This document shows, in pieces, positions 1 to 64,000 of a stretch of 64,000 nucleotides of DNA. The DNA is from Allocoleopsis franciscana PCC 7113 (GTDB lineage Bacteria; Cyanobacteriota; Cyanobacteriia; Cyanobacteriales; Coleofasciculaceae), in assembly GCF_000317515.1 (NCBI RefSeq), contig NC_019738.1, forward strand, positions 7,156,001 to 7,220,000, read 5' to 3'. The notes below the pieces were generated by a model. That model saw nothing but the letters and a program-made list of their open reading frames with translations, was not told the DNA's origin and made no database searches. The translations under genes were made by a program, and so were the position numbers. Numbering within the stretch: position 1 is the first letter of the stretch; the number at the start of each line of letters is the position of its first letter.

Positions 1-81
1 CGGTTCACAGAACTAGCCGTTCAAATCTGAATGCAAGCCTGCCTAGAGATTGAAGTTGTTAACGTTACTCAGGATTTTTTA

Positions 82-116
82 ACATCATCACCGTCATTCT
101 AGGGCGGTGATGATGT
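82..116 (-). terminator. Stem-loop downstream of M16 peptidase gene
   Basis: A perfect 12-bp inverted repeat (ACATCATCACCG at 82-93 and its complement at 105-116) with an 11-nt loop lies 11 bases past the stop of the minus-strand peptidase gene. On the minus strand the stem is followed by TTAAAAAATCC, so the expected U-run is missing. It is probably a terminator or RNA-stabilising hairpin. Confidence 0.5.
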
Positions 117-126
117 CAATGCAAAA

Positions 127-1419
127 CTAAACCATGGGTGTTGCCAAGGGATTGATGGCCTCAGCCGGGCCAACCAGGGATATATAAGGTTCCGTAAAGT
201 AACGAGTCGCCACGGCTTGAGCGATTTCTGGCGTAATATTGATGACATCTTGCTGAAACTGAGTATCGAACTCAATTCCTAACCCTAGAGTCTCATACCA
301 GCCATAGACTTGAGCTAATTGTGCATTTGTCTGTTTTCCCAGTGCATACTGACCGAGGAGTTTATTTTTGGCAGCTTGGAGTTCCTCATGACTGAGCAGC
401 GTTGAGCAAAGGCGTTCTATTTCTTTACGGAGTCCGAGGATAGCGGTTTCCGTATTCTCAGGTGCTGTACCCATATAGACGACGAATGTGGACGCTGACT
501 TGCGAGTGGGATAAAACGCAGATACATCATAAGCTAAACCTCGCTTTTCCCGCAGCTCAACAAATAAGCGACTGGAAAGCCCATTACCGAGGTAAGTATT
601 GAGCAATTTTAGAGTCGTATAGTCGGTATGGTACAAAGGTGAAGCCAAATAACCCAGCATCACAATCGACTGCTGTGTCTCTTGCGCTGTCATCACTTGT
701 GACGGCTGGGAGGTAATCGAGGGTAATTGTTGGGTCAATAGGGGCGTTTCGGGCGGCTGCCAATCGCCAAACACTCGCTCAACCTGAGCGACGGCTTCTT
801 CTGGGGTCACACGACCCACGACACTAATTACCATATTGTCGGGTCGAAAGTGAGTTTGATGAAACAATTCCAAGTCAGCACGATTGAGTTCAGAGACAGT
901 CGCTTCTGTCCCCAAAATCGAGAGTGAGTAGGGATGCTCTTGATACATTGCCTGCCGCAACTGGTCAAACGCAATGGTGAAGGGCTGCTCTTTTTGAGAG
1001 CGAATATCCTGAATAGCAAGGTACCGCTCTAGTTCGACTTCTTCTTCTGGGAAACTGGGGTGTAGCAACATTTGTCCCGCTAACTGCAATATCTCAGGCC
1101 AGTCGGTGGAAACGGTTTTCAGGGAAAGTAAAAAGTAATCGGTCGCTGTATCTGCACTGAGATTTGCTCCCACGGATTCGATTCGTTCCGCAATCTCTAC
1201 TGATGACAGTTGCTCTGTCCCCTTCGTAATCACGGCTGATAGGAGGTGAGAGAGTCCTGCTTTTTCTCGCGGTTCCCACTGACTCCCCGCTCGCATAAAC
1301 AGGCGTGTGGCAATAATATCTGCGGCAGAATTTTCGATGGCGAGGACAACGATGCCGTTATCGAGAACCGTGCGATGAATAAGCGGTTGTTGGGGTAAAA
1401 AGGTGACAGTTTGAGGCAT
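127..1419 (-). CDS. M16 family peptidase-like protein, catalytically inactive subunit
   Basis: This 430-residue protein has the M16B (mitochondrial processing peptidase/PqqL-like) two-domain layout. The HxxEH zinc site is degenerate: residues 58-62 read HLLSA, and the distal glutamate segment reads LAIQDI instead of the usual VLEEI. It should therefore not bind zinc or cleave by itself. It keeps the Arg/Tyr pair in the C-terminal half (RGLAYDV), which in bacterial M16B heterodimers is supplied by the inactive partner and binds substrate. A catalytically complete M16 protein is encoded on the same strand at 3501-4787, and the two probably form an active/inactive heterodimer. A HEAT-repeat gene on the opposite strand lies between them. 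No signal peptide is evident. Family assignment is firm; the substrate is unknown. Confidence 0.93.
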   Translation of the reverse strand: MPQTVTFLPQQPLIHRTVLDNGIVVLAIENSAADIIATRLFMRAGSQWEPREKAGLSHLLSAVITKGTEQLSSVEIAERIESVGANLSADTATDYFLLSLKTVSTDWPEILQLAGQMLLHPSFPEEEVELERYLAIQDIRSQKEQPFTIAFDQLRQAMYQEHPYSLSILGTEATVSELNRADLELFHQTHFRPDNMVISVVGRVTPEEAVAQVERVFGDWQPPETPLLTQQLPSITSQPSQVMTAQETQQSIVMLGYLASPLYHTDYTTLKLLNTYLGNGLSSRLFVELREKRGLAYDVSAFYPTRKSASTFVVYMGTAPENTETAILGLRKEIERLCSTLLSHEELQAAKNKLLGQYALGKQTNAQLAQVYGWYETLGLGIEFDTQFQQDVINITPEIAQAVATRYFTEPYISLVGPAEAINPLATPMV

Positions 1420-1684
1420 TATGATGTTTGTCAGGGGTTAAAAGTGAGAAAGTTGAGGATGAAAAACGAGGCTGACTCCTATCTGAAGCTTAGGCTGTAT
1501 CATCAATTAAATAAATCTCCCACCCAGAATGGTAAACATTTAAAACATCTGTGTAGCCTGCGGCAAGCCAAGGAAAGTGCTACATCTGTGCCTCTATTGT
1601 TAAAAAATTCCAAATCTATATTGATGTCAGAAGTCTATTGAACCTCAGCTACTTTTATAACAAAATTCCAAATTCTAGAATCCT

Positions 1685-3451
1685 ATGAATTCTCGAATAA
1701 GCTTGGCTTTGAGCCTGTTAACAATCCTGACTTTCCTGGCTGACAAGACACCTGCCACGGCTCAAAGGGAAACGTTTAGCTCCCCTCCATCGGTGCCAGC
1801 TAAGCCGGGGAATCGGGAGACTGCCAAACCAATCGTTGTTGCCGAGTTAGTGGAACAACTCCGCACGGCGGATGTTGAAGAGCGTCGGAAAATTATTCAA
1901 CAACTGAGCAATACCGAACAAAATATTGTGCCAGCATTGGTTAGAGCGATGGAAGAACCCGATCCTCTGGTCAAAAGTGGCGTGGCAGAAGTGCTGGGAA
2001 ATCTCACGGATGCCGCAGTGCCAGCTATTCCTGAATTGATTGAGATGATGAACGATGGGCGAAGAGCGATCGTGCCAGCGTCGTCCATCTCCCGATCTTA
2101 TCTTTCTCCTCCTCCTCTTCCGACTCTTCCTCCTCCTGTTTCTGTTTTTGCCCCATCCTCCTCTGCAACTGTTCAAGAGCGGCGCAGTCCATCTACCCCT
2201 CCCCAAAACCCCGAAAACCTGCTGCGGATTACAGCGATAGCGGCGCTGGGAAAAATTGGTTTACCCGCGAGAACATTAGCCACACCACCCCTAACCCAAG
2301 CATTGCAAGATGCCGATCCTTGGGTAAAGCTCAATGCCACATGGGCACTTTCCGAAATCGGAGCCTCTGTACCCATACTGTCTCACTGGTTAGAAGCCTT
2401 ACAACACCCTGATCCCAACCTGCGTCGCAGTGCAGCGGACATTTTTCAAGACTCACGCTCACTCCTGCGTAAAGTATTGGGAGCGGAAGCGAATGCTAGC
2501 ACTATTGCCCAGTTGCTCAGTGCACTTAAAGATGACGATTTTACGGTTCGGAATGCCGCCAGCGACGGGTTAAAGTTACTGGGGACAGGGGCATTACCAG
2601 GATTAATCCAAGGGTTAAAAGCACCAGAGCCAATTGTTCGCTTGGAGGCAGCTCAACTGATAGGCAATCTAGGGGGGGCGGCTCAGTCAGCGGTTCCTGA
2701 ACTGGTGGCACTACTAGGGGATACTGGGCGTTATGTGCCACCCACCTCAAACCAATACGGCTTGTTTTCACGCTTGCCTTTACGCCCTTTGCCCCGGTTT
2801 TTGCGTACACAGCAATACTCCCCTGTTCCTGATAACCCTGAGCAACTGGTGCGAGTCAATGCCGCTATTGCTCTGGGTCAGCTGGGCGATCGCAGCGCGA
2901 TTCCTGCCCTGACGACTGCCCTCAAAGATAATAATCCTTGGATGCAGCTTGCCACTGGGTGGGCATTACTCCGGTTGGGACAGACTCAAGGTTTACCTGT
3001 TGTCGGGCGATTGGTGCAGTACCCTGATCGATCCATTCAGCGGGAGGCACTGTCTCAGTTGCAGGGCTATGGTTCACAGTCCACACCTTATATTCTGCCC
3101 TACTACAAAGCGCGATTAGAGTCTGCTGATGATAACGAGCGCAATGGTGCAATTATTCAGGTTGGGAAGTTTGGACCAGCCGCGTTGGATCTGGTACCCA
3201 AACTCCGGACAATGCTTGTAGGCAACCAGAAAAACTCGCCGGGGTATGCAGCGACAATTCTGGGGCAAATTGCGCGGGATACGGCTGTTGCTTGGCACAA
3301 TGGCAGTCTTTCAGCGAAGCAACGGCAACAAGCGATCGCTGAATTGACCAAGGTTCTGAATATCATGCAGGCTCCCAAGGCTCGGTTTAACCGTGAACCC
3401 GTTGAGCGCGTCCGCAATGCCCTCACTAAGCTCCGAGGTGTTACCCCTTAG
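1685..3451 (+). CDS. HEAT-repeat protein with signal peptide
   Basis: This 588-residue protein starts with a Sec-type signal (about residues 1-26, ending ATAQ) and is otherwise built of HEAT-like helical pairs such as VPALVRAMEEPDPLVK and VRLEAAQLIGNLGG. Two non-helical linkers interrupt it: a proline/serine-rich stretch near residues 137-180, and a proline/arginine-rich stretch near 350-385. Each is followed by a similar motif (NPENLLRITAIAALGKIG and NPEQLVRVNAAIALGQLG), which points to an internal duplication. HEAT solenoids act as protein-binding scaffolds; this one would act in the periplasm or outside the cell. It sits divergently from the inactive M16 gene (265 bp between them) and convergently to the active one. 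Function beyond scaffolding is unknown. Confidence 0.88.
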   Translation: MNSRISLALSLLTILTFLADKTPATAQRETFSSPPSVPAKPGNRETAKPIVVAELVEQLRTADVEERRKIIQQLSNTEQNIVPALVRAMEEPDPLVKSGVAEVLGNLTDAAVPAIPELIEMMNDGRRAIVPASSISRSYLSPPPLPTLPPPVSVFAPSSSATVQERRSPSTPPQNPENLLRITAIAALGKIGLPARTLATPPLTQALQDADPWVKLNATWALSEIGASVPILSHWLEALQHPDPNLRRSAADIFQDSRSLLRKVLGAEANASTIAQLLSALKDDDFTVRNAASDGLKLLGTGALPGLIQGLKAPEPIVRLEAAQLIGNLGGAAQSAVPELVALLGDTGRYVPPTSNQYGLFSRLPLRPLPRFLRTQQYSPVPDNPEQLVRVNAAIALGQLGDRSAIPALTTALKDNNPWMQLATGWALLRLGQTQGLPVVGRLVQYPDRSIQREALSQLQGYGSQSTPYILPYYKARLESADDNERNGAIIQVGKFGPAALDLVPKLRTMLVGNQKNSPGYAATILGQIARDTAVAWHNGSLSAKQRQQAIAELTKVLNIMQAPKARFNREPVERVRNALTKLRGVTP

Positions 3452-3500
3452 TTGGTGTGAGTGATGCCTCTATGGTTGACACGCCCTAGATTTTTAAGTT

Positions 3501-4787
3501 TCAACCCATCTCCTCCTCTGTCATGGGTTTCATAACTGTAACAGCGTAGTGATGAGGAGAAAGATATTGTTGTGCCAAGTGCATTAAATCCGATACCGTA
3601 AACGTCTGAATTTGCTTAGGATAAGTTACGGCAATATCTGCTGTGGCAATCGTGTTGTAGTAACCATAGAGACCCGCTAACTGACTCGCTGTTTCTGTGG
3701 AAAAGGTATAGTCATTACAGAGCAAGCGCTGGCAGCGGCTGAGTTCTCGTGGTGAGAGGGGTTCTTTCTGCAATTGAAACAAGCGATCGCAGATTAGCTC
3801 TTCGACTTGTTCCAAATATTGTGGCTCCAAGCAGGCACTAATGGTAAACAAACTCGAATCCCGTTGCAGTGAGAAATTACTCCCAATGCTCAATACTAAT
3901 CGTTGCTCTTCCCGCAATTCTCGCACCAAGCGAGAAGACCGTCCATCGGCGAGGAGTACAGACAGTAAATCTAAGCCATAAGCATCCCGCAATTGGTCTA
4001 CACTCGGTCCCACCCAAGCCATCAACAAACGAGCCTGCTCTAGGCGCGGCAAATACAGTTCCTGACGACGAACGCCTGTAATGGGGGGTTCTGCCTGTAC
4101 CTCAAATGGCGGGCACTCCATGGGGGTAGGAAAGTCTTGAAACGACTCGTTGATTAAATTTAACGCCGATTCTTGGTCAACCCCACCCACAATCACTACC
4201 GTCATATTTTCGGGTTGGTAGTGAGTAGAGTGGAAGCAGCGCATCTGATGCGCGGAGTTGGTCATCAGGTGTTCTTCCGTTCCCAGAACCGAGCGTCCGT
4301 AGGGATGACGCTGATAAACGCTTTCACTCAAAGCCTGAAATCCCAACCAATCCGGATTGTCGTAGCAGGCATGAATTTCTTCTAAAACCACATCCCGTTC
4401 CCGGTCAAATTCCTCTTCAGGGATGGCTGGGTGTAAGAGCAAGTCTGCCAGAGGCGGTAAGGTATCTTTTAAGTACTGAGCCGCTGTAGTGATAAAAAAG
4501 TGAGCATAATCGTGGCTAGTGGCGGCATTGGAGACACCCCCACGACTTTCAATCACCATGTCGAACACACCGGGCGCGAATCGTTCGCTGCCTTTAAAGA
4601 TCATGTGTTCCAGGAAGTGTGCCATCCCAGACCATTGGTCAGGTTCTGTACTGGCACCCGCTCTTACCCACACATCGACGACCACAACGGGCGTCGCTGG
4701 CAGGTGCTGATAGATTACAGTCAGTCCATTCGCCAGCCTGAAGACATCAGCAGGAAATTTTGAAGCAATCAGCGGCTCAGTTAACAA
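3501..4787 (-). CDS. M16 family zinc peptidase, active subunit
   Basis: This 428-residue M16B metallopeptidase keeps the full zinc site: HFLEH at residues 57-61 (two His ligands and the catalytic Glu) and a distal Glu in VLEEI near 136-137, at the family's normal spacing. The two-domain length is normal. Its partner is probably the zinc-less homologue at 127-1419. Such pairs are usually adjacent; here a HEAT-repeat gene on the other strand lies between them. The chosen ATG gives MLTEPL; no signal peptide is seen, so a cytoplasmic location is likely. In the family these enzymes degrade or process short unstructured peptides; the natural substrate here cannot be read from sequence. Confidence 0.95.
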   Translation of the reverse strand: MLTEPLIASKFPADVFRLANGLTVIYQHLPATPVVVVDVWVRAGASTEPDQWSGMAHFLEHMIFKGSERFAPGVFDMVIESRGGVSNAATSHDYAHFFITTAAQYLKDTLPPLADLLLHPAIPEEEFDRERDVVLEEIHACYDNPDWLGFQALSESVYQRHPYGRSVLGTEEHLMTNSAHQMRCFHSTHYQPENMTVVIVGGVDQESALNLINESFQDFPTPMECPPFEVQAEPPITGVRRQELYLPRLEQARLLMAWVGPSVDQLRDAYGLDLLSVLLADGRSSRLVRELREEQRLVLSIGSNFSLQRDSSLFTISACLEPQYLEQVEELICDRLFQLQKEPLSPRELSRCQRLLCNDYTFSTETASQLAGLYGYYNTIATADIAVTYPKQIQTFTVSDLMHLAQQYLSPHHYAVTVMKPMTEEEMG

Positions 4788-4930
4788 TTTTTCTAATCTC
4801 AGCTCTGTCGGTAATTTAAATTAGTTTATATTAAGGCCTGATGAATGCAGTAGTCCCATTGTGGTGATATGCGGATAAAATCACGGGAAGCTTGAGCAGG
4901 GATCGCTACTAGGCTAGCATCCCTTCCTGT

Positions 4931-4965
4931 AAAAAAACCCTCAGTCTCTTAAGACAGGAGGGTTT
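4931..4965 (-). terminator. Intrinsic terminator of the candidate ncRNA
   Basis: On the minus strand AAACCCTC (4958-4965) pairs with GAGGGTTT (4935-4942), with an inner GTCT/AGAC stem, and runs directly into a T tract (4931-4937). This is a textbook rho-independent terminator for leftward transcription. No leftward protein-coding gene ends here. Confidence 0.8.
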
Positions 4966-5165
4966 GATGGATTACAGATTCCCCGAAACGCCGTTTTACC
5001 TCAGTTTATGACCTGGATTACCAGGGGGGTACCGTGGGTATCTCGTTTAAAGTTTCCGAGTACATGCCCGGTCTACTGCCACAAGACGACTTGGTTCCCT
5101 TTTTCATAAAGTCAAGATCAAAAAACACTATTGGCAGTCACCAACGTTTTAGTAGAATCTGTAAC
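4931..5165 (-). ncRNA. Candidate structured non-coding RNA
   Basis: Roughly 235 nt on the minus strand has a sigma70-like promoter just upstream, a strong intrinsic terminator at its end and no convincing ORF. The inferred 5' and 3' ends pair: GAATCTGTAA near the 3' end (4972-4981) is the exact complement of TTACAGATTC near the 5' end (5155-5164), followed inward by AAACG/CGTTT (5145-5149 with 4986-4990). Inside are further helices: ACTGCCA/TGGCAGT (5075-5081 with 5132-5138), an imperfect hairpin (5036-5069), and CCTGG/CCAGG with a 4-nt loop (5012-5025). A closed multibranched fold with its own promoter and terminator fits an independent sRNA. Length and end-to-end pairing allow 6S RNA as one possibility, but I do not recognise the family. 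RNase P, tmRNA and SRP RNA signatures were not seen. Confidence 0.55.
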
Positions 5166-5171
5166 TTATCC

Positions 5172-5199
5172 ATTGTAACCATTTATCCTAGAATGACCA
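5172..5199 (-). promoter_or_regulatory. Sigma70-like promoter of the candidate ncRNA
   Basis: On the minus strand TGGTCA (5194-5199, 4 of 6 matches to TTGACA) is separated by 16 bases from TACAAT (5172-5177, 5 of 6 matches to TATAAT). A start near 5165 would place the first base at the start of the closing helix of the predicted RNA. Confidence 0.45.
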
Positions 5200-5467
5200 C
5201 ACTAGACAGGCAGCTCTGACTCCTGAAGAGTGCTGGAAACTCTTTGGGCATGGGAGAGTGGAGGATGGGTATGGAGGAGAACGTTTTTCGGAATCCCCTT
5301 AAAAACGATGATTCACCGCAATTTTCGCTGTAGAATCGATACGACGAAAGAAAAGCGGCTTCAAGTATTATTCCAGTCTTTAGCTTGACTAGCTTAACCC
5401 TCACCCCTTGACAATCGCTCACCGCCATTTTCTCTATCTGATTACAGAATCGGGACAGGCAGTTCAG

Positions 5468-5953
5468 ATGTCTATTCATCGTCCCAGTTCCTTTGTTGTC
5501 CAGAATTTAGAGCGCGTTTTACCCGATTGGAATTTGCCCATTTTGTGGGTGGTGATTGTTTTGCAGCAAGCTCGATATGAACTGGTGGAAATCACGCCTG
5601 AGAGTGAGCAAGAAAAAGAGCGGTTAAGGGAGAAGTTTTTACGCTTTGGTTTTGAGGTGGCGTTTAGTTTACGCGATCGCGGATTTTTGAGTAACCTGAT
5701 TGACCCTCGGACTGGCTATCCCTTGTTATCACGCCCCGGAGAAATTCTCCACGATGATACGGCTGTCGTTAAAGCCCTGTTGGGTTTGCCTGTGATTCGC
5801 AACCGTTGCTGTGTGTTAGAGCATCCGGTTTGGGGCAAAGCCGTTTATCCGAGTACTTTACTCACCTCAGCCCCTCCACCTGTAATCGAGCCTATCCTGA
5901 AACAGGTTGGAGCTCAACAGGGTTGGAATGAATTAAACACACTAATTAAATAG
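5468..5953 (+). CDS. MMADHC-like (methylmalonic aciduria and homocystinuria type D) family protein
   Basis: From the ATG this is a 161-residue protein matching the cyanobacterial family annotated as methylmalonic aciduria and homocystinuria type D protein. Recognisable parts are the N-terminal IHRPSSFVVQNLERVLPDW, a central strand-helix region, and LEHPVWGKAVYP near the C-terminus. The human homologue MMADHC traffics cobalamin; the cyanobacterial role is not established. An in-frame TTG at 5408 would add 20 residues (ending TESGQAVQ); neither start has a strong ribosome-binding site. The 3' end overlaps the end of the convergent potassium-channel gene by 12 bp. Family call is moderately firm; function is inferred. 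Confidence 0.8.
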   Translation: MSIHRPSSFVVQNLERVLPDWNLPILWVVIVLQQARYELVEITPESEQEKERLREKFLRFGFEVAFSLRDRGFLSNLIDPRTGYPLLSRPGEILHDDTAVVKALLGLPVIRNRCCVLEHPVWGKAVYPSTLLTSAPPPVIEPILKQVGAQQGWNELNTLIK

Positions 5954-7009
5954 CTTAGGCTTTCGCAGATGACGGGAATGCAGGGGACTGAGGATGCGGT
6001 TGAGTTGGCGCAGTTGTTCGGCTGTCCCCAAGCAAATTAACACATCTCCCGGCAATAACTGAGTGTCAGCCGTTGGCCCGGCAATCAGACTGCCATTCAC
6101 CCGACGAATGGCGAGAACTAAGGCACCACATTGCGATCGCAGTCGCGCTTCTCTGAGGGTTTGTCCCACCATCGGACTCGTTTGAGGATCGAGCAAAAAC
6201 TCTTCCAAATAAAAAGCGCGATCGCGCCCCGTGAGAATCCCATCCATAAAATCTAGCACTTGGGGTCTGAGCGCCGCCGCCGCCATCCGTTTGCCACCTG
6301 TAATATAGGGAGAGACGACGGCATCCGCCCCAGCACGTTGTAGCTTTTGTACTGCTTCTTCTGTACTCGCACGAGCGATCGCCCGAATGTTGGGATTGAG
6401 AGTTTTGGCAGACAGCACCGTGTAGAGATTTTCCGCATCCGAAGGAAGCGCTGCCACCAAACAGATAGCTCGTTCAATTCCCACTTTAAACAGCGTGTCA
6501 TCTAACGTGGCATCCCCCTGAAAAGCCACATAACCCAATTCCTGAGCCTCCTCTACCTGATCCGCCTGAGAATCGACCGTGACAAAGGAGATATCCTCAG
6601 TCTTAAATTCCAGCGCAATCTGACGCCCAGTACGCCCAAACCCACACAGAATGTAATGGTCTGTTAAAGTATCTAACAATCGCCGTCGTTGCCTCAATCG
6701 AATTCCTTCTTGAAAGTAGCCCTGAATCAAAGCTTCTGTAAACCGATTGACGATATAACCAATGGTGATTACCCCCATCAAAATCAGGGAGATCGTAAAC
6801 AACCGTCCCCGTTCACCTAAAGGATTGGTTTCGCTATAGCCAACCGTTGCCAGAGTAATCACAGTCATATACAGTGCATCTGACCATGACCAGCCTTCTA
6901 CCAGGCGGTACCATAGTGTACCGACTCCGGCAACTCCTAACAGAGCAATGACTCCAGCAATTAACTCGTTACGGAGGCGTCGATATTTTTGTTCAAGCGT
7001 TGAATACAC
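5942..7009 (-). CDS. Potassium channel with TrkA-N/TrkA-C (RCK) domains
   Basis: This 355-residue protein is a two-TM potassium channel fused to a regulatory RCK module. TM1 is about residues 15-34, a pore helix follows, then the selectivity filter TVGYS (55-59) and TM2 (about 70-90). The cytoplasmic TrkA-N Rossmann domain has the nucleotide motif GFGRTG (123-128), followed by a TrkA-C domain near the C-terminus. MthK/Kch-type channels assemble as tetramers in the plasma membrane, and their RCK rings gate on NAD(H), ATP or divalent cations; the ligand here is unknown. The filter has TVGYS where most K+ channels have TVGYG, a variant common in prokaryotic members of this group. Confidence 0.93.
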   Translation of the reverse strand: MYSTLEQKYRRLRNELIAGVIALLGVAGVGTLWYRLVEGWSWSDALYMTVITLATVGYSETNPLGERGRLFTISLILMGVITIGYIVNRFTEALIQGYFQEGIRLRQRRRLLDTLTDHYILCGFGRTGRQIALEFKTEDISFVTVDSQADQVEEAQELGYVAFQGDATLDDTLFKVGIERAICLVAALPSDAENLYTVLSAKTLNPNIRAIARASTEEAVQKLQRAGADAVVSPYITGGKRMAAAALRPQVLDFMDGILTGRDRAFYLEEFLLDPQTSPMVGQTLREARLRSQCGALVLAIRRVNGSLIAGPTADTQLLPGDVLICLGTAEQLRQLNRILSPLHSRHLRKPKLFN

Positions 7010-7389
7010 CGCCTGTTATTACTTTTTATTGAGATGGATGAAGTCAGAAGTTTTAAGAATACACCATCCTAAAATTGTTGAGATTAAGGCAGTAGCGTAG
7101 CCATCAGTATCCCTAAATTGATCGATAGTATTCCTCAATGCAGATTTCTTTTGTCAAGGTTTGCTAGCAAAACCAGACGCATGAAGGGATGAAGTACCTC
7201 TAGATTGCCGTTTCCCTCGATAAGATAAAGTACATGTAATTCAAACTGTCAGTGAGGACTAATTGTTAGGACAGGTTTAGACTACTTCCCTGGTTTGCCT
7301 GTAGCTTACTGGCGCTAGAACTTGACCAAAACCTATCCCATCCGTCCTCAAAAAATTTATCATCTAAAACTTCGATAAGGATTAAATTA
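7010..7389. other. Intergenic region between divergent channel gene and argD
   Basis: These 380 bases separate two divergently transcribed genes and must hold both promoters. I saw no convincing ORF or long hairpin and no clear NtcA (GTA-N8-TAC) site. The last 70 bases before the argD GTG codon are A/T-rich. Confidence 0.6.
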
Positions 7390-8670
7390 GTGAGTCTAGA
7401 CACTCTTCCCATCCCCTCAATCCCAACCGAGTCAGCCTCAGCAATGTCTACCCCCTTTGACGCCGCTGACTTTGACGCTAGTGTGATGTCTACCTACGGG
7501 CGCTTTCCCATTGCCCTAGAACGGGGAGAAGGTTGTCGCCTTTGGGATACCGAAGGACGCGAATATCTTGACTTTGTTGCTGGGATTGCTACTTGCACTC
7601 TCGGACACGCTCACCCTGCCCTAATCGAAGCCGTGACGCAGCAAATTCAAAAACTGCACCACGTTTCTAACTTGTACTACATTCCAGAGCAAGGGGCATT
7701 AGCGAAGTGGATTATTGAGCATTCTTGTGCGGATCGAGTCTTTTTCTGCAACTCTGGAGCAGAGGCTAACGAAGGGGCAATCAAGCTGGCGCGGAAGTAT
7801 GCTCACACGGTATTAGACATTGAAAAGCCGGTGATTTTGACCGCCCACGCCAGTTTCCACGGGCGGACGCTAGCGACGATTACTGCCACCGGTCAGCCGA
7901 AGTACCAGAAGAACTTTGACCCCTTGATGCCAGGGTTCCACTACGTCCCTTACAACGATATTAAGGCGATCGAGAATGCGGTTACCGATATCGACGAGGG
8001 CAACCAACGGGTCGCGGCGATTTTGATGGAACCCTTACAAGGAGAAGGCGGTGTCCGTCCGGGAGAGTTGGAATACTTCCTGCGATTGCGGAAAATCTGT
8101 GATGATACAGGCATCCTGCTGATTTTGGATGAAGTACAGGTAGGCATGGGTCGCACGGGCAAGTATTGGGGGTATGAGAATCTGGGGATCGAGCCGGATA
8201 TCTTTACCAGTGCCAAGGGATTAGCGGGAGGTATCCCGATCGGCGCGATGATGTGTAAGAAGTTCTGCGACGTGTTCCAACCGGGTGACCATGCCAGTAC
8301 CTTTGGCGGGAATCCCTTTGCCAGCGCCGCCGCGATCGCTGTAGCTCAAACCTTAGAGCAAGAGAATATTCTCCACAACGTACAGGAACGTGGTGAGCAA
8401 CTGCGAGCAAGACTCAGAGCGATCGCCACTAAATATCCTCATCTGTTTACTGAAGTGCGGGGCTGGGGTCTAATTAATGGCATGGAACTCAATGCCGATA
8501 TCGAGCTGACTTCAGTTGATGTTGTAAAAGCGGCAATGGAACAGGGGTTGTTGCTCGTGCCAGCCGGCCCTAAGGTGATTCGCTTTGTGCCACCGCTAAT
8601 TGTCTCGGCCCAAGAAGTTGATCAAGCCGCTCAAGTGTTGGAGCAAGCGATCGCAACCTTAGCCTTGTAG
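7390..8670 (+). CDS. argD: Acetylornithine aminotransferase
   Basis: This 426-residue class III PLP aminotransferase is close to ArgD, which makes N-acetylornithine from N-acetylglutamate semialdehyde and glutamate in arginine synthesis. Seen motifs are FCNSGAEANEGAIKLARKY, ILDEVQVGMGRTGK, and the PLP lysine in TSAKGLAGG (residue 276 from the GTG). The N-terminus has a 30-residue extension before the conserved MSTYGRFPIALERG. The GTG at 7390 is the longest start and an in-frame ATG lies at 7444. It appears monocistronic, flanked by a divergent channel gene and a palindromic repeat downstream. Ornithine or succinylornithine aminotransferase activity cannot be excluded, but arginine biosynthesis is the expected role. 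Confidence 0.94.
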   Translation: MSLDTLPIPSIPTESASAMSTPFDAADFDASVMSTYGRFPIALERGEGCRLWDTEGREYLDFVAGIATCTLGHAHPALIEAVTQQIQKLHHVSNLYYIPEQGALAKWIIEHSCADRVFFCNSGAEANEGAIKLARKYAHTVLDIEKPVILTAHASFHGRTLATITATGQPKYQKNFDPLMPGFHYVPYNDIKAIENAVTDIDEGNQRVAAILMEPLQGEGGVRPGELEYFLRLRKICDDTGILLILDEVQVGMGRTGKYWGYENLGIEPDIFTSAKGLAGGIPIGAMMCKKFCDVFQPGDHASTFGGNPFASAAAIAVAQTLEQENILHNVQERGEQLRARLRAIATKYPHLFTEVRGWGLINGMELNADIELTSVDVVKAAMEQGLLLVPAGPKVIRFVPPLIVSAQEVDQAAQVLEQAIATLAL

Positions 8671-8709
8671 AGCGATCGATCAGGGATTTCCCAATCAAAA
8701 AATGTTCTT

Positions 8710-8777
8710 GTAGGGGCGGGTTAAGCGAATCAGTGAGTGGCACAAGCGATTCACTGAAGGACAAAACCCGCCCTTAC
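8710..8777. repeat. Palindromic interspersed element with GTAGGGGCG ends
   Basis: Near-complementary ends GTAGGGGCGGGTT (8710-8722) and AACCCGCCCTTAC (8765-8777) enclose a second complementary pair (TCAGTGA/TCACTGA), making a 68-bp hairpin 40 bases past the argD stop. A shorter relative with the same GTAGGGGCG end lies inside the STAND gene at 16614-16641. It resembles small non-coding cyanobacterial MITE/REP-like elements. It may also act as a terminator for argD and for the convergent SH3 gene. Confidence 0.65.
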
Positions 8778-8794
8778 TCAATTGTCCTGTGGCA

Positions 8795-9505
8795 CTAAGG
8801 GCAAGAAAATTCCGGCCCTAGATTCCCGTTAGGGAAGCCACTCGAAATCCAGCCAGTCGTGGGTTGGGAAATCTTCACCCAAGTGCGTCCTTGGCTGTCT
8901 TTTTGATACTCGCGAGGACTAGCAAGCTTAACCGTATTTCCCACGTATACGCCACTCACCCTCGGCGCAGAAATCACCGGCGTGTTACGAACAGCTAACC
9001 CTTCCGGTGGATTGATGACCTTACGGCAAACATTTGACCCTCCTTGCGTCCCTCCTTGAGAGGGGGGTTGAGTGTCAGGGGATGGGGATGGTGATGGTGA
9101 TGGGCTTGGCGCTGGGGTTGGGGGACGAGTGCCACCTGGACAGGGTTTGAGCTCACTTGCCCGGACATAGCCCGCTATAGGAGCACTGATGGCAATCCAA
9201 CCGCCTGCCCCCGTGTCTGCTAGTGTCACGAGTTCATTCGGAGCCAGGGTTCTGATGGATTGACTCGTGGTTGAACGCTCTGGATAGACAAAAATCCTTT
9301 GTTTGGCAGCGCGGCATTGTCCCACCAATCCCTGCGCCAGTTGAACGTTACCCTGACGCCCAGATCCATTAGATTCTGATTTTTGCGTAACATTGCCTGT
9401 TGTGCTATCACTAACAGCACGAGAGGGCGCGTTCAGATACCCTACAGTACTTAAGGCTATAGCCAACATAGCAACAGGCTTGCCCCATTGGGCGATTGTG
9501 TTCAT
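8795..9505 (-). CDS. Exported protein with two bacterial SH3 domains
   Basis: This 236-residue protein has a signal peptide (about residues 1-30) and two SH3b-like domains. The first is about residues 58-119 (GQCRAAKQRIFVYPERST through GYVRASELKPC) and the second about 160-235. They are joined by a Pro/Ser-rich linker with a (PS)n run. SH3b domains bind cell-wall peptides or proteins and often target envelope proteins; no catalytic domain is present. Two Cys per SH3 unit (GQCRA...LKPC and VCRKV...EFSC) may form disulfides. A paralogue with the same layout lies 289 bp upstream at 9794-10426, and the leaders of both genes are similar, so this is a tandem duplication. The ATG is preceded by GAGGAG. 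Confidence 0.85.
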   Translation of the reverse strand: MNTIAQWGKPVAMLAIALSTVGYLNAPSRAVSDSTTGNVTQKSESNGSGRQGNVQLAQGLVGQCRAAKQRIFVYPERSTTSQSIRTLAPNELVTLADTGAGGWIAISAPIAGYVRASELKPCPGGTRPPTPAPSPSPSPSPSPDTQPPSQGGTQGGSNVCRKVINPPEGLAVRNTPVISAPRVSGVYVGNTVKLASPREYQKDSQGRTWVKISQPTTGWISSGFPNGNLGPEFSCP

Positions 9506-9793
9506 ATACTCAACTCCTCATTTCACCAAGATGACTTTGTTAGACACTTCAAGATCAAAAAAACGCCCAAGTGGCAGAGTCTAGTTTTTCTAGATGGCTG
9601 ATCCAGCTAAAAAAGATATTGGCGTTCTTGCCCCTGCCTGACTTGGCGTTAGTAGGATGGTTAATCTTGAGATCTCTTAGTCAAATAGCATAAAAACAGG
9701 TCTATGCCAATCACCCGGAAAATGGGAAAGGTGTCAAGAGGCAACTTTCACTTTAATCCCATTGAAGTGGTGGAAAACTTTTGCCAAAGTCTA

Positions 9794-10426
9794 CTAGATA
9801 CAAGAAAATGAAGCGCTGAGATTCCCACTCGGAAAGCCACTGGAAACCCAGCCACTTCTTGGAGTCGAGATTTCAACCCAAGTGCGTCCGGTACTATCTA
9901 CGCTTGATGCTCCCGTAACCTTGACCGTGGTTCCCACCAAGACTGAACCAACCTGTGAGGAGCTAGATGTTGGTTGGGAACGGATAACCAAACCTGAAGA
10001 AGCGGTGACTCGGCGACAAGTGCTTGTCGTAGGGGGAGGATTGGTTCCACAAGATTTGAGATATCTGGCGATGACATATCCACTTGCCGGAGAACTCACT
10101 TGTATCCAACCCGCGCTCCCCTCACCTGCCAGCGTCACCTGTTGATTGGGTTCTAAGGTTTTAATAATGTCACTGCTGTTGCCAACCGAAGGCTCTGTAA
10201 AGATATCTATCGTCCTGGTTGCAGCACGACATTGCCCTACAAGTTGCGCCAATTGGATGTTGCCTGAACTTAGGGACGAGGTGGTTGTTGTTTCTTGGAG
10301 GGAACTGGCTAGAGTCATGTCAGGAACAGTTGCAGCCTGTGCCTCTAGACTACCCACGATGTTCAATCCCAACAAGATTAGCGCCAAAAAAGCGATTAAC
10401 TTGCCCCATCGGCTCATCTTTTTCAT
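9794..10426 (-). CDS. Exported protein with two bacterial SH3 domains (paralogue)
   Basis: This 210-residue paralogue of the neighbouring SH3 protein has a signal peptide (MSRWGKLIAFLALILLG, cleavage likely near AQAA), a first SH3b domain starting LVGQCRAATRTIDIF and a second starting TCRRVTASSGLVIRSQP. The inter-domain linker is much shorter and lacks the Pro-Ser run. The two proteins share the ending GWVSSGFPSGNL/GWISSGFPNGNL, four matching cysteines and a similar leader. It is predicted to be periplasmic or cell-wall associated; no enzyme activity is implied. A Shine-Dalgarno-like GAGGAG precedes the start. Confidence 0.85.
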   Translation of the reverse strand: MKKMSRWGKLIAFLALILLGLNIVGSLEAQAATVPDMTLASSLQETTTTSSLSSGNIQLAQLVGQCRAATRTIDIFTEPSVGNSSDIIKTLEPNQQVTLAGEGSAGWIQVSSPASGYVIARYLKSCGTNPPPTTSTCRRVTASSGLVIRSQPTSSSSQVGSVLVGTTVKVTGASSVDSTGRTWVEISTPRSGWVSSGFPSGNLSASFSCI

Positions 10427-10734
10427 ACAATAAACTCCTCATTACACCAAAATGCTTATGTTAGAGACTCCCAGAGTCAAAAACATCCAAGCTGTAGAAT
10501 CTTGTTTTACAAAATAATTGGCTGATCGTTGAAGGTATTTGTGAACTTGCCTCTAGATTACATAAAGCTGAGATATTTGACCCGTTGAAAGTCTTTTAGT
10601 CCCTGAGTCTCTAAAAGAAGATTAGTGCAAATCGTCGTAAAGATCGAGGCATGTCCAGCTATCTGCCTTTTAGGAAAGTAGGAGTCAGTCTATCTTGGCT
10701 GGGAAAGCTACTTAGATATAGAATGCTTCAACGT
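10427..10734. other. Intergenic region with conserved leader shared by the SH3 paralogues
   Basis: About 308 bases upstream of the second SH3 gene. The 100 bases nearest the start codon align by eye with the leader of the first SH3 gene (about 9506-9612): CTCCTCATT, CACCAA, TGTTAGA, CAAAAA, CCAAG, TCT-GTTTT and GGCTGATC occur in the same order. The rest shows nothing recognisable. Confidence 0.5.
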
Positions 10735-11679
10735 TTAAAAATTAACCCGAACATTAGCCAAACGGCGATTTCGCCCTATTGTCAGAATCGCTGAGGAGGG
10801 ACTAGCGTCTAAGAAGGCTTGTAAATCTTGAAGTCTCCGGAGACGACGGCCATTAATCGCCAGCAGTTGGTCACCCGGTCTTAATCCTAAACTCGCCGCC
10901 AACGACCTAGGTTGTACACCCAATATGACCAAAGTCCTGGCATCTAACGTCACTCCCAAACGAGGGGTTGAGGATGAGGGAGCAACAGCCGTTGTGCTGG
11001 GATTGCTTCTGTTCCGGTTTTGTTCAATAAAATCTCTAGCAATGACAACACTGGTGGCAAAGCCAATCCCTGTATTTCCTCGTCCACCGGGACTCAGAAT
11101 CGCTTTATTGACACCGATGAGTTCACCTCGTGAGTTGAGTAACGGTCCACCGGAATTCCCTGGATTGAGTGCGGCATCCGTTTGTAAATCACCATTGGGA
11201 CTCACACGGCTCAAGATACCAGTTGTCAACGTTCCTGACAACCCAAAAGGACTACCGATCGCAAAGACTCGTTGACCGACTTGAATATTTTGAGGAGCGG
11301 ATAAACGTACCGTAGGAAAGCGTTCAGTTGTATTCAATCGCACGAGCGCCAAATCATTTCTGCGATCGGCGGCAATCACTTGTCCGGTATAGCGCTTTCC
11401 TGAAGACGTACTCACACTCACCCGACCGCCTCTTGTCCCCCTGATTACATGTTCATTGGTTAAAATCAGCCCCTCTGCGCTAACAATACTACCTGAACCC
11501 GAACCTCTACCCGTACTAATCGTTACAACTGTAGGACTAGCAATGCGATAAACATCAATACTGGTTTGCTCTTCATTCCGAGCTTGAGCCAGAACAGGGG
11601 AAACCGATACAGAACTCCAGGCTGGAGGATTAATCAAACAAACACAAGCCGCACACAGTAAAAAGCGCTCAAGTCTCAT
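10735..11679 (-). CDS. Trypsin-like serine protease with C-terminal PDZ domain (Deg/Hho family)
   Basis: From the ATG this is a 314-residue HtrA/Deg-type protease with signal peptide (MRLERFLLCAACVCL, cleavage near VLAQA). The triad is complete: His in TNEHVI, Asp in RRNDLALV and Ser in NPGNSGGPLL. A single PDZ domain occupies the C-terminal 85 residues (LGVTLDARTLVILGVQP onward). It is shorter than typical HhoA/HhoB/HtrA (about 390-450 residues), with shortened N-terminal and loop regions. The role is periplasmic protein quality control or regulated proteolysis. A TTG at 11739 would add 20 residues but would bury the signal peptide, so the ATG is preferred. Which of the three cyanobacterial Deg proteins it corresponds to is not clear. 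Confidence 0.9.
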   Translation of the reverse strand: MRLERFLLCAACVCLINPPAWSSVSVSPVLAQARNEEQTSIDVYRIASPTVVTISTGRGSGSGSIVSAEGLILTNEHVIRGTRGGRVSVSTSSGKRYTGQVIAADRRNDLALVRLNTTERFPTVRLSAPQNIQVGQRVFAIGSPFGLSGTLTTGILSRVSPNGDLQTDAALNPGNSGGPLLNSRGELIGVNKAILSPGGRGNTGIGFATSVVIARDFIEQNRNRSNPSTTAVAPSSSTPRLGVTLDARTLVILGVQPRSLAASLGLRPGDQLLAINGRRLRRLQDLQAFLDASPSSAILTIGRNRRLANVRVNF

Positions 11680-11886
11680 GACACTTAAACAGAAGGAGAC
11701 AACCTTAAGACGGATGAGTTCACAACGTTGATGACGCAAATCAGGAGCTTGTGTTTCTTTTTACCTTAAAAACCCATGGACTAGTTGTGGGTAGAGCTTG
11801 ATCGTGCTAGCTTATCAGACTAATCCCAGCCTTGCGAGAGTGTCAGTGTGAGTCTGTCAATGTGTCGAAGTTCGTGAGAGTTAGGA

Positions 11887-12447
11887 CTAAGACTGATGAA
11901 ACCAAGCGGTTAAAGCAACAGCTAAGGCATCTGCGGCATCATCTGGTTTGGGAATATAGTCTAACTCTAACTCCCGTGCTACAGCTTGCTGCACCTCATA
12001 TTTGTCGGCATTGCCATAGCCCGTCAAGGCTTGCTTAATTTGAGCCGGTGTAAACTCTACCATGGGGACATCATGCTGTGCCAACACCAACATCAAAACG
12101 CCCCGCGCCTGAGCTACAGTAATTGTGCTACTCATCCGGTAGAAGAAGAGTTTTTCAATTGCCACGAGATGAGGTTGCCACTGTTCCATCAGGGTGTGCA
12201 AGTCGTCATAAATCGTACACAGTCGCGTTCCCATCTCAGTTCGAGCAGGGGTCTGGATGACACCAAAATCCAGTAACTGCACCGATTCAGTCAGCGGTTT
12301 TGCTTGTGAATTGCCACAATTGTTTGCTGCCACCGCTAAGGAGGTTACCGCATCCCGTGCTCCTACGGTTTCTGCTGTCTTTACAAGAATTGTCCCAAAG
12401 CCTAGAATGGCTAGCCCTGGATCGAGTCCCAAAATTCGCTTTTCCAT
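11887..12447 (-). CDS. ruvC: Crossover junction endodeoxyribonuclease RuvC
   Basis: This 186-residue Holliday-junction resolvase cuts four-way junctions as a dimer with RuvAB. The RNase H-fold acidic residues are visible: D9 in GLDPG, E98 in LVAIEKLFF, and the Asp pair/Asp in [26 protein letters not shown] and [10 protein letters not shown] are typical of RuvC. It is about 20-25 residues longer than E. coli RuvC because of an extra segment near residues 23-57, between the first two strands and before [10 protein letters not shown]. That segment is low in conserved features and probably forms a surface loop. It is transcribed alone, divergently from the yvcK-like gene. Confidence 0.95.
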
Positions 12448-12750
12448 TTGCCTTGACTAGAGGAAACGTCCATCCAGTCTATTACCCTCCCATGGGAGAC
12501 GACCGAACGCACAGAGCTTTTGACCCTGTCGTAGCTTTCCATCATAACTGCTGAGATTTTGATGTCCTATTTATTAACCCCTTGTCTAATTTTCCGAATA
12601 TATCCTGGTGAGCTCTCGCTCATGCGTCATAAACAATATGACAACTTTAACCACAGATGATCTTTCACATCGAGTCGAATACTTGAGTCCTTGCACCGTG
12701 CTTGGTTAAAGTCTATCCAGTCTTTGCATTCCCCAGACTTGTAATTAGTG
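12448..12750. other. Divergent promoter region between ruvC and the yvcK-like gene
   Basis: About 303 bases between two divergent start codons. I see no credible coding frame, repeat or strong hairpin; both promoters should be here. Confidence 0.55.
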
Positions 12751-14118
12751 ATGTCTTCAATCAGTGTTTTCAAACGAGCTCTACGCACCCTACAACACGA
12801 ATCGAAAGGTCGAACCCCTCAGCGAGTTAACCGATGGTTTAAGTGGTTAGCGCCTGGATTATTGGTCAAACGTTGGTTACTCATCAGTGCCAGTGGTGTA
12901 CTCTTGACCAGTCTGGGGGTAGCGATTTGGGCCAAGTTAACCCCTATTTTTTACTTGCTTGACCTCACCTCTAAGGTTTTGGAAAAGATTGCGAACTTTG
13001 TCCCCAATTATGTATCCGGTCCGATCGCGATTCTCTTTGGTCTAGCCCTAATTTTCTGGGGGCAAACTCGGACGGTTGGTTCGATTACGGAGGTGTTAAA
13101 ACCAGAGGGCAATAAAGAACTGGTTGATGTTTTGATGGCTCATCGCCGACTCAACCGAGGACCCAAAATGGTTGTTGTGGGCGGTGGCACGGGTCTTTCT
13201 AGCTTACTCAGAGGATTGAAGGTTTACAGCGCCAATATCACAGCTATTGTGACTGTAGCGGATGATGGGGGTTCCAGTGGACGACTGCGGCAAGAGTTTG
13301 GGGTACTGCCACCTGGAGACATTCGCAACTGTTTGGCAGCTTTGGCTGATCAAGAAAAGTTGTTAACGGAACTGTTTCAATATCGTTTCCGGGCGGGGAA
13401 TGGTTTGGTGGGTCACAGTTTTGGTAACTTGTTCTTGACGGCGATGAGTGAGATTACAGGGGACTTGGAGCGAGCGATCGCCGCCAGTTCTCAGGTTTTA
13501 GCCGTGCGAGGACGGGTACTGCCCGCAACTCTAAGTGATGTTTGCCTGTGGGCCCAATTGGAGGATGGGCGTCGGATTGAAGGGGAGTCGAATATTACCG
13601 CCGCTAACGGTAAAATCATCAAGATTGGTTGCACTCCCGAACGTCCGCCTGCATTACCTGCCGTACTTAAAGCCATTCACGAAGCGGATTACATTATTAT
13701 TGGCCCTGGGAGTCTGTATACGAGTATTATTCCCAATTTGTTGGTACCTGAAATTGCTGATGCGATCGCCAAAACGTCTGTTCCCCGGATTTATGTTTGC
13801 AATATCATGACTCAGCCCGGGGAAACGGTAGGATATACGGTTAGCGACCATATTCGTGCGATTGATGAGGCTTGTGGTCAACCGCTGTTTGATGCGGTTT
13901 TGGTACATCGCAAAGTGCCCTCAGCCCAGTCTTTAATTAACTATGCTCAAGTTGGTTCTCATCCTGTGTTTCTGGATCGAGATGCGGTTGGGAAATTGGG
14001 GCGTCGCATTGTGTTATCCAACGTGATGGATGAAGATCAGGATACGAATTGGGTACGGCATAATCCCGAACGGCTAGCGCGAGTGTTGCTCCGATGGTAT
14101 AGCAAAGCTCATAGTTAG
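12751..14118 (+). CDS. YvcK/CofD-like (UPF0052) family protein with N-terminal membrane segments
   Basis: This 455-residue protein is the cyanobacterial form of the YvcK family. Two hydrophobic segments near residues 35-60 and 85-107 precede the Rossmann-like domain, which starts [19 protein letters not shown] and contains [22 protein letters not shown] and [15 protein letters not shown]. YvcK proteins of Bacillus bind UDP-sugars and are needed for growth on gluconeogenic carbon sources and for cell-wall enzyme localisation; the related CofD transfers lactyl phosphate in F420 synthesis. No F420 pathway gene lies nearby, so a YvcK-type role is more likely. A GTG directly before the ATG (12748) could also serve as start. 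The tsaE gene follows on the same strand 110 bp downstream. Confidence 0.92.
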
Positions 14119-14228
14119 AAATGAGTCATCGGTCATTAGTTATTGCTCAAAAGAATACTTCTACCTCTGATTGGCTTGACTTTATAACATAAGGACTTGT
14201 TAGAAACAACTCTAAGGACTAATGACGG

Positions 14229-14744
14229 ATGACTACGCTCTTTCTGACTGATGCTGAAGCCACGCGATCGCTAGGAGTTCGATTAGGGAATTGTCTCCCG
14301 GCTGGCAGTGTGATTTTGTTAGAGGGCGATTTAGGGGCAGGTAAAACGACTTTAGTTCAAGGAATTGGGGAAGGCTTGGGGATTGAAGATGCGATCGTTA
14401 GCCCTACGTTTACCCTAATTAATGAGTATCCAGAAGGACGTATCCCTTTGTATCACCTAGATTTATACCGATTGGAACCGTCAGAAGTCGAAGTGTTGAA
14501 TCTGGAAAGTTATTGGGAGGGGGCTGAGTTTCCGTTGGGAATTGTTGCGATCGAGTGGGCAGAACGGTTGCCTTATAAACCTCAAAGTTATCTATACTTG
14601 CGTCTGTCTTATTCCCCAGAGAGTGGGCGTCAAGCTGAACTTGTTTCAGTGGGTAATTTTGATTGGGGCGCTTTAGCACAAGACCTAGGACAGGCAAAAG
14701 ACTTGCCCCTACAGCCGGAGACAATGAGGGATTTGGAGGCGTAA
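14229..14744 (+). CDS. tsaE: tRNA threonylcarbamoyladenosine biosynthesis ATPase TsaE
   Basis: This 171-residue P-loop ATPase supports TsaB-TsaD in forming N6-threonylcarbamoyladenosine at A37 of ANN-decoding tRNAs. Walker A is GDLGAGKTTLVQGIGEGLG (about residues 34-52), followed by the signature SPTFTLINEY and LYHLDLYRL. The switch segment WAERLP is also present. The length is normal for the family, with about 20 extra residues at the C-terminus. The start ATG is preceded by ggactaatgacgg, giving only a weak ribosome-binding site. The neighbours (yvcK-like upstream, STAND NTPase downstream) are not functionally linked. Confidence 0.95.
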   Translation: MTTLFLTDAEATRSLGVRLGNCLPAGSVILLEGDLGAGKTTLVQGIGEGLGIEDAIVSPTFTLINEYPEGRIPLYHLDLYRLEPSEVEVLNLESYWEGAEFPLGIVAIEWAERLPYKPQSYLYLRLSYSPESGRQAELVSVGNFDWGALAQDLGQAKDLPLQPETMRDLEA

Positions 14745-14971
14745 AAGGTCGGATTCTCGTGAAGAAAGCCAACTGCTTCATAAGACAAGCCAAGTGTTTC
14801 TTCACTAAAGGGCTAATAATTTTTAATCCAGGATATTTCAGATAATGTTTCTCAATCCGCATAGTCGTCTGGTGTGCGCTGGAAGTCTCGTAAAATCTAA
14901 AATCAAGGATAAGCTGATGAGGACAATGGCTTTCACTTACGGGAATCCCCAAACTTTTTTAAACAGCATCA

Positions 14972-16852
14972 ATGGCGAGACCAAATTATGGCCCTCAAGC
15001 TAAACAGCGCACGAAACGCCTTTTGGAAGCCCTCCTGGCTTATGCCAATCATGAATTGGAGGATGCTGAGCGGCTCAAGATACAGAGCAACTGGAATTCA
15101 GAAAAAAGTCTGATTGTCAAGACCAAAATCAGATTTTTGTCAGAGCTAACAGCCTTAGCCCCACCTGGGGGTAAGTTAAATAGTGAGCAAATCAAGGAAG
15201 CCCTGCATCGCCTTGAGGATTTTTTGGGCATTCTGGAGGACAATCGCGTCAAGACACAAGGCGCAGATGACTGGCACTTTACCTTGAAGCTTTGGTATGG
15301 ACGGCACGATCAACAAGCCAATTTAAAGCGGTTGGAGGTGGAGTGGGAGCGTCGTCGGGAGCAAAAGCCGAAAGGTGAGGAACGCGAGGGTACAAAAGCA
15401 GACTCTCGCGAGAGTACATCAGCCATCCAAAATCTAAAATCTAAAATCCCTAATCAAATTGATTGGGGAGAAGCGCCAGAAGTTTCAAGCTTCTATGGAC
15501 GCACGGAAGAACTCCACCAGCTAGAACAATGGATTGTCCATGAGCGTTGCAAACTGATTGCCCTTTTGGGTATTGGGGGGATTGGTAAAACCACGTTGGC
15601 GGTGATGTTCACCGAACAGATTCAGGAGCAGTTCGAGTGTGTCGTTTGGCGCAGTCTCAAGTCAGCACCACCGATTCAAACCCTATTAGAGAGCTTGCTG
15701 CAATCTCTCTCACAGGGCAAAGAAACTCTTGTCTCTGAGGATGTTCACCAAAGTATCTCTCAGCTTCTGCATTACTTGCGGCAGCGCCGTTGTCTCGTGA
15801 TTTTAGATGAGTTTGAGGCGATTCTGTCAAGTCACGAAGGGCAGACTTCCCCACAATTGGGACAATACCAGGAGGGATATGAGGGTTATGGGGAGTTACT
15901 ACGGCGAGTTGGTGGCGAACGTCATCAAAGTTGTATCTTGCTCACCAGTCGCGAAAAACCCGGAGAAATTACTGGATTGGAGGGTGAAACCCTGCCTGTT
16001 CATTCACACCTACTGTGGGGTTTACAGGCTAAGGATGCTATCGATATTTTTAAGGAAAGAGGGTTTTCTGGTTCGGAGAATGGGCTAATTCAATTAATTC
16101 ATCTTTATGGTGGCAATCCTTTAGCGTTGAAAGTGATTATCACCATGATTCAGGAGATTTGTAATGGTAATATCTCCTATTTTTTACAGCAAAATACTTT
16201 AGTTTTGAGCGATCGCCTGCGGACATTGCTCAAGCAACAAGTTAACCGTCTCTCGGAGTTGGAAAAGGAGGTGGTGTATTGGTTAGCCATTGAACGCCAA
16301 CCCATTTCATTGTCTAGATTACGAGAGGATTTACTATTACCTCCGTCTCAATCTCGATTACTGGAGGCATTAGCCTCTTTGGAACGGCGCTCTCTGATTG
16401 AAAAGGTCACACCTGCACCCCTGGAGAAAATGGCAGAAGGGGGGGAGACATTGTTTACGTTGCAGCCATTGGTGATGAAGTATGCGATCGAGGAATTCAT
16501 TGAACAAGCCCTCGATGAGATTGATGCTGTACTAGAGACGCAAGATTTTGAGCCATTCAAGCTTTTGAGGAATCATTCACTGATTAAGCCTAATTCGCCC
16601 AGTAATCCAGATAGTAGGGGCGATCGGTCGATCGCCCCTACCCAGATGGTGACACGATTAAAGAATGGTCTACAACAAATGTTTCGCTGTGATGATAATC
16701 TAATCGCGGAGGAAATCAGTGCAATTTTACCGTTGCTCAGAGGCAAATCAGCAATAACGGTGGGGTATGCAGGGGGTAATTTGTTAAAGCTGTTTGAGGC
16801 TTTAGGGATAAATTCGGATGCTTACGATTGGCAAGATATTCCGATGCGGTAA
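14972..16852 (+). CDS. STAND (NB-ARC-type) NTPase lacking a C-terminal sensor repeat domain
   Basis: In this 626-residue protein residues 1-125 form the helical N-terminal domain common on cyanobacterial STAND proteins (start MARPNYGPQAKQRTKRLLEA). A variable linker follows, then an NB-ARC ATPase: P-loop GIGGIGKTTLAV near 200, Walker B LVILDEFEAIL near 275, sensor LLTSREKPGE, and GGNPLALKVI as the GLPL-like motif. A winged-helix region (about 425-510) comes next. The tail contains VGYAGGNLLKLFEALGIN, which in homologues introduces long WD40 or pentapeptide sensor repeats; here the protein ends ten or so residues later. The linker and tail carry two in-frame interspersed repeats (15425-15455 and 16614-16641). 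It is probably a truncated relic or an adaptor form of a stress or defence NLR-like switch. Confidence 0.85.
   Translation: MARPNYGPQAKQRTKRLLEALLAYANHELEDAERLKIQSNWNSEKSLIVKTKIRFLSELTALAPPGGKLNSEQIKEALHRLEDFLGILEDNRVKTQGADDWHFTLKLWYGRHDQQANLKRLEVEWERRREQKPKGEEREGTKADSRESTSAIQNLKSKIPNQIDWGEAPEVSSFYGRTEELHQLEQWIVHERCKLIALLGIGGIGKTTLAVMFTEQIQEQFECVVWRSLKSAPPIQTLLESLLQSLSQGKETLVSEDVHQSISQLLHYLRQRRCLVILDEFEAILSSHEGQTSPQLGQYQEGYEGYGELLRRVGGERHQSCILLTSREKPGEITGLEGETLPVHSHLLWGLQAKDAIDIFKERGFSGSENGLIQLIHLYGGNPLALKVIITMIQEICNGNISYFLQQNTLVLSDRLRTLLKQQVNRLSELEKEVVYWLAIERQPISLSRLREDLLLPPSQSRLLEALASLERRSLIEKVTPAPLEKMAEGGETLFTLQPLVMKYAIEEFIEQALDEIDAVLETQDFEPFKLLRNHSLIKPNSPSNPDSRGDRSIAPTQMVTRLKNGLQQMFRCDDNLIAEEISAILPLLRGKSAITVGYAGGNLLKLFEALGINSDAYDWQDIPMR
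15425..15455 (+). repeat. Heptamer-type interspersed repeat inside STAND gene
   Basis: ATCCAAAATCTAAAATC-type repeat units sit in frame in the linker before the ATPase domain and encode SAIQNLKSKIPNQ. A near-identical repeat encodes SAIQNPKSKIQNP in the hemagglutinin gene at 46556-46590, and a short non-coding relative occurs at 14891-14908. It matches the short tandemly repeated (STRR) type of cyanobacterial repeat. Confidence 0.6.
16614..16641. repeat. 28-bp perfect palindrome inside STAND gene
   Basis: GTAGGGGCGATCG and its exact complement flank a 2-bp centre. It is read in frame as roughly DSRGDRSIAPTQ in the poorly conserved region between the winged helix and the tail. It shares the GTAGGGGCG end with the 68-bp element after argD (8710-8777), consistent with a mobile non-autonomous element that inserted without breaking the frame. 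Confidence 0.65.
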
Positions 16853-17372
16853 CTGATAGTTTGTCTTGAGGTTGTTAGGGTTTGTTTGCTAAAAGCAGAA
16901 AGTCAGGCTTGTTTCCTTATCTCAGATAAATGTTTTTATTATATTCTTGAATAATATGTTTGACTATAGCTGAACCTACACCTCTCCTACGCCATTTTAC
17001 TTCTACTCTTAATTTAGCAAGATATAATGTATTTTTTGATTCAAATAAATCTGCCCTAGCTATTACTTTTTATTGTTTTTTATTAGAATTTCTATCCTTT
17101 TCCTTCCAAGGTTAAATATTGTTTGTTTCAATTGAATTGAATTTGACTACAAAATACATCCTAGTGGCAAAAAAGACTTTTCATTTTCCAATTTTTCCAA
17201 GCTATATTTCCAGGCTTTATGCTTATCTACCCTTTCTCGTCCACAGATTTGAACAGATTGAAAGCTACCTACGTCACAGTTCATAAATCGACCACGGATG
17301 AATGCCACTGACATCTCCTGATCTGGTACTGTATCTGACTCTAGCAATATGAGGATACAAGCATCTTTAATT
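16853..17372. other. A/T-rich gene-poor gap
   Basis: This 520-base stretch lies between the truncated STAND gene and the ankyrin gene. It is noticeably A/T-rich compared with its surroundings. The only leftward frame (17147-17347, 66 codons) has no recognisable domain and is not called. The gap may be decayed sequence left after loss of the STAND sensor region, but no WD40-like remnant could be recognised. Confidence 0.45.
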
Positions 17373-17957
17373 CTAACTCTTGCTGTAATAGTGCAGAGGA
17401 GTTAAACCCTTTTTATCCTTGGCTAGGATATTTGTCCCTTTGGCAATCAACAGCTCAGCTATTTCCCTGCTATCTGTCCAGTGCAGTGGGGTTGCACCCT
17501 CATTATCCTGAGCGTTGACATTTGCTCCTTTGGCAATCAGTAACTCAGCGATATCTTTACTAGTCGTCCGGTGCAGGGGGGTTGCACCTCTGTCGTCCTT
17601 AGCTTGGACATTTGCCCAGTTCGCAATCAACAGCTCGGCTACTTCCCTGCTATCTGTCCAGTGCAGTGGAGTTGCACCCTCATTATCCTGAGCATTGACA
17701 TCTGCCCCGTTGGCAATCAACAGCTCGGCGACTTCCCTACGATCTCTCCGATGCAGTGGAGTTGCGCCCTCATTATCCTGAGCGTTGACATCTGCCCCTC
17801 TAGCAATCAGCAGCTCGGCTACTTCCTTACGGTTTGTCCGATGCAGTGCTGTTAAACCCTTATTGTCCTTGGCATGAACATCTACCCCTTGAGCATAAGC
17901 AATGTCTGCTGAAGGTGCGGTAGTTTGTACTGAAGGTGTGCGGTTGAAAAACCAAAT
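17373..17957 (-). pseudogene. Ankyrin-repeat protein gene without a usable start (frameshifted or 5'-truncated)
   Basis: The open frame encodes six ankyrin-like repeats, e.g. DVNAQDNEGATPLHW...EVAELLIANGA. Each is 30 residues (90 bp) rather than the canonical 33. The frame has no ATG, GTG or TTG before the first repeat; it opens after a TGA at 17958-17960 and reads TPSVQTTAPSADIAYAQ ahead of the repeats. A good start exists one frame over: GAAGG, then ATG at 17959-17961, whose product would run into the repeats only after a one-base shift. The gene is therefore either frameshifted or the 3' part of a larger gene. The DNA repeats are highly similar, so copy-number change by recombination is likely. 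Ankyrin repeats mediate protein binding. Confidence 0.75.
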
Positions 17958-18014
17958 TCATAATTTAACCTTCAAACTCAAAGACTGTACTTCTTCTCGT
18001 TACCGCACAGATAA

Positions 18015-18242
18015 TTAGCTCAAATGAGTTCCTCCTCCTTGGCGATCGCGTGGTGCTCCCCGATCCGTTGGAGCTGTCTCAGCTTCTAGTTGAGGGCTTA
18101 AGCTAGATACAGCCTCTTGTCCTACAACTGTTTTGAACATCGAAGTCAGCCGAAACGGGGCAGAATGAGTACTGGTTAAAGGCAAGCTCAACCCTGTTGT
18201 TAAAATTATGGTGCTCAAGACTGCCAAATATTTATTGTGCAT
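18015..18242 (-). CDS. Small exported protein with a DRGAPRDRQGGG tail
   Basis: This 75-residue protein has a clear signal peptide (MHNKYLAVLSTIILTTGLSL, cleavage near THSA), a short spacer and a terminal motif APTDRGAPRDRQGGG. The motif resembles the Gly/Asp/Arg-rich segment that follows the signal peptide in DUF928 proteins (compare PPPGRDAPRGGTAGGG in the protein at 42579-43337). Here the protein ends right after it. It could be a genuine secreted peptide or the surviving 5' end of a DUF928-like gene. It lies 57 bases upstream of the ankyrin frame on the same strand. I do not assign a function. Confidence 0.55.
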   Translation of the reverse strand: MHNKYLAVLSTIILTTGLSLPLTSTHSAPFRLTSMFKTVVGQEAVSSLSPQLEAETAPTDRGAPRDRQGGGTHLS

Positions 18243-18465
18243 GAGTGACTCCTTGGTGGTATGGACAGTAGCTTTTAGGGGGATTTGGGCTACTGAATTT
18301 AGAATATTTGGGGGAAACCACCACAAGCTATCCGCTGATTACGGAGTCTGGAAGTCACTGAAAATCAGGGATCAGCAGTTCGGGGAACTCGCCACACTTA
18401 GGGGATTCCCCAAACTTTCCACTCGAAAAGCCTCACTTCCTACAAAGGTTAGGGCAGTCAGAAAG

Positions 18466-18488
18466 CCCCTCCCCGATGTAGGGAGGGG
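18466..18488 (-). terminator. Probable terminator of the Ser/Thr kinase gene
   Basis: CCCCTCCC and GGGAGGGG form a perfect 8-bp GC-rich stem with a 7-nt loop, about 40 bases past the kinase stop. The minus strand continues CTTTCTG, a weak U-tract. The sequence also resembles the interspersed element inside the CHAT gene near 46.1 kb, so it may be a repeat reused as a terminator. Confidence 0.45.
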
Positions 18489-18528
18489 TTTGGAGAGGGG
18501 TTCTTTATTATTTGTTGCAAAAGGTATA

Positions 18529-20607
18529 CTATCGACGCACAGGCTTAGTAAGCGCAGGTTTAGGAGCCACCTCTTTAAGCTGATTCCCAGGATTAAGGCG
18601 AGAAGATCCCTTCGAGGATTTAGAGGATTGAGCTAACTTTGTCAGCTTCATTTCTAATTTGGGAAACTTAGCAGTTAATCGAACTTGTCGCTCAACTTCT
18701 TCCTGGAAATTCTGCTTGCGAGAATACTCAACCATCTTGGCTTGAGCCGTTTCATAGCTCGGTGTTTCTTCTGGGATTTGTGCTAAATAATTCAATGCAC
18801 TTTTGAAGTTTCTTTCAGATGCCTGCTGATAAGCTTGTTGTAATAAGCGTTCTGCTTTAATTTGTTGCTTTTGGGTATATTCCTTGAGCTTCGGTTGAAT
18901 TTTACTGCCTGTATCTGTCTCTGGCGGAATTTGTTTAATTAGGGTAATCGCCCCTGTAAAGTCTTTTTGGGCAGCGAGTTGGTAAGCTTGTTTTAATAAA
19001 TGTTGGGCTTGGGCCTCAACTTCGGGTTTGGCTTGTTCAACCAAAAGTTCGAGCTTGTATTGCCAATAGGCATTGTCGGGAGCTTTGCGAGCTTCTTCGA
19101 GTACATCTCGCCAGCGTCCCTCCTCCAAGGCTTGTTCAACCACTTTGAATTGAGTCGCTGCCTTGTTCCATTGGGAGCGCCACTCTTGGACAGTAACCAC
19201 CGACTCTTGATAAACGGAACTGTCAGTCGGAATTGATTTGGCTAAAGTGAGGGCTTCCTCAAAATTCCCGGCTTGATATTCTTGTGTTGCTCTTTCTAAA
19301 AGATCGAGGGCGGGATTAGACGGAGCCGTATTGAGTAGGGAATAAAGCCCAAACGAAATGGCTAAAGCATTAGAGGTGGCTAGCCCAGCTCCGATTCCGG
19401 TCATAATGGGCGGTAGTTTAGGACAGCAGGCGATCGCTATTTCACGCGCATACTCCCATCTTTGACTAATGTTACTCGCTTTATCCTTTTCTTTTGCCTG
19501 TTCATCTCCTGGCTGCTGTGGCTTCAGAGAAGATGGGGAAACATGGCTTTGGGGTAACCGGGAAACACTATGAAAACACAGCGCTAAATCGTCCGTTTCT
19601 GCTAAACCGGAAACTGACTCAGAACCTGATGAGTCCGATAACTCCTGAGTCTTTGGATTTTCTATCACCAGAGTCTTGAGTATGGTTCGGGCATCTGTGG
19701 CGGACTGATAGCGGGACTTGAAGTCATAGCGCACCATGCTGTTGAGCACGCACGCGAGAGCATCACTGACGGCGGCTTGCTTTTGCCAGTGGATCTGACC
19801 ATTACTAGGATTAATGGGTAATTGCAGGGGATCTAGCCCAGTAAGTGCCTGAATCGCAATCATACCCAGTGCATAAAGGTCACTGCTAGGGCACAATTGA
19901 CCACTAAATTGCTCTGCTGGGATGTAGCCTAAGGGGGGAATTGCGACAGGAGCAATAGCGGGATGAACGGCAACAATTTGTGGCTGGACTGGACTCTGAG
20001 GAATCGAGTGAGCAATGCCAAAGTCAATCAAAACCAGCTTGCCATCTGAGAAACGTCTGATCAGGTTGCTGGGTTTGATGTCGCCGTGAATGATTCCCTG
20101 ACGATGAACAAATTCCAGAAGACCCAAAACGTCCTCTAAGAGTTTAATGCACTGAACTTCACTCCAGCGTTTGTTATCATATAAATCAAGAGGCAGTTCT
20201 ACACTCAGGGATTCTCCGACAATTAGCTCTCGCACCAAGTAGAATCCATGTTCGTCTTCAAAAGCATCTAAGAATTGCGGAAGCTGGTCATGAGTACCTA
20301 CTTTTCTCAGCGCTTCTGCATCGCTAGTGAATCGACGCTTACAAATTTCCCCTCGTTTAGGATGGTGTCCTTGGGGTTGAAAGAACTTAACCACGCATTG
20401 AGGCGTGCCGCTGAGCCAGGCATCTTCGGCAACATAAGTGTGCCCAAAATCTCCCATACTCAGAACTTGAACAATTTTGTAACGCCCGTTGAGAAACTTT
20501 CCCAAAACAGGCTGGTTTGTCTCAGTGTTCAACGGACTTCTCCCTGCCAGAATATCCTTACATTTAGAACATCCCTTCAGTCCTCGCTCTGAGTACCTCT
20601 TCCTCAA
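18529..20607 (-). CDS. Serine/threonine protein kinase with membrane segment and C-terminal helical repeats
   Basis: This 692-residue Hanks-type kinase contains a Gly-rich loop region (VLSMGDFGHTYVAED), VVKFF lysine, catalytic HGDIKPSNLI, LIDFGIAHS, and IPAEQFSGQLCPSSDLYALG in the activation/APE region. After the kinase domain (about 40-310) comes a low-complexity linker, one membrane segment near 405-430, and an extracytoplasmic region of repeated helical hairpins (LLKQAYQLAAQKDFTGAI, LLQQAYQQASERNFKSAL), which looks TPR-like. The only possible start is a TTG at 20607, since TAG lies two codons upstream and no other Met occurs before the kinase domain. The Gly loop reads SMGDFG instead of GxGxxG. 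It probably senses an envelope signal. Confidence 0.9.
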   Translation of the reverse strand: MRKRYSERGLKGCSKCKDILAGRSPLNTETNQPVLGKFLNGRYKIVQVLSMGDFGHTYVAEDAWLSGTPQCVVKFFQPQGHHPKRGEICKRRFTSDAEALRKVGTHDQLPQFLDAFEDEHGFYLVRELIVGESLSVELPLDLYDNKRWSEVQCIKLLEDVLGLLEFVHRQGIIHGDIKPSNLIRRFSDGKLVLIDFGIAHSIPQSPVQPQIVAVHPAIAPVAIPPLGYIPAEQFSGQLCPSSDLYALGMIAIQALTGLDPLQLPINPSNGQIHWQKQAAVSDALACVLNSMVRYDFKSRYQSATDARTILKTLVIENPKTQELSDSSGSESVSGLAETDDLALCFHSVSRLPQSHVSPSSLKPQQPGDEQAKEKDKASNISQRWEYAREIAIACCPKLPPIMTGIGAGLATSNALAISFGLYSLLNTAPSNPALDLLERATQEYQAGNFEEALTLAKSIPTDSSVYQESVVTVQEWRSQWNKAATQFKVVEQALEEGRWRDVLEEARKAPDNAYWQYKLELLVEQAKPEVEAQAQHLLKQAYQLAAQKDFTGAITLIKQIPPETDTGSKIQPKLKEYTQKQQIKAERLLQQAYQQASERNFKSALNYLAQIPEETPSYETAQAKMVEYSRKQNFQEEVERQVRLTAKFPKLEMKLTKLAQSSKSSKGSSRLNPGNQLKEVAPKPALTKPVRR

Positions 20608-20849
20608 CTCCTATCGTGAAACAACCGTTTCCCCTTACTCCTCCCCTATATCCATAGGAAGAAGACAGGTATCGTGTTGCTCCCCTTCAACTAACAAATT
20701 CCTTCCAGATTCCTCGTCTTGTTAAAACAGAGCAAGACAAAGGGGGAAGTGAAGCTTGAACAAAAAGTTGGGGGTAAGGCTTTTGAAAACTGAACTGGTG
20801 TTCTAGATCTCTTTTTTCAGCCCTTTATCACTATTTCCGGAATTACTGG

Positions 20850-21776
20850 TTAATATTGGATGCGATCGGCTTTACGCGAAGCACTATCGCGGATTTTTCC
20901 GTTGGCAGCATTTTTTTCCAAATATTCGATAATCTTTCCCGCCACATCCACCCTCGTCGATTGCTCAATGCCTTCCAATCCTGGTGAAGAATTCACCTCC
21001 ATCACCACTGGGCCGTGATTGGAGCGCAGCAAATCTACCCCTGCAACTCTTAGTCCCATGGCTTTGGCGGCTCGGACGGCGGTGCTACGCTCCTCCGGTG
21101 TCAACTTCATAGGTTCAGCGGTTCCACCTCGGTGCAGGTTCGAGCGAAATTCCCCTGGTGCGCCCTGCCGTTTCATCGAAGCCACTACCTTGTTGTCAAT
21201 CACGAAACAACGAATATCCATACCTTCGGCTTCTTTAATGAACTCCTGCACCAGAATATTCGCATCGAGGTCGCGAAAGGCTTCAATCACTGACTTGGCA
21301 GCTTGATGAGTTTCTGCCAACACTACACCAATTCCTTGTGCCCCCTCAAGTAGTTTGATCACAAGAGGAGTTCCACCCACAATATCAATTAAGCCATCAA
21401 TATCTTGGGTTGAATGGGCAAAGCCAGTGACTGGTAAACCAATTCCTTCACGGGAGAGAATCTGGAGACAGCGCAGCTTATCACGGGAACGGGAAATGGC
21501 TTGAGATTCGTTAGCGGTGAAGACACCCATCACTTCAAACTGTCGCACCACGGCTGTACCGTAGAATGTCTTTGACGCTCCAATGCGCGGAATAATTGCA
21601 TCAAAGTTTTCTAACGGTTTTCCTTGATACATCACAGTCGGTTTATGAGACGTAATGTTCATGTAGCAGCGCAGGTAATTAACCACCCGCATATCGTGTC
21701 CCCGTGCTTCCCCAGCTTCCTTTAGGCGTTGAGTGGAATAAAGCGAAGCATCCTGTGATAATATGGCTATCTTCAT
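20850..21776 (-). CDS. rimK: RimK family alpha-L-glutamate ligase
   Basis: This 308-residue ATP-grasp ligase starts [18 protein letters not shown] and shows [20 protein letters not shown], the ATP-grasp core ([18 protein letters not shown]), [18 protein letters not shown] and metal-binding [15 protein letters not shown]. RimK adds glutamates to the C-terminus of ribosomal protein S6 in E. coli and can make poly-alpha-glutamate. The upstream gene on the same strand, 12 bp away, is a RimB-like aspartyl/zinc protease; this rimB-rimK pairing is well known and suggests the pair adds and trims glutamate tails. The protein has a normal length with a short charged C-terminal extension. Confidence 0.94.
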
Positions 21777-21788
21777 AAAGATTTTTCT

Positions 21789-22313
21789 TTAAGCCTGTTG
21801 GCGTTTTTGACTCCCAGTCCGGCTTTGCAGGAAGGATTGACCTGCATCTACCAGAAAGCGCCGACGCACGGCCTGACGTCCCAGCAACATCCGAAAACCC
21901 ATCTTATCCCGATTGGTTAGAGTCAGTTCAATGGGAAAAGCGAACTGACCAATTTCTACTATCGTTTGGATCACGGGTCGCAACTGGGTATGACCCCCTG
22001 AATTGCGAACATCTCGCTGGTCTATTAATTCAGCTTGAGCCAGTATAGTGCGATCGCTATTTCCCTGGTAGGGATGCACCTTGAAGCGAACCATCATTTT
22101 CCCGTCATCTTGGAATGCTTCGAGATCAAACACATGTAAGGCAGACGAGCGTGCTCCGGTGTCAATTTTCGCTTTGACTTCCGAAATTCCTAGTTCAGGC
22201 AACGCCAAGTGTTCCCGCCAGCCGATCACTGGCAACGGCTGTTGGGAGATAGCAACGGGTTTTTCCCTGTTTTGCACTGTGATTCCTTGATCGCAATCGC
22301 AGTTAGGCTCCAT
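21789..22313 (-). CDS. RimB-like retropepsin-fold protease (Zn_protease/DUF785 family)
   Basis: This 174-residue protein of the family annotated as ATP-dependent zinc protease has the retropepsin-type signature AKIDTGARSSALH near residue 50 and MGFRMLLGRQAVRRRFLVD near the C-terminus. Structural work on RimB-type members shows an aspartyl-protease fold that trims glutamate residues added by RimK; the older zinc-protease name is probably misleading. It precedes rimK by 12 bp on the same strand, so the two are very likely co-transcribed. The ATG start gives a variable, cysteine-containing N-terminus (MEPNCDCDQG) before the conserved LPVIGWREHLALPELGI. Confidence 0.88.
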   Translation of the reverse strand: MEPNCDCDQGITVQNREKPVAISQQPLPVIGWREHLALPELGISEVKAKIDTGARSSALHVFDLEAFQDDGKMMVRFKVHPYQGNSDRTILAQAELIDQRDVRNSGGHTQLRPVIQTIVEIGQFAFPIELTLTNRDKMGFRMLLGRQAVRRRFLVDAGQSFLQSRTGSQKRQQA

Positions 22314-22416
22314 TTAGTCTCTGACAGATCATAAGCGATCGCCCCAATGTTAAGGGATGTAAATCCAATATGTATATGCAATAAGGTAGTTTTATATTTT
22401 TTTTACCTTTGCCAAC

Positions 22417-23247
22417 ATGAACGAAGTCAGTAGCCATGAACACCAAAAATTGATGGAGGTGAATACTGTGAAAATACAAGAAGAAACTTTTGCATTTTCC
22501 ATGCATTCCAAAACTATTCTCACAGAAATAGAGGGAAGGGGAAACTCAGAACAATCAACTCCTAAGTCGGGTCTAAACGCTACCCTCACAGGTCTTGACC
22601 TTAAGCGAGATTATGACCAAGGCGAACGAAACTTTAGCCAGATAGACCTAGCTCAGGAAAACCTGGTTTGGATGGATCTTAGTGGAGTAAACTTAAGCCA
22701 AGCCAATCTCCAACAAGCCAAACTAAGCGCAGCAACGTTAAAAGGAGCCAAGTTACGAGAGGCAAATCTCCAAGGGGCTAATCTGCGAGCTGTAGACTTG
22801 AAAAATGCCGACTTGTGTGGTGCTAATTTGCAGGGAGCTGATTTAAAAAGAGCCGATCTGATTAATACTAATCTAAGTGGAGCAGACTTAAGCGGCGCAA
22901 ACCTCACCGATGTGATTTTTGAAAAAGTTAATCTACGTGAAGCCAATCTCAGAGGTGCTAATCTTCAGGGACTTGATTTAAGTGAAGCTGACTTAACGGG
23001 TGCAGATTTGAGTGAAGCTAATTTAAACGGAGCACGGCTACAAGAAGCGCAGCTATCTCAAGCCAATTTGAGCGGATTAGATATGACGCACCTCAATCTA
23101 AGCGGAGCCAATTTGAGACAAGCAAATTTAAGTGAAGCACAGTTGAGTCAAGCCCAATTATATGGCACTGACTTAAGAGGAGCCAATCTTGATGAGGCTA
23201 TCCTCGATCAAGCTAAGCTAGCAGGAGCTAAGTTGCCACAGCCGTAG
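22417..23247 (+). CDS. Pentapeptide repeat protein
   Basis: After about 85 residues of unrelated N-terminus, this 276-residue protein is an almost unbroken run of A(D/N)LXX pentapeptides (ANLQGANLRAVDLKNADL and so on), enough for a right-handed quadrilateral beta-helix of about nine coils. No signal peptide or membrane segment is seen, so it should be cytosolic. Functions of this family in cyanobacteria are mostly unknown; only a few members mimic DNA (the MfpA/Qnr type), and nothing here supports that. It is divergent from the rimB-rimK operon with about 100 bp between. An in-frame ATG at 22453 is an alternative start. Confidence 0.88.
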   Translation: MNEVSSHEHQKLMEVNTVKIQEETFAFSMHSKTILTEIEGRGNSEQSTPKSGLNATLTGLDLKRDYDQGERNFSQIDLAQENLVWMDLSGVNLSQANLQQAKLSAATLKGAKLREANLQGANLRAVDLKNADLCGANLQGADLKRADLINTNLSGADLSGANLTDVIFEKVNLREANLRGANLQGLDLSEADLTGADLSEANLNGARLQEAQLSQANLSGLDMTHLNLSGANLRQANLSEAQLSQAQLYGTDLRGANLDEAILDQAKLAGAKLPQP

Positions 23248-23384
23248 GGGTTAGGGATGACAATACAACAATTTTTGTGAACCTTCCATTGATCAAAAGA
23301 TAGGACAGCAACAAGTTAATAAGCACAGAATTTTTCAAGGCGCATTTACGATTTAGCCCAATAAAAAATAAAAGTTTAGTCATC

Positions 23385-23425
23385 AATAGACCCATCTTGA
23401 AAGTGATTTTTAAGATGGGTCTATT
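23385..23425. terminator. 14-bp perfect stem-loop between convergent genes
   Basis: AATAGACCCATCTT (23385-23398) and its exact complement (23412-23425) enclose a 13-nt A/T-rich loop, midway between the ends of the pentapeptide gene and bciB. There is no long U-tract on either strand, but the position and stem strength suit a bidirectional terminator. Confidence 0.6.
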
Positions 23426-23547
23426 CTATTGGTGACATGCTCCCCAAAGAGTGCCCTTCCCCTAACATCGATTACTGTACTTCATAAACGTGCAATCCGC
23501 TGTATTTATGGCTGATTTGCCGGACAGCGTATTACACCGATGACCTC

Positions 23548-24756
23548 TTAAGATTCTGGTAACTTATATTGTCCAACAATCCGCTTGGCGTACTCTGGAA
23601 CATGTTCCTCTAACTTCTCAGGGTGATTACGCTTTACATATAAATAGTTGCGGGTGAAGTGGGAATCTATCGAGAAACGGGCATACTCTAAACCTTGAGG
23701 ACCAATTCTTTCAATCACCACACCCATCAGTTTTGCCGCCCACATCGGCAGTGTGACGCCTTTGTCATAGGCGGGAATGCTTTGCTGTACAGCATTGCGT
23801 CTGTCACCCTTAGACATCACAGGCTGCGTTTCCAGTTGGTTTTGCACCAAATCCAGCATTTCTTGTCCCGTGTCATTGCGTACCACAATCCACTGCCAAC
23901 CAAAGGGTGCTCCCATGTAGCCCACCACTAAATCGGCTAAGGAGTTCACGTAGTCAAAACAGCTCATGCAAGAGGGGGCAAAGACATCTTTGAGTTGGTT
24001 TGTCTTCAGTCCGAAGAAAGGGACAGTTTCAGTGGAACCATCTTCGTGTTTGAAGTGAACCCGAAAGTCTTGCATGAACTCGTAATGCACGACTGTTTCT
24101 GGAGAACGGCTAGTGGTATCTAGGAATTTTTGCAATCCATCGCGGGTGACATTATCGACGCAGGGTGTTCCTAAAACGTAGAGCTTTTCTAATCCGAGCT
24201 GTTTTTCAACGGCACGTAATGCCTGGATTTGGCAACCAACGCCAATCACTAGCAGTCGCTTCATCCCCGATTGTTCTATTTGCTCTAACACGGAAAGGTT
24301 AGGCGAGAGGGTGGGTTTATTCACCCGTGCTGCCAGAATTTCTTCTGGAGTTCGAGCAATAATGGGCATGGGTTGAAAGCGGTCTTCTTTGGTGTTTTGC
24401 ACACAGACGACGCCTTCGACGATGCCGCGATTGAGCATTTCAATGGCAATCGTGCTAACAATTCCTGTCCACTGTGCCCCCTCAATTGGCTCGGTTTTCC
24501 GGGCTGCCATCATGTTCTGGTTGACGCCAAAGTACCAATCATCGGGATTATCGAGATGGCGGCTGCGTCCGTGTGCTTCTTCTTCGAGTTCAGCAATTTG
24601 TTGGTTTAAGAAGGCACAAGCTTCCTTGACATAGTGAATGTAATATGTATCGCAAAGTCCACACTCGCTACACAGTTCTTTGGCTGGGCGACGGCTGGAA
24701 GATTTGAGGGCTTTGGCTTTTTTATGCTTGGCGGAATCGGGAGTTGTTGCAGTCAT
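23548..24756 (-). CDS. bciB: Ferredoxin-dependent divinyl (proto)chlorophyllide 8-vinyl reductase, BciB type
   Basis: This 402-residue protein of the FrhB/F420-hydrogenase beta-subunit family matches cyanobacterial BciB (Slr1923 type), which reduces the 8-vinyl group of chlorophyll precursors with ferredoxin. Iron-sulfur cysteines are visible in LCSECGLCDTYYI near the N-terminus and in FAPSCMSCFDYVNSLADLVVGYMG in the middle; VIGVGCQIQALRAVE and LYVLGTPCVDNVTRDGLQKF are typical. The related 7-hydroxymethyl chlorophyll a reductase of plants is the main alternative; in cyanobacteria the BciB assignment is usual. The ATG at 24756 (MTATTPDSAKHKK) is preferred over an upstream frame reaching 24846, whose 30 extra residues look non-conserved. 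It is monocistronic. Confidence 0.92.
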   Translation of the reverse strand: MTATTPDSAKHKKAKALKSSSRRPAKELCSECGLCDTYYIHYVKEACAFLNQQIAELEEEAHGRSRHLDNPDDWYFGVNQNMMAARKTEPIEGAQWTGIVSTIAIEMLNRGIVEGVVCVQNTKEDRFQPMPIIARTPEEILAARVNKPTLSPNLSVLEQIEQSGMKRLLVIGVGCQIQALRAVEKQLGLEKLYVLGTPCVDNVTRDGLQKFLDTTSRSPETVVHYEFMQDFRVHFKHEDGSTETVPFFGLKTNQLKDVFAPSCMSCFDYVNSLADLVVGYMGAPFGWQWIVVRNDTGQEMLDLVQNQLETQPVMSKGDRRNAVQQSIPAYDKGVTLPMWAAKLMGVVIERIGPQGLEYARFSIDSHFTRNYLYVKRNHPEKLEEHVPEYAKRIVGQYKLPES

Positions 24757-25077
24757 TGAAAGGTCGTCTCTTAAACTCAGGTCAATTTTCTCACGATTTC
24801 TGGGTGTCGATGGCGTGAGGTGTGCGTCGCTTGATATAAAGCCCAAAATTCTCTATATTTCATAGCCTTCCGCTGTATTCACGGGGGTTTTTGCTGTTCC
24901 AAAAACTGCTCGATTTCTGCGAGGTAGATGAGAAAGAGGGAAATGCGATCGCTCAAACAATTCTGATCTACAACTCGATATGACGCTTCAGGGTGTGGAA
25001 TGTAGGTTGATACAAACTCAACAGAGATGAGGCTACTTTATATCTATGTACTAGCAAGCAACAGGAAAAACATCAAC
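24757..25077. other. Intergenic region upstream of bciB and the PspA-like gene
   Basis: About 320 bases between divergent genes. It contains one HIP1 site and an A/T-rich portion, but no convincing hairpin, repeat or ORF. Promoters for both genes are expected here. Confidence 0.5.
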
Positions 25078-25842
25078 ATGGTTTTAGTCGATCGCATCAG
25101 CCGGATAGTTAGAGCTAACTGTAAAGATATGACAGACAAGCTTGAGTTTGGAGAAGGCGCAGGCTTTATGGCTACAGGAGCGGTTACAGGTGCTGGAGTT
25201 TCGGCAACCATTGGTGGAATGGGATTAGTCGGAGGATTTGGAGGAATTAGTATTGGCATGGCTCCGGTTACAGCAGCAGGAGCGATCACAGGTGCAGCAG
25301 TTTACGGGGGCACAAAAGCGATAGAGAATAAAGATGCTTCGGCTTTGGGTGCTGCTGCCCTTGGAGCGATGGGTGGTGCTGGGGTTTCTAGCGCTGTTGG
25401 TGGGATGGGCTTAGCTGTTGGTGGAACCGCTGTAGGAATTGGTATGGCTCCGGTTGCAGCGGCTGGTGCGGTGGTAGGACTGGGTGCCTATGGTGTGAAT
25501 CAACTTCTCTATCAGACCAAAACTAGTGATAATCCTGAAAAAGTCATTGAATCCCTTAAGCAAATCAAACTAAGCATACAGCAGGAAATTGCTAATTTAA
25601 CTGCCAGCAAAGAACTGATTCAAAAGCAGTACAAGCAAGCTCATCATGAAGTTAGCTCTTGGCATAAAGTCGCTGAAGCGGCGATGAAAGCAGGACGTGA
25701 GGATTTGGCTTGTAAAGCTTTGGAGCGTAAGCTTTTTCATCAGCAAAATGTTACTACATTCAAAACTCAGTTCGAGCAGGTAACAGCAAGAATACAGTCT
25801 CTCCGAGGCGACTTGAGCGTTATAGAACTCATTTGCCAATGA
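25078..25842 (+). CDS. PspA/Vipp1-like protein interrupted by a duplicated glycine-zipper membrane domain
   Basis: This is a 254-residue protein in three parts. Residues 1-20 (MVLVDRISRIVRANCKDMTD) closely resemble the amphipathic first helix of PspA/Vipp1 (IM30). Residues about 28-150 are two copies of a glycine/alanine-rich hydrophobic module, both containing IGMAPV-AAGA, typical of a glycine zipper inserted in membranes. Residues about 160-254 form a coiled-coil hairpin (KQYKQAHHEVSSWHKVAEAA, AGREDLACKALERK) matching the part of the PspA core that carries the G-x-E-D-L-A-x-x-A-L-E-R-K signature. The normal first core helices are replaced by the membrane module. The ATG at 25078 has AGGAA 10 bases upstream. 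The inferred role is membrane binding or repair; a standard PspA would be about 220-260 residues without the insert. Confidence 0.7.
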   Translation: MVLVDRISRIVRANCKDMTDKLEFGEGAGFMATGAVTGAGVSATIGGMGLVGGFGGISIGMAPVTAAGAITGAAVYGGTKAIENKDASALGAAALGAMGGAGVSSAVGGMGLAVGGTAVGIGMAPVAAAGAVVGLGAYGVNQLLYQTKTSDNPEKVIESLKQIKLSIQQEIANLTASKELIQKQYKQAHHEVSSWHKVAEAAMKAGREDLACKALERKLFHQQNVTTFKTQFEQVTARIQSLRGDLSVIELICQ

Positions 25843-25873
25843 TAAAATCAAGAAAACTTAAGAGGATCGACTG

Positions 25874-26122
25874 ATGACTGCTTCACTGGTTAGACCCTCC
25901 AAATTTCTGCCTGAAGGGATCTGCATCCAACGCATCAACAACCTCACTCTCTTCAAATTCACCGATAAGCTGGGCGAACGGATGCAAGAACTCCTTGATA
26001 AGAACAAATTAGATACCCTTACTTCAGACGAAAAGATCGAACTAGAGGCGATTGGCGAACTCGATGACATCTTCAGCTATATCAACGCTGTCATCGCTGC
26101 ACAAGACAATGCCCATTCCTAA
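25874..26122 (+). CDS. Small conserved-looking hypothetical protein
   Basis: This 82-residue acidic helical protein contains LVRPSKFLPEGICIQRINNL, then LGERMQELLDKNKLDTLTSDEKIELEAIGELDDIFSYINAVIA. I recognise the general type as a small cyanobacterial protein often found next to toxin-antitoxin or nuclease genes, but cannot name a family. It follows the PspA-like gene by 31 bp on the same strand and precedes a VapB-like antitoxin by 105 bp. It could be an orphan antitoxin-like protein. A clean ATG and coding-like composition support it as real. Confidence 0.65.
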   Translation: MTASLVRPSKFLPEGICIQRINNLTLFKFTDKLGERMQELLDKNKLDTLTSDEKIELEAIGELDDIFSYINAVIAAQDNAHS

Positions 26123-26227
26123 ACCCAGCGCTGCCGTCTACAGCAGATCGCTCCTGATTCTGGAAAGAAGCAAGCAAGAGAAAGCGCGATAACATTGATT
26201 TAGTCAGTCGTTGAGTCAGGAGCAATC

Positions 26228-26428
26228 GTGGCTATACCACTCAACATAAACGAAGCCTTGCTACAAGAAGCACTCGCACTTGATGACCAGACAACCATTA
26301 ATGCTCTGGTTGAAACAGCCCTTCGTGAATATATTCAACGTCGCAAACGGCTCAAAGTATTAGACATCTTTGGTACCATTGATTATTACGAAGACTACGA
26401 CTACAAGCAGCAACGCCAGCAGAGATGA
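26228..26428 (+). CDS. vapB: VapB-type antitoxin
   Basis: This 66-residue protein begins with a GTG preceded by AGGAG. The ribbon-helix-helix-like N-terminus (IPLNINEALLQEALALDDQT) and ALREYIQRRKRLKVLDIFG match the type II antitoxin family paired with PIN-domain VapC toxins; the acidic/aromatic C-terminus (DYYEDYDYKQQRQQR) is the usual toxin-binding tail. Its stop overlaps the following vapC start by ATGA (26425-26428), the usual translational coupling. The toxin gene is truncated, so this antitoxin may be an orphan. It should bind its own promoter. Confidence 0.8.
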   Translation: MAIPLNINEALLQEALALDDQTTINALVETALREYIQRRKRLKVLDIFGTIDYYEDYDYKQQRQQR

Positions 26429-26610
26429 GCGTCATTGTTGATACCTCTGTTTGGTCACTGGCTTTGCGTAGGAGAACGCCACCCGACTCTTCCCCAGCCG
26501 TCACACTATTGCGGGATTTAATCACTGCAAGGGGCATCCCCCCTGAGTATCTCATGGCGTTGGTAAGAAATCAGCGATCGCTCTCAATTATCCTTTACTC
26601 AACCAAATAA
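26425..26610 (+). pseudogene. vapC: VapC PIN-domain toxin, truncated remnant
   Basis: Only 61 codons remain, against about 130 for a working VapC. The first 35 residues are recognisable (MSVIVDTSVWSLALRR, SPAVTLLRDLITARG) and keep the first catalytic aspartate of the PIN domain. After that the sequence no longer matches PIN and ends over the 3' end of the convergent hydrolase gene. The other acidic residues are missing, so RNase activity is not expected. It is coupled to vapB by a 4-bp overlap. It is best read as a decayed toxin-antitoxin locus. Confidence 0.75.
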
Positions 26611-27398
26611 GCTCTAATCGCTCGAATTACCTCATCAGGAGCACTCAAGTGAGGGACGTGACCTTGTGCATTAATGTTCACTAGCTGACTTTTGGGAATC
26701 TGAGAAGCGAGATATCGACCCACTTCAGGGGGTACAGCCTTGTCATCGCTCGACTGTATAATCAAGGTCGGTACAGTTAGGCGCGATAAGTGGGCGCGAA
26801 AGTCTGACTGAAAAATCGCACGGGCGAGAGCAAGGGCAATATCTGGACGAACGACTGCCATAGTACCGGCATACTCACGAGCAAGGCTGGGACGCTCTGG
26901 ATTGCCCATCATTAGAGGCGCGAAGAAGCCACAAACCCAAGCCTCGTAGTTAGCAGACATCGCCCCATATAAAGCATCGAGGTCAGACTGCTCAAAGCCA
27001 CCGTGATAGTCTACATCGTTGAGGTAACGGGGTGATGCACCCATAAAGATCAGTCGGCTAAAGCGCTGTGGTTCTATTAGAGATGCGAGTAAACCCACCA
27101 TGGCGCTGACGGAATGACCCACCAAAATAGAGTGAGTCAGTTTTAATTCGGCGCATAGTTCTAGCAAATCCTCTGCATACCCGTAAAGACTGCTGTAGCG
27201 CGAGCGGCTGTAGGCGTTAAAATCGGACTGACCCGCCCCGACATGGTCGAAGAGTACAATGCGATAGTCAGATTCAAAGGCGGCTACAATATGTCGCCAA
27301 GCCGTCTGATCCGAACCGAAACCGTGAGCAAAAATCAGCGTTTGATTGCCTTGGCCTTGTACGTTGACGTGATTGCGCTTAATGATATGGGTTGCCAT
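26595..27398 (-). CDS. Alpha/beta hydrolase of the RsbQ/KAI2-D14 type
   Basis: This 267-residue alpha/beta hydrolase has a complete triad: nucleophile Ser in LVGHSVSAMVG, Asp in IIQSSDDKAVP and His in AQGHVPHLS. The opening IIKRNHVNVQGQGNQTLIFAHGFGSDQTAWRH and HVGAGQSDF match RsbQ (a Bacillus sigma-B activator) and the plant karrikin/strigolactone receptors KAI2 and D14. RsbQ works with an RsbP phosphatase; none is nearby. The ATG at 27398 gives MATHIIKRN; an upstream start would overlap the divergent small-protein gene and adds non-homologous residues. The substrate or signal is unknown. Confidence 0.88.
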   Translation of the reverse strand: MATHIIKRNHVNVQGQGNQTLIFAHGFGSDQTAWRHIVAAFESDYRIVLFDHVGAGQSDFNAYSRSRYSSLYGYAEDLLELCAELKLTHSILVGHSVSAMVGLLASLIEPQRFSRLIFMGASPRYLNDVDYHGGFEQSDLDALYGAMSANYEAWVCGFFAPLMMGNPERPSLAREYAGTMAVVRPDIALALARAIFQSDFRAHLSRLTVPTLIIQSSDDKAVPPEVGRYLASQIPKSQLVNINAQGHVPHLSAPDEVIRAIRAYLVE

Positions 27399-27433
27399 GG
27401 CAGGTGTATATCGTTTCTTTTTGGGTACAAAAC

Positions 27434-27706
27434 ATGAGATTTCAGCCAAAGTTCAAATTAAATTACAAACAGGCATTCAGGCTATCCCTGCTGGTTAATG
27501 CTCTCGTCTTGGTAATCGGGCTGTTATTGTTGGTACAGTCTCCAGGAGAGGCGGCGGTGAGAGTGACGCGGATTGGATCAGCCGGAAAAATCGTCTCCCA
27601 TAAGCTGCAAATGGCTAAGACAGATATCGTCTTTGTACAATGCAATACTAACGGTGAGCCGAAACTAGGTTACCTCAGAAACGAATTAGCGCTTACCTGT
27701 CCATAA
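27434..27706 (+). CDS. Small predicted exported or membrane-anchored protein
   Basis: This 90-residue protein has one strong hydrophobic segment (LSLLVNALVLVIGLLLLV, about residues 16-34) followed by SPGEAA, consistent with a signal peptide or anchor, and a short soluble part with two cysteines (FVQCNTNGEPKLGYL, LALTCP) that could form a disulfide. No family is recognised. It is divergent from the hydrolase, with their starts about 36 bp apart. Reality is supported by the signal-like N-terminus, but it is short. Confidence 0.5.
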   Translation: MRFQPKFKLNYKQAFRLSLLVNALVLVIGLLLLVQSPGEAAVRVTRIGSAGKIVSHKLQMAKTDIVFVQCNTNGEPKLGYLRNELALTCP

Positions 27707-27931
27707 CTTGGTCGTTAGGACTTACACACTTGCCCCAAAATCTGGGGGAGTTCAATTGTGTTCTCCCCAAGGTTGGTCGGAGATTTAGTGAAGACAGCGC
27801 AATCATGCGATCGCCACTAGAACGTTCATCATCCACATCCAAACGCTACATTAAAGCTACACAGGACTTTCAGCCCTTGTGTTGAACGATCTGTGTAGAT
27901 AGAAAGTGCGATTTGACCCGTGAGTCATACC

Positions 27932-28660
27932 ATGTTATCCAGTAGCGCCAATTACGAAATCACCTGGGAAAAGCTACCAGATGACTTTGTTCTAGACGAC
28001 GAACCCGTGGACAATATTAATCAGCCATCCCTTGCTGCCGCTTTAACCGAAAGCTTGGAAATCGCGGGAAAGCTTCCAGCCAATTCCCTGATTACGACCA
28101 ATTACGGCATCTGTGCCACAGTGAATCAAAAAATTGTCGTAAAAGCCCCCGACTGGGCATACATACCATCGATTCGGGTTCAACGGCAAGAAGTCAAACG
28201 TAGCTACACCCCCCAACTGCAAGGTGCGATTCCAGTCATTGTGATGGAATTTCTCTCCGATACAGAAGGGGGTGAGTATTCCATCAAACCCACTTATCCT
28301 CCAGGTAAGTGGTTTTTCTATGAGCAAATCCTGGGGGTTCCCAACTACATTATTTTTGAACCCGATGCAGGGGAACTCGAAGTTTATCACTTGGATGAGC
28401 AAAGACGATATCAGCTACAAGCTCCTGATGCCCATAACCGTTATTGGATTACCCAAATGGGGTTATCTTTGGGGGTATGGCAAGGAATCCGGGAAAATCG
28501 GACAGGTTACTGGTTGCGATGGTGGGATGAACATGGGGAACTGTTGCTGTGGGGTTCGGAGTCGGTGAATCAAGAAAGGCAAGAAAAGGAAATTGCTCAA
28601 CAACGAGCCGAACGATTAGCCGCACAACTCAGGGCAGCCGGAATTGAACCAGAGATTTAA
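27932..28660 (+). CDS. Uma2 family (DUF820) PD-(D/E)XK-fold protein
   Basis: From the ATG this is a 242-residue protein of a family highly amplified in cyanobacteria. Seen are the N-terminal WEKLPDDFVLDDEPVDN, APDWAYIP with the conserved Asp, VIVMEFLSDTEGGEY carrying the acidic residue of the nuclease fold, and FYEQILGVPNYIIFEPDAGELEVY. The C-terminus is a short coiled coil (QERQEKEIAQQRAERLAAQL). The family has a restriction-endonuclease-like fold, but the biological role of most members is unknown. A GTG at 27920 would add four residues. No linked partner gene is evident. Confidence 0.88.
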   Translation: MLSSSANYEITWEKLPDDFVLDDEPVDNINQPSLAAALTESLEIAGKLPANSLITTNYGICATVNQKIVVKAPDWAYIPSIRVQRQEVKRSYTPQLQGAIPVIVMEFLSDTEGGEYSIKPTYPPGKWFFYEQILGVPNYIIFEPDAGELEVYHLDEQRRYQLQAPDAHNRYWITQMGLSLGVWQGIRENRTGYWLRWWDEHGELLLWGSESVNQERQEKEIAQQRAERLAAQLRAAGIEPEI

Positions 28661-28686
28661 GAGGATAAAATTTGGAAACTATAACT

Positions 28687-29622
28687 CTACTTATCTGTCG
28701 GTAAGGCATAAAATCCTATGTGATTGGCAACTGGACGTTCACGCATGGGAAGTTTGGTATGAGTGGGAGCATTTAACACGGTGGCTCCTTCTGGAGTGGC
28801 TGCGACTACGGTGGTTGAACCGCCACCATCTAGATTCAAGGCTGAATCAGCGCCTAAATCCACAATAATTTTTGTCAGCTCTGCTAGCGTCGCTCCTTCG
28901 CTGTAAAGCGGGTGCTTACCATCGATCGCAATCAGCCAAAGTTTCTCACCCGCCCTATCCATCGCTACGGCAACACGGGAATAAGGTCTGTTACTGTGAC
29001 GTACATCTAAATTTAAGCCAACAGGATTGCCACGCTCCATCAAGATATGGTTACCCGTCACAGCTTGAACTGTACCGTTAGGGCACTCTTTACCTTTTGA
29101 GAGTTGAACGCTATCACGCCCTTGGCTTGTGATCAAGCATAATACAGGCAAGTCCGACTCGTGGGGGGAGTAACTCGCGCCATTTGAGATCGCTTGTCCG
29201 ACTACATTGGCACGCTCTCCACTACGGGGATAATAGTCCCAAGGTGTCACTTCACGAAAGGGATAGAAGAAGCTGGCATTGATTGCTAATTGCAGCTTGA
29301 ACTCTTGGAGAAATTCTGATGTGGTTCGGGCGTTGATTTCGGTGGGAACTTCTGTCTTTTCTAGAGTCGGCTTTCCTGGCGTAACCAGTACTTTAACTCC
29401 GGGTGCTGTTAGGTCAATACTAACGATATGAATCATCAACGGACGGGGTGTGGAGCGAACCTCGCGTTTGTAGACAATGCCTTGAAATAGCGATCGCTCT
29501 TGAGTTGTTCGCGGTGGGCGTTGCCAATGGAGCCACCCGTAGAGTATCAGGGGCAAGAGTAATAGTCCCGTTCCCCCTGCCAGCAACAATTGCTTTATGC
29601 CAATCTGGTATCGATGATTCAT
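28687..29622 (-). CDS. Phosphodiester glycosidase family protein (NAGPA-like)
   Basis: This 311-residue protein has one N-terminal membrane anchor or signal (about residues 11-29) and an extracytoplasmic domain similar to the luminal domain of the mannose-6-phosphate uncovering enzyme. The hallmark near the end is ALNLDGGGSTTVV; LAINASFFYPF and WLIAIDGKHPLYSEGATLAEL are further conserved blocks. Bacterial homologues hydrolyse sugar phosphodiesters or act on exopolysaccharide and spore cortex; the substrate here is unknown. The gene is divergent from the pentapeptide-membrane gene at 29650. It probably acts in the periplasm or on the outer wall. Confidence 0.9.
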   Translation of the reverse strand: MNHRYQIGIKQLLLAGGTGLLLLPLILYGWLHWQRPPRTTQERSLFQGIVYKREVRSTPRPLMIHIVSIDLTAPGVKVLVTPGKPTLEKTEVPTEINARTTSEFLQEFKLQLAINASFFYPFREVTPWDYYPRSGERANVVGQAISNGASYSPHESDLPVLCLITSQGRDSVQLSKGKECPNGTVQAVTGNHILMERGNPVGLNLDVRHSNRPYSRVAVAMDRAGEKLWLIAIDGKHPLYSEGATLAELTKIIVDLGADSALNLDGGGSTTVVAATPEGATVLNAPTHTKLPMRERPVANHIGFYALPTDK

Positions 29623-29649
29623 GGTTTGAAGCGTTTCACCGACTCAATT

Positions 29650-30492
29650 ATGGCAAGCTCATCCCCACTTAATTTTGCAAATCAGGACTTGCGAAACCGC
29701 TCCTTTAAGGGTCAGAACCTAAATGGAGCTAATTTTAGCGGTTGTGATCTTCGTGGTTGTGATTTTAGTCACGCTCTATTGCAGGATGCTAATTTTGAGC
29801 GAGTCAAGACGGGGCAAACACCCAGGCAGTTCATCCCTTCTGTGGTGCTTGCTCTCGTTATAGGTTTGTTATCCGCTGATGGATTTAGCAAAATGATTTT
29901 CGGACTTTTGGGTCGTACCCCCGCAGAGGGAGGTTGGTCTTTTGTGATTGCTTTAGGCGTGAGTTTGGCGATTTCTGGGATATTTTCCGGGCTGAGAGTG
30001 ATGATGCGCCCTAAGTCTCTGGCAAGGCGGATCGCGACGATAATATCGGGTGCGACGTCGGGGGCGTTGCTGGGTTTTTTCTATGGAGGAAGTACCACGG
30101 ACAATAATGTCCAATTTGCGATCGCTGGGGCGGTATTGGGAGGAGTGCTGATGGCGCTGATTTGTTGGAGAGTTCGCCATCCACTGGTAGCCGTTGCGGT
30201 TGCTGCTGCCGGAGGCGTTGCTGGGTATGGCTTTGCCTTTTTCACGGGAGCAACGGCGATCGCTTATTTAAGTGCCCAAAAGTTGGTTTGGGGGGTTTTT
30301 TGGGGGGCTTTATCTCTGGGTTACATCGGTTTAACGATGAATTCTCTCATCCTAGTGGTTCGAGAAATTAGACATGGATGCGGGACATCTTTTAGAAGGG
30401 CGGACTTAACCAATGCGAAGTTTGATAGAGCCATTCTGCAAAACACTGATTTTTCAGGTGCGCTTGGTTCTAACAATTTTGAGTATAGCTAA
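29650..30492 (+). CDS. Membrane protein with split pentapeptide repeats
   Basis: In this 280-residue protein residues 8-50 are pentapeptide repeats (ANFSGCDLRGCDFSHALLQDANF). Residues about 60-240 form a Gly/Ala-rich domain with six or so hydrophobic segments. The C-terminal 35 residues return to pentapeptides (FRRADLTNAKFDRAILQNTDFSGAL). The membrane domain seems to have been inserted into a pentapeptide protein, or the two halves pair across it. The ATG at 29650 is preferred; the longer reading from 29590 would run into the start of the divergent glycosidase gene. Function is unknown. Confidence 0.8.
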   Translation: MASSSPLNFANQDLRNRSFKGQNLNGANFSGCDLRGCDFSHALLQDANFERVKTGQTPRQFIPSVVLALVIGLLSADGFSKMIFGLLGRTPAEGGWSFVIALGVSLAISGIFSGLRVMMRPKSLARRIATIISGATSGALLGFFYGGSTTDNNVQFAIAGAVLGGVLMALICWRVRHPLVAVAVAAAGGVAGYGFAFFTGATAIAYLSAQKLVWGVFWGALSLGYIGLTMNSLILVVREIRHGCGTSFRRADLTNAKFDRAILQNTDFSGALGSNNFEYS

Positions 30493-30522
30493 CTCGCGGT
30501 AGATTTTTTGTCTCCTTGGGAT

Positions 30523-31914
30523 TTAAGCGTTGGAGGGAACCAGGAGATAGCTATTCCCAGACATCAATGTGGCTTGGCGATTTTCCAACAGTTTGATGAC
30601 TCCGTTCGTGATGATTCTGGCTAGCTCACTATTGCAGCTAGCCAGATAATCTTCGGAAGAAATAGTTCCTTGAAAAAATGCCTGCGATCGCTCCCGCAAA
30701 CGTCGAATCTCATTAAAGCCGATATATTTAACAACAAAAGTCGTTACAGGCGAATTTCTAATATCATAATTTGAATTTTTCCATCGTCCTATCTCCAACA
30801 AATCTAAAACTTCTCTTTCCACAGCCAGGGTTGGTTGATAGGGGCTAGGCAGATGAGGAAACGAGTCTTTCAATCGACCCACTGAAAATTCGGAATCCGG
30901 TAATTCTCCAATCATCATGGATAGAGAAACATCCGAGCCAAAGCGTAAAGAGAGGGCTTCAATCATGGCGATCGCCACCAGTTTACTTTCCAAGTAAAGC
31001 TGTGCTACTTCTATATTCTTACGGGTTCGCTCCACCAACTCGTAATAAGTAGAGTCCTCTGGCTCTCCTTGGAACTGATGAAAAACCAGTTCTGGCTGGA
31101 GGCATTTTAAAAAGCCTAACATTTTTTGCATGGCTTCTCGGTAATCGCGAACGGTGTAAGAACCGGATTTACGGAGATTATGGTTAATTTCTGGTAATAT
31201 GCTCCAGGTATTTGTTAAAAAAACGGCAGAACTCGGTTCAGCGAAATTACCAACATCTCGGTTCGCTAATCTCACCGACCTTTTCACCGCTTGAATCACA
31301 TCTTCATCGGTTAGCTGAAGATTGAACTGATGATTGGTTAATTTCAATCGTTGGTGTAAGAGTTCACTAGGGCTAAAACCCGATTCTGTCTTTGATCGGA
31401 AAGGAATTGTGGCTTCGATACAAGCTGCTACTTGAACAATCAATGTCGGACTTAAAAAGGACTCTAAAACCTTAGCCGCCACGAGAGTACTCAAGAATTC
31501 ATTTTGCCCACCAAACGGAGAAAGGGCTTGACCGGGCACAAAGCCAAATATCATTGCCACCATCTCAAAGATGGCATCTTCAGGCAACTCATTTTGCTCT
31601 CGAATGAACAACTTTTCCCGCTCCTCCTCAATAAAAGGAGCCAGGTAATAGGTAAGATTAAAATTTATACTTTTATCGACTTGCACATATACAATATCGT
31701 GAAATAAAGCCGCTAGAACTTCAATCGCATCTCCATCTCCACCCACTTCAAAAATATGAGCGGTTGAATGGAAATAGCGCCAAGGGCTATCCATAGTTTG
31801 AACAATAAGCTTAGCAATCTTAGAGAGTTGCTTGAAAGGAGCTTCCACCTTTAGACGTTCGGTAACCCAGATTAGCTTGTCTAAGCATTGTTGATGATTA
31901 TTGTCAAAATTCAT
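30523..31914 (-). CDS. HD-domain (metal-dependent phosphohydrolase-like) protein
   Basis: This 463-residue protein has an N-terminal HD-like region: the spaced histidines of RYFHSTAHIFEV and the His-Asp pair in LAALFHDIVY (near residue 70) form the metal-site pattern, and RSVRLANRDVGNFAEP may be a later helix. The remaining 350 residues are helical with no domain I can name. HD proteins often cleave phosphomonoesters or cyclic dinucleotides; substrate and activity are not assignable here. No signal peptide is seen. It is monocistronic, tail-to-tail with the pentapeptide-membrane gene. Confidence 0.75.
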   Translation of the reverse strand: MNFDNNHQQCLDKLIWVTERLKVEAPFKQLSKIAKLIVQTMDSPWRYFHSTAHIFEVGGDGDAIEVLAALFHDIVYVQVDKSINFNLTYYLAPFIEEEREKLFIREQNELPEDAIFEMVAMIFGFVPGQALSPFGGQNEFLSTLVAAKVLESFLSPTLIVQVAACIEATIPFRSKTESGFSPSELLHQRLKLTNHQFNLQLTDEDVIQAVKRSVRLANRDVGNFAEPSSAVFLTNTWSILPEINHNLRKSGSYTVRDYREAMQKMLGFLKCLQPELVFHQFQGEPEDSTYYELVERTRKNIEVAQLYLESKLVAIAMIEALSLRFGSDVSLSMMIGELPDSEFSVGRLKDSFPHLPSPYQPTLAVEREVLDLLEIGRWKNSNYDIRNSPVTTFVVKYIGFNEIRRLRERSQAFFQGTISSEDYLASCNSELARIITNGVIKLLENRQATLMSGNSYLLVPSNA

Positions 31915-32340
31915 AAAGCTCTCCAGACTAGCTTGGGAATTTAAATTTTGATATTTTGATAGAATGTGTGAAGAGTTTGGCAGGCATTCGTAAAGAAAGC
32001 ATGAAGACGATCAGCCTTAGGCCGAGGCAGGGTTATAGCTAACGCTTGAGTTAGATCTAGAATTCCTGTGACGCCTTGATTTACTGTTAATACGAAAAAT
32101 TATAGCTGAGAGATTCTGTTAACGCTCCCCTTAACTTCATACAAAATGATCGAATAGATTCCTTGCCCGTTAATCGGAAAAAAATTACAGACTTTGGGGT
32201 GAATTTTATCGAATTCTCAATCTTTATTAGCAAATTTATATTTAAGCCGCATGAGGGGTCAGACCCTCAATTATTAACTTTTAGAGCTACTAGATATTAA
32301 GGATACGCCTCAAGATTGATGATTAATTCCTGATTTAATC
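31915..32340. other. Gene-free A/T-rich interval
   Basis: These 426 bases lie between two leftward genes. They contain a small palindrome TGAGGG-GTCAGA-CCCTCA near 32250, similar to the GGGGTCTGACCCC edge of the repeat at 46062, but no ORF or clear terminator. The promoter of the HD-domain gene is expected in the first part. Confidence 0.5.
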
Positions 32341-33621
32341 TCACTTTCGCAGGATTTGACCATTACTTTTGATGGTTAGGGCTGTTTTGGGAAAATCAAG
32401 CTGAGTCAGTTGACGAATGAGTTTGATACTGCGGCCTTTAGGATCAGGATAAGGTATACCTTGCCGATTCAGGTGAACGGGGATGATGTTACCAGACACA
32501 AAATCTCCCTGGTTATTCAGTTCCACTTCTAAAACCAGAGAATAGGCAAGTTCGGCTTGAGTGGAAAGAGTCCGGTATCCTAGAAAATTTCCCAGAGAAT
32601 AGGCGATAAACTTGCCTTTGTAGAGTTCTACAGCTCTGGGAACATGAGGACTATGACCCAAAATTAGATCGGCACCGTTATCAATCATGGTGTGGGAAAA
32701 CTTCACCAAATTGCCTCGATTTTCATTGGCGAAAACTTCTGTTTTATTGCGAACACGCATTGCACCAGTCCCCTCAGCACCGGCATGAACGGAAATCACC
32801 ACAATATCCGCACGTTTGCTCGCTTTTTGTACCAGAGCTTTAGCTCGGGCTAAATTATTGATGGAATTGTGATAGTCAAAGTAGCTAAAGCCAATCCAAG
32901 CAATCGATACACCTTGATAATGAGCAATCAAGATTTGGCCTTTTTTCCCAACGGCTTTAATCCCCGTTTTTTCCAAATTTTGAATGGTGTCTCTGAATCC
33001 CTGAACATAGAAATCATAGGAATGATTATTAGCAACGCTCATAATATCAAACCCAGCTTCTTTTAAAATCTGGGTATAACTCGGAGGTGTGCGAAAGGGC
33101 ACTACCAATCCACCTCCCACACCTTTAGCAGAGTAAGGATGATTGGTTAATGTACTTTCAAAGTTCCCGAATAAAAAATCAGCGCCTTGGAGCAGAGGCT
33201 TAACGGATTGAAAGAGAACTTTTTTGTTTGGATGAAGTCGATTCGTTGGATAGTTAGTGCCTGGAACGATATCTCCCACCGCTTTGATTTTGATATTAAC
33301 TTTAGACGAAATGCCTGAGTATTTCGAGTTGGGTGGGATGTTAGACTTTGCCTGAACTTCAGTGTATTCCTCAATTTCAGCATATTCGAGGTCATCTGGA
33401 GAACGGTAAATCAAGCTATAGCCTATGCCCAGAAAAAAGCTCAGGACTCCCAACAAGATTAACAGAGAAGTTCGGCTGCGGATTTTTTGCTTCAAAAGGG
33501 CAATTTCCCTTGGTTCATCTCGTTTAGATAACAAGGTATAGCTCTCCTGCTGAGATAATAAAAGTCTGTTCCACTTTACTGTTAGAACGTTCTTGATAGA
33601 CCTGATGCGAGATTTAATCAT
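32341..33621 (-). CDS. CapA family (poly-gamma-glutamate synthesis-like) protein
   Basis: From the ATG at 33621 this is a 426-residue protein. A single membrane anchor near residues 53-72 (LLILLGVLSFFLGIGYSLIY) precedes a CapA-type metallophosphatase-like domain with IKAVGDIVPGTNYP, LFGNFESTLTN, SVANNHSYDFYVQG, VISVHAGAEGTG, and LGHSPHVPRAVELYKGKFIAYSLGNFLG. CapA is part of the poly-gamma-glutamate capsule machinery of Bacillus, but no capB or capC gene is nearby and most cyanobacterial members are of unknown role. The frame extends to an ATG at 33744, but the extra 41 residues look non-coding. It is predicted to be anchored with the domain outside the cytoplasm. Confidence 0.88.
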   Translation of the reverse strand: MIKSRIRSIKNVLTVKWNRLLLSQQESYTLLSKRDEPREIALLKQKIRSRTSLLILLGVLSFFLGIGYSLIYRSPDDLEYAEIEEYTEVQAKSNIPPNSKYSGISSKVNIKIKAVGDIVPGTNYPTNRLHPNKKVLFQSVKPLLQGADFLFGNFESTLTNHPYSAKGVGGGLVVPFRTPPSYTQILKEAGFDIMSVANNHSYDFYVQGFRDTIQNLEKTGIKAVGKKGQILIAHYQGVSIAWIGFSYFDYHNSINNLARAKALVQKASKRADIVVISVHAGAEGTGAMRVRNKTEVFANENRGNLVKFSHTMIDNGADLILGHSPHVPRAVELYKGKFIAYSLGNFLGYRTLSTQAELAYSLVLEVELNNQGDFVSGNIIPVHLNRQGIPYPDPKGRSIKLIRQLTQLDFPKTALTIKSNGQILRK

Positions 33622-33884
33622 CCACGAAATAAATAGGGAAAGAGAGTTGAAGGGGAGTCTATTCGACCATGCCAAATGCCTAAGACCTGGGGCACCTAAA
33701 CTTAAGCCTGAGCCAAAAGTTACCAGGCGGGGTGGCAACAGCATGGATTAAATGCTTTTCAGCTTATCATCTCTCTTACCATCGGTCTGCTCTGAAGGTA
33801 TCGTTTGTAACGATGGCTTTCCCCTCGAAAGCTGAAGTCGCGCTGAGCAAAGGAGGCGAGCTCGCCTGATATAATTTGCCATAA

Positions 33885-33930
33885 CCTCAGCGTCCCTTAG
33901 CGTCACCCTCTGCGCTCTTTGCGTTAAAAC
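33885..33930. repeat. Interspersed direct-repeat-rich element
   Basis: CAGCGTCCCTTAGCGTCACC followed by CTCTGCGCTCTTTGCGTTAA is a degenerate tandem of GCGT/TGCG units, of a type commonly scattered in cyanobacterial intergenic regions. It lies in the gap between capA-like and ftsH (33622-34057), which has no gene. Confidence 0.45.
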
Positions 33931-33999
33931 AATATTATTCCAATGCAAACGGATTCAACAGGATTCACTAGCAGTATTAATTCCACTCACACAATCAAC

Positions 34000-34028
34000 A
34001 AAAAAAGGAGATGATTGATACCATCTCC
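34000..34028 (-). terminator. Intrinsic terminator of ftsH
   Basis: On the minus strand GGAGATG (34022-34028) pairs with CATCTCC (34007-34013) and is followed at once by seven T residues (34000-34006), 30 bases past the ftsH stop. It is a clear rho-independent terminator. Confidence 0.85.
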
Positions 34029-34057
34029 CCTGACTTATTCACTTAACGTTCCTTTTC

Positions 34058-35944
34058 TTATAGCTGAGGCACGTATTGTTCCTTATCAGGTACATCTGTG
34101 TACTCTGCAACAATTTGACGGAACTCTTCACCGTCAATTGTTTCTTTTTCAATCAACAGATCCACCAAGCGGTCAATCACAACCCGGTTGTCCCGAATAA
34201 TCCGACGTGCATCGTCGTGGCAATGCTCAACAATCACGCGAACTTGCTCATCAATTCGTGAAGCAACGACTTCAGAATACTCCGCTCTCGACGTCAAACC
34301 ACCGCCCAGAAAGACTTCTCCTTCTTGGCTTTCAAGGGACATCGGGCCTAAATCGGACATCCCAAACCGGGTGACCATTTGCCGTGCCATGCCTGTGACT
34401 TGTTGTAAGTCGCCACCCGCACCGGTCGTAACTTCGGAATAGCCGAAAATCTCTTCTTCTGCGGCTCTACCGCCCAAAGCCCCTGTAATCCGAGCTTTGA
34501 GTTGTGCTCGGGTAATTAAGCCTTGCTCCTCGTTAGGCGTAAACCAAGTCAGACCTTGAGCTTGTCCGCGAGGAATTAAGGTAACTTTTTGTACAGGGTC
34601 GTGGTCTTTAACCAAAGTTCCCACGATCGCATGTCCAATTTCGTGGTAAGCAATCAAGCGCTTGCTCTTGCTATCCACCAGGGGTGTCCCTTCCATACCG
34701 GCAACAACGCGGTCAACAGCGTCGTTGATTTCCAGCATGGTGATCGCTTCCTTGCGGCGTCGGGCGGTGAGAATGGCAGCTTCGTTGAGCAGGTTGGCTA
34801 AGTCAGCACCGGTAAATCCAGGAGTCCGTCGTGCGATCGTTTCGATCGAAACTTCTGGCGCGAGTTTCTTGTTCCGGGCGTGGACATCCAAGATGCCAAC
34901 CCGTCCCTTCATATCAGGGGCATCAACGATGACTTGGCGGTCAAAACGTCCGGGACGTAACAGGGCAGTATCTAGAACATCTGGGCGGTTCGTAGCGGCA
35001 ATGATGATAATCCCGGTATTGCCTTCAAAACCATCCATTTCCGTGAGCAACTGGTTAAGGGTTTGCTCTCGTTCATCGTTACCACCGCCGATTCCTGCGC
35101 CACGCTGTCTTCCAACCGCGTCAATTTCATCGATAAACACGAGGCAGGGGGCGTTTTCTTTGGCTTTCTTGAACAAGTCACGGACGCGGGAGGCACCCAC
35201 CCCAACGAACATTTCCACGAATTCACTACCGGAGATGCTGAAGAAGGGAACTCCAGCTTCACCGGCGATCGCTTTTGCTAATAGGGTTTTACCAGTACCC
35301 GGAGGGCCAACCAGCAGCACCCCTTTGGGAATGCGTGCACCCACGGCTGTAAACCGTTCAGGTTGTTTGAGGAATGTCACAACCTCTTGTAGTTCTTCTT
35401 TCGCTTCTTCAATTCCAGCCACATCGTTGAACAGAATGCCGGTTTTGGCTTCCATCTGAAATCTTGCCTTGGATTTCCCAAAGTTCATGGCTTGACCTGG
35501 GCCGCCATTGATGTTACTGGAACGACGGAACAGGAAAAACAAGCCAGCAATCAAGAGAATCGGGAAAATTAGATTCCCCAGTAGCCCCCAAATGGCTCCA
35601 TCATTCCGCGCTGGATGAGCATCTAGGCTGATATTGGATTCTCTCAGTTTGGCAACGAGTTCTGGGGCGTTGGAGGGGAGATCGACTCGTAGCCGTTGGA
35701 TGCGGTTATCGAGTTCTGTATCGACCGCTTCTACAATTGCCGTGCGACCACCATCATAAAGGTCAACACTGGTGACTCTCCCGGCATCTAAATATTCCAA
35801 GAAGCGACCATAGGTCATTCGAGTGCTTGCCGTGTTTCTACCCATATCAGCGGCAGGTGTCGAAAAGGCTCCCTGCCATAGGAAAAACCCAATAACAAGG
35901 GCTGGTATTGTCCAAAGTAATATTATTCTCCAGGAAATTTTCAT
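34058..35944 (-). CDS. ftsH: ATP-dependent zinc metalloprotease FtsH
   Basis: This is a 628-residue AAA+ membrane protease. Two N-terminal membrane segments (about 4-21 and 107-125) flank a lumenal/periplasmic domain. The AAA domain has Walker [17 protein letters not shown], Walker [17 protein letters not shown] and pore-loop [13 protein letters not shown]; the protease domain has the zinc site HEIGHAIVG. The length and sequence match the cyanobacterial FtsH group that acts as hetero-hexamers in thylakoid or plasma membranes, including photosystem II D1 repair; which of the four cyanobacterial paralogues this is was not settled. The ATG at 35944 ([11 protein letters not shown]) is chosen; an upstream in-frame start adds 11 residues. 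Confidence 0.97.
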
Positions 35945-36388
35945 TTTGTGATTAACCTCTAGATACTGGTCATACATGCTGGTTTTAGTCCTCTATGAGC
36001 ATGAGGAACAAGCAAACTCAGCTAAAAAATGCATGAACAGAAAATTTACTGTTACTACCTATCCGTCTTTTAGTCACAAGTTTAGGGGCTTGAGCGATAT
36101 AACGGCAAAGACCTGTACTTGTAACGTTATCTTAACTAAATTTAACGTAATTCTCACGATTCGAGCAAGCCACTCTGGAAGAATGATGAACGCGCCTGGA
36201 TCTTAGGCTTTAAGCCAACAGATACAGACGCGCTTTTTATCCTCTATGATCGCTCGTAGGGAATTAGGTTCGGTCAAAACCGACTAAGTGGGGTACGGCA
36301 GACATCATCCACCTATTGAAAGCTCCCTAGTTTCCCCTCTTCAGTGCTAAAACTAAAACGAGTAGAAGGCTTTTGCCAACCTACACGA
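35945..36388. other. Upstream region of ftsH and 3' region of petH
   Basis: These 444 bases hold the ftsH promoter and leader. There is a short palindrome GGCTTTAAGCC near 36209-36219, but no clean terminator for petH and no believable ORF. Confidence 0.5.
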
Positions 36389-38170
<1,782 letters not shown>

Positions 38171-39178
38171 ATGACCACTCAGCCGGATCGCGTGGTATTA
38201 ATTGGTGTTGCTGGAGACTCTGGATGCGGTAAGTCAACATTTCTGCGCCGCTTAATCGATTTATTTGGCGAAGAGTTCATGACGGTTATCTGTTTAGACG
38301 ATTATCACTGTCTAGACCGAAAACAGCGCAAAGAGCAAGGGGTGACCGCCCTCAATCCTAAAGCGAACAACTTTGACCTGATGTATGAGCAGATTAAAGC
38401 GCTCAAGGAAGGCAAAGCCATTGACAAGCCCATCTACAACCATGAAACGGGCGAACTCGATCCACCAGAGCGGATCGAGCCGAATAAAATCCTCGTGATT
38501 GAGGGGCTTCATCCTCTCTATGACGAGCGAGTGCGATCGCTGATCGATTTCGGCGTATACCTGGACATCAGTGACGAAGTCAAAGTCAACTGGAAAATCC
38601 AGCGAGACATGGCTGAGCGGGGACATCGCTACGAGGATGTGATCGCCGCGATTAATGCCAGACGCCCTGACTTCTCGGCTTACATTGAGCCTCAGAAAGA
38701 ATTCGCTGACGTTGTGATTCAAATCTTGCCGACGCAGCTTCTGCCAGATGACAAGGAGAGCAAGATCCTGCGCGTCCGCTTGCTACAGAAGGATAACGTG
38801 GAAGGCTTCGATCCAGTCTATCTGTTTGATGAAGGGTCAACCATCGACTGGAGACCTTGCGGTCGCAAGCTGACCTGTGCTTACCCTGGCATTAAACTCT
38901 TCTACGGACCCGATTCTTACTACGGTCATGATGTCTCCGTCTTAGAAGTGGATGGTCAGTTTGACAATCTAGAGGAGATGATCTACATCGAAAGCCACCT
39001 CAGCAATACCTCGACCAAGTTCTATGGCGAGATGACCGAGCTGATGCTCAAGCACCCGGATTATCCTGGCTCTAACAATGGTTCTGGATTGTTCCAGGTT
39101 CTGGTGGGTCTGAAAATGCGAGCCACTTATGAACGCTTGACCGCCAGCAAATCCCCAGTAGCTGCTGCCAAAGTCTAG
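38171..39178 (+). CDS. prk: Phosphoribulokinase
   Basis: This 335-residue Calvin-cycle kinase makes ribulose 1,5-bisphosphate from ribulose 5-phosphate and ATP. The P-loop is GVAGDSGCGKSTFLRRL near residues 13-29; VICLDDYHCLDRKQRKEQGVTALNPKANNFD and VIEGLHPLYDERVR are diagnostic. Redox-regulated and CP12-interacting plant-type PRK has an N-terminal cysteine pair, of which one lies in the P-loop (GDSGCGKS). A strong terminator follows. The pairing with divergent petH links carbon fixation and NADPH supply in position, although each gene has its own promoter. Confidence 0.97.
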   Translation: MTTQPDRVVLIGVAGDSGCGKSTFLRRLIDLFGEEFMTVICLDDYHCLDRKQRKEQGVTALNPKANNFDLMYEQIKALKEGKAIDKPIYNHETGELDPPERIEPNKILVIEGLHPLYDERVRSLIDFGVYLDISDEVKVNWKIQRDMAERGHRYEDVIAAINARRPDFSAYIEPQKEFADVVIQILPTQLLPDDKESKILRVRLLQKDNVEGFDPVYLFDEGSTIDWRPCGRKLTCAYPGIKLFYGPDSYYGHDVSVLEVDGQFDNLEEMIYIESHLSNTSTKFYGEMTELMLKHPDYPGSNNGSGLFQVLVGLKMRATYERLTASKSPVAAAKV

Positions 39179-39215
39179 TTTGTTCGGGGTTAAGTTCTAT
39201 TAGAATTTTGCAGTT

Positions 39216-39251
39216 CGCGAGGGGCTAATGTTGCCTCTCGCGCTTTATTTT
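39216..39251 (+). terminator. Intrinsic terminator of prk
   Basis: CGCGAGGGGC (39216-39225) pairs with GCCTCTCGCG (39233-39242), with one G-U pair and a 7-nt loop, followed by CTTTATTTTGAT. It lies 38 bases after the prk stop. Confidence 0.8.
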
Positions 39252-39367
39252 GATAGACAGGAGTAATGTCTTTGACGTATTTCATTTAACTGTTAAGGTA
39301 GCTGAGGAGCTGGGGATAAATTTGGTAATTGTTATAGATAAAGTTGGATAGGACGAGGACTAGCGTT

Positions 39368-39715
39368 ATGCGAGTGTGGATTACGAGCGTTCTGGTTGTG
39401 TTTGGGATGGTGGAACTTTACCAGTGGATGAAAAACTTCACGTTACCGCTTCCTGTCTTTATTTTGGCTGGAGCTATGTTAGCGATCGCCTCCAACTATG
39501 GTAAATACGCAGGCTGGTCTTTTCAGTCGCCGTTTGCTCAATCCCAGATGCAGCCAGTACAGACAGCATTGAATGATAAGTTTACCCATATATCCAACGG
39601 GTCTAGTCTAAATCCTTCCTCCGCGAAGTCCCTGCCTCAAGCCACTCGCGAAATCTCCTTCACCATCCGCCGTACTCCAGAAGCGGTCAAGAACGAGAAG
39701 AGTTCAAGCATTTGA
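39368..39715 (+). CDS. Small membrane protein of unknown function
   Basis: This 115-residue protein has two hydrophobic segments near residues 3-18 and 25-43 (LPVFILAGAMLAIASNYGKY), then a soluble tail rich in Ser/Gln with ISFTIRRTPEAVKNEK. A GAGGA element stands about 10 bases before the ATG; a longer frame from 39344 adds eight residues. It follows prk after a terminator, so it is probably expressed separately. No domain is recognised. Confidence 0.65.
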   Translation: MRVWITSVLVVFGMVELYQWMKNFTLPLPVFILAGAMLAIASNYGKYAGWSFQSPFAQSQMQPVQTALNDKFTHISNGSSLNPSSAKSLPQATREISFTIRRTPEAVKNEKSSSI

Positions 39716-39747
39716 CACTCCAGCGTTTAAAAAAGGGTGAGGAAAGT

Positions 39748-42531
39748 TTATCTCTCAATGCTCCGAGGGTTCCTCTGCTCTGAGAACTCCTTTACTTCTG
39801 AGCTCACCCACAAACCCGAACGTATTTTTACAGAAACGGGATGCGCCCCCTTTTTCCCGATAAGCCAATAGGTAATCATTTCCCCTTTACCCTTGACTAG
39901 GATCGCATCCCGTTGTTCAAAAACATACTTGTCCTTCAACAGCTCATAAGTGGCAGCCGTGACTTGAATCCCTCCTGCTGCTCCTTGTGATTCCATCCGG
40001 GACGCCACATTCACAGTATCGCCCCACAAGTCATAAGCAAACTTTTTCGTGCCAATCACTCCTGCCACCACAGATCCTGTGTTGATGCCGATGCGAAGAT
40101 GGAAGGGTTTGCCATCATGTCGCTTAAAGCGAGTGATTTCCTGTTGCATGTCTAGTGCCATCTCGACAACAGCCTCGGCATGATCAGGTCTGGGTGTCGG
40201 GAGACCACCCACAACCATATAGGCATCTCCAATCGTCTTGATTTTCTCTAAACCGTGTTTCTGAGTTAGGCGATCGAACACGGAAAAGATCTTGTTCAGC
40301 AAATCCACTAGTGTTGTGGCAGAAATCTGAGCGGAAAGTTCTGTAAAGTTAACCAAGTCAGCAAATAAAACGGTGACTTCGTCAAAACTATCGGCGATGA
40401 TGCTTTCTTGCAGTTTCAGCCGCTGAGCAATTGGCACGGGTAGAATATTATACAGCAAATCATCAGTGCATTGTTGTTGATAAAGCAGGGCTTCTTCCCA
40501 AACCTTTCGCACCGTGATATCCACAACGCTGCCTTCGTAGTAGAGCGGCTCCCCTTGAGCATTACGCACAATGCGGGCATTCTCCACAACCCAAATGATG
40601 CTACCGTCCTTACGATAAACTTGAGACTTAAAATTCGACACCCGATCCTGGGCTTGCAGGAGAGCCAAAAATTTGGCTCGACGAACCTTGTCAACGTAAA
40701 GTTGCTGGTTGATATTCTTCAAACAAGCTATCAGTTCTTCAGCGTCGGAGTAGCCGTAAATTCTCGCCAGCGCTGGATTAGCACTGAGATATCGTCCATC
40801 AGGTGTCGTCTGGAACAAACCTTCATCAGCGTTCTCAAAGATGCTGCGATATTTCTCCTCGGCTTGCTGTAGTGCTGCTTCTGCCTGCTTGCGCTCTGTA
40901 ATATTAATGCTGCTACCAATAATGCGATAAATACGCTCTTGCTTGTCCCGCAGTGGAGTTAGATTAGTAAACCACCAAGTTTGTTGTCCCTGGAAGGGTA
41001 AGCACTCCTCGTAACTAATCGTTTCTCCAGCTTCAATGCAAGTCTGGTATTGCTGCCGCACAATTGCCGCTGCATCGGGAGGAAACAATTGTTCGGGAGT
41101 CTTGCCTTGTAACTCGCTTGACTGAATGCCTGCTAAGTGTTCATGGGCAGGATTCATTCCAACATACTGAAATTCGCCATCTTCTAAAACGTCTACGACA
41201 AAGATGGACTCCGCCACCCCGTCGTAAATGTTGCGTAAAAACAGTTCTTTTTCCCCTAGTTCCTGGGTACGTTCTTGGACTTTCGCTTCCAGGGTTTGGG
41301 CATAGTCTTTTAACTCCTGGTGAGAGAGTTGTAGCTGCCTCCAGAGTACGAAACCGCGACTCACCAGCCCCGCACTGACGAGAGATAGGAAGGGCGACAC
41401 GGCACTCACCCACCAACCCCCAAGAAAGAATAGGTAGGCGCTCCCCATGAGACTAGCACCGGCAGCCAGGATAACAACAACTACCCAACAGGGAGAACGA
41501 ACTCTCCATCCTAACGCCGTGCCCACACTCGACCAAAGGAAAACCCAGAACCACTCTATCGGTTCTGGTACGCCCCGGAGAAGTTGCCTGCCATCCAGGG
41601 CTGCACTTAAAATCTGACTGGCGAGGTCGGCGTGCAGCTCGACACCTGACCAAAACGTGTGAGGGTTGGTTGTGTAAGGGGTGTAGAAGTTATCATTCAG
41701 ACTTGCAGCGACGGTGCCAATCAGTACGATTCGCCCCCGCATCAGATTGGCAGGAATCCTGTCTTCCAAAACGTCAGTTATGGAAATTTTGGGGACTCCC
41801 CCGCGTGTCTTGTGAAAGTTAGACAGGATTTGATAGCCGCCTACATCGGCGCGGACGTAACCGCCTTCATTCTCTTGCAGCGGTCGAAACTTAGCTTTCC
41901 CCATCTGAATTAGGGTTTTATCCTTACCATTGACTTCAGGTTGAATGTTTTTACTTTCCAAATAGGCTAAAGCTAGTTTAGTTCCCAGAGTCATGATAGT
42001 TTTGCCCTGGCGATTCCGAACGGATAACAGGTGGCGACGAACTTTACCGTCTGCATCCTGTACTAGGTCGCTGGCGGCAACTTGATCGCGATTTTGGAGA
42101 ATGGGAGGTGGCTCAACGGCTGGACTGCTAGCATTGCTAAGTGCTTTTTTAATGCCAATTAGATTTGGGGTAGAGGCAAATACTTTAAGTAATTCTTGAT
42201 GTCCGGGTTCTACTGGAAGATTGCGATAGAAGTCCAGTCCAATGGCAGTCGGTTGCTGCTGTTTGAGCTTTTCCAGAAGTGTTGCTAAGGTGGCATCTGA
42301 CATCGGCCAGTGCCCCAATCGGGAAATATCTGGCTCGTCAATGGTGACAATAATTACACGGGATTCCCCGGTTTCTAACGGACGCAAGCGAAACCATCGA
42401 TCCAAAACGGCAGATTCTAGCAATTGCAACGTTCCAGACCATTGCAATGCTAAAACAACTCCCGTCACACCGATAATAATCGTCCCGATGCTCTGCCTCC
42501 GGAGAAATTGCGCTTTCAGCTTTGTCCACAT
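39748..42531 (-). CDS. CHASE2-PAS-PAS-class III adenylate cyclase (cassette A)
   Basis: In this 927-residue sensor cyclase a first membrane helix (about 14-32) leads to an extracytoplasmic CHASE2 domain (VIIVTIDEPDISRLGHWP, AIGLDFYRNLPVEPGHQELL). Then come three membrane helices near 335-410, a coiled coil, two PAS domains (the second has YRSIFENADEGLFQTTPDGRYLSANPALA) and a class III cyclase domain. The cyclase has metal Asps in LFADLVNF and IGDAYMV, the substrate Lys in KIKTIGDAY and Asp in YDLWGDTVN, and NVASRM, so an active adenylate cyclase is predicted. The start MWTKLKAQFLRRQ is chosen, since residues from a longer frame to 42735 overlap DUF928. It follows DUF928 by 47 bases. A paralogue is at 50219-53230. 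Confidence 0.93.
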   Translation of the reverse strand: MWTKLKAQFLRRQSIGTIIIGVTGVVLALQWSGTLQLLESAVLDRWFRLRPLETGESRVIIVTIDEPDISRLGHWPMSDATLATLLEKLKQQQPTAIGLDFYRNLPVEPGHQELLKVFASTPNLIGIKKALSNASSPAVEPPPILQNRDQVAASDLVQDADGKVRRHLLSVRNRQGKTIMTLGTKLALAYLESKNIQPEVNGKDKTLIQMGKAKFRPLQENEGGYVRADVGGYQILSNFHKTRGGVPKISITDVLEDRIPANLMRGRIVLIGTVAASLNDNFYTPYTTNPHTFWSGVELHADLASQILSAALDGRQLLRGVPEPIEWFWVFLWSSVGTALGWRVRSPCWVVVVILAAGASLMGSAYLFFLGGWWVSAVSPFLSLVSAGLVSRGFVLWRQLQLSHQELKDYAQTLEAKVQERTQELGEKELFLRNIYDGVAESIFVVDVLEDGEFQYVGMNPAHEHLAGIQSSELQGKTPEQLFPPDAAAIVRQQYQTCIEAGETISYEECLPFQGQQTWWFTNLTPLRDKQERIYRIIGSSINITERKQAEAALQQAEEKYRSIFENADEGLFQTTPDGRYLSANPALARIYGYSDAEELIACLKNINQQLYVDKVRRAKFLALLQAQDRVSNFKSQVYRKDGSIIWVVENARIVRNAQGEPLYYEGSVVDITVRKVWEEALLYQQQCTDDLLYNILPVPIAQRLKLQESIIADSFDEVTVLFADLVNFTELSAQISATTLVDLLNKIFSVFDRLTQKHGLEKIKTIGDAYMVVGGLPTPRPDHAEAVVEMALDMQQEITRFKRHDGKPFHLRIGINTGSVVAGVIGTKKFAYDLWGDTVNVASRMESQGAAGGIQVTAATYELLKDKYVFEQRDAILVKGKGEMITYWLIGKKGAHPVSVKIRSGLWVSSEVKEFSEQRNPRSIER

Positions 42532-42578
42532 CAATTGTTGGCCTCTAGCTACAGTGCTACATCCAGAGGGGAATAATG

Positions 42579-43337
42579 TTATTCCATAGGTTGGATGGCA
42601 ATCGCATTGGGCACAGTGAATCCTTTCGGCTCTAGCCCCACCGATTTCATTAATTCCGCCCAACTGGTAGCTATAACTGGATGATTGGGTTGGGTGCGTT
42701 GAAGTTCCACTAATGTATTCAGCGCCTCGTACCAAAATCCTTGCTTGGCATAGATAGATACCCGTTCTACTGCTGTGGCATTCGCTAATTGTTGCTTTAA
42801 GGTCGCACTCGGTTCAGCGCGTTCAATCCAACCCCCGACTACCCAATCATCCGTGCGATCGCTCGGATTACAAACCAGAGCAACTGTCCAGTAGTAGGGC
42901 TTATCCTTCACTAGCGACGGTGCAGTATCCAATAAGCTAATGCTAACTAATCCCGCTTGAGAAACGGGAACACTGACTTGGTAAATACCGTTCATCCGCT
43001 CGTCAAACAGGCTGAATTCTGCTGTTTGGGCTGTTGTCTGCGGTATATAAACAAAGAAATTTGGGCGATCGCTCTGAGTTAAACCCAGGTGACGACCAGG
43101 AACCAGAGCCGTTAAGGAACTGGACTTTGCCGATGGATGAGACAAGCAAGCTTCTCCAGCCGGACGCGATCCACCCCCAGCCGTACCACCACGGGGTGCG
43201 TCTCTGCCTGGAGGCGGTTCAAACAGGGCTGTAGCGTTGGACTCTGCCCAGACCTTCGTTGTTACTTGAGGTGTCAGGATTACTGATAATGACAATAAGA
43301 CCAATATCAGTCGGAAGATGGATGTAGAAGTAGCCAT
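42579..43337 (-). CDS. DUF928 exported protein (cassette A)
   Basis: This 252-residue protein has a signal peptide (MATSTSIFRLILVLLSLSVI, cleavage near VWAE). The Gly/Arg-rich segment APRGGTAGGGSRP is followed by the DUF928 body (LTALVPGRHLGLTQSDRPNFFVYIPQT, LFDERMNGIYQVSVPVSQ, YYWTVALVCNPSDRTDDWVVGGWIERAE). The C-terminus is helical (VERVSIYAKQGFWYEALNTLVELQRTQP). DUF928 has no proven function; it is predicted periplasmic with an Ig-like fold. It lies just upstream of the CHASE2 cyclase gene, as does its paralogue in cassette B (53360-54121), so a direct link between the two, perhaps as partner of the CHASE2 domain, is plausible. Confidence 0.92.
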   Translation of the reverse strand: MATSTSIFRLILVLLSLSVILTPQVTTKVWAESNATALFEPPPGRDAPRGGTAGGGSRPAGEACLSHPSAKSSSLTALVPGRHLGLTQSDRPNFFVYIPQTTAQTAEFSLFDERMNGIYQVSVPVSQAGLVSISLLDTAPSLVKDKPYYWTVALVCNPSDRTDDWVVGGWIERAEPSATLKQQLANATAVERVSIYAKQGFWYEALNTLVELQRTQPNHPVIATSWAELMKSVGLEPKGFTVPNAIAIQPME

Positions 43338-43429
43338 AATTTTGTACAAATTCTAGTTCTAGTTTGGCACATTACTAGAAAATAATTTTGATGATTTCGT
43401 ATTCACCAAAAGCTTGAGACGTTCTCCTT

Positions 43430-43452
43430 AAAAACTCAGCTATAAAGCTGAG
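43430..43452 (-). terminator. Probable terminator after CHAT gene (cassette A)
   Basis: On the minus strand CTCAGC-TTTATA-GCTGAG (43435-43452) is followed by TTTTTAAGG. It lies between the CHAT stop and the DUF928 start, suggesting two transcripts: hemagglutinin-CHAT and DUF928-cyclase. Confidence 0.55.
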
Positions 43453-43618
43453 GAAACTGTGAAGACGAGGTGAGCCATATCAACGCCACGTCCATAACTC
43501 CGTTATTCTTTAAGGAGAGGGAAAAAGGAGAGATTATCTAGGAAGAAAAAAGGGATAAAAGGCGGATTTGGTATCAAATGATGTTTCGCTTTTTTACCTG
43601 GAAGTCGTTCACTGAACC

Positions 43619-46426
43619 CTAAAGCCAATTGCCAACCAAAATAAAGGGTGCCCAGAAGTAAGGATGTGCGGATTCGGGTGTTTTTAGTAAATGCAGTTGA
43701 GCGACTCGTACAGCTTCAGCCCTGGTAATGTTTGGGGTAAACAGTTCTTTGTAAAACTGTTCCATAAACTTCGCCGTCGATTCATCGCTAACAGTCCAGA
43801 GGGTAGCAAGAGTACTGCGAGCACCCGATCGCACAGCTACCCCAGCGAGTCCTAATGCTGCGCGTTTATCACCTTTTGCCGTCTGACAAGCACTCAGTAC
43901 CAAAAGTTCAAGGGGTGGCGAGTTAGCTAAATCTCGGTTGCCTAACAAGGTATTTAATTGTTTCACATCAAGCCGTCCGTCCCAAGTCAGGATAAATGTT
44001 TCCTCTGGTTTGGAGCTAAACTGACCATGAGTTGCCAGGTGGACGATAGAGTATGGCTGCGTATTGACTTGGGTTTGTAGGGCTTTAGTAGTGAATTCTC
44101 GATCAAGCAGAATGGTTGCTGGGACAGTCGTGCTGACTTCGTTTACTTCCTGCTTAACCCCTGGTAAAGCAGAGAACGCTTGATTTCCATCGCTCAGTCC
44201 GCCAAGCAGGGCTTTCTGTTGAGTACGGGCAAGGGGCTGAGAATTTAATAACTCTAAGCTGGGAGCGATCGCAATTCGATATTGTTCAATCAAATACTGT
44301 TTCCCATCGTGCAACGCTGCCATGGGTACATTCCGCAAGGAACCATCCAGGACAAACACCAGTGTTTTAATCGACTGGCGAGTTAAATCAGCCGCCGCCG
44401 GTTGCACCAACCAGCTATAGATAGTTTGAGCGACGGATAATCGTTCTTGAGCAAAGGAGGTGCGTCTCAGGGATTGGCGCATTCGGTTGATTGCCTCTTC
44501 CACTTGTTCTTGAGACAGATTTGTTGTGTAGTTACGCAGCGGTTGATTAGGTAAGGAGAGGATAACCTCCAAGCGATCGCGCAAGATAATCGGATAAACC
44601 ACAGCCGCCGTTGGATCGATGCGATCAATCGATTGGGATTGAGTGTCCAAACAGGCTTCTCTAAAGAAATTGGCAATTTCAGCCAGTTGGAGTGCTTCAA
44701 TGGTTGAGCGTGCTTGTTGCAGGTTGGCTTGACTTACAGATCCAGCCCCTGGAGGGGATTGCAATAATAAATCCACCAATTCCCGATAAACGGGTTCAAC
44801 CTGTTCCCGAAAGGAAAACTGAACGTCTTGGTTAACGGCAACCAAGTCTTGCCGCAAGGATTGCAGGGTATTGACGGCTTCGGTGTAAGATGCGATCGCT
44901 CCGACTCGAGCGCCCGTCTTAACCAGTAGTTGCCCCATTTGCCACTGCCACTGATAGGCAATCTCCGAGGCACGAATGGCTTGTGCCAAGCGAAGTGCTT
45001 CTTGGATGAGGCGTTTAGCATCTTCCCATTGCTGTGTTTTTGAGTAGAGTTGTCCCAATCGTCCCAAAGCATAGGATTGGGCACGGGGATTTCCTAAAAT
45101 TTTTGCCTGCTTTTGGGCAGTAGCCAGGAGTTGAGCCGAAGTGGTAACGTCCTTCGGATTCAGTTTAAATAGATATTCGGCTAACTCAATTTGAGCGTAA
45201 ATTGTAGTTTGGCTGGGAGATGAATTCGCCAGTTGAGATTGAATGAGTGGTAGCAAGTTTTGGGCATCTCGAAGGCGATTGAGTTTAATCAAAAGCTCTA
45301 GCTGATGGATTTGAGCTTGTAATTTAACTGGACTATTTTCTGCCGCTGCCTGCTGGTAAAATTTCAGTGCCGTTTCGGGCTGATTTTGAGCCTCAGCAAG
45401 ATTAGCCAAACTGAACAAAGCAACCTGAATATCCGAAATGGATTGTAGTTGTTGCGCTGCTGCTAAAGCCTGCTCTAGGATTTTTTGGGAGGCATCGAAA
45501 TCTCCAGCCACGCGCAGGACGTTTCCCAGATTCAGCAGTCCGGCAAGTTTAAGCTGAGAGGCGGGTTGGCTATTGAGAGATGCTTCAATCTGTTCTAAGC
45601 TAGTTCTGGCGCGGAGGTAAAAGCCTAACGCTTGCAATGCTCTGGCTTGGTTAAGTTGGGTGCCGATTTCACCCGTGCGATCGCCCAATTCCTGATAATA
45701 AGTTTGTGATTGTTTCCACGTTTCTAAGGCGGCTTCTGGCTTTCCCTGAGCAAATTGCAGTTGTCCTTGGTTGTTGATAATTTGGGCAAGGATAAATTTG
45801 GATTCGGGTAGTGTTTGATTCCTTATCAACGCCACTGCCTGACTCATTGTTGCTTCGGCTTGCTGGAATTGTCCAAGTTGCTGGTAAGCCAAGGCAAGAT
45901 AACTGGATACCAATGTTTGATTCAGGATATCTCCTTTGGACTGAAAGCTAGAGGCGGCTGTTTTCCACACATTTGCTGCCTCTAAAAATTGCCCTGCTTG
46001 GTAGAAAGCTTGTCCGTTTTGGAGCTGGCTATCGGCTTGAGCAATAATCTGTGGCGAATTGCTCAGGGGTCTGACCCCTCCCCCAGCCCCTCCCCTAACA
46101 GGAGAGGGGAGTCTAGCTCCCCCTTCCCTAATAGGGAAGGGGGCTGGGGGGTTAGGTTTTCCGAATTCGCCAACAGCTTCAGAGAATTCGCGGCTACACA
46201 AACTAAAACGAAGTTCGCCTACATGGACTAACGGATTGAAACCCGCGCAGGCGGGTTTTGTTTGTATAGCCCCAGAATTCATTCTGCGGGCATCCAATGA
46301 TGACTGCTCACTTGTAGCTGCATGAACACCAACAGCCATCAGGAACCCTAACAACGCACAGAAAACGAATCCCAGCAACAGGTTTCTGAAAATTATTCTG
46401 TATAGGTATCGGCTAAATAACTTCAT
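43619..46426 (-). CDS. TPR-CHAT caspase-like protease (cassette A)
   Basis: This 935-residue protein has an N-terminal signal or anchor (about 12-36), then a non-conserved segment (45-135) formed largely by two in-frame interspersed repeats (46225-46293 and 46062-46160). A TPR solenoid spans about 135-480 (FYQAGQFLEAANVWKTAASS). The CHAT domain is C-terminal, with catalytic His in VHLATHGQFSSKPEETF near residue 800 and Cys in LLVLSACQTAKGDKR near 845. CHAT proteases belong to the caspase/separase clan and are activated through their repeat domains. Its start overlaps the hemagglutinin stop by ATGA, so the two are translationally coupled. The closest partner in the window is 54387-57041, which lacks the repeat-derived segment. 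Targets are unknown. Confidence 0.93.
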   Translation of the reverse strand: MKLFSRYLYRIIFRNLLLGFVFCALLGFLMAVGVHAATSEQSSLDARRMNSGAIQTKPACAGFNPLVHVGELRFSLCSREFSEAVGEFGKPNPPAPFPIREGGARLPSPVRGGAGGGVRPLSNSPQIIAQADSQLQNGQAFYQAGQFLEAANVWKTAASSFQSKGDILNQTLVSSYLALAYQQLGQFQQAEATMSQAVALIRNQTLPESKFILAQIINNQGQLQFAQGKPEAALETWKQSQTYYQELGDRTGEIGTQLNQARALQALGFYLRARTSLEQIEASLNSQPASQLKLAGLLNLGNVLRVAGDFDASQKILEQALAAAQQLQSISDIQVALFSLANLAEAQNQPETALKFYQQAAAENSPVKLQAQIHQLELLIKLNRLRDAQNLLPLIQSQLANSSPSQTTIYAQIELAEYLFKLNPKDVTTSAQLLATAQKQAKILGNPRAQSYALGRLGQLYSKTQQWEDAKRLIQEALRLAQAIRASEIAYQWQWQMGQLLVKTGARVGAIASYTEAVNTLQSLRQDLVAVNQDVQFSFREQVEPVYRELVDLLLQSPPGAGSVSQANLQQARSTIEALQLAEIANFFREACLDTQSQSIDRIDPTAAVVYPIILRDRLEVILSLPNQPLRNYTTNLSQEQVEEAINRMRQSLRRTSFAQERLSVAQTIYSWLVQPAAADLTRQSIKTLVFVLDGSLRNVPMAALHDGKQYLIEQYRIAIAPSLELLNSQPLARTQQKALLGGLSDGNQAFSALPGVKQEVNEVSTTVPATILLDREFTTKALQTQVNTQPYSIVHLATHGQFSSKPEETFILTWDGRLDVKQLNTLLGNRDLANSPPLELLVLSACQTAKGDKRAALGLAGVAVRSGARSTLATLWTVSDESTAKFMEQFYKELFTPNITRAEAVRVAQLHLLKTPESAHPYFWAPFILVGNWL
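46062..46160. repeat. Nested palindromic repeat in frame in the CHAT gene
   Basis: About 99 bp bounded by a GGGGTCTGACCCC edge contain nested stems (CCCCCAGCCC...GGGCTGGGGG outside; CTCCCC/GGGGAG and CCCTTCCC/GGGAAGGG inside). On the coding strand it adds NPPAPFPIREGGARLPSP and VRGGAGGGVRP to the linker after the signal peptide. It is a known style of cyanobacterial dispersed repeat, here tolerated inside a gene. Confidence 0.65.
46225..46293. repeat. Second palindromic repeat in frame in the CHAT gene
   Basis: Two hairpins, AAACCCGC-GCAG-GCGGGTTT (46239-46258) and an imperfect GCCCCAGAAT-TC-ATTCTGCGGGC, form a 69-bp element read in frame as about NSGAIQTKPACAGFNPLV, directly after the predicted signal peptide and 65 bases from the first repeat. 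Confidence 0.6.
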
Positions 46427-49335
46427 TGGCTGCTATAGCGATTTACCTGACACTTCTGTGAGTAATAGCTATTAGAAGAAACTTCAGCAGAAGGATTAGC
46501 CACTAATCCCACAGTCCCATCTGCATTCTTTACCCAACCCGTAGCCTCAACCAAGGGATTTTGAATTTTAGATTTTGGATTTTGGATTGCCGATTGCTCA
46601 CGGGAAAAGTCTTCTGTACTCCCTGTTTCCCTTGTCTCCTGAGTTCCAAGGGTGGGCACCCGGAGCTTTAGTGAGGAGGCACTGTCTCTAGGAGTGGATA
46701 CTCGCCAATCAATCCAACCTGGGGTAGAGTTCAACGCCTCACTAGGAGCAGGTGGCAATCCTCCTCTGCCAGTGACAACAAAGCTGTTGTTTCTGGATTG
46801 AGCAGAACAGGTTTCAGCAATTTCATTGCTAGAATCCGTAAGAGTTTCGGGTAACTCGGCTAATCCACGATTAGGGTCAATGCCTCGAATATCGATTTGT
46901 ACCGTGCCATTAAATTCTGGGCCTAAGTCAGAAGTAGCAGTAATGTCACTTTCGGGGGTTAGTTTATCTCGAAACTGGGTGCCAAAAATACCTTGAGCGG
47001 TAATACGAATTCGACCTCCAGAACCGGCTTTAGCATTGGCTGTAATGTCGCTATCTTCTTTAGGTACTGCTACTAAGGTATTGGTGTTAATCGTAATATT
47101 GCCGCCATTAGAATTACCCGCATCAGTACTAATTCGACTCCCACGGCGTAAGAGGATTTCTGATGCTTGCAGATTAATGTTTGCGCCTAAACCGGATGCC
47201 GTTCTGCCGTCAATGCTGCTTTGGTTGTCAAGCGCGATCGCATCTGCTACTACGTTGATGTTACCCGCCTGTCCTGTACCCAACGCTTGCAGATTGAGCG
47301 TTCCCCCATTGCGAAGAATCAATTGCCCGACATTGAGATTCAACGAACCGCCGTTCGCCGTAGCATTAGGATTGATTACGCGAGATGCAATCCCAACAGA
47401 AGTCTGAATTTGACTGTTAAATTCACCTTGACCCCCATTCCCAATTACCTCTACACGCCCTGCATTAATTGTGATACTTCCTGCATCTCCTCTGCCTAAA
47501 GATGCTGTTGTAATCACTCCCCCATTTCGGAGAGTCAGTACAGGTGTAGAAATGTTCATATTCCCACCCCGATTCGCCGCGTTGGCATCAGCGGAGATGA
47601 AACTTGGCCCCCGACTTCCGTTCGCCAAAACTCCAGAAATACCCTCTATTGTTACTGACTCAGTCGCTCTAAGTGTTAAATTACCTCCCGGCCCCCCAGT
47701 GGTATTCAAGGGTTGGTTGCCAATTACCGAGCCACTCGATAAACTAATTCCGGCTCCTTCAGAGATTCTCAACCGCTTGGTGTCGATATTAATGTCTCCG
47801 GCTTGCCCATTGATACCGCCTGCCGTTGAGCCGATTAAGGTGGCTACAGGACTGCCATCAGGAGTACGCAACACTTCGACTGATTCAGAAGCTTTAATGT
47901 TAATATCCCCTGATGCTCCTCGATCGCGGGAGATGCTGATTAGAGCAGCACCATCACTCACAGTTAAACGTTCTCCCGCAAAGGTAATATCTCCTCCCGT
48001 ACCCGTACTCCCCGCAAATGTGCCGCTGTTGACCGCAGAACCGACTAGATCGAAATTCCTGGCACGGATGGTCATATTTCCGGCGTTGCCAGTACTGAAC
48101 GTGGTGCTAGCTAATACTGCTCCATTGTCTATCAAAAGTTTTTCCGTATCGATCACAATGTTTCCGGCATTTCCCATGCTAGTAGTGCCAGTAATCAGCA
48201 CAACTTGTGGGTCAAAAGGGTTTGCCGATCCAGATAGCAAATACTTACCGACAAACAACCTATAGGGATCGACACCAATCCCGTTCAGCTCTACTGAATC
48301 GGTAGCGCGGATATTGACAGCACCAGCCGCACCGTTTCCTCGTGTCAGCGTAGAGATTTGCGTTCCACCTTCAGCCCGAAATGTTTGGGCGTTAATATCA
48401 ATCCCCCTGCCGTCAATATTTCCCAAAGTCAGTGCATAAATTCGCGAACCGTTGAGGCTGACATTTCCACCTCTAATATCGACTTTGCCACCCCCTAATC
48501 CAGTGGTGTTGATGAGTGCTCCATCGGATAGTTGAATATTGCCAAAGTTCTGAATGTTGTCATAGTTTAAACTCAGCCCGAATGGCGTGGATATGAATCC
48601 GACAAAACCTGAACTCTTCACGCTACCCAGAAGAATTTGTCCAGTATTGGCTGTTAAATTGCCACCATTAAGTAGAACATCACCGCCAATTAGGGCTAAG
48701 GTTTGACCAGGGTTTACCGCTAAACCAACATTGTTGGAAACGGGAATTTGCGGAGGTAGGGGTTGCAGATTTCCCGGTGCCACAGCCTTTGATTGATTGA
48801 TGATGCTGCCAGGATTTGAGCCAAACTGCAAGCCAATCGGCACGTTAATTGTGAGTAGGGGAGGCGATTGGGGATTAGTGGCACTGAATTCACTCCCATC
48901 TGCAAATTTGATGCTATTGGCTGTTGAAGCGAGCAATGAGCCACCAAGATTTAACTGAGCATTCGATCCAAAGCTAATTCCACTGGGATTGATCAAAAAC
49001 AAGTTAGCACTACCGTTCCCTTGAATTAAGCCATCAATGCTGGAAATCTGCCCTCCGGTAACTCGTGTCACGATGTTCTGCACGTTCAAGGCATGGTTAA
49101 AGTAAGCCGTTTGTCCAGTCAGAACCGAAAACTGCTCAAAACTGTGAAACAGGTTAGTTCCTGCTTGTGTGCCACCAGTAATCGTTAGGGTACCGCCGTT
49201 GGGGGTAACAACAGAATTGTTGGGTAAAGTGAGATCGGGTACAATTTGCGCTTGAACTGAAAGTGTAGAAGCGAACAAAAAAGAGGTGATAAATACGATC
49301 GCGCCAAAATGAGTTCGTGTTACGGGCACGTTCAT
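46423..49335 (-). CDS. Filamentous-hemagglutinin-like secreted protein (cassette A)
   Basis: This 970-residue protein has a signal peptide (about 1-29, ending VQA), the two-partner-secretion domain (DLTLPNNSVVTPNGGTLTIT, AYFNHALNVQNIVTRVTGG, ANLFLINPSGISFGSNA) and a long parallel beta-helix of repeats like GNAGNIVIDTEKLLIDNGA. The conserved C-terminal signature is SFVVTGRGGLP then VEATGWVKNADG. Export should need an FhaC/ShlB-type pore, which is not in the window. It probably acts as a surface adhesin or matrix protein. Near the end a heptamer-type repeat encodes SAIQNPKSKIQNP (46556-46590). It is first gene of a coupled pair with the CHAT protease. The ATG at 49335 is chosen over a longer frame to 49374. 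Confidence 0.92.
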   Translation of the reverse strand: MNVPVTRTHFGAIVFITSFLFASTLSVQAQIVPDLTLPNNSVVTPNGGTLTITGGTQAGTNLFHSFEQFSVLTGQTAYFNHALNVQNIVTRVTGGQISSIDGLIQGNGSANLFLINPSGISFGSNAQLNLGGSLLASTANSIKFADGSEFSATNPQSPPLLTINVPIGLQFGSNPGSIINQSKAVAPGNLQPLPPQIPVSNNVGLAVNPGQTLALIGGDVLLNGGNLTANTGQILLGSVKSSGFVGFISTPFGLSLNYDNIQNFGNIQLSDGALINTTGLGGGKVDIRGGNVSLNGSRIYALTLGNIDGRGIDINAQTFRAEGGTQISTLTRGNGAAGAVNIRATDSVELNGIGVDPYRLFVGKYLLSGSANPFDPQVVLITGTTSMGNAGNIVIDTEKLLIDNGAVLASTTFSTGNAGNMTIRARNFDLVGSAVNSGTFAGSTGTGGDITFAGERLTVSDGAALISISRDRGASGDINIKASESVEVLRTPDGSPVATLIGSTAGGINGQAGDINIDTKRLRISEGAGISLSSGSVIGNQPLNTTGGPGGNLTLRATESVTIEGISGVLANGSRGPSFISADANAANRGGNMNISTPVLTLRNGGVITTASLGRGDAGSITINAGRVEVIGNGGQGEFNSQIQTSVGIASRVINPNATANGGSLNLNVGQLILRNGGTLNLQALGTGQAGNINVVADAIALDNQSSIDGRTASGLGANINLQASEILLRRGSRISTDAGNSNGGNITINTNTLVAVPKEDSDITANAKAGSGGRIRITAQGIFGTQFRDKLTPESDITATSDLGPEFNGTVQIDIRGIDPNRGLAELPETLTDSSNEIAETCSAQSRNNSFVVTGRGGLPPAPSEALNSTPGWIDWRVSTPRDSASSLKLRVPTLGTQETRETGSTEDFSREQSAIQNPKSKIQNPLVEATGWVKNADGTVGLVANPSAEVSSNSYYSQKCQVNRYSSQ
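46556..46590. repeat. Heptamer-type repeat inside the hemagglutinin gene
   Basis: On the coding strand, CCAAAATCCAAAATCTAAAAT-type units encode SAIQNPKSKIQNP between the variable region and the conserved VEATGWV block. The corresponding position in the second hemagglutinin (62103-64000) has a different sequence (ATTHPQSPLVEATGWV), which marks this one as an insertion. Confidence 0.6.
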
Positions 49336-49397
49336 GGGGTGTCCAAGATTGATCAGAGGAGTCAGTAGATTCACCTCAAACCCATCGATAATTCCTA

Positions 49398-49436
49398 CTT
49401 AACTATTGATATCCTCAGGGGATATAAATAGTTAAG
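49398..49436. promoter_or_regulatory. 39-bp palindrome upstream of the hemagglutinin gene
   Basis: CTTAACTATT (49398-49407) pairs with AATAGTTAAG (49427-49436), and inside it ATATCC pairs with GGATAT around a 5-nt loop. It sits 63 bases before the hemagglutinin ATG, with no U-tract on the leftward strand. It could be an operator or a leader hairpin; it could also end transcription of the upstream TIGR04376 gene. Confidence 0.5.
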
Positions 49437-49571
49437 CTTTCTATGTTAACACTATTGGTCTGTCAACCAATTTTTGATAGGTTCGTAGTAAGCGCTTTAG
49501 CGAATTGAGCGCCTACTACAAACGGGATAAACACCCATCAAATCAAACTTGACACTCTACTAGCCCCTAAC

Positions 49572-50150
49572 TCAGCGCCCCAGATTCCGCTTCATCTGGT
49601 CTAACTCTTCTTGCAATTCCCAGCGCCTAAACTGATCATCTAACGGATCTGGGCCGCTGTAGCTCTGGCGGCTGCTAGTTTGGTTCCAACCATAGGTTTC
49701 TGCTTGGCTCTGAGCCTGAGAACTCGCACGCGCCGCTTCTACCTCTTTGGCTTTGGTGCGGACTTCCTGCCGACGGGTTTGAATCTGACGAATCAGTTCC
49801 TGAGATTGTTGAATTCGCTGTTTGACGCCTTCCATCTGTCCCCAGCGCTGGTTACCTTGACGCAAAAGGGCGGCTTCTCGCTCTTGAGCGGCTTGAGCTA
49901 AATCTTGTCTGCCGTGAGACTGGGCTTTTTCGACTCGCTCATGCCAGCGCTGGATGTCTTGCGCGATCGCTAAAATTTCGTCTTGCAAATTTTTTTGCTG
50001 CTGCTTCAAGTCTGCAATCAGCCTTAGTGAGTCCTCTTCCTGCTCCCGCAGCTGCTCTTCAAGTGCCTGTAACTCTAGATGAGGATTATTGCGGAGAAAC
50101 TCTTCTAGTCGGTCTTCCAGAAACCGATTGAAATCATCAAATAAACCCAC
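49572..50150 (-). CDS. TIGR04376 family coiled-coil protein
   Basis: In this 192-residue protein the N-terminus MGLFDDFNRFLEDRLEEFLRNN and long charged helices match the cyanobacterial family TIGR04376. The segment WHERVEKAQSHGRQDLAQAA has the same pattern as the PspA/Vipp1 core (compare GREDLACKALERK in the protein at 25078-25842), so a distant relation to PspA is likely. No signal or membrane segment is seen. It lies between the two hemagglutinin-CHAT-DUF928-CHASE2 gene sets, downstream of the cassette B cyclase. Function is unknown. Confidence 0.88.
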   Translation of the reverse strand: MGLFDDFNRFLEDRLEEFLRNNPHLELQALEEQLREQEEDSLRLIADLKQQQKNLQDEILAIAQDIQRWHERVEKAQSHGRQDLAQAAQEREAALLRQGNQRWGQMEGVKQRIQQSQELIRQIQTRRQEVRTKAKEVEAARASSQAQSQAETYGWNQTSSRQSYSGPDPLDDQFRRWELQEELDQMKRNLGR

Positions 50151-50218
50151 TGTTTCCCTTCCTCCGCTCAGGTACGTCCAACTATGTTATCAATCGTAGA
50201 ATGAGCTAGGGCATACAG

Positions 50219-53200
50219 TTAATCGGCGAGAGATGCGATCGCCCTATGCTGACAGCGCTTCAGATAGATTTGAGCAACTTTATCCTCAGGGGCAAGTTCC
50301 AAACAAGCTTCAAACAGTTGTGTCGCCTCCCTCAACGCATGTCTCGTATAAAGAAATAAGCCCTTTTCAAAAGTCGCTTTTGTCAGTAGCTTACTCTCGC
50401 GGAGTTTGGGTGGATCAGCCTCAAAGATTTCAAATACGGATACCCTTTCTGATTTGCCTTTCACCTGAACCCGATCAATCACGCGGAAAGCATACATCAC
50501 AGGGTGGTGCAAATGAGTAAACGTGTGGTGAGAAATCAGCATCGACACGCCATACTCTTTCGTCAGCCCTTCCATACGAGAAGCTAAATTAACCGCATCA
50601 CTAATCACAGTGCTATCCATGCGGTTAGGGCCGCCGACAGTTCCCAGCATCAAAGAACCCGTGTTGATGCCAATGCCGATTTGGATCGGTAGACGTTCTG
50701 GACTAGTTCGGGTTGTATTATATTCTGTCAGGCGATGTAACATGTCAATTCCAGCTCTAACCGCATCATCAGCACTGCCGCTAAACAGCGCCATAATCGC
50801 ATCCCCAATATATTTATCAATAAAGCCGTTATTTTCAATAATGGCTGGCTCCATTTGACTCAAGTAAGAATTGATAAATCGAAAATTTTCTTCCGGAGTC
50901 ATCTTTTCCGACAAAGTTGTAAAGTTCCGAATATCGGCAAACAAAACTGACATGTGGAGCTGTACTTGGTCACCTAATTGGACATCAATAATGCTTTCTT
51001 TGTTCAACAACTGGAGAAATTGACGCGGCACAAAACGTTCATTCGCTTGGTTGAGTTGATAGAGCTGATTGGTAAACTTAACTCGCTCCGCTTCTGATCG
51101 TTTACGTTCGGTAATGTCTTCAACAAATCCCTGATAGTAGAGCAATAAGCCATTGGCATGGTGTACAGTACGAGCATTCTGTCTCACCCAGATCATGCTG
51201 CCATCTTTGCGATAGGCTTGAAACTCGAACCCAGATACAGCACCCTTTTGTTGCATTAAGATGATGAATTCGCTACAACGATGCGGCTCAACATAAAGTT
51301 GATGCTCAATCTCAGTGAGAGTTGATATCAACTCTTCCGGGGAGTCGTAGCCAAAAAGCTGGGCGAGGGCAGGATTCGCACTGAGATAACGTCCATCCGG
51401 TGTCATTTGAAAGATACCTTCAAGGGCATTTTCAAAGATACTTCGGTACTTTTCTTCTGCCTGTCTTCGGGCTTCTTCTGCTCGTTTGCGTTCTGTGATG
51501 TCCTGAAAGGCGACGACGGCATAAGCCACATTGCCAGATTCATCATAAATTGGAGTTCCCCAAGCTTCGATGGGAATACTTTTATCTCCTCGATGGATTT
51601 CGATATCATCCGCAGTGGTTCGTTCGCCTTTCAACGCCCGTACAATGGGCAATTTCTCTACTGGATAAACTTGATTTGTACCCGCGATAAAGTATTGATA
51701 AACCTCTGCTAATTGCTCAATGCTTGTATTCGCAACAACACCTTTTCCGAGTAATTCTTGTGCTTTCTGATTGGCAAAATAAGGGTTGCCATTCGCATCA
51801 ATTACGGCTACTCCAACCGACACACCTTCTAGGAATTGAGCTAACCTTCTCTCACTTTCTCTGGCGGCTTCCTCTGCCTGATTTTGCAACTCGGTGGTTA
51901 GGGTATCGTAGTGCTCGGTCGTCGTCTCCAATATCAGTTCCAGGTCAGTCTTTTCCCGCTGCAATTCCACGCGATGGTAACCTGCGATCGCAATGGTAGA
52001 CCCGACCAAAGCCAGAAATGGAGAGATCACAGGTATCCACCAGCCGCCGAAAAAACTGACGTAGGTAACTGTCAACAGAAGACCGGTGGGCGATAGAATG
52101 GCAATGCCCAGGATAATCCATCGATGATAGGCATTATTTTTAAATCGGCTTCTCTGAAGTAGCAGCCAACGGACGGTAGCCCCGGTGAACGACCAGCCTA
52201 AAATCCACAACCACTCGATGGGTTCTGTCCAACTCTTAATTAACGGTCGCCCATCTAAAGCCGCACTCAAAATCTGGCTGGTTAAGTTGGCATGAATCAC
52301 GACACCAGGCATTCGTTTCGGGCTGCGTTTTGAGCTGGGCAAGAAGGTGAAGAATCGGCTACTGTAGGGAGTCAAAAAAAAGTCGTTGGAACTTTGTCCT
52401 GCGGCCCCAATCAGCACAACCTTTCCGGCAAAAGCACCCGCCGAGGAATCGCGCACCCAGTCTTGCGGTATCCGGTCTTCTAGAATATCTGTCATCGAGA
52501 TCGTGCGGAAGTTGTCTTGGGTACCGCGATAGTTCAACAAAATTTGGTAGCCACCGGAATTGGCACGAATATAACTTGCCTCATTGCCTGTAAAAGGCTT
52601 GAATATCGCTTGCCCTAACTGATAATGCCGTTTTTTGGCATCAACCACCTGGAGTTTCACACCTTTGCTTTCCAGATACATTAAAGCCAGCTTGGTTCCT
52701 AAGCTTTCTTGGGTTTTACCCTGTTCTGTAACGGTTAATAAGCCGCGACGCACCTTGCCATCGGCATCTAACACTAAATCTGCAATTGCAATTTGACCAA
52801 GCTGGCTTAAAGTGGGCGGAGGAGGAACTGTTTCCCCAACGAGTTTCCCAACGCCAATTAGGTTGGGAGTAGACTTAAACACTTTAACCAACGCTTGATG
52901 ACCCGGTTCCACGGGTAAATTTCGATACAGATCTAGACCAATAGCGATCGGCTTTTGTGCTTTTAATTTCTCGATTAATCGAGCTAGAACAGTATCCGGT
53001 AGTTGCCCGACGCCAATTTTATTCAGATCTGACTCATCAATGGTGACAATGACAATGCGAGGGTCAATTGCTTCCTTGGGACGCAGACGCACCAACTGAT
53101 CGTGAGTCACCCATTCTAAAAGCTGAAATAGTCCTGTCGAGCTGGCAGCAATGATTACTCCCGCTACAGTAGGGGCGGTAATCAGTACCCCACGCCATTT

Positions 53201-53230
53201 CCAAATTCGCTGCCTGAGCTTCAGCCACAT
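50219..53230 (-). CDS. CHASE2-PAS-PAS-class III nucleotide cyclase (cassette B)
   Basis: This 1003-residue paralogue of the cyclase at 39748-42531 has the same plan: an N-terminal helix, a CHASE2 domain (IVIVTIDESDLNKIGVGQLP, AIGLDLYRNLPVEPGHQALV), three membrane helices near 345-425, two PAS domains (second: YRSIFENALEGIFQMTPDGRYLSANPALA) and a cyclase domain. Metal Asps are in LFADIRNF and IGDAIMALF, Lys in IDKYIGDAI, Asp in VISDAVNLASRM. The cyclase is more divergent than in cassette A and extends into an extra TPR-like tail (FEKGLFLYTRHALREATQLF). The nucleotide is probably cAMP but cannot be fixed from sequence. It follows DUF928 by 129 bases. Confidence 0.92.
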   Translation of the reverse strand: MWLKLRQRIWKWRGVLITAPTVAGVIIAASSTGLFQLLEWVTHDQLVRLRPKEAIDPRIVIVTIDESDLNKIGVGQLPDTVLARLIEKLKAQKPIAIGLDLYRNLPVEPGHQALVKVFKSTPNLIGVGKLVGETVPPPPTLSQLGQIAIADLVLDADGKVRRGLLTVTEQGKTQESLGTKLALMYLESKGVKLQVVDAKKRHYQLGQAIFKPFTGNEASYIRANSGGYQILLNYRGTQDNFRTISMTDILEDRIPQDWVRDSSAGAFAGKVVLIGAAGQSSNDFFLTPYSSRFFTFLPSSKRSPKRMPGVVIHANLTSQILSAALDGRPLIKSWTEPIEWLWILGWSFTGATVRWLLLQRSRFKNNAYHRWIILGIAILSPTGLLLTVTYVSFFGGWWIPVISPFLALVGSTIAIAGYHRVELQREKTDLELILETTTEHYDTLTTELQNQAEEAARESERRLAQFLEGVSVGVAVIDANGNPYFANQKAQELLGKGVVANTSIEQLAEVYQYFIAGTNQVYPVEKLPIVRALKGERTTADDIEIHRGDKSIPIEAWGTPIYDESGNVAYAVVAFQDITERKRAEEARRQAEEKYRSIFENALEGIFQMTPDGRYLSANPALAQLFGYDSPEELISTLTEIEHQLYVEPHRCSEFIILMQQKGAVSGFEFQAYRKDGSMIWVRQNARTVHHANGLLLYYQGFVEDITERKRSEAERVKFTNQLYQLNQANERFVPRQFLQLLNKESIIDVQLGDQVQLHMSVLFADIRNFTTLSEKMTPEENFRFINSYLSQMEPAIIENNGFIDKYIGDAIMALFSGSADDAVRAGIDMLHRLTEYNTTRTSPERLPIQIGIGINTGSLMLGTVGGPNRMDSTVISDAVNLASRMEGLTKEYGVSMLISHHTFTHLHHPVMYAFRVIDRVQVKGKSERVSVFEIFEADPPKLRESKLLTKATFEKGLFLYTRHALREATQLFEACLELAPEDKVAQIYLKRCQHRAIASLAD

Positions 53231-53359
53231 GTATTATTGGTAACCAGAATACACAAGAAAACCCCCGATTACTGATTGCTAAATGCTGATGGCGTTCTGA
53301 ATGAGGTTTTACCTTGAGCCATTAGCGATCGGGTATCTGGCACCCAATACAATAGAAGC

Positions 53360-54121
53360 CTATTGTAACAGTGGCTTTGTTGCGATCGCCTCCAGACCCA
53401 CTGATTTTAACAACTTTTCCCAGGTAGCGGCTAAGGTTGAATCGTTGGGTTGCGATCGCCTCTGGTCTGCGAGACTGGTCAGCGTATCGTACCAAATTCC
53501 ATTCTTTCCGTACAAGGCAGCACGTTCCACTGGGGACAAAGTCTTGAGCTGACGACTCATAGCTGGGTTCGGTGCAATTCGCTGGATTCGACCTTCTACA
53601 GTCGGATTATCCGGTCGGATTGCCTCTCCACAAATCATCACAAAAGACCACTGATACGTCTTACCCACCTCAATTTTTGGGGCATCATCTGGAAGTTTGA
53701 AGCTCACAATACCCGCTGTTTGACTCATGGGAATTATTTTTTGATAGTAATAATCCTCATTGTCATCTTTCAGCACAAACAGCGCCTTTCCGGCGGACGT
53801 TTGAGGCACATAAACAAAGAATGTTGGATGCTCGGATATGGTCAATTCTGAGTAAGTCGCCGGTCTCAATGGAGTAACAGACGGACCTAAGACTTGCGAA
53901 TCTTGAGAACATATCCCACCATTACGCGATGCCCCGCCTGCTGAATCATCTGGTTTCCCGTCCCTCAGAGGCTCAAACGTGACACTGACAATGGTTTGCC
54001 CAGGTATTGTTGAAGCGGACTGTGCCCGTACTTGTATGGCTAAGCCAGCGCTCAACATCATGTTCAGAGATAAACTGACTGAAAAAAGTTTTATAGATAG
54101 ACGTTCATTTTGCCAAGCCAT
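53360..54121 (-). CDS. DUF928 exported protein (cassette B)
   Basis: This 253-residue paralogue of the DUF928 protein in cassette A has a signal peptide (about 1-33, ending VRAQS), a Gly/Asp-rich segment (GKPDDSAGGASRNGG) and the DUF928 body (HPTFFVYVPQTSAGKALFVLKD, IVSFKLPDDAPKIEVGKTYQWSFVMIC, RIQRIAPNPAM), followed by the helical C-terminus ALYGKNGIWYDTLTSLADQR. Relative order with the CHASE2 cyclase and CHAT genes is the same as in cassette A. A tandem array of 20-bp repeats lies 135-225 bases upstream of its start. Confidence 0.92.
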   Translation of the reverse strand: MAWQNERLSIKLFSVSLSLNMMLSAGLAIQVRAQSASTIPGQTIVSVTFEPLRDGKPDDSAGGASRNGGICSQDSQVLGPSVTPLRPATYSELTISEHPTFFVYVPQTSAGKALFVLKDDNEDYYYQKIIPMSQTAGIVSFKLPDDAPKIEVGKTYQWSFVMICGEAIRPDNPTVEGRIQRIAPNPAMSRQLKTLSPVERAALYGKNGIWYDTLTSLADQRRSQPNDSTLAATWEKLLKSVGLEAIATKPLLQ

Positions 54122-54256
54122 GATTTTGCCTTCTCCCTAAAGATAGATATAGGCATTCTTAAGGGTATTATATTTTTCAACTTTCGTCATCTGTACATCC
54201 TGGCAAAAATGAATGTCTTCGAGTAAAATTCAGTTGAAAGAAATTAACGAGTATTT

Positions 54257-54346
54257 TTTAATTTGACATCCAATTATTTTACTTGACAATAAATCGCTTA
54301 ACTTGACAATAAATTGCTTAACTTGAGATTTAATTTCTTAAGTTGA
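54257..54346. repeat. Tandem 20-bp repeats upstream of DUF928 (cassette B)
   Basis: About four and a half units of a 20-bp direct repeat, consensus TTAACTTGACAATAAATTGC, lie between the CHAT stop and the DUF928 start. Units 2 and 3 differ at about two positions. A 20-bp period is close to two helical turns, so each unit would present the same face of DNA. Nothing similar is visible at the equivalent site in cassette A. Confidence 0.7.
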
Positions 54347-54386
54347 GAGCCAAAGCATCCCCTAGCCATTTAGCAACGAAAGAAAA

Positions 54387-57041
54387 TCAAAGCCAATTAC
54401 CAACCAGAACAAAAGGTGCCCAGTAATAAGGATGGTCGTATTTAGCATTTCTTAACAACATGAGCTGAGACTGGCGAACCGCCTCCGCTTTGCTCACCTG
54501 AGTTTGAAATAGCTCTCGATAAAATTCAGCCATGAATTCGGCGGTGGATTCGTCAGAGACTGACCATAGAGTGGCTAAGGTACTACGTGCTCCAGACCTC
54601 ACAGCTAATCCGGCTAATCCCAAGGTTGCCCGCTTGTCACCTGCTGCCGTTTGGCAAGCACTCAGAACCAGTAATTCAATGGGGTTCTGGTTTTGTTGCT
54701 GTCTAGATTGCAATAATTGATCGAAATCCTTAACCTGAATTCGACCATCCCAAGTGAGGAGAAAAGTATCCTCGGCCTTAGAACTAAACTGAGCATGGGT
54801 AGCAAGATGGATTACGGGAAACGGTAGTGCACTAATTTTCTTTTCCAGACTTTTCTGAGTAAATTCCTGATTAAGCAGCACCTCAGAACGAACCTCAGCA
54901 GAAATTTGCTTAAGTTCAGACTTGACTCCTGGCAAGGCGGCAAAGCCTTGACGAGCCTCAGTCAGTCCGCCGGTTAAGGCGGTGAGGCGATTGCGAGCAA
55001 GCGATCGCGACTCCAACAACTGCAACCCTTGGCTAAGGGCAATGCTATATTTCTCCACGAGATACTGTTTTCCATCGTGGAGGGCTGCCATGGGTACATT
55101 CCGCAGAGAACCATCCAGGACAAAGACTAAAGTTTTGACGCCACTTTCCGCTAACCGAGCCTCAGCCGGTCGAATTAGCCAGTCATAAACTTGTTGTGAA
55201 AAGCGCAAACGCAGTTTGCTAGAGAAGGATCGGTTCAAAGATTGTAAGAATTGCTCTAGAATGCCTTCGACTTCACTTTGGCGTAACTGAGTTTGGTAGT
55301 AGCTCAAGGGTTGCCCTGGTAGCGAGAGGATAACCGCAAAGCGATCTGGCAAAATAATCGGATAGATCACGGCAGCCGTGGGATCGACCCGGTCAATCTG
55401 CTCTGGTTTAATATCCAAGCAGGCTTCCCGAAAGAAATTGTCTAATTCAGCGAGCTGGAGTGATTCAATCACTTGGCGAGCTTGTTTGAGGTTTTCTTGC
55501 CTGGAAACTGGATTTTGCTCAGGCACAGATTGCAGGAGCAATTCCACAAGTTCACGATAGATGGGTTCCACACTCTCCCGGAACGAAAACTGCACATCAG
55601 GATTAATCGCCACCAAATCGCTGCGAAGGGATTGTAAAGCCTTGACGGCTTCGGTGTACGCAGCAAGCGCTTGAACGGTGTGCGGCTGGGTTAACCCGCC
55701 CTGAAGTGCTCCTTGATGTTTATGAATTCGACCGAGTTGCCACTGCCAACGATAGGTAATATCCGACGCATTAATCGCCTGAGCTAGACTGAGAGCGTCT
55801 TGAGTCAGTTTTTGTGCTTCTGGAAAGTTCTGTGTGTATTCATAGAGATGTGCCAACTCCCCAAGGGCGTAGGATTCAGCTCTGGAGTCTTTCAGCATTC
55901 TTGCCTGTTGGACGGCTTTGGCTAAAAGTTGAGCCATATCCGGTAAAACGGTTGAAGATGGCAGAGCCTTTGGATCACGTTCAACCTTACCTGTGAGCGC
56001 AGACAATTTGATCAAGCTTTCAGCCAGATTCACCTGAGCGTAGACAGCCGCACGACTAGGGGGTAGTTGGGTGAGGTTCGCCTGAATGGTGGGTAATAAA
56101 GCTTGCGCCGCTTGCCACTGTTCGGTTTGGACGAGCAGGCTCAGTTGGTTGAGTTGCGCTTCTAGTTGACTGAGTGGGTTTGTGGCTTTTTCAGCCGCTT
56201 TTTGATAGAGTTCAGTAGCTTTTGGATAATCTTGTAACGCTCGACGCGTATTCCCTAAACTGAACAGAGTCGCGCTTGTATCCCCGGCAGAATCCAGGCG
56301 CTCTTGAATCGCTAAACTCTGTTCTAAGACTTCCTGGGATTGTTGTAAGTCTCCCACCACTTGCAGGGCAACCCCTAAACTTCGCAGTCCTGAGGCTTTC
56401 AGCAGGGAATCGGGTTGAGTTTGTAGCTTTTGATTGATCTGCTCTAAGTTCGTTTTTGCCCGTCGGTACAGTCCTAACGTTTGCAGAGCTTGGGATTGGT
56501 TAATTTGAGTGCCAATCATTCCGACTTCATCCCCAGCCGCTCTGTAAGCCTGTTCCGCTTGTTTCCAGGTATTGAGAGCGGCTTCGGCTTTTCCTAAGGC
56601 GAGTTGAAGACTGCCTTGGGTATTGAGGACTTGGGCAAGAGTGAAGGGGTTGTTAGGGGGAATGAGCTCTAGGCTTTGGGAAATTGATGACTGTGCCTTT
56701 TGCCATTGTCCTAAGTCTTGATAAGCTAGCGAGAGATAGTTCAGGCTGAGGGCTTGGTTGAGGCGATCGCCTTTTACTTCGTAATCCTGAGCCGCCTGTT
56801 GCCAAACCGCAGCCGCATCTGCAATTTGCCCTGCCTCATACAGAGTTATGCCTTGTGCGAGTTGGGTTGAAGCATGAGTTGTGTGCTGTTCGATGGAGGT
56901 AATGGGAGAACGCTGGGCAGCGACAGGCACAACGGCTGTAATTAGGAACAGGGTTAGCAGTCCCAGGATAAAGTGTGAAATATAGCGTCTCACAATAGAC
57001 CCACTCTTGTGTATTGGAGAAAATTGGCGCAGTCTTTTCAT
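54387..57041 (-). CDS. TPR-CHAT caspase-like protease (cassette B)
   Basis: This 884-residue protein has an N-terminal signal or anchor (about 18-42), a TPR solenoid (LYEAGQIADAAAVWQQAAQD; LNYLSLAYQDLGQWQKAQSS) and a C-terminal CHAT domain with His in IHLATHAQFSSKAEDTF and Cys in LLVLSACQTAAGDKR. Both catalytic residues are intact. It is a clear paralogue of 43619-46426 along the TPR and CHAT parts but has a short, repeat-free linker after the signal. The ATG at 57041 has GAAGG before it; the leader contains tandem TTGAAGG-like heptamers. In cassette A the CHAT gene follows the hemagglutinin directly; here three other genes intervene. Confidence 0.93.
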   Translation of the reverse strand: MKRLRQFSPIHKSGSIVRRYISHFILGLLTLFLITAVVPVAAQRSPITSIEQHTTHASTQLAQGITLYEAGQIADAAAVWQQAAQDYEVKGDRLNQALSLNYLSLAYQDLGQWQKAQSSISQSLELIPPNNPFTLAQVLNTQGSLQLALGKAEAALNTWKQAEQAYRAAGDEVGMIGTQINQSQALQTLGLYRRAKTNLEQINQKLQTQPDSLLKASGLRSLGVALQVVGDLQQSQEVLEQSLAIQERLDSAGDTSATLFSLGNTRRALQDYPKATELYQKAAEKATNPLSQLEAQLNQLSLLVQTEQWQAAQALLPTIQANLTQLPPSRAAVYAQVNLAESLIKLSALTGKVERDPKALPSSTVLPDMAQLLAKAVQQARMLKDSRAESYALGELAHLYEYTQNFPEAQKLTQDALSLAQAINASDITYRWQWQLGRIHKHQGALQGGLTQPHTVQALAAYTEAVKALQSLRSDLVAINPDVQFSFRESVEPIYRELVELLLQSVPEQNPVSRQENLKQARQVIESLQLAELDNFFREACLDIKPEQIDRVDPTAAVIYPIILPDRFAVILSLPGQPLSYYQTQLRQSEVEGILEQFLQSLNRSFSSKLRLRFSQQVYDWLIRPAEARLAESGVKTLVFVLDGSLRNVPMAALHDGKQYLVEKYSIALSQGLQLLESRSLARNRLTALTGGLTEARQGFAALPGVKSELKQISAEVRSEVLLNQEFTQKSLEKKISALPFPVIHLATHAQFSSKAEDTFLLTWDGRIQVKDFDQLLQSRQQQNQNPIELLVLSACQTAAGDKRATLGLAGLAVRSGARSTLATLWSVSDESTAEFMAEFYRELFQTQVSKAEAVRQSQLMLLRNAKYDHPYYWAPFVLVGNWL

Positions 57042-57243
57042 GCCTTCAACCTTCAACGTTCAATCTTCCAACCTTTAACCCTATTTTGAGCAAGTAGCCG
57101 GATGATTGTTAACTTATCAGCCAACTCCGCGTGACATTAGGGCGTGATTCATATCCCTTTGCTATGATTGTCCTGAAATTCCCATAATTTTGTAAGATTC
57201 GTCTGTTTTGTATCACAAACTTTTTTATGAATGTATCCACTGA

Positions 57244-59415
57244 ATGAGTAGGCAGAATCAGCCAGAGTTCCCCTCTAAGGTTTACGCTGAGGCTGTTGTG
57301 CGTTCAGCAACTGGGGCATCGTTGTTGCGCTCTTCAAGTCTCGTCACTAGCGAGAACGTGGTTCAATTTCAGGCAGAACCGAACCTAGTTACATTAGCCA
57401 AAAAACGCTTAGAGGCAGCAGGATTTGAAATTTTAGATGTAGGAAAAGCATTGATCAGCATTGCTGCCGAGCGAGAGGTTTATGAGCGATCGTTTCAGAC
57501 AAGATTGGAGGCAATTGAACGCCCTGTAATCAAAGAAATGGGTGAGCCAAGCACGGCAACATTTATCAATTCAGTTGATGACAAACCCTTTGGGGAGATT
57601 GATACCTCTGATACCCGATGGGATGAGGTATTAGATGGAATTGCGCTCAGCGAACCTGTTTACTATACTCGACCGATTAGTTCTACAACAGAACCACCAG
57701 AAAGAACAGCGAAATATCTGAATGTGCCCGATGATGTGGCTCAAGGATTGAATGCAATTCGGGTTCACCAAAATGGCATCACAGGCAAGGGTGTTCGGGT
57801 TGTCATGATTGACTCTGGGTGGTATCCCCATCCATTTTTTAGAGAACATAACTATAAGGTAAATGTTGTTCTTGCCCCCGGTTCAACCGCTCCTGATCGA
57901 GATGATAGCGGTCATGGTACAGGGGAATCTGCTAATGTTTTTGCCATCGCTCCTGAAGCTGAGCTAACCATGATCAAGTTTGACATGGAACTTGAAGGTA
58001 AGCTCAAAAACGTTACATCCGTTGCGGCCTTGAAGCGAGCGATTGAACAGCGACCTGATATTATTTCTTGCAGTTGGGGATCGGATCAGAGAAGCCGTCA
58101 ACTGTCTCCTCAAGACAAAATGTTAGCGGCTGTTGTTGCTCGTGCAGTTCGTGAGGGGATTGTCGTTATTTTTGCAGCTGGGAATGGAAGCTGGGGTTTT
58201 CCAGCCCAACATCCAGATGCGATCGCAGTTGGGGGAGTTTACAAACATTTAGAGGGATCGTTAAAAGGTCGTTTGGAAGCCAGCAATTACGCCAGCAGCT
58301 TTATCAGCCCCGTTTATCCGGGACGACGAGTTCCAGATTTGTGTGGTTTGGTTGGGCAGCTTCCGGATGGGGCTTATATTATGTTGCCGATTCCTCCTGA
58401 TGGTTGGCGCGATCGGGTGCTATCTGTTGTGGGTGATGGTGATGGCACGTCTCCTTCTGATGGATGGGCCGCATTTAGTGGTACTTCAGCAGCCGCACCT
58501 CAGATAGCGGGTATTTGTGCTTTGATGAAACAGGTTGATCCGAGCTTGTCTCCTGCGAGGGTAAAGCAAATTTTGCAGCAAACGGCTCGTGATGTGGTTG
58601 AAGGGTTTAGCAATCCAGATACAGGGGGTCATCGAGCAAGGGAAGGGCTGGATTTGGCAACGGGTTATGGGTTAGCGGATGCTTATGAAGCGGTAAGGGC
58701 GGTGAAAGCATTCACTAACGAAAATTGTTGTGATGATTGTGCATCTTCAGAACGAACAGAGCAAAATCTTTCAGACATTTATCTAACATCAAAAGTGAGG
58801 AAACCTATGTCTTCTGAATTCCCTAAGTTACAAAAAAAACTCGATGAACTACGTTGGAAATTTGAAAAGGAATTACAAGCAACAATTGATGAGCATGGAC
58901 TAGAGGATGTTGAACTAATAATCAGTGAGGATAACTTCATTCCTCGTTCACCGATTACAAAAATTGCTTTCTCTTTGCGAGAGAGATTAGATAGCTGTTT
59001 TCACACAAAAGAAGAATATGAGAAGTTAAAAGAAGAATATGAAAATTTAACCAAAGCACAACGTAGTAGTTTAAGCAAAGAAGAACGTGTTAAGTTTAAA
59101 ATAGGAATAGGTGAAATTAAGATATGGGAAATTACAGAAGAACATATATCTTCGGCTCAAGCACTGATTAAAATTGGTAGGCATCAAGAATTAGCAATTA
59201 GGGTTTTAACAGAAGCGTTATTGTTAACTGGTGAAGGGGGAAAAGATATCAGAAAAATGGCATCTGAGGCTTTATCAGAGTGCGGTTCTGAGATTGCTAT
59301 GTTTGATGCTAGTAGCAGGGATGAGACTTCATCACTTGACAAGATAGAATTGACATGTGGTAAGTGTAAGAATGGAAAGAGATGCTGTACTAATGGTAAG
59401 TGCTACAGTTGCTAA
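57244..59415 (+). CDS. S8 (subtilisin-like) peptidase with C-terminal helical region and Cys-rich tail
   Basis: In this 723-residue protein residues about 40-90 resemble a subtilase propeptide (LAKKRLEAAGFEILDVGKAL). The catalytic domain has Asp190 in VVMIDSGW, His224 in DDSGHGTGES, oxyanion Asn in FAAGNGSWGFPA and Ser415 in FSGTSAAAPQIAG, so the enzyme looks active. After about residue 490 come a short Cys cluster (NENCCDDCAS), a charged helical region (EEYEKLKEEYENLTKAQ) and a final tail with six cysteines (CGKCKNGKRCCTNGKCYSC). No signal peptide is obvious. It is divergent from CHAT B and overlaps the STAND gene end to end by 4 bp. The C-terminal region matches no family I know. Confidence 0.88.
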   Translation: MSRQNQPEFPSKVYAEAVVRSATGASLLRSSSLVTSENVVQFQAEPNLVTLAKKRLEAAGFEILDVGKALISIAAEREVYERSFQTRLEAIERPVIKEMGEPSTATFINSVDDKPFGEIDTSDTRWDEVLDGIALSEPVYYTRPISSTTEPPERTAKYLNVPDDVAQGLNAIRVHQNGITGKGVRVVMIDSGWYPHPFFREHNYKVNVVLAPGSTAPDRDDSGHGTGESANVFAIAPEAELTMIKFDMELEGKLKNVTSVAALKRAIEQRPDIISCSWGSDQRSRQLSPQDKMLAAVVARAVREGIVVIFAAGNGSWGFPAQHPDAIAVGGVYKHLEGSLKGRLEASNYASSFISPVYPGRRVPDLCGLVGQLPDGAYIMLPIPPDGWRDRVLSVVGDGDGTSPSDGWAAFSGTSAAAPQIAGICALMKQVDPSLSPARVKQILQQTARDVVEGFSNPDTGGHRAREGLDLATGYGLADAYEAVRAVKAFTNENCCDDCASSERTEQNLSDIYLTSKVRKPMSSEFPKLQKKLDELRWKFEKELQATIDEHGLEDVELIISEDNFIPRSPITKIAFSLRERLDSCFHTKEEYEKLKEEYENLTKAQRSSLSKEERVKFKIGIGEIKIWEITEEHISSAQALIKIGRHQELAIRVLTEALLLTGEGGKDIRKMASEALSECGSEIAMFDASSRDETSSLDKIELTCGKCKNGKRCCTNGKCYSC

Positions 59416-61565
59416 AGTCCTAATTTTTTACAATCCCGATCGGGATTAAGCCTGGATTGAGCGGGAATTTTTGTCTTACAAAGTAGCGAGCTCTCAAGTT
59501 GATTATCAGTGATTTTTTGTGCTGTTCTAATATCTGTTCCGTACAAAATACTCTCCTTAAAATCTGCTTCTTGCAGAGAGGCTTCACTAAAATCAGCATC
59601 TCGCAAATTTGCTCCCTGAAAATTAGCTTTTACAAGAAAAGCTTTTTGGAAATTAGTATTTTCAAGTTGAGATAACCTAAAGTTAGATCTAAATAAAGTT
59701 GCGCCACTTAGGTTCAACCCACTCAAGTTATCATTACAAAAATTAGCCTCTTCTAGGTGGTCTTTCTGTCCTGTTAAAACTAAGTACCAAACCAATATAG
59801 ACATCTCAAGATTTTGTTGACATTTTGCATCCTCTCTATAGATAGTTGTCTGGGCTAAGATCAAAAGAAAAAAATGAATAGGAATGAGCGTTCCCATAAA
59901 CGGTATGATGGCAATTTTCAAAAATCCGTGTAGCTGTTTTCTACGACTAGCTTTCACAAACTCTTTTGCTAATCCAGATAGTGAAATTTCAGAGTTGTGA
60001 GCTTGCATAAACTCCCTAGCATCACGGAGCGATCGCCCCTGAAGCAGATAATCTTTAGATTTTTTATGGTGCTTCCATTCTTCGGCGGCATCTTCAATTT
60101 TGCGTTTTTTCCGCAGGGCTTCTCGACATTCCTTGAGCCAATCTCTCAATTGTTTCCAATTGCGGATCAGGGCTTCGTGGGCGACTTCGATCATTTCGAT
60201 CATTTCGCCATATTGTTTATCGGAGAAGCGAACTAAGAAACGAACTCTAGGTTCCGCAAAAAGATTGATAATTGACCGGACACGGATTTCATCGCCGTCG
60301 CTGGCGATTAGTTCTGATACCGCCGCACGGCGACGGGTATCTCCGCTATCTTCATTCAATTGCACCAGTGCCAAAAAGATGCAACGAGCGATCGCTTGAT
60401 CATCAGCACTCAAGGATTGATACAGATGTTGAGCTTCACCCGCTAGTGCACCTCCTACACCACCAATGTTGTGCAAGGTTGTTGCCGGATCGACCCCGTT
60501 TTGCAAGCCTTCCCAAATCCGGGTTAGGGCAAACTGTAGTAGAGGGAGTGCACCTTCTCTTCCCTGAGTTTGCTCAACCAAGAGCTTAACGATCGCTTTA
60601 TCTAACTTATTTCCTGCCTGTTCTGCGGGTTTAGCAATGGCAATCTCTAGCTCCTCTGGTTGCATAATCGGCACCAGAAACCCCTGAGTTGAAAAGAGTT
60701 TGTTTAAGCGTGGGTGTTGCTGAGTGTCCCCTAAAAAGTCACTTCGTAGCGTGAGAATAACAGATACCCGTTTGGTTGGTTCTGCTGCCGCACAAAGCAA
60801 ATTCTCAATAAACGCATCCCGTTCAGCAATAAATGCCTCTCGTTCAGTCTTCTCTAACGAAAACGCATAGGTATAAACCTCTTCAAATTGATCCACCAAA
60901 ATAATCAAGGGAGAGAACTCGATATCAGGTAATACATCGGCAATGCGCCTTAATCCCTCATAGTTACCTGCATCACTCTTTGTTGCGAGAACTCGTTCAA
61001 ATTCCTGTGCTTTTTCTACTGGTGTTGAGTCGTTTTTGACAATCCGCGCCAACACTGTTGCTAAAGCTTCCAGAGGATGGGTTCCGGGTACAAGTACCGC
61101 CAATCGAGCGTGATCTCGACCTGGCAAGGGTTTTTTCCCCAAAGCTGGAATAAGTCCTGCTCGTGCCAGAGATGATTTTCCTGAACCCGATGGCCCATAA
61201 ATCGGCAGTACCCGGACTGTCGATTGGTGTTCATGAAGATGGCAGAACTTCTCCCACAGTTGCTCGATTTGCGTTTCGCGCCCAAAAAAGCGATCGCCAT
61301 CGATTTCTCGAAATGCCAGCAACCCTCGATAGGGATTATCCCTTAAGTTTGTAGTATCAGGTTGAGGCGATTTGGCTTCAGTTTGAGCATGGGATAGGTA
61401 AACTGTGAGGTGACCAATTGCTAAACCACCCATCATCTGGGCGATGATCTGTCCCTGAGTTTCGTCTATCTCTTGGCTAATCCGGTTAATGGGTGCAGGA
61501 GGGAAAGCTGATTCAGAATCAGGAGGAGTTGGCATAATGCGATCGCTTTTAATCTCTCCAGGCAC
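59412..61565 (-). CDS. STAND NTPase (nSTAND1-like) with pentapeptide C-terminus and N-terminal amyloid-like motif
   Basis: This 717-residue protein starts with a GTG directly after the stop of the small upstream gene. Residues 36-53 (TQGQIIAQMMGGLAIGHL) resemble the C-terminal motif of that neighbour. The NTPase core follows NPYRGLLAFREIDGDRFFGRE: P-loop YGPSGSGKSSLARAGLIPAL near 130, Walker B LIILVDQFEEVYTY, LTLRSDFLGD, LPLLQFALTRIWE, and the helical VAHEALIRNWKQLRDWL. After a hydrophobic stretch (about 570-595) the C-terminus is pentapeptide repeats (LNLSGATLFRSNFRLSQLENTNF) acting as a likely sensor. It is probably an NLR-like switch that triggers the upstream effector. Confidence 0.88.
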   Translation of the reverse strand: MPGEIKSDRIMPTPPDSESAFPPAPINRISQEIDETQGQIIAQMMGGLAIGHLTVYLSHAQTEAKSPQPDTTNLRDNPYRGLLAFREIDGDRFFGRETQIEQLWEKFCHLHEHQSTVRVLPIYGPSGSGKSSLARAGLIPALGKKPLPGRDHARLAVLVPGTHPLEALATVLARIVKNDSTPVEKAQEFERVLATKSDAGNYEGLRRIADVLPDIEFSPLIILVDQFEEVYTYAFSLEKTEREAFIAERDAFIENLLCAAAEPTKRVSVILTLRSDFLGDTQQHPRLNKLFSTQGFLVPIMQPEELEIAIAKPAEQAGNKLDKAIVKLLVEQTQGREGALPLLQFALTRIWEGLQNGVDPATTLHNIGGVGGALAGEAQHLYQSLSADDQAIARCIFLALVQLNEDSGDTRRRAAVSELIASDGDEIRVRSIINLFAEPRVRFLVRFSDKQYGEMIEMIEVAHEALIRNWKQLRDWLKECREALRKKRKIEDAAEEWKHHKKSKDYLLQGRSLRDAREFMQAHNSEISLSGLAKEFVKASRRKQLHGFLKIAIIPFMGTLIPIHFFLLILAQTTIYREDAKCQQNLEMSILVWYLVLTGQKDHLEEANFCNDNLSGLNLSGATLFRSNFRLSQLENTNFQKAFLVKANFQGANLRDADFSEASLQEADFKESILYGTDIRTAQKITDNQLESSLLCKTKIPAQSRLNPDRDCKKLGL

Positions 61566-62000
61566 CTACAGGTTTACATCACCGTGAATAGCATCAATAT
61601 TACCGATTGACTTACCACCTGTCTGTTGCCCCGTTACCTGTCCTTTAGTATTTTGGATAGTTTGATTAATTTGTGTGCCCGAAGTTGCTTCAGATTTCTC
61701 CTGCATAATTTGAGCGATCGCTTCTGCTAACTCTTGGTCTTCGTCGAATAACTTCTTCAATTGCTTCTGAAAGACCTTTCTATAATCTTCATCCTCTGGA
61801 TCTGTAGATACTAAGTTAACCGCACTCTTGGCATCTTCCTTGGCTTCAACTTTTGGCTGTAACTTGCCCCAAACTTTCTTCGCTTTGTTCCAAGAATCTT
61901 CACCAAATTTAGTCGCAACACTTTCGGCTGATTTCTCACCGAACTTAATCAGAAAGGGTAGAAAAGGAGTCAAAAAAGCCGTTAGCGCGATAACATCCAT
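61566..62000 (-). CDS. Candidate Bell-like cell-death effector with C-terminal amyloid-like motif
   Basis: This is a 144-residue protein. The N-terminal 100 residues are helical and begin MDVIALTAFLTPFLPFLIKF, then FGEKSAESVATKFGEDSW and KQLKKLFDEDQELAEAIAQI. This layout resembles the Bell domain described for bacterial amyloid-signalling effectors, analogous to fungal HeLo/HELL pore-formers. The C-terminus (TKGQVTGQQTGGKSIGNI) is Gln/Asn/Gly-rich and matches the N-terminal motif of the adjoining STAND protein at 8 of 18 positions. Effector and NLR encoded side by side with a shared motif is the hallmark of such systems. The gene ends one base before the STAND start. An upstream start at 62021 adds seven residues. 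The fold assignment is by pattern only. Confidence 0.65.
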   Translation of the reverse strand: MDVIALTAFLTPFLPFLIKFGEKSAESVATKFGEDSWNKAKKVWGKLQPKVEAKEDAKSAVNLVSTDPEDEDYRKVFQKQLKKLFDEDQELAEAIAQIMQEKSEATSGTQINQTIQNTKGQVTGQQTGGKSIGNIDAIHGDVNL

Positions 62001-62102
62001 ATCCTCTATTCTCTCCCTCAAAATTTCTCTTCGTTGCTCAACTTATAATTTTCTACAACTGCCGTTTGTCGTATTCCTGAAAAATCCTATTTAACAACCA
62101 AA

Positions 62103-64000
62103 TTACCGTTGGGAGTTAAACGTCTGGCAATCTGGGGGTCTAGACCAAGGATTTTGAGGAGTAACATCCGGTGCGTGAGCCACCAACTCTACCTCACCTT
62201 TGGCATTCCTCACCCATCCCGTCGCCTCAACCAGTGGCGATTGAGGATGAGTCGTTGCCAAGTCTCGCCGTTTCCTTTGGGTATCTTCTCTCCCTACCCT
62301 TCTTGGAGGGCGTAAATCCCGCCAAACGGTCTGACCTCTAAGCGTCTGAGTCGGGTCTTCGGGTAAACCGCCTCGTCCAGTAACAACAAAGCTACTCCCA
62401 CTGTCAGCCGAGCATCCCGTGGCAACTAACCCTGTCACATCAACGACCTCAACCGGCAATTCCACTAATCCCTGAGAGGGGTCAGCACCCAGTTGGTTAA
62501 TTTCCACCACACCATTGACTCCCAAGGTTGAACTCGCTGTAATCGAACTATCGGGGGACACAAAAATTCCTTGAGTTGTAATGCGGATATTCCCGCCAGC
62601 GCCTTGGAAGGCATTGGCATTAATGCTGCTTTTCTCAAAAAGCGCTAAAACACCAGCCTTGATGGTAATATTGCCCCCATTGCCACCGCCTGTATCCTCA
62701 GTGCCAGCCTGAGTGGAGATTTGACTGCCGTTACGCAGCACTAAATCTTGTTTTACTTGCAAGTCAATATCCCCACCTTGACCTAAGATACTGGTTGCAC
62801 TCATCCGTCCTTGATTGTCCAGCAAGATAGAGTCAGCCCTGACGTTCAGGTCGCCCGGTAACCCTGTAGCTGTACTTCTGACACCGATTTCTGCTCCATC
62901 CCGAACCGTTAACCGCCCAGTTTGAATCGTCAAGTCACCTGCCTTTCCCGCACCACGGGTATTCGTTTCGATGGCGCTAGGCACAATGCCATCACCAATG
63001 ATGCCGAAAGAAACCGCTTCGACAGAAGGAGCAACACCTGTCGCAAAGCCGCTGACATCAACAGACTCAGACGCATTTACATTTAATGTTCCTGCGGTTC
63101 CACCACTACCCGTTGCCCCTGAAATTTGGGCACCGTTTTGCACCGTCAATCGCCGCGAAGTAACCGTTAAGTTCCCTGCTGAAGAATTCCCAGGTTGCCC
63201 TGGTACAGTCAGCAGCGAGGTAGACGAGAGCAACCCCCCTATAAACCGACCATCAGCCGATATACCGCTGAGTTCGACTGTATCAGCCGTGACAGTCAAA
63301 TCACCGCCTCGCCCCGCCCCCGCCGTCGAGGTTGAAATTTGGGTGCCGTCGGCAACCACAAGCTGATGGGTGCTAACACGGATATCACCCGCATCGCCCT
63401 TACCCAGCGCTGTCGTAAATAAGCCCCCAGGAACCGCGACTCCGGCGGGAGTTCCCCTCATTTCTACCGTATTAGCCGTTACGGTGATACTGCCCCCTGT
63501 ACCTGTACTGGTAGGCCCTGGAGTGGTACTCAGGGAGGAGCCATCTAAGAGTCGTAACTGCTTAGCGGTAAGGTTTATATTGCCTGCATTGCCCGTGCCA
63601 GCCGTTCCTGTAAACACGAGGGTACCATGGCTGAATTCGGCTAACTCAGAAACCCGAAAAGTTAAATTTCCTCCATTGCCATTGAGCAAAGCTGGGGTAA
63701 ATAGGTTGGCACCGTTTTGAACTTTCAACTGACTCGCGTCAATTGTCATATCCCCAGCTTTGCCGCTACCCACGCTCAAGCTATACAAACCATCACTAAG
63801 GCTGAGGGGGTTAAAGGTTCCTGTCAGTAGCTGTTGCGATGTGACAAAAGGAGTCGTTCCGGTCAGTTCTACCGTATCAGCGCGGACAGTCAGATTTCCT
63901 GCCGCACCCGAACCAAAGGTAGATGTAGACACAAAGGCTCCCTCTTGCATTCGGAACTGATTGGCCTGTATGTCGATACCCCCACCGTTAAAATTACCAA
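62103..64000 (-). CDS. Filamentous-hemagglutinin-like secreted protein, C-terminal part (cassette B, cut by window edge)
   Basis: The frame stays open to the end of the window, so at least 632 C-terminal residues are visible and the N-terminal signal and secretion domain lie outside. What is seen is a beta-helix of about 50-residue repeats (GNAGNINLTAKQLRLLDGSSL; GAGRGGDLTVTADTVELSG) and the same C-terminal signature as the cassette A protein: SFVVTGRGGLPEDP, VWRDLRPP, VEATGWVRNAKG. The Cys in ATGCSADS is also conserved between the two. Downstream, instead of the CHAT gene found in cassette A, come the effector-STAND pair and the S8 peptidase. Confidence 0.9.
   Translation of the reverse strand, partial: GNFNGGGIDIQANQFRMQEGAFVSTSTFGSGAAGNLTVRADTVELTGTTPFVTSQQLLTGTFNPLSLSDGLYSLSVGSGKAGDMTIDASQLKVQNGANLFTPALLNGNGGNLTFRVSELAEFSHGTLVFTGTAGTGNAGNINLTAKQLRLLDGSSLSTTPGPTSTGTGGSITVTANTVEMRGTPAGVAVPGGLFTTALGKGDAGDIRVSTHQLVVADGTQISTSTAGAGRGGDLTVTADTVELSGISADGRFIGGLLSSTSLLTVPGQPGNSSAGNLTVTSRRLTVQNGAQISGATGSGGTAGTLNVNASESVDVSGFATGVAPSVEAVSFGIIGDGIVPSAIETNTRGAGKAGDLTIQTGRLTVRDGAEIGVRSTATGLPGDLNVRADSILLDNQGRMSATSILGQGGDIDLQVKQDLVLRNGSQISTQAGTEDTGGGNGGNITIKAGVLALFEKSSINANAFQGAGGNIRITTQGIFVSPDSSITASSTLGVNGVVEINQLGADPSQGLVELPVEVVDVTGLVATGCSADSGSSFVVTGRGGLPEDPTQTLRGQTVWRDLRPPRRVGREDTQRKRRDLATTHPQSPLVEATGWVRNAKGEVELVAHAPDVTPQNPWSRPPDCQTFNSQR

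Follow-up and report, generated by a model that had tools for sequence, protein, structure and literature searches.

PspA and Vipp1 (PF04012) are ESCRT-III-like proteins of bacteria. In known members, contact with the membrane is made by the alpha0 helix and by surfaces that bind lipid, or else by separate partner proteins. A 254-amino-acid open reading frame in the window (the whole 64,000-nucleotide stretch of DNA that was analysed) raises the question of what such a protein becomes when a large glycine- and alanine-rich segment is built into it. By architecture and ancestry, the product is almost certainly a PspA/Vipp1-derived alpha0 helix followed by a Gly/Ala insert and a PspA hairpin. 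There is another possible start at an upstream ATG (25027), but the homologues L017 and L053 begin at the equivalent of 25078. The gene is laid out as follows.

25078 to 25842, plus strand: whole gene (254 aa), encoding alpha0, a double Gly/Ala module and a PspA/Vipp1 hairpin.
25078 to 25149, plus strand: alpha0-like amphipathic N-terminal helix, aa 1-24, from a PSSM, phmmer and a model helix at aa 2-21.
25147 to 25332, plus strand: Gly/Ala repeat 1, aa 24-85, with predicted helices at 26-46 and 61-83, from the repeat score and the model.
25333 to 25518, plus strand: Gly/Ala repeat 2, aa 86-147, with predicted helices at 87-106 and 124-149, from the repeat score and the model.
25528 to 25839, plus strand: PspA/Vipp1 hairpin of alpha1 (aa 153-204) and alpha2 (aa 208-253), without alpha4-alpha5, from PF04012, pLDDT and superposition.
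25693 to 25731, plus strand: GREDLACKALERK, the hairpin-tip signature, from alignment (Vipp1 interfaces 1 and 3, PMC8281802).

The N-terminus was scored with a PSSM built from 19 distinct cyanobacterial Vipp1/PspA N-termini, which gave z=10.1; none of 3825 background Met-24mers scored as high, and the homologue N-termini tested likewise lay above all of them. When phmmer was run against Vipp1 in the PDB, aa 2-24 aligned with Vipp1 2-24 (a piece that is by itself below significance) and aa 151-250 with Vipp1 23-126. These pieces are colinear, and the insert therefore sits between alpha0 and alpha1. The hydrophobic moment of the alpha0 helix was 1.42, against 0.78 for shuffled sequence (P=0.065). 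The N-terminal 20 aa alone gave no PspA match in Pfam, being too short a query to tell. A first-pass annotation had read the first 20 or so residues as alpha0-like and both ends as PspA/Vipp1 in ancestry. The PSSM and the colinearity agree with it at the N-terminus, and PF04012 does so at the C-terminus, where a PspA core signature had been claimed: the family profile matched at E=4.1e-14 (53.2 bits against a curated cut-off of 33.9, profile positions 41-122 of 220). The phage shock protein PspA equivalog, TIGR02977, scored 43.3 bits, below its cut-off of 242.95, and the window protein is therefore a derivative rather than PspA itself.

The helix limits given above, including 153-204 and 208-253, are those of an AlphaFold model made from a 41-row alignment, in which confidence is limited to the hairpin (pLDDT about 93-98 over aa 161-240). 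A first model, from nine rows, gave no confidence for the Gly module, and 41 rows were only slightly better. The model hairpin superposed on VIPP1 26-130 (7o3w) over 104 residues with a Z of 12.5 and an rmsd of 1.9, a comparison that is informative for the hairpin and not for the Gly module. The best sixteen Foldseek matches were all Vipp1/PspA structures; their E-values were modest because the Gly module is poorly modelled. Helices alpha1 and alpha2 are complete, whereas the end of alpha3, alpha4 and alpha5 are absent, the protein stopping at about Vipp1 position 126-130. The insert had initially been taken to stand in place of the usual early core helices. Alignment and phmmer rule out a replacement of alpha1, which is intact; it is alpha4-alpha5, kept in the longer homologues, that is missing. 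Two other lines of search were set aside. PHROG tape-measure and PADLOC defence matches were weak and of low-complexity or coiled-coil type, and a plasmid search returned a single PspA match, to the hairpin only, on a Nostoc plasmid, with no sign of a plasmid-borne gene.

The best-conserved stretch of the hairpin is its tip, which in Vipp1 is the docking place for alpha5 of a neighbouring subunit (PMC8281802). Vipp1 1-191, which lacks alpha5/6, forms neither rings nor filaments (PMC8281802), and for this reason the proposal that the protein could nucleate polymers is unlikely to hold for the window protein alone as a homopolymer.

The two Gly/Ala repeats of about 62 aa each (aa 24-147) are real copies, as the first-pass annotation had it: the repeat-against-repeat local score was 140, against 52 +/- 7 for shuffles, and 0 of 2000 shuffles scored as high. 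The module is 27% Gly and 23% Ala. Its description as a glycine zipper stands in one respect and falls in another. Gly pairs four residues apart (34/38, 68/72, 96/100 and 130/134), one in each predicted helix, vary little or not at all across 41 sequences, but the count of GxxxG motifs, 10 against 8.8 +/- 2.2 in shuffles (P=0.38), does not exceed what composition predicts. The best 19-residue hydropathy is 1.15-1.8 and model pLDDT is mostly below 50; with the module only marginally hydrophobic and its model of low confidence, membrane insertion is plausible from these measures. A profile search with the module found no Pfam or PDB relative; the PDB matches that appeared (kinases, transporters), at E 0.025 or worse, were taken as chance. 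Marginal hydropathy, low pLDDT, GxxxG at the level of composition and the lack of a profile relative would all suit a self-assembly module, soluble or lying on the surface, that clusters PspA hairpins and is no membrane anchor. We regard that as rather unlikely, since the four predicted helices are about 20-26 residues long with few charges and a conserved Gly pair each, and the module adjoins a membrane-binding helix and accompanies membrane-remodelling cores in at least two arrangements. The module is probably a membrane anchor.

Whole-genome and GTDB-contig searches with local profiles found the same module of about 122 aa in four arrangements. Arrangement A, with nine distinct members, is alpha0, the Gly module and a full PspA core (one, L021, has a predicted start without alpha0). 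Arrangement B has the hairpin only and comprises the window gene, the 79% identical L017 and the more distant L053/L076 copy. Arrangement C, with 33 distinct members of about 600 aa, two of them with incomplete frames, is the Gly module followed by an alpha5 segment, a WD40 domain and DnaJ. Arrangement S is the Gly module alone, about 140 aa. The homologue survey for the same insert proposed at the outset thus found it recurring in nine longer homologues and two further short-form ones. PF04012 spans aa 137-343 in both L008 (E 8e-40) and L018 (E 4e-47), two of the longer homologues, and the insert aligns after alpha0. A tree of 60 modules recovered A as a clade (97/72 support) and the window gene with L017 as another (99/96); the latter grouped with A and S and not with most C. 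Of 386 cyanobacterial genomes sampled phylum-wide, 44 had the module; among genomes of the order the figure was 51 of 190. Single-repeat relatives exist, including in Thiotrichaceae, a non-cyanobacterial group, where two small proteins of about 145 aa (L012 6001-6270 and L015 6001-6288) have one copy of the Gly repeat. A 28-residue remnant of the Gly repeat lies about 100 bp past the 3' end of the 79%-identical orthologue (G185:C285:15376-15459, within L075).

Within its own genome, the next-best match of the window protein after the Gly paralogue was the hairpin of L003 (L141 3741-4451), a known type of fusion in which an LRAT-type (NlpC/P60-like) domain is joined to a PspA hairpin that lacks both alpha0 and alpha5. 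Canonical Vipp1 and PspA genes (L004 and L005) are both present in the genome.

The absence of alpha4-alpha5 could be read as decay, the short form being a truncated remnant of a full-length Gly-Vipp1 with no distinct function. In L008, which is also beside the bciB gene described below, the insert is followed by a complete PspA core, and breaks or shortening are seen in certain related genes (L002/L135, L173). Against such decay, the short form is of near-equal length in L017 and in the more distant L053/L076 copy, and dN/dS between the window gene and L017 is 0.41, falling to 0.28 in the hairpin part. These values point to moderate purifying selection, and we consider the remnant explanation very unlikely. 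The order alpha0, insert, hairpin recurs in homologues and is no chance product.

Directly after the Gly module, the type C protein has a segment similar to Vipp1 alpha5: hhalign aligned it with Vipp1 positions 163-236 at 98.5% (E=2e-15), with 34% identity over 70 columns. An HMM of this segment found 25 of 25 canonical Vipp1/PspA proteins at E <=1.3e-7, with reversed controls at E >=0.77, and whole-genome PF04012 searches, made independently, hit type C proteins in nine genomes, the matches lying at profile positions 151-218 and all scoring under the family cut-off. A 'qFaxLE' motif with equivalents of F197 and L200 is kept in the type C profile alignment, while single-sequence HMM alignments scatter at these columns; in Vipp1, F197 and L200 are required for normal assembly (PMC8281802). 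The remainder of the type C protein is a clear WD40 propeller and a J-domain, the HPD motif being present in 30 of 31.

The genes for the two kinds of protein also occur together. Of about 31 type C regions, 7 have a PspA-hairpin gene directly beside the type C gene, where 0.19 would be expected if shared ancestry is ignored. The PspA neighbours in L076, L086, L088, L095 and L100 are hairpins with no alpha5, and in L053/L076 the adjoining gene has the window architecture itself. For about 24 of the 31 type C genes, the few kb of surrounding sequence examined contained no PspA gene, and none was found when the upstream neighbours of several were read by eye for hidden PspA halves. A test of co-occurrence gave P=0.013, again ignoring shared ancestry; in genome G185, which holds the 79%-identical orthologue, the Gly profile found no type C companion. 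The type C gene of the genome to which the window belongs (L135 4778-8216; G000:C1 about 6828777-6832215, minus strand) is split by a two-ORF IS inside the alpha5 segment, so the companion may be non-functional there; a double-PspA gene follows it (L135 3023-4702). A genome of the same genus, G133, has an intact type C copy (L113) with a 626-aa frame.

Two accounts of the hairpin have to be weighed here. It may act as an autonomous membrane-anchored adaptor that has no alpha5 partner and binds lipid, packs beside Vipp1 hairpins or binds VIA1-like recruiters, thereby marking Vipp1 sites. A hairpin is by itself able to bind membranes, and Vipp1 interactomes include hairpin proteins that are membrane-integral (PMC13051332); an alpha5-less hairpin is also fused to the LRAT-type domain of L003, and the interrupted companion in this genome fits the same account. 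We nevertheless think this unlikely, although less so than the clustering and remnant explanations, since conservation of the hairpin is greatest at the tip that takes alpha5 in Vipp1 and alpha5-less hairpin genes adjoin the alpha5-bearing companion gene in several genomes. Docking of the window hairpin in trans to alpha5 donors, the other account, we rate at a little under an even chance.

Two further features lie upstream of the window gene.

23548 to 24846, minus strand: BciB-type (Slr1923-like) 8-vinyl reductase gene of chlorophyll synthesis, the divergent neighbour, from its match to HCAR 5dqr and synteny.
24847 to 25077, no strand: intergenic region of 231 bp that separates bciB from the window gene, the two being divergent, from coordinates.

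The neighbour is an FrhB-family gene whose best PDB match is the plant HCAR 5dqr (E=7e-143); in cyanobacteria, FrhB-family genes of this kind have been shown to encode BciB/Slr1923, the 8-vinyl reductase (PMC4836224). In other genomes bciB adjoins A, B, C and S genes. By coordinate comparison among the Gly-bearing genomes of a 148-genome sample, a Gly gene lay within about 3 kb of bciB in about 9-10 genomes from about seven families, against 0.07 expected with shared ancestry ignored. Sixty further bciB regions, picked for breadth, had a Gly or PspA gene in six, four of which overlap the 148-genome sample, and the link is therefore recurrent and not general. Three PspA genes beside bciB (L137 2071-3102, L138 1784-2815 and L139 1895-2890) have no Gly module and carry a second segment resembling alpha5 to the C-terminus, with positions about 178-255 matched twice. 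Also in the window, a pentapeptide-repeat protein of 276 aa is encoded two genes upstream (22417-23247), and two small ORFs of 66 and 61 aa at 26228-26610, read from their sequence, look like a toxin-antitoxin pair, the second being short and PIN-like.

The overall reading that we favour, and to which we give about an even chance, is that the window protein is a membrane-tethered, alpha5-less Vipp1/PspA derivative whose hairpin is offered to alpha5 from Vipp1/PspA or from a J-domain partner. The alpha0 helices of a Vipp1 ring line its lumen, where they face the membrane (PMC8281802), and it is at this membrane-facing site, between alpha0 and alpha1, that the Gly/Ala module of four predicted helices is inserted. 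With an even number of spans, the hairpin would stay with alpha0 on the cytosolic side, and a peripheral subunit would become an anchored one. With the polymerising alpha4-alpha5 lost, the protein would not be expected to self-polymerise into rings or filaments. It would instead display an anchored alpha1-alpha2 hairpin, the tip of which might accept alpha5 of another protein as Vipp1 subunits j and j+3 do, giving it an anchoring or capping role. The donors could be full Vipp1/PspA (L004/L005 here) or the type C companion, which has a Gly module of its own and whose J-domain could bring DnaK for polymer disassembly, as CDJ2/HSP70B do on chloroplast VIPP1; CDJ2 is not known to carry a Gly module, a WD40 propeller or the alpha5 of PspA. 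The likely setting would be the biogenesis, repair and upkeep of thylakoid or plasma membranes. A more speculative version, which we think is probably not correct, is a split ESCRT-III in some cyanobacteria, in which acceptor hairpin and donor alpha5 reside on separate membrane-anchored proteins, the donor also bearing the WD40 propeller and J-domain, and their pairing in trans at a membrane site controls polymer growth and DnaK disassembly.

If the favoured reading is true, a lineage with a built-in membrane module and with alpha5 on a J-domain protein makes the placement and nucleation of bacterial ESCRT-III testable, as well as the route by which Hsp70 is directed to dismantle Vipp1/PspA polymers. 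Natural hairpin-only and alpha5-only proteins would also be tools for probing the alpha5 domain-swap model of ESCRT-III assembly. A search of open-access papers found nothing relevant on PspA/Vipp1 with a glycine zipper, or on WD40 with DnaJ and PspA or thylakoids; as its scope was open-licence papers only, it is weak evidence of novelty.

Among known systems, Vipp1/IM30 and PspA share with the window protein the alpha0 sequence, the sequence and fold of the alpha1-alpha2 hairpin and the tip signature; the window protein differs in having a Gly/Ala module of about 125 aa after alpha0 and in lacking alpha4, alpha5 and alpha6, all of which its longer homologues retain. The main text of a survey of PspA architectures (Ravi et al. 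2024, PMC11237479) describes tandem, NlpC/P60 and PspAA fusions and names no glycine-rich, WD40 or DnaJ fusions. The PspA_IM30-NlpC/P60 (LRAT-type) fusions covered there, of which L003 is an example, likewise join a cyanobacterial PspA hairpin to a membrane-acting domain, but they have a catalytic LRAT-type domain where the window protein has its Gly module, and they are without alpha0. CDJ2 and HSP70B assemble and disassemble VIPP1 in algae (PMC10602608; PMC13051332), and this J-domain protein of Chlamydomonas chloroplasts, directed at Vipp1 polymers, offers a model of how the companion may work (PMC10602608). VIA1 and the PPR/At1g64430 protein, the latter with an ESCRT-III-like hairpin and transmembrane helices, are membrane-anchored and thought to recruit or organise Vipp1 (PMC13051332), and in this they resemble what is proposed for the window protein. 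Compared with the window family by description, they are reported to be without overall similarity to eukaryotic ESCRT proteins, and the order alpha0, insert, hairpin is unreported for them (PMC13051332).

Follow-up and report, generated by a model that had tools for sequence, protein, structure and literature searches.

A 2020 study by Dyrka et al. (J Mol Biol) reportedly described pairs of the BASS/Bell type. NLR signalosomes of this type are found in multicellular bacteria, cyanobacteria included (PMC7889193, PMC8086366). What is known of bacterial amyloid signalling driven by NLRs comes largely from prediction. In the fungal NWD2/HET-S and PNT1/HELLP/SBP systems a short matching motif couples an NLR to a membrane-active effector, with PNT1 governing two effectors from one cluster (PMC7885112).

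The locus described here lies in a 64,000-nucleotide stretch of the Allocoleopsis franciscana PCC 7113 genome, which is referred to as the window. On the minus strand, an effector gene (61566..62000; 144 aa from the ATG at 62000 in the ORF list, or 151 aa from an alternative TTG start at 62021) is followed by a gene for a STAND NTPase, hereafter the receptor (59412..61565; 717 aa from a GTG, based on the ORF list and Pfam). An ATG at 61535, giving 707 aa, is the more likely receptor start, because a homologue (G001) begins MTTPPDSES. The two genes are adjacent with a gap of about 30 bp, and homologous effector-receptor pairs are also adjacent in L010, L012, L013 and other loci. A sequence-only reading of the window had already picked out this pair, and an ORF check bore out the positions and strand it gave for both genes; it did not mention the receptor transmembrane helix or the linked subtilase that are considered below.

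The pair resembles BASS/Bell systems in that the genes are adjacent and the NLR carries at its N-terminus the C-terminal motif of a small helical effector that has a hydrophobic helix; in addition, CHAT-linked versions occur in both. It differs from them in having a receptor that is predicted to be membrane-spanning, a pentapeptide sensor and a linked pro-subtilase. The motif coupling of an NLR to a putative membrane-active effector is also shared with the fungal systems, whereas the third gene at the window locus, unlike the PNT1/HELLP/SBP cluster, encodes a subtilase that is motif-free and convergent. We consider it probable that the locus encodes a two-gene signalling pair of the NLR/HET-S and BASS/Bell kind that has a membrane receptor and a linked protease, and that this pair is a cell-suicide switch comparable to the one in fungal prion incompatibility.

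The shared motif was found by local alignment as QINQTIQNTKGQVTGQQTGGKSIGNI in the effector (residues 110-135; 61596..61673, minus strand) and as RISQEIDETQGQIIAQMMGGLAIGHL in the receptor (residues 28-53; 61407..61484, minus strand), and both copies are kept in homologues. The two segments form an ungapped 26-residue local match with a BLOSUM62 score of 61, which was reached by none of 20,000 composition-preserving shuffles (p = 5e-5). The peptides originally proposed were exact to the letter, with 8 of 18 positions identical; the match is longer than was first noted (26 aligned residues against 18). Among 354 adjacent same-strand gene pairs from the collected loci the median score was 24, and the pairs scoring at least 61 were mostly from the same system, the remainder being repeat proteins or neighbouring paralogues. 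It might be argued that two Q/G-rich segments of low complexity resemble each other by chance, as G, Q and hydrophobic residues are abundant in both; however, the significance survives shuffles that keep the composition, and the pairing is conserved and covaries over 26 locus pairs. We regard this explanation as refuted.

Homologous pairs were gathered from relatives, from 56 loci of GTDB genomes (Chloroflexi being also among the source genomes) and from order-wide and phylum-wide searches, which found effector homologues in 76/389 and 27/386 genomes, respectively, in samples that overlap. The C-terminal 60 residues of each effector were compared with the first 120 residues encoded by the next gene, and many pairs gave p = 0.002, the floor of this test. 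The sequence-only reading would have been contradicted by a paired motif that is not conserved across homologous gene pairs, and the pairing held: in 26 such pairs matched partners scored a mean of 68.3 and mismatched partners 37.8, with none of 20,000 partner permutations reaching the observed sum (p = 5e-5). Significant pairing with the next gene was not found at L020, L036, L041, L043, L047, L052, L059, L065, L071 and L072, and some of these next ORFs probably do not encode the partner.

The window partner ranked 7th of 26, and mismatched partners of the same class could outscore the true one. Since same-class foreign partners score as well, specificity lies between motif classes, which are GQVIGQMTGG.AIG, SQAIANM.NSTAINV, STVKQVGKIDANQV, NVVQN.TG...IGRVGG, ERAIALGD and GGDVKGVSAYDISGG, the last being the motif at L032. 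The class tracks the partner while the helical domain of the effector stays alignable: GQVIGQMTGG.AIG or SQAIANM.NSTAINV is found in nSTAND1-pentapeptide receptors, STVKQVGKIDANQV in NB-ARC-TPR receptors and a motif of the NQAIGK or ERAIALGD type in WD40 receptors. L012 (SQAIANM) and the window (GQIIAQM) have common synteny, subtilase included, so that effector and receptor have both switched class at a single locus. The effector profile alone matches partner NTPases (E = 4e-6 at L018), because the profile includes the motif. We conclude that the motifs match and covary between effector and receptor.

A caspase (C14) gene precedes an nSTAND1-pentapeptide receptor gene, with a convergent subtilase, at two sister loci, L132 (2314-3291 and 3380-5566) and L139 (2070-3116 and 3147-5360). 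In L139 the caspase gene occupies the effector position and its product carries a different motif, ETHISGGFNQPGWKVG, which is matched in the receptor N-terminus with a score of 73. The L132 caspase tail diverges after KQETHISGG, probably through a frameshift. Two nSTAND1-pentapeptide receptors (L131 8794-10863 and L138 2614-4803) have no adjacent effector and a motif-like N-terminus, HSQVDGEIKGLSIGTGNV; their partner is possibly encoded elsewhere in the genome. At L011 (2764-5001) the effector partner has a similar N-terminal motif and no Pfam domain, and represents an unrecognised receptor type.

The core of the motif is GQ[VAI][IA][GA], which departs from the RHIM/BASS3/PP core G-[IV]-Q-[IV]-G, and the tetrad [IVL]Q[IVLC]G is absent on either side of the 26 effector-receptor pairs. 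RHIM membership was rejected because the core tetrad is missing in all of them. The comparison with BASS families rests on one published BASS3 peptide, with which the window motifs gave no alignment above chance. The kinship with RHIM that had been suggested is thus weak; the assignment to a BASS-type pair is supported, as the pairing is conserved, covarying and class-swapped and the effector is laid out as expected. Following the BASS3 peptide towards a known Bell protein in plasmids led only to an HTH protein and to an ORF of 61 codons surrounded by transposase genes, neither of them useful for a comparison with Bell.

The effector comprises a hydrophobic segment (residues 3-21), a helical bundle to about residue 100 and the motif-bearing tail. 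An AlphaFold2 model built with 40 homologues places helices over residues 3-100 (pLDDT mostly about 80-88) and predicts residues 103-144 to be disordered (pLDDT < 50), a helical bundle with hydrophobic helix and disordered motif tail being the layout of BASS/Bell effectors. P15, L17, W44, L47, P49 and K50 are invariant in the 40 effector sequences. Searches of the bundle fold against the PDB, with HeLo, MLKL and RPW8 in view, gave no confident match (the lowest Foldseek E was 0.59 and the highest VIA Z 4.1), and matches to PA28, FAT and a hantavirus coiled coil were dismissed as generic helix pairings. No credible model match for the effector was found in Pfam, NCBIfam or PADLOC; hits to VSG_B, LRRFIP, AbiJ_NTD5, Cas13a, Cas12b and others were set aside as weak and located in coiled or low-complexity stretches, and they fall under the curated cut-off wherever one exists.

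At L026, L029, L030, L031, L033, L050 and L056 the effector ORF is extended N-terminally by roughly 195-225 residues. The extensions form one family, judged on sequences from six of the seven loci, and the one that was scanned (L026) matches CHAT (E = 6.5e-8), a domain also known from the literature on BASS (PMC7889193). Effector homologues are also present on conjugative plasmids of Acaryochloris (L144 4923-8783) and Aulosira (L145 4944-9160), where the large gene that follows encodes an fxsT-annotated TPR protein and an AAA_16 protein, respectively; these copies may indicate that the module is mobile.

A potential explanation for the shared motif that would not need to invoke amyloid templating is that it acts as a homotypic adaptor (a beta-arch, a hairpin or a short solenoid dimer) which recruits the effector in the manner of an effector-associated domain (EAD). 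Coupling of STAND proteins to effectors through EADs is well described for conflict systems (Kaur et al., PMC7159879, PMC8195603), which also have an nSTAND1 NTPase, C-terminal super-structure repeats and neighbouring proteases and caspases; a word match for 'amyloid' in the two papers returned nothing in one and only a reference title in the other. The regularly spaced G/N/Q-rich motif classes could form small beta-solenoids, and AlphaFold gives no structure for the effector tail. EADs, on the other hand, measure about 80-100 residues, and their globular layout differs from a short motif with a linker. The window proteins are coupled through a short linear motif of 25-30 residues, C-terminal on the effector, N-terminal on the receptor and with a disordered linker, which is the layout of amyloid signalling. 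An archaeal NLR-side peptide, KSRFDQRGQKVIGQQINVAGDATLP, of a composition loosely like that of the window motif, forms amyloid-like aggregates (PMC8086366) and can be aligned marginally with the motif of the window effector (p = 0.02, uncorrected). We therefore think the adaptor explanation quite improbable.

The receptor contains an nSTAND1 NTPase domain with the P-loop GPSGSGKS (residues 78-504; 60054..61334, minus strand; PF20703, E = 2.1e-104). It is followed by a predicted transmembrane helix (residues 551-569; 59859..59915, minus strand) and a C-terminal region (59412..59858, minus strand) with pentapeptide repeats at residues about 604-683. The helix was recognised from hydropathy in 17 homologues, in all of which a hydrophobic segment after the NTPase has a mean hydropathy of 1.9-2.6 over 19 residues. 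K and R number 3-6 per 20 residues before the segment and 1-4 after it, and are commoner before than after in 15 of the 17, from which the N-terminal side is predicted to be cytoplasmic and the receptor to span the membrane. C582, C610 and C696 are invariant in 17/17 homologues, at identities down to 31%, and a fourth cysteine (C712) is kept in 13 of them. All of these conserved cysteines lie after the predicted helix, and none before it is invariant. The simplest reading of this pattern is that the C-terminus is an extracytoplasmic, disulphide-stabilised sensor. The pentapeptide C-terminus itself had been pointed out before, as an unusual sensor; it is indeed present (Pfam, 8e-14), and it is no one-off oddity, since a conserved receptor subtype carries it. 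A transmembrane helix ahead of the pentapeptide domain, with three invariant cysteines behind it, appears to be a new feature.

By analogy with the BASS and HET-S systems, and in view of how the two proteins are built, we infer amyloid templating, membrane attack and cell death. The pentapeptide domain, lying across the membrane from the NTPase, would sense a trigger, upon which the nSTAND1 NTPase would oligomerise, as in the STAND family generally, and gather its N-terminal motifs in the cytoplasm. The clustered receptor motifs would then act as seeds on which the matching motif in the effector tail assembles into a cross-beta structure, and the clustered effector bundles would push their hydrophobic N-termini into the membrane, leading to depolarisation and to death or arrest. 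Alternatively, the module could be a regulator in which effector assembly drives a response short of death, for example differentiation or a remodelling of the membrane. No PADLOC defence model scored above noise for either effector or receptor, which would fit such a role; however, the CHAT-extended effectors and the replacement of the effector by a caspase suggest an executioner, and a non-lethal role seems to us unlikely.

The receptor gene is convergent with a subtilase gene (57244..59415, plus strand, 723 aa) that overlaps the receptor stop by 4 bp. The subtilase has a prodomain at residues about 12-95, predicted with confidence from the structural model, an S8 catalytic domain (residues 181-476) with the triad D190, H224 and S415, which is invariant in 21 aligned homologues, and a helical C-terminal region (residues 527-695) in the predicted structure. 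The combination of a D/H/S triad and an N-terminal prodomain is that of an S8 zymogen, and the best fold match is to intact pro-kumamolisin (1t1e, E = 1e-18), with prosubtilisins matching too. With a cut-off of E <= 1e-60, a subtilase homologue was found in 35/389 genomes; cross-tabulation with the effector search of the same 389 genomes showed that it adjoins the effector-receptor pair in 12 genomes from 7 genera and at least six cyanobacterial families. It can be seen that the association follows the receptor type. In the 56-locus set the subtilase occurs only at L018, L022, L023, L039, L054 and L061. The receptor at these loci is of the nSTAND1-pentapeptide type or, in L023, truncated, the type having been assigned by Pfam scans for L018, L022 and L061, by identity with the L012 locus for L039 and by alignment for L054.

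We considered whether the subtilase is simply an unrelated convergent neighbour, kept by shared locus ancestry or a shared terminator and standing outside the signalling. It is encoded on the opposite strand, no copy of the motif was found in it (p 0.27-0.97) and many loci at which the effector is paired with a WD40 or TPR receptor lack it. Against this, the link recurs in those six or more families, and a STAND gene is immediately convergent with the subtilase in 16 of the 19 loci read and within about 4 kb in all 19, lying beyond inserted genes in the other three. The subtilase partner is an nSTAND1-pentapeptide protein with a Bell-like effector, with a caspase (L132, L139) or alone (L131, L138), or else an unrelated NACHT/HEAT protein (L133, L134, L135, L136, L137 and L140; HEAT and NCH4 matches at L133). 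Gene insertions in L124/L125 and between subtilase and STAND partner in L130 did not break the link. The bystander explanation is accordingly doubtful, and from the linkage we infer that the subtilase is a functional partner of the receptor. A limited word-match literature search found no prior report of a receptor-subtilase link, and a pro-subtilase gene accompanying this receptor type appears to be a new feature.

At the NACHT loci, several of the copies of that protein have a signal-peptide-like N-terminus. The insertion in L124 (6078-6742) and L125 (6221-6885) is a pair of short ORFs (81 and 140 aa) between receptor and subtilase, the second of which resembles a PIN-domain toxin. In L129 (4506-5714) the subtilase is cut to 402 aa and overlaps the receptor 3' end by 138 bp, which may reflect either a decaying copy or an assembly effect.

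With its linkage, intact triad and prodomain, the pro-subtilase would belong to this receptor type, most likely as a proteolytic regulator or a second executioner, because it holds no copy of the motif. A subtilisin-like protease is also genetically linked to a membrane-killing protein in fungi, where HET-Q2 cleaves a gasdermin, HET-Q1 being the gasdermin of that pair (PMC12881547); in contrast, the window locus has no gasdermin. Our tentative proposal, which we put forward as a possibility, is a membrane-spanning three-part amyloid signalosome, with an extracytoplasmic, disulphide-stabilised pentapeptide sensor, cytoplasmic templating, driven across the membrane, onto a pore-forming effector and a conserved, obligate pro-subtilase regulator (activator, off-switch or second executioner); receptor and subtilase would form a lasting core, onto which effectors of the Bell or caspase kind are swapped along with the motifs that match them. 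If this is correct, the sensing domain would be reachable from outside the cytoplasm, the loci would provide a natural series in which a change of effector goes with a change of motif, and the protease partner would be open to knock-out, making proteolytic control of bacterial amyloid-triggered death testable, as with the proteases that control gasdermins.

Adjoining the subtilase is a TPR-CHAT protease gene (54387-57056, minus strand), whose homologue occupies the corresponding position in L010 (9038-11710), so that the CHAT gene may be part of a larger locus. A gene at 62103-63998, on the strand of the effector gene and upstream of it, encodes a repetitive haemagglutinin-like protein, probably secreted and with no Pfam match in the portion inside the window; its homologue keeps its place in L010 (807-3578).
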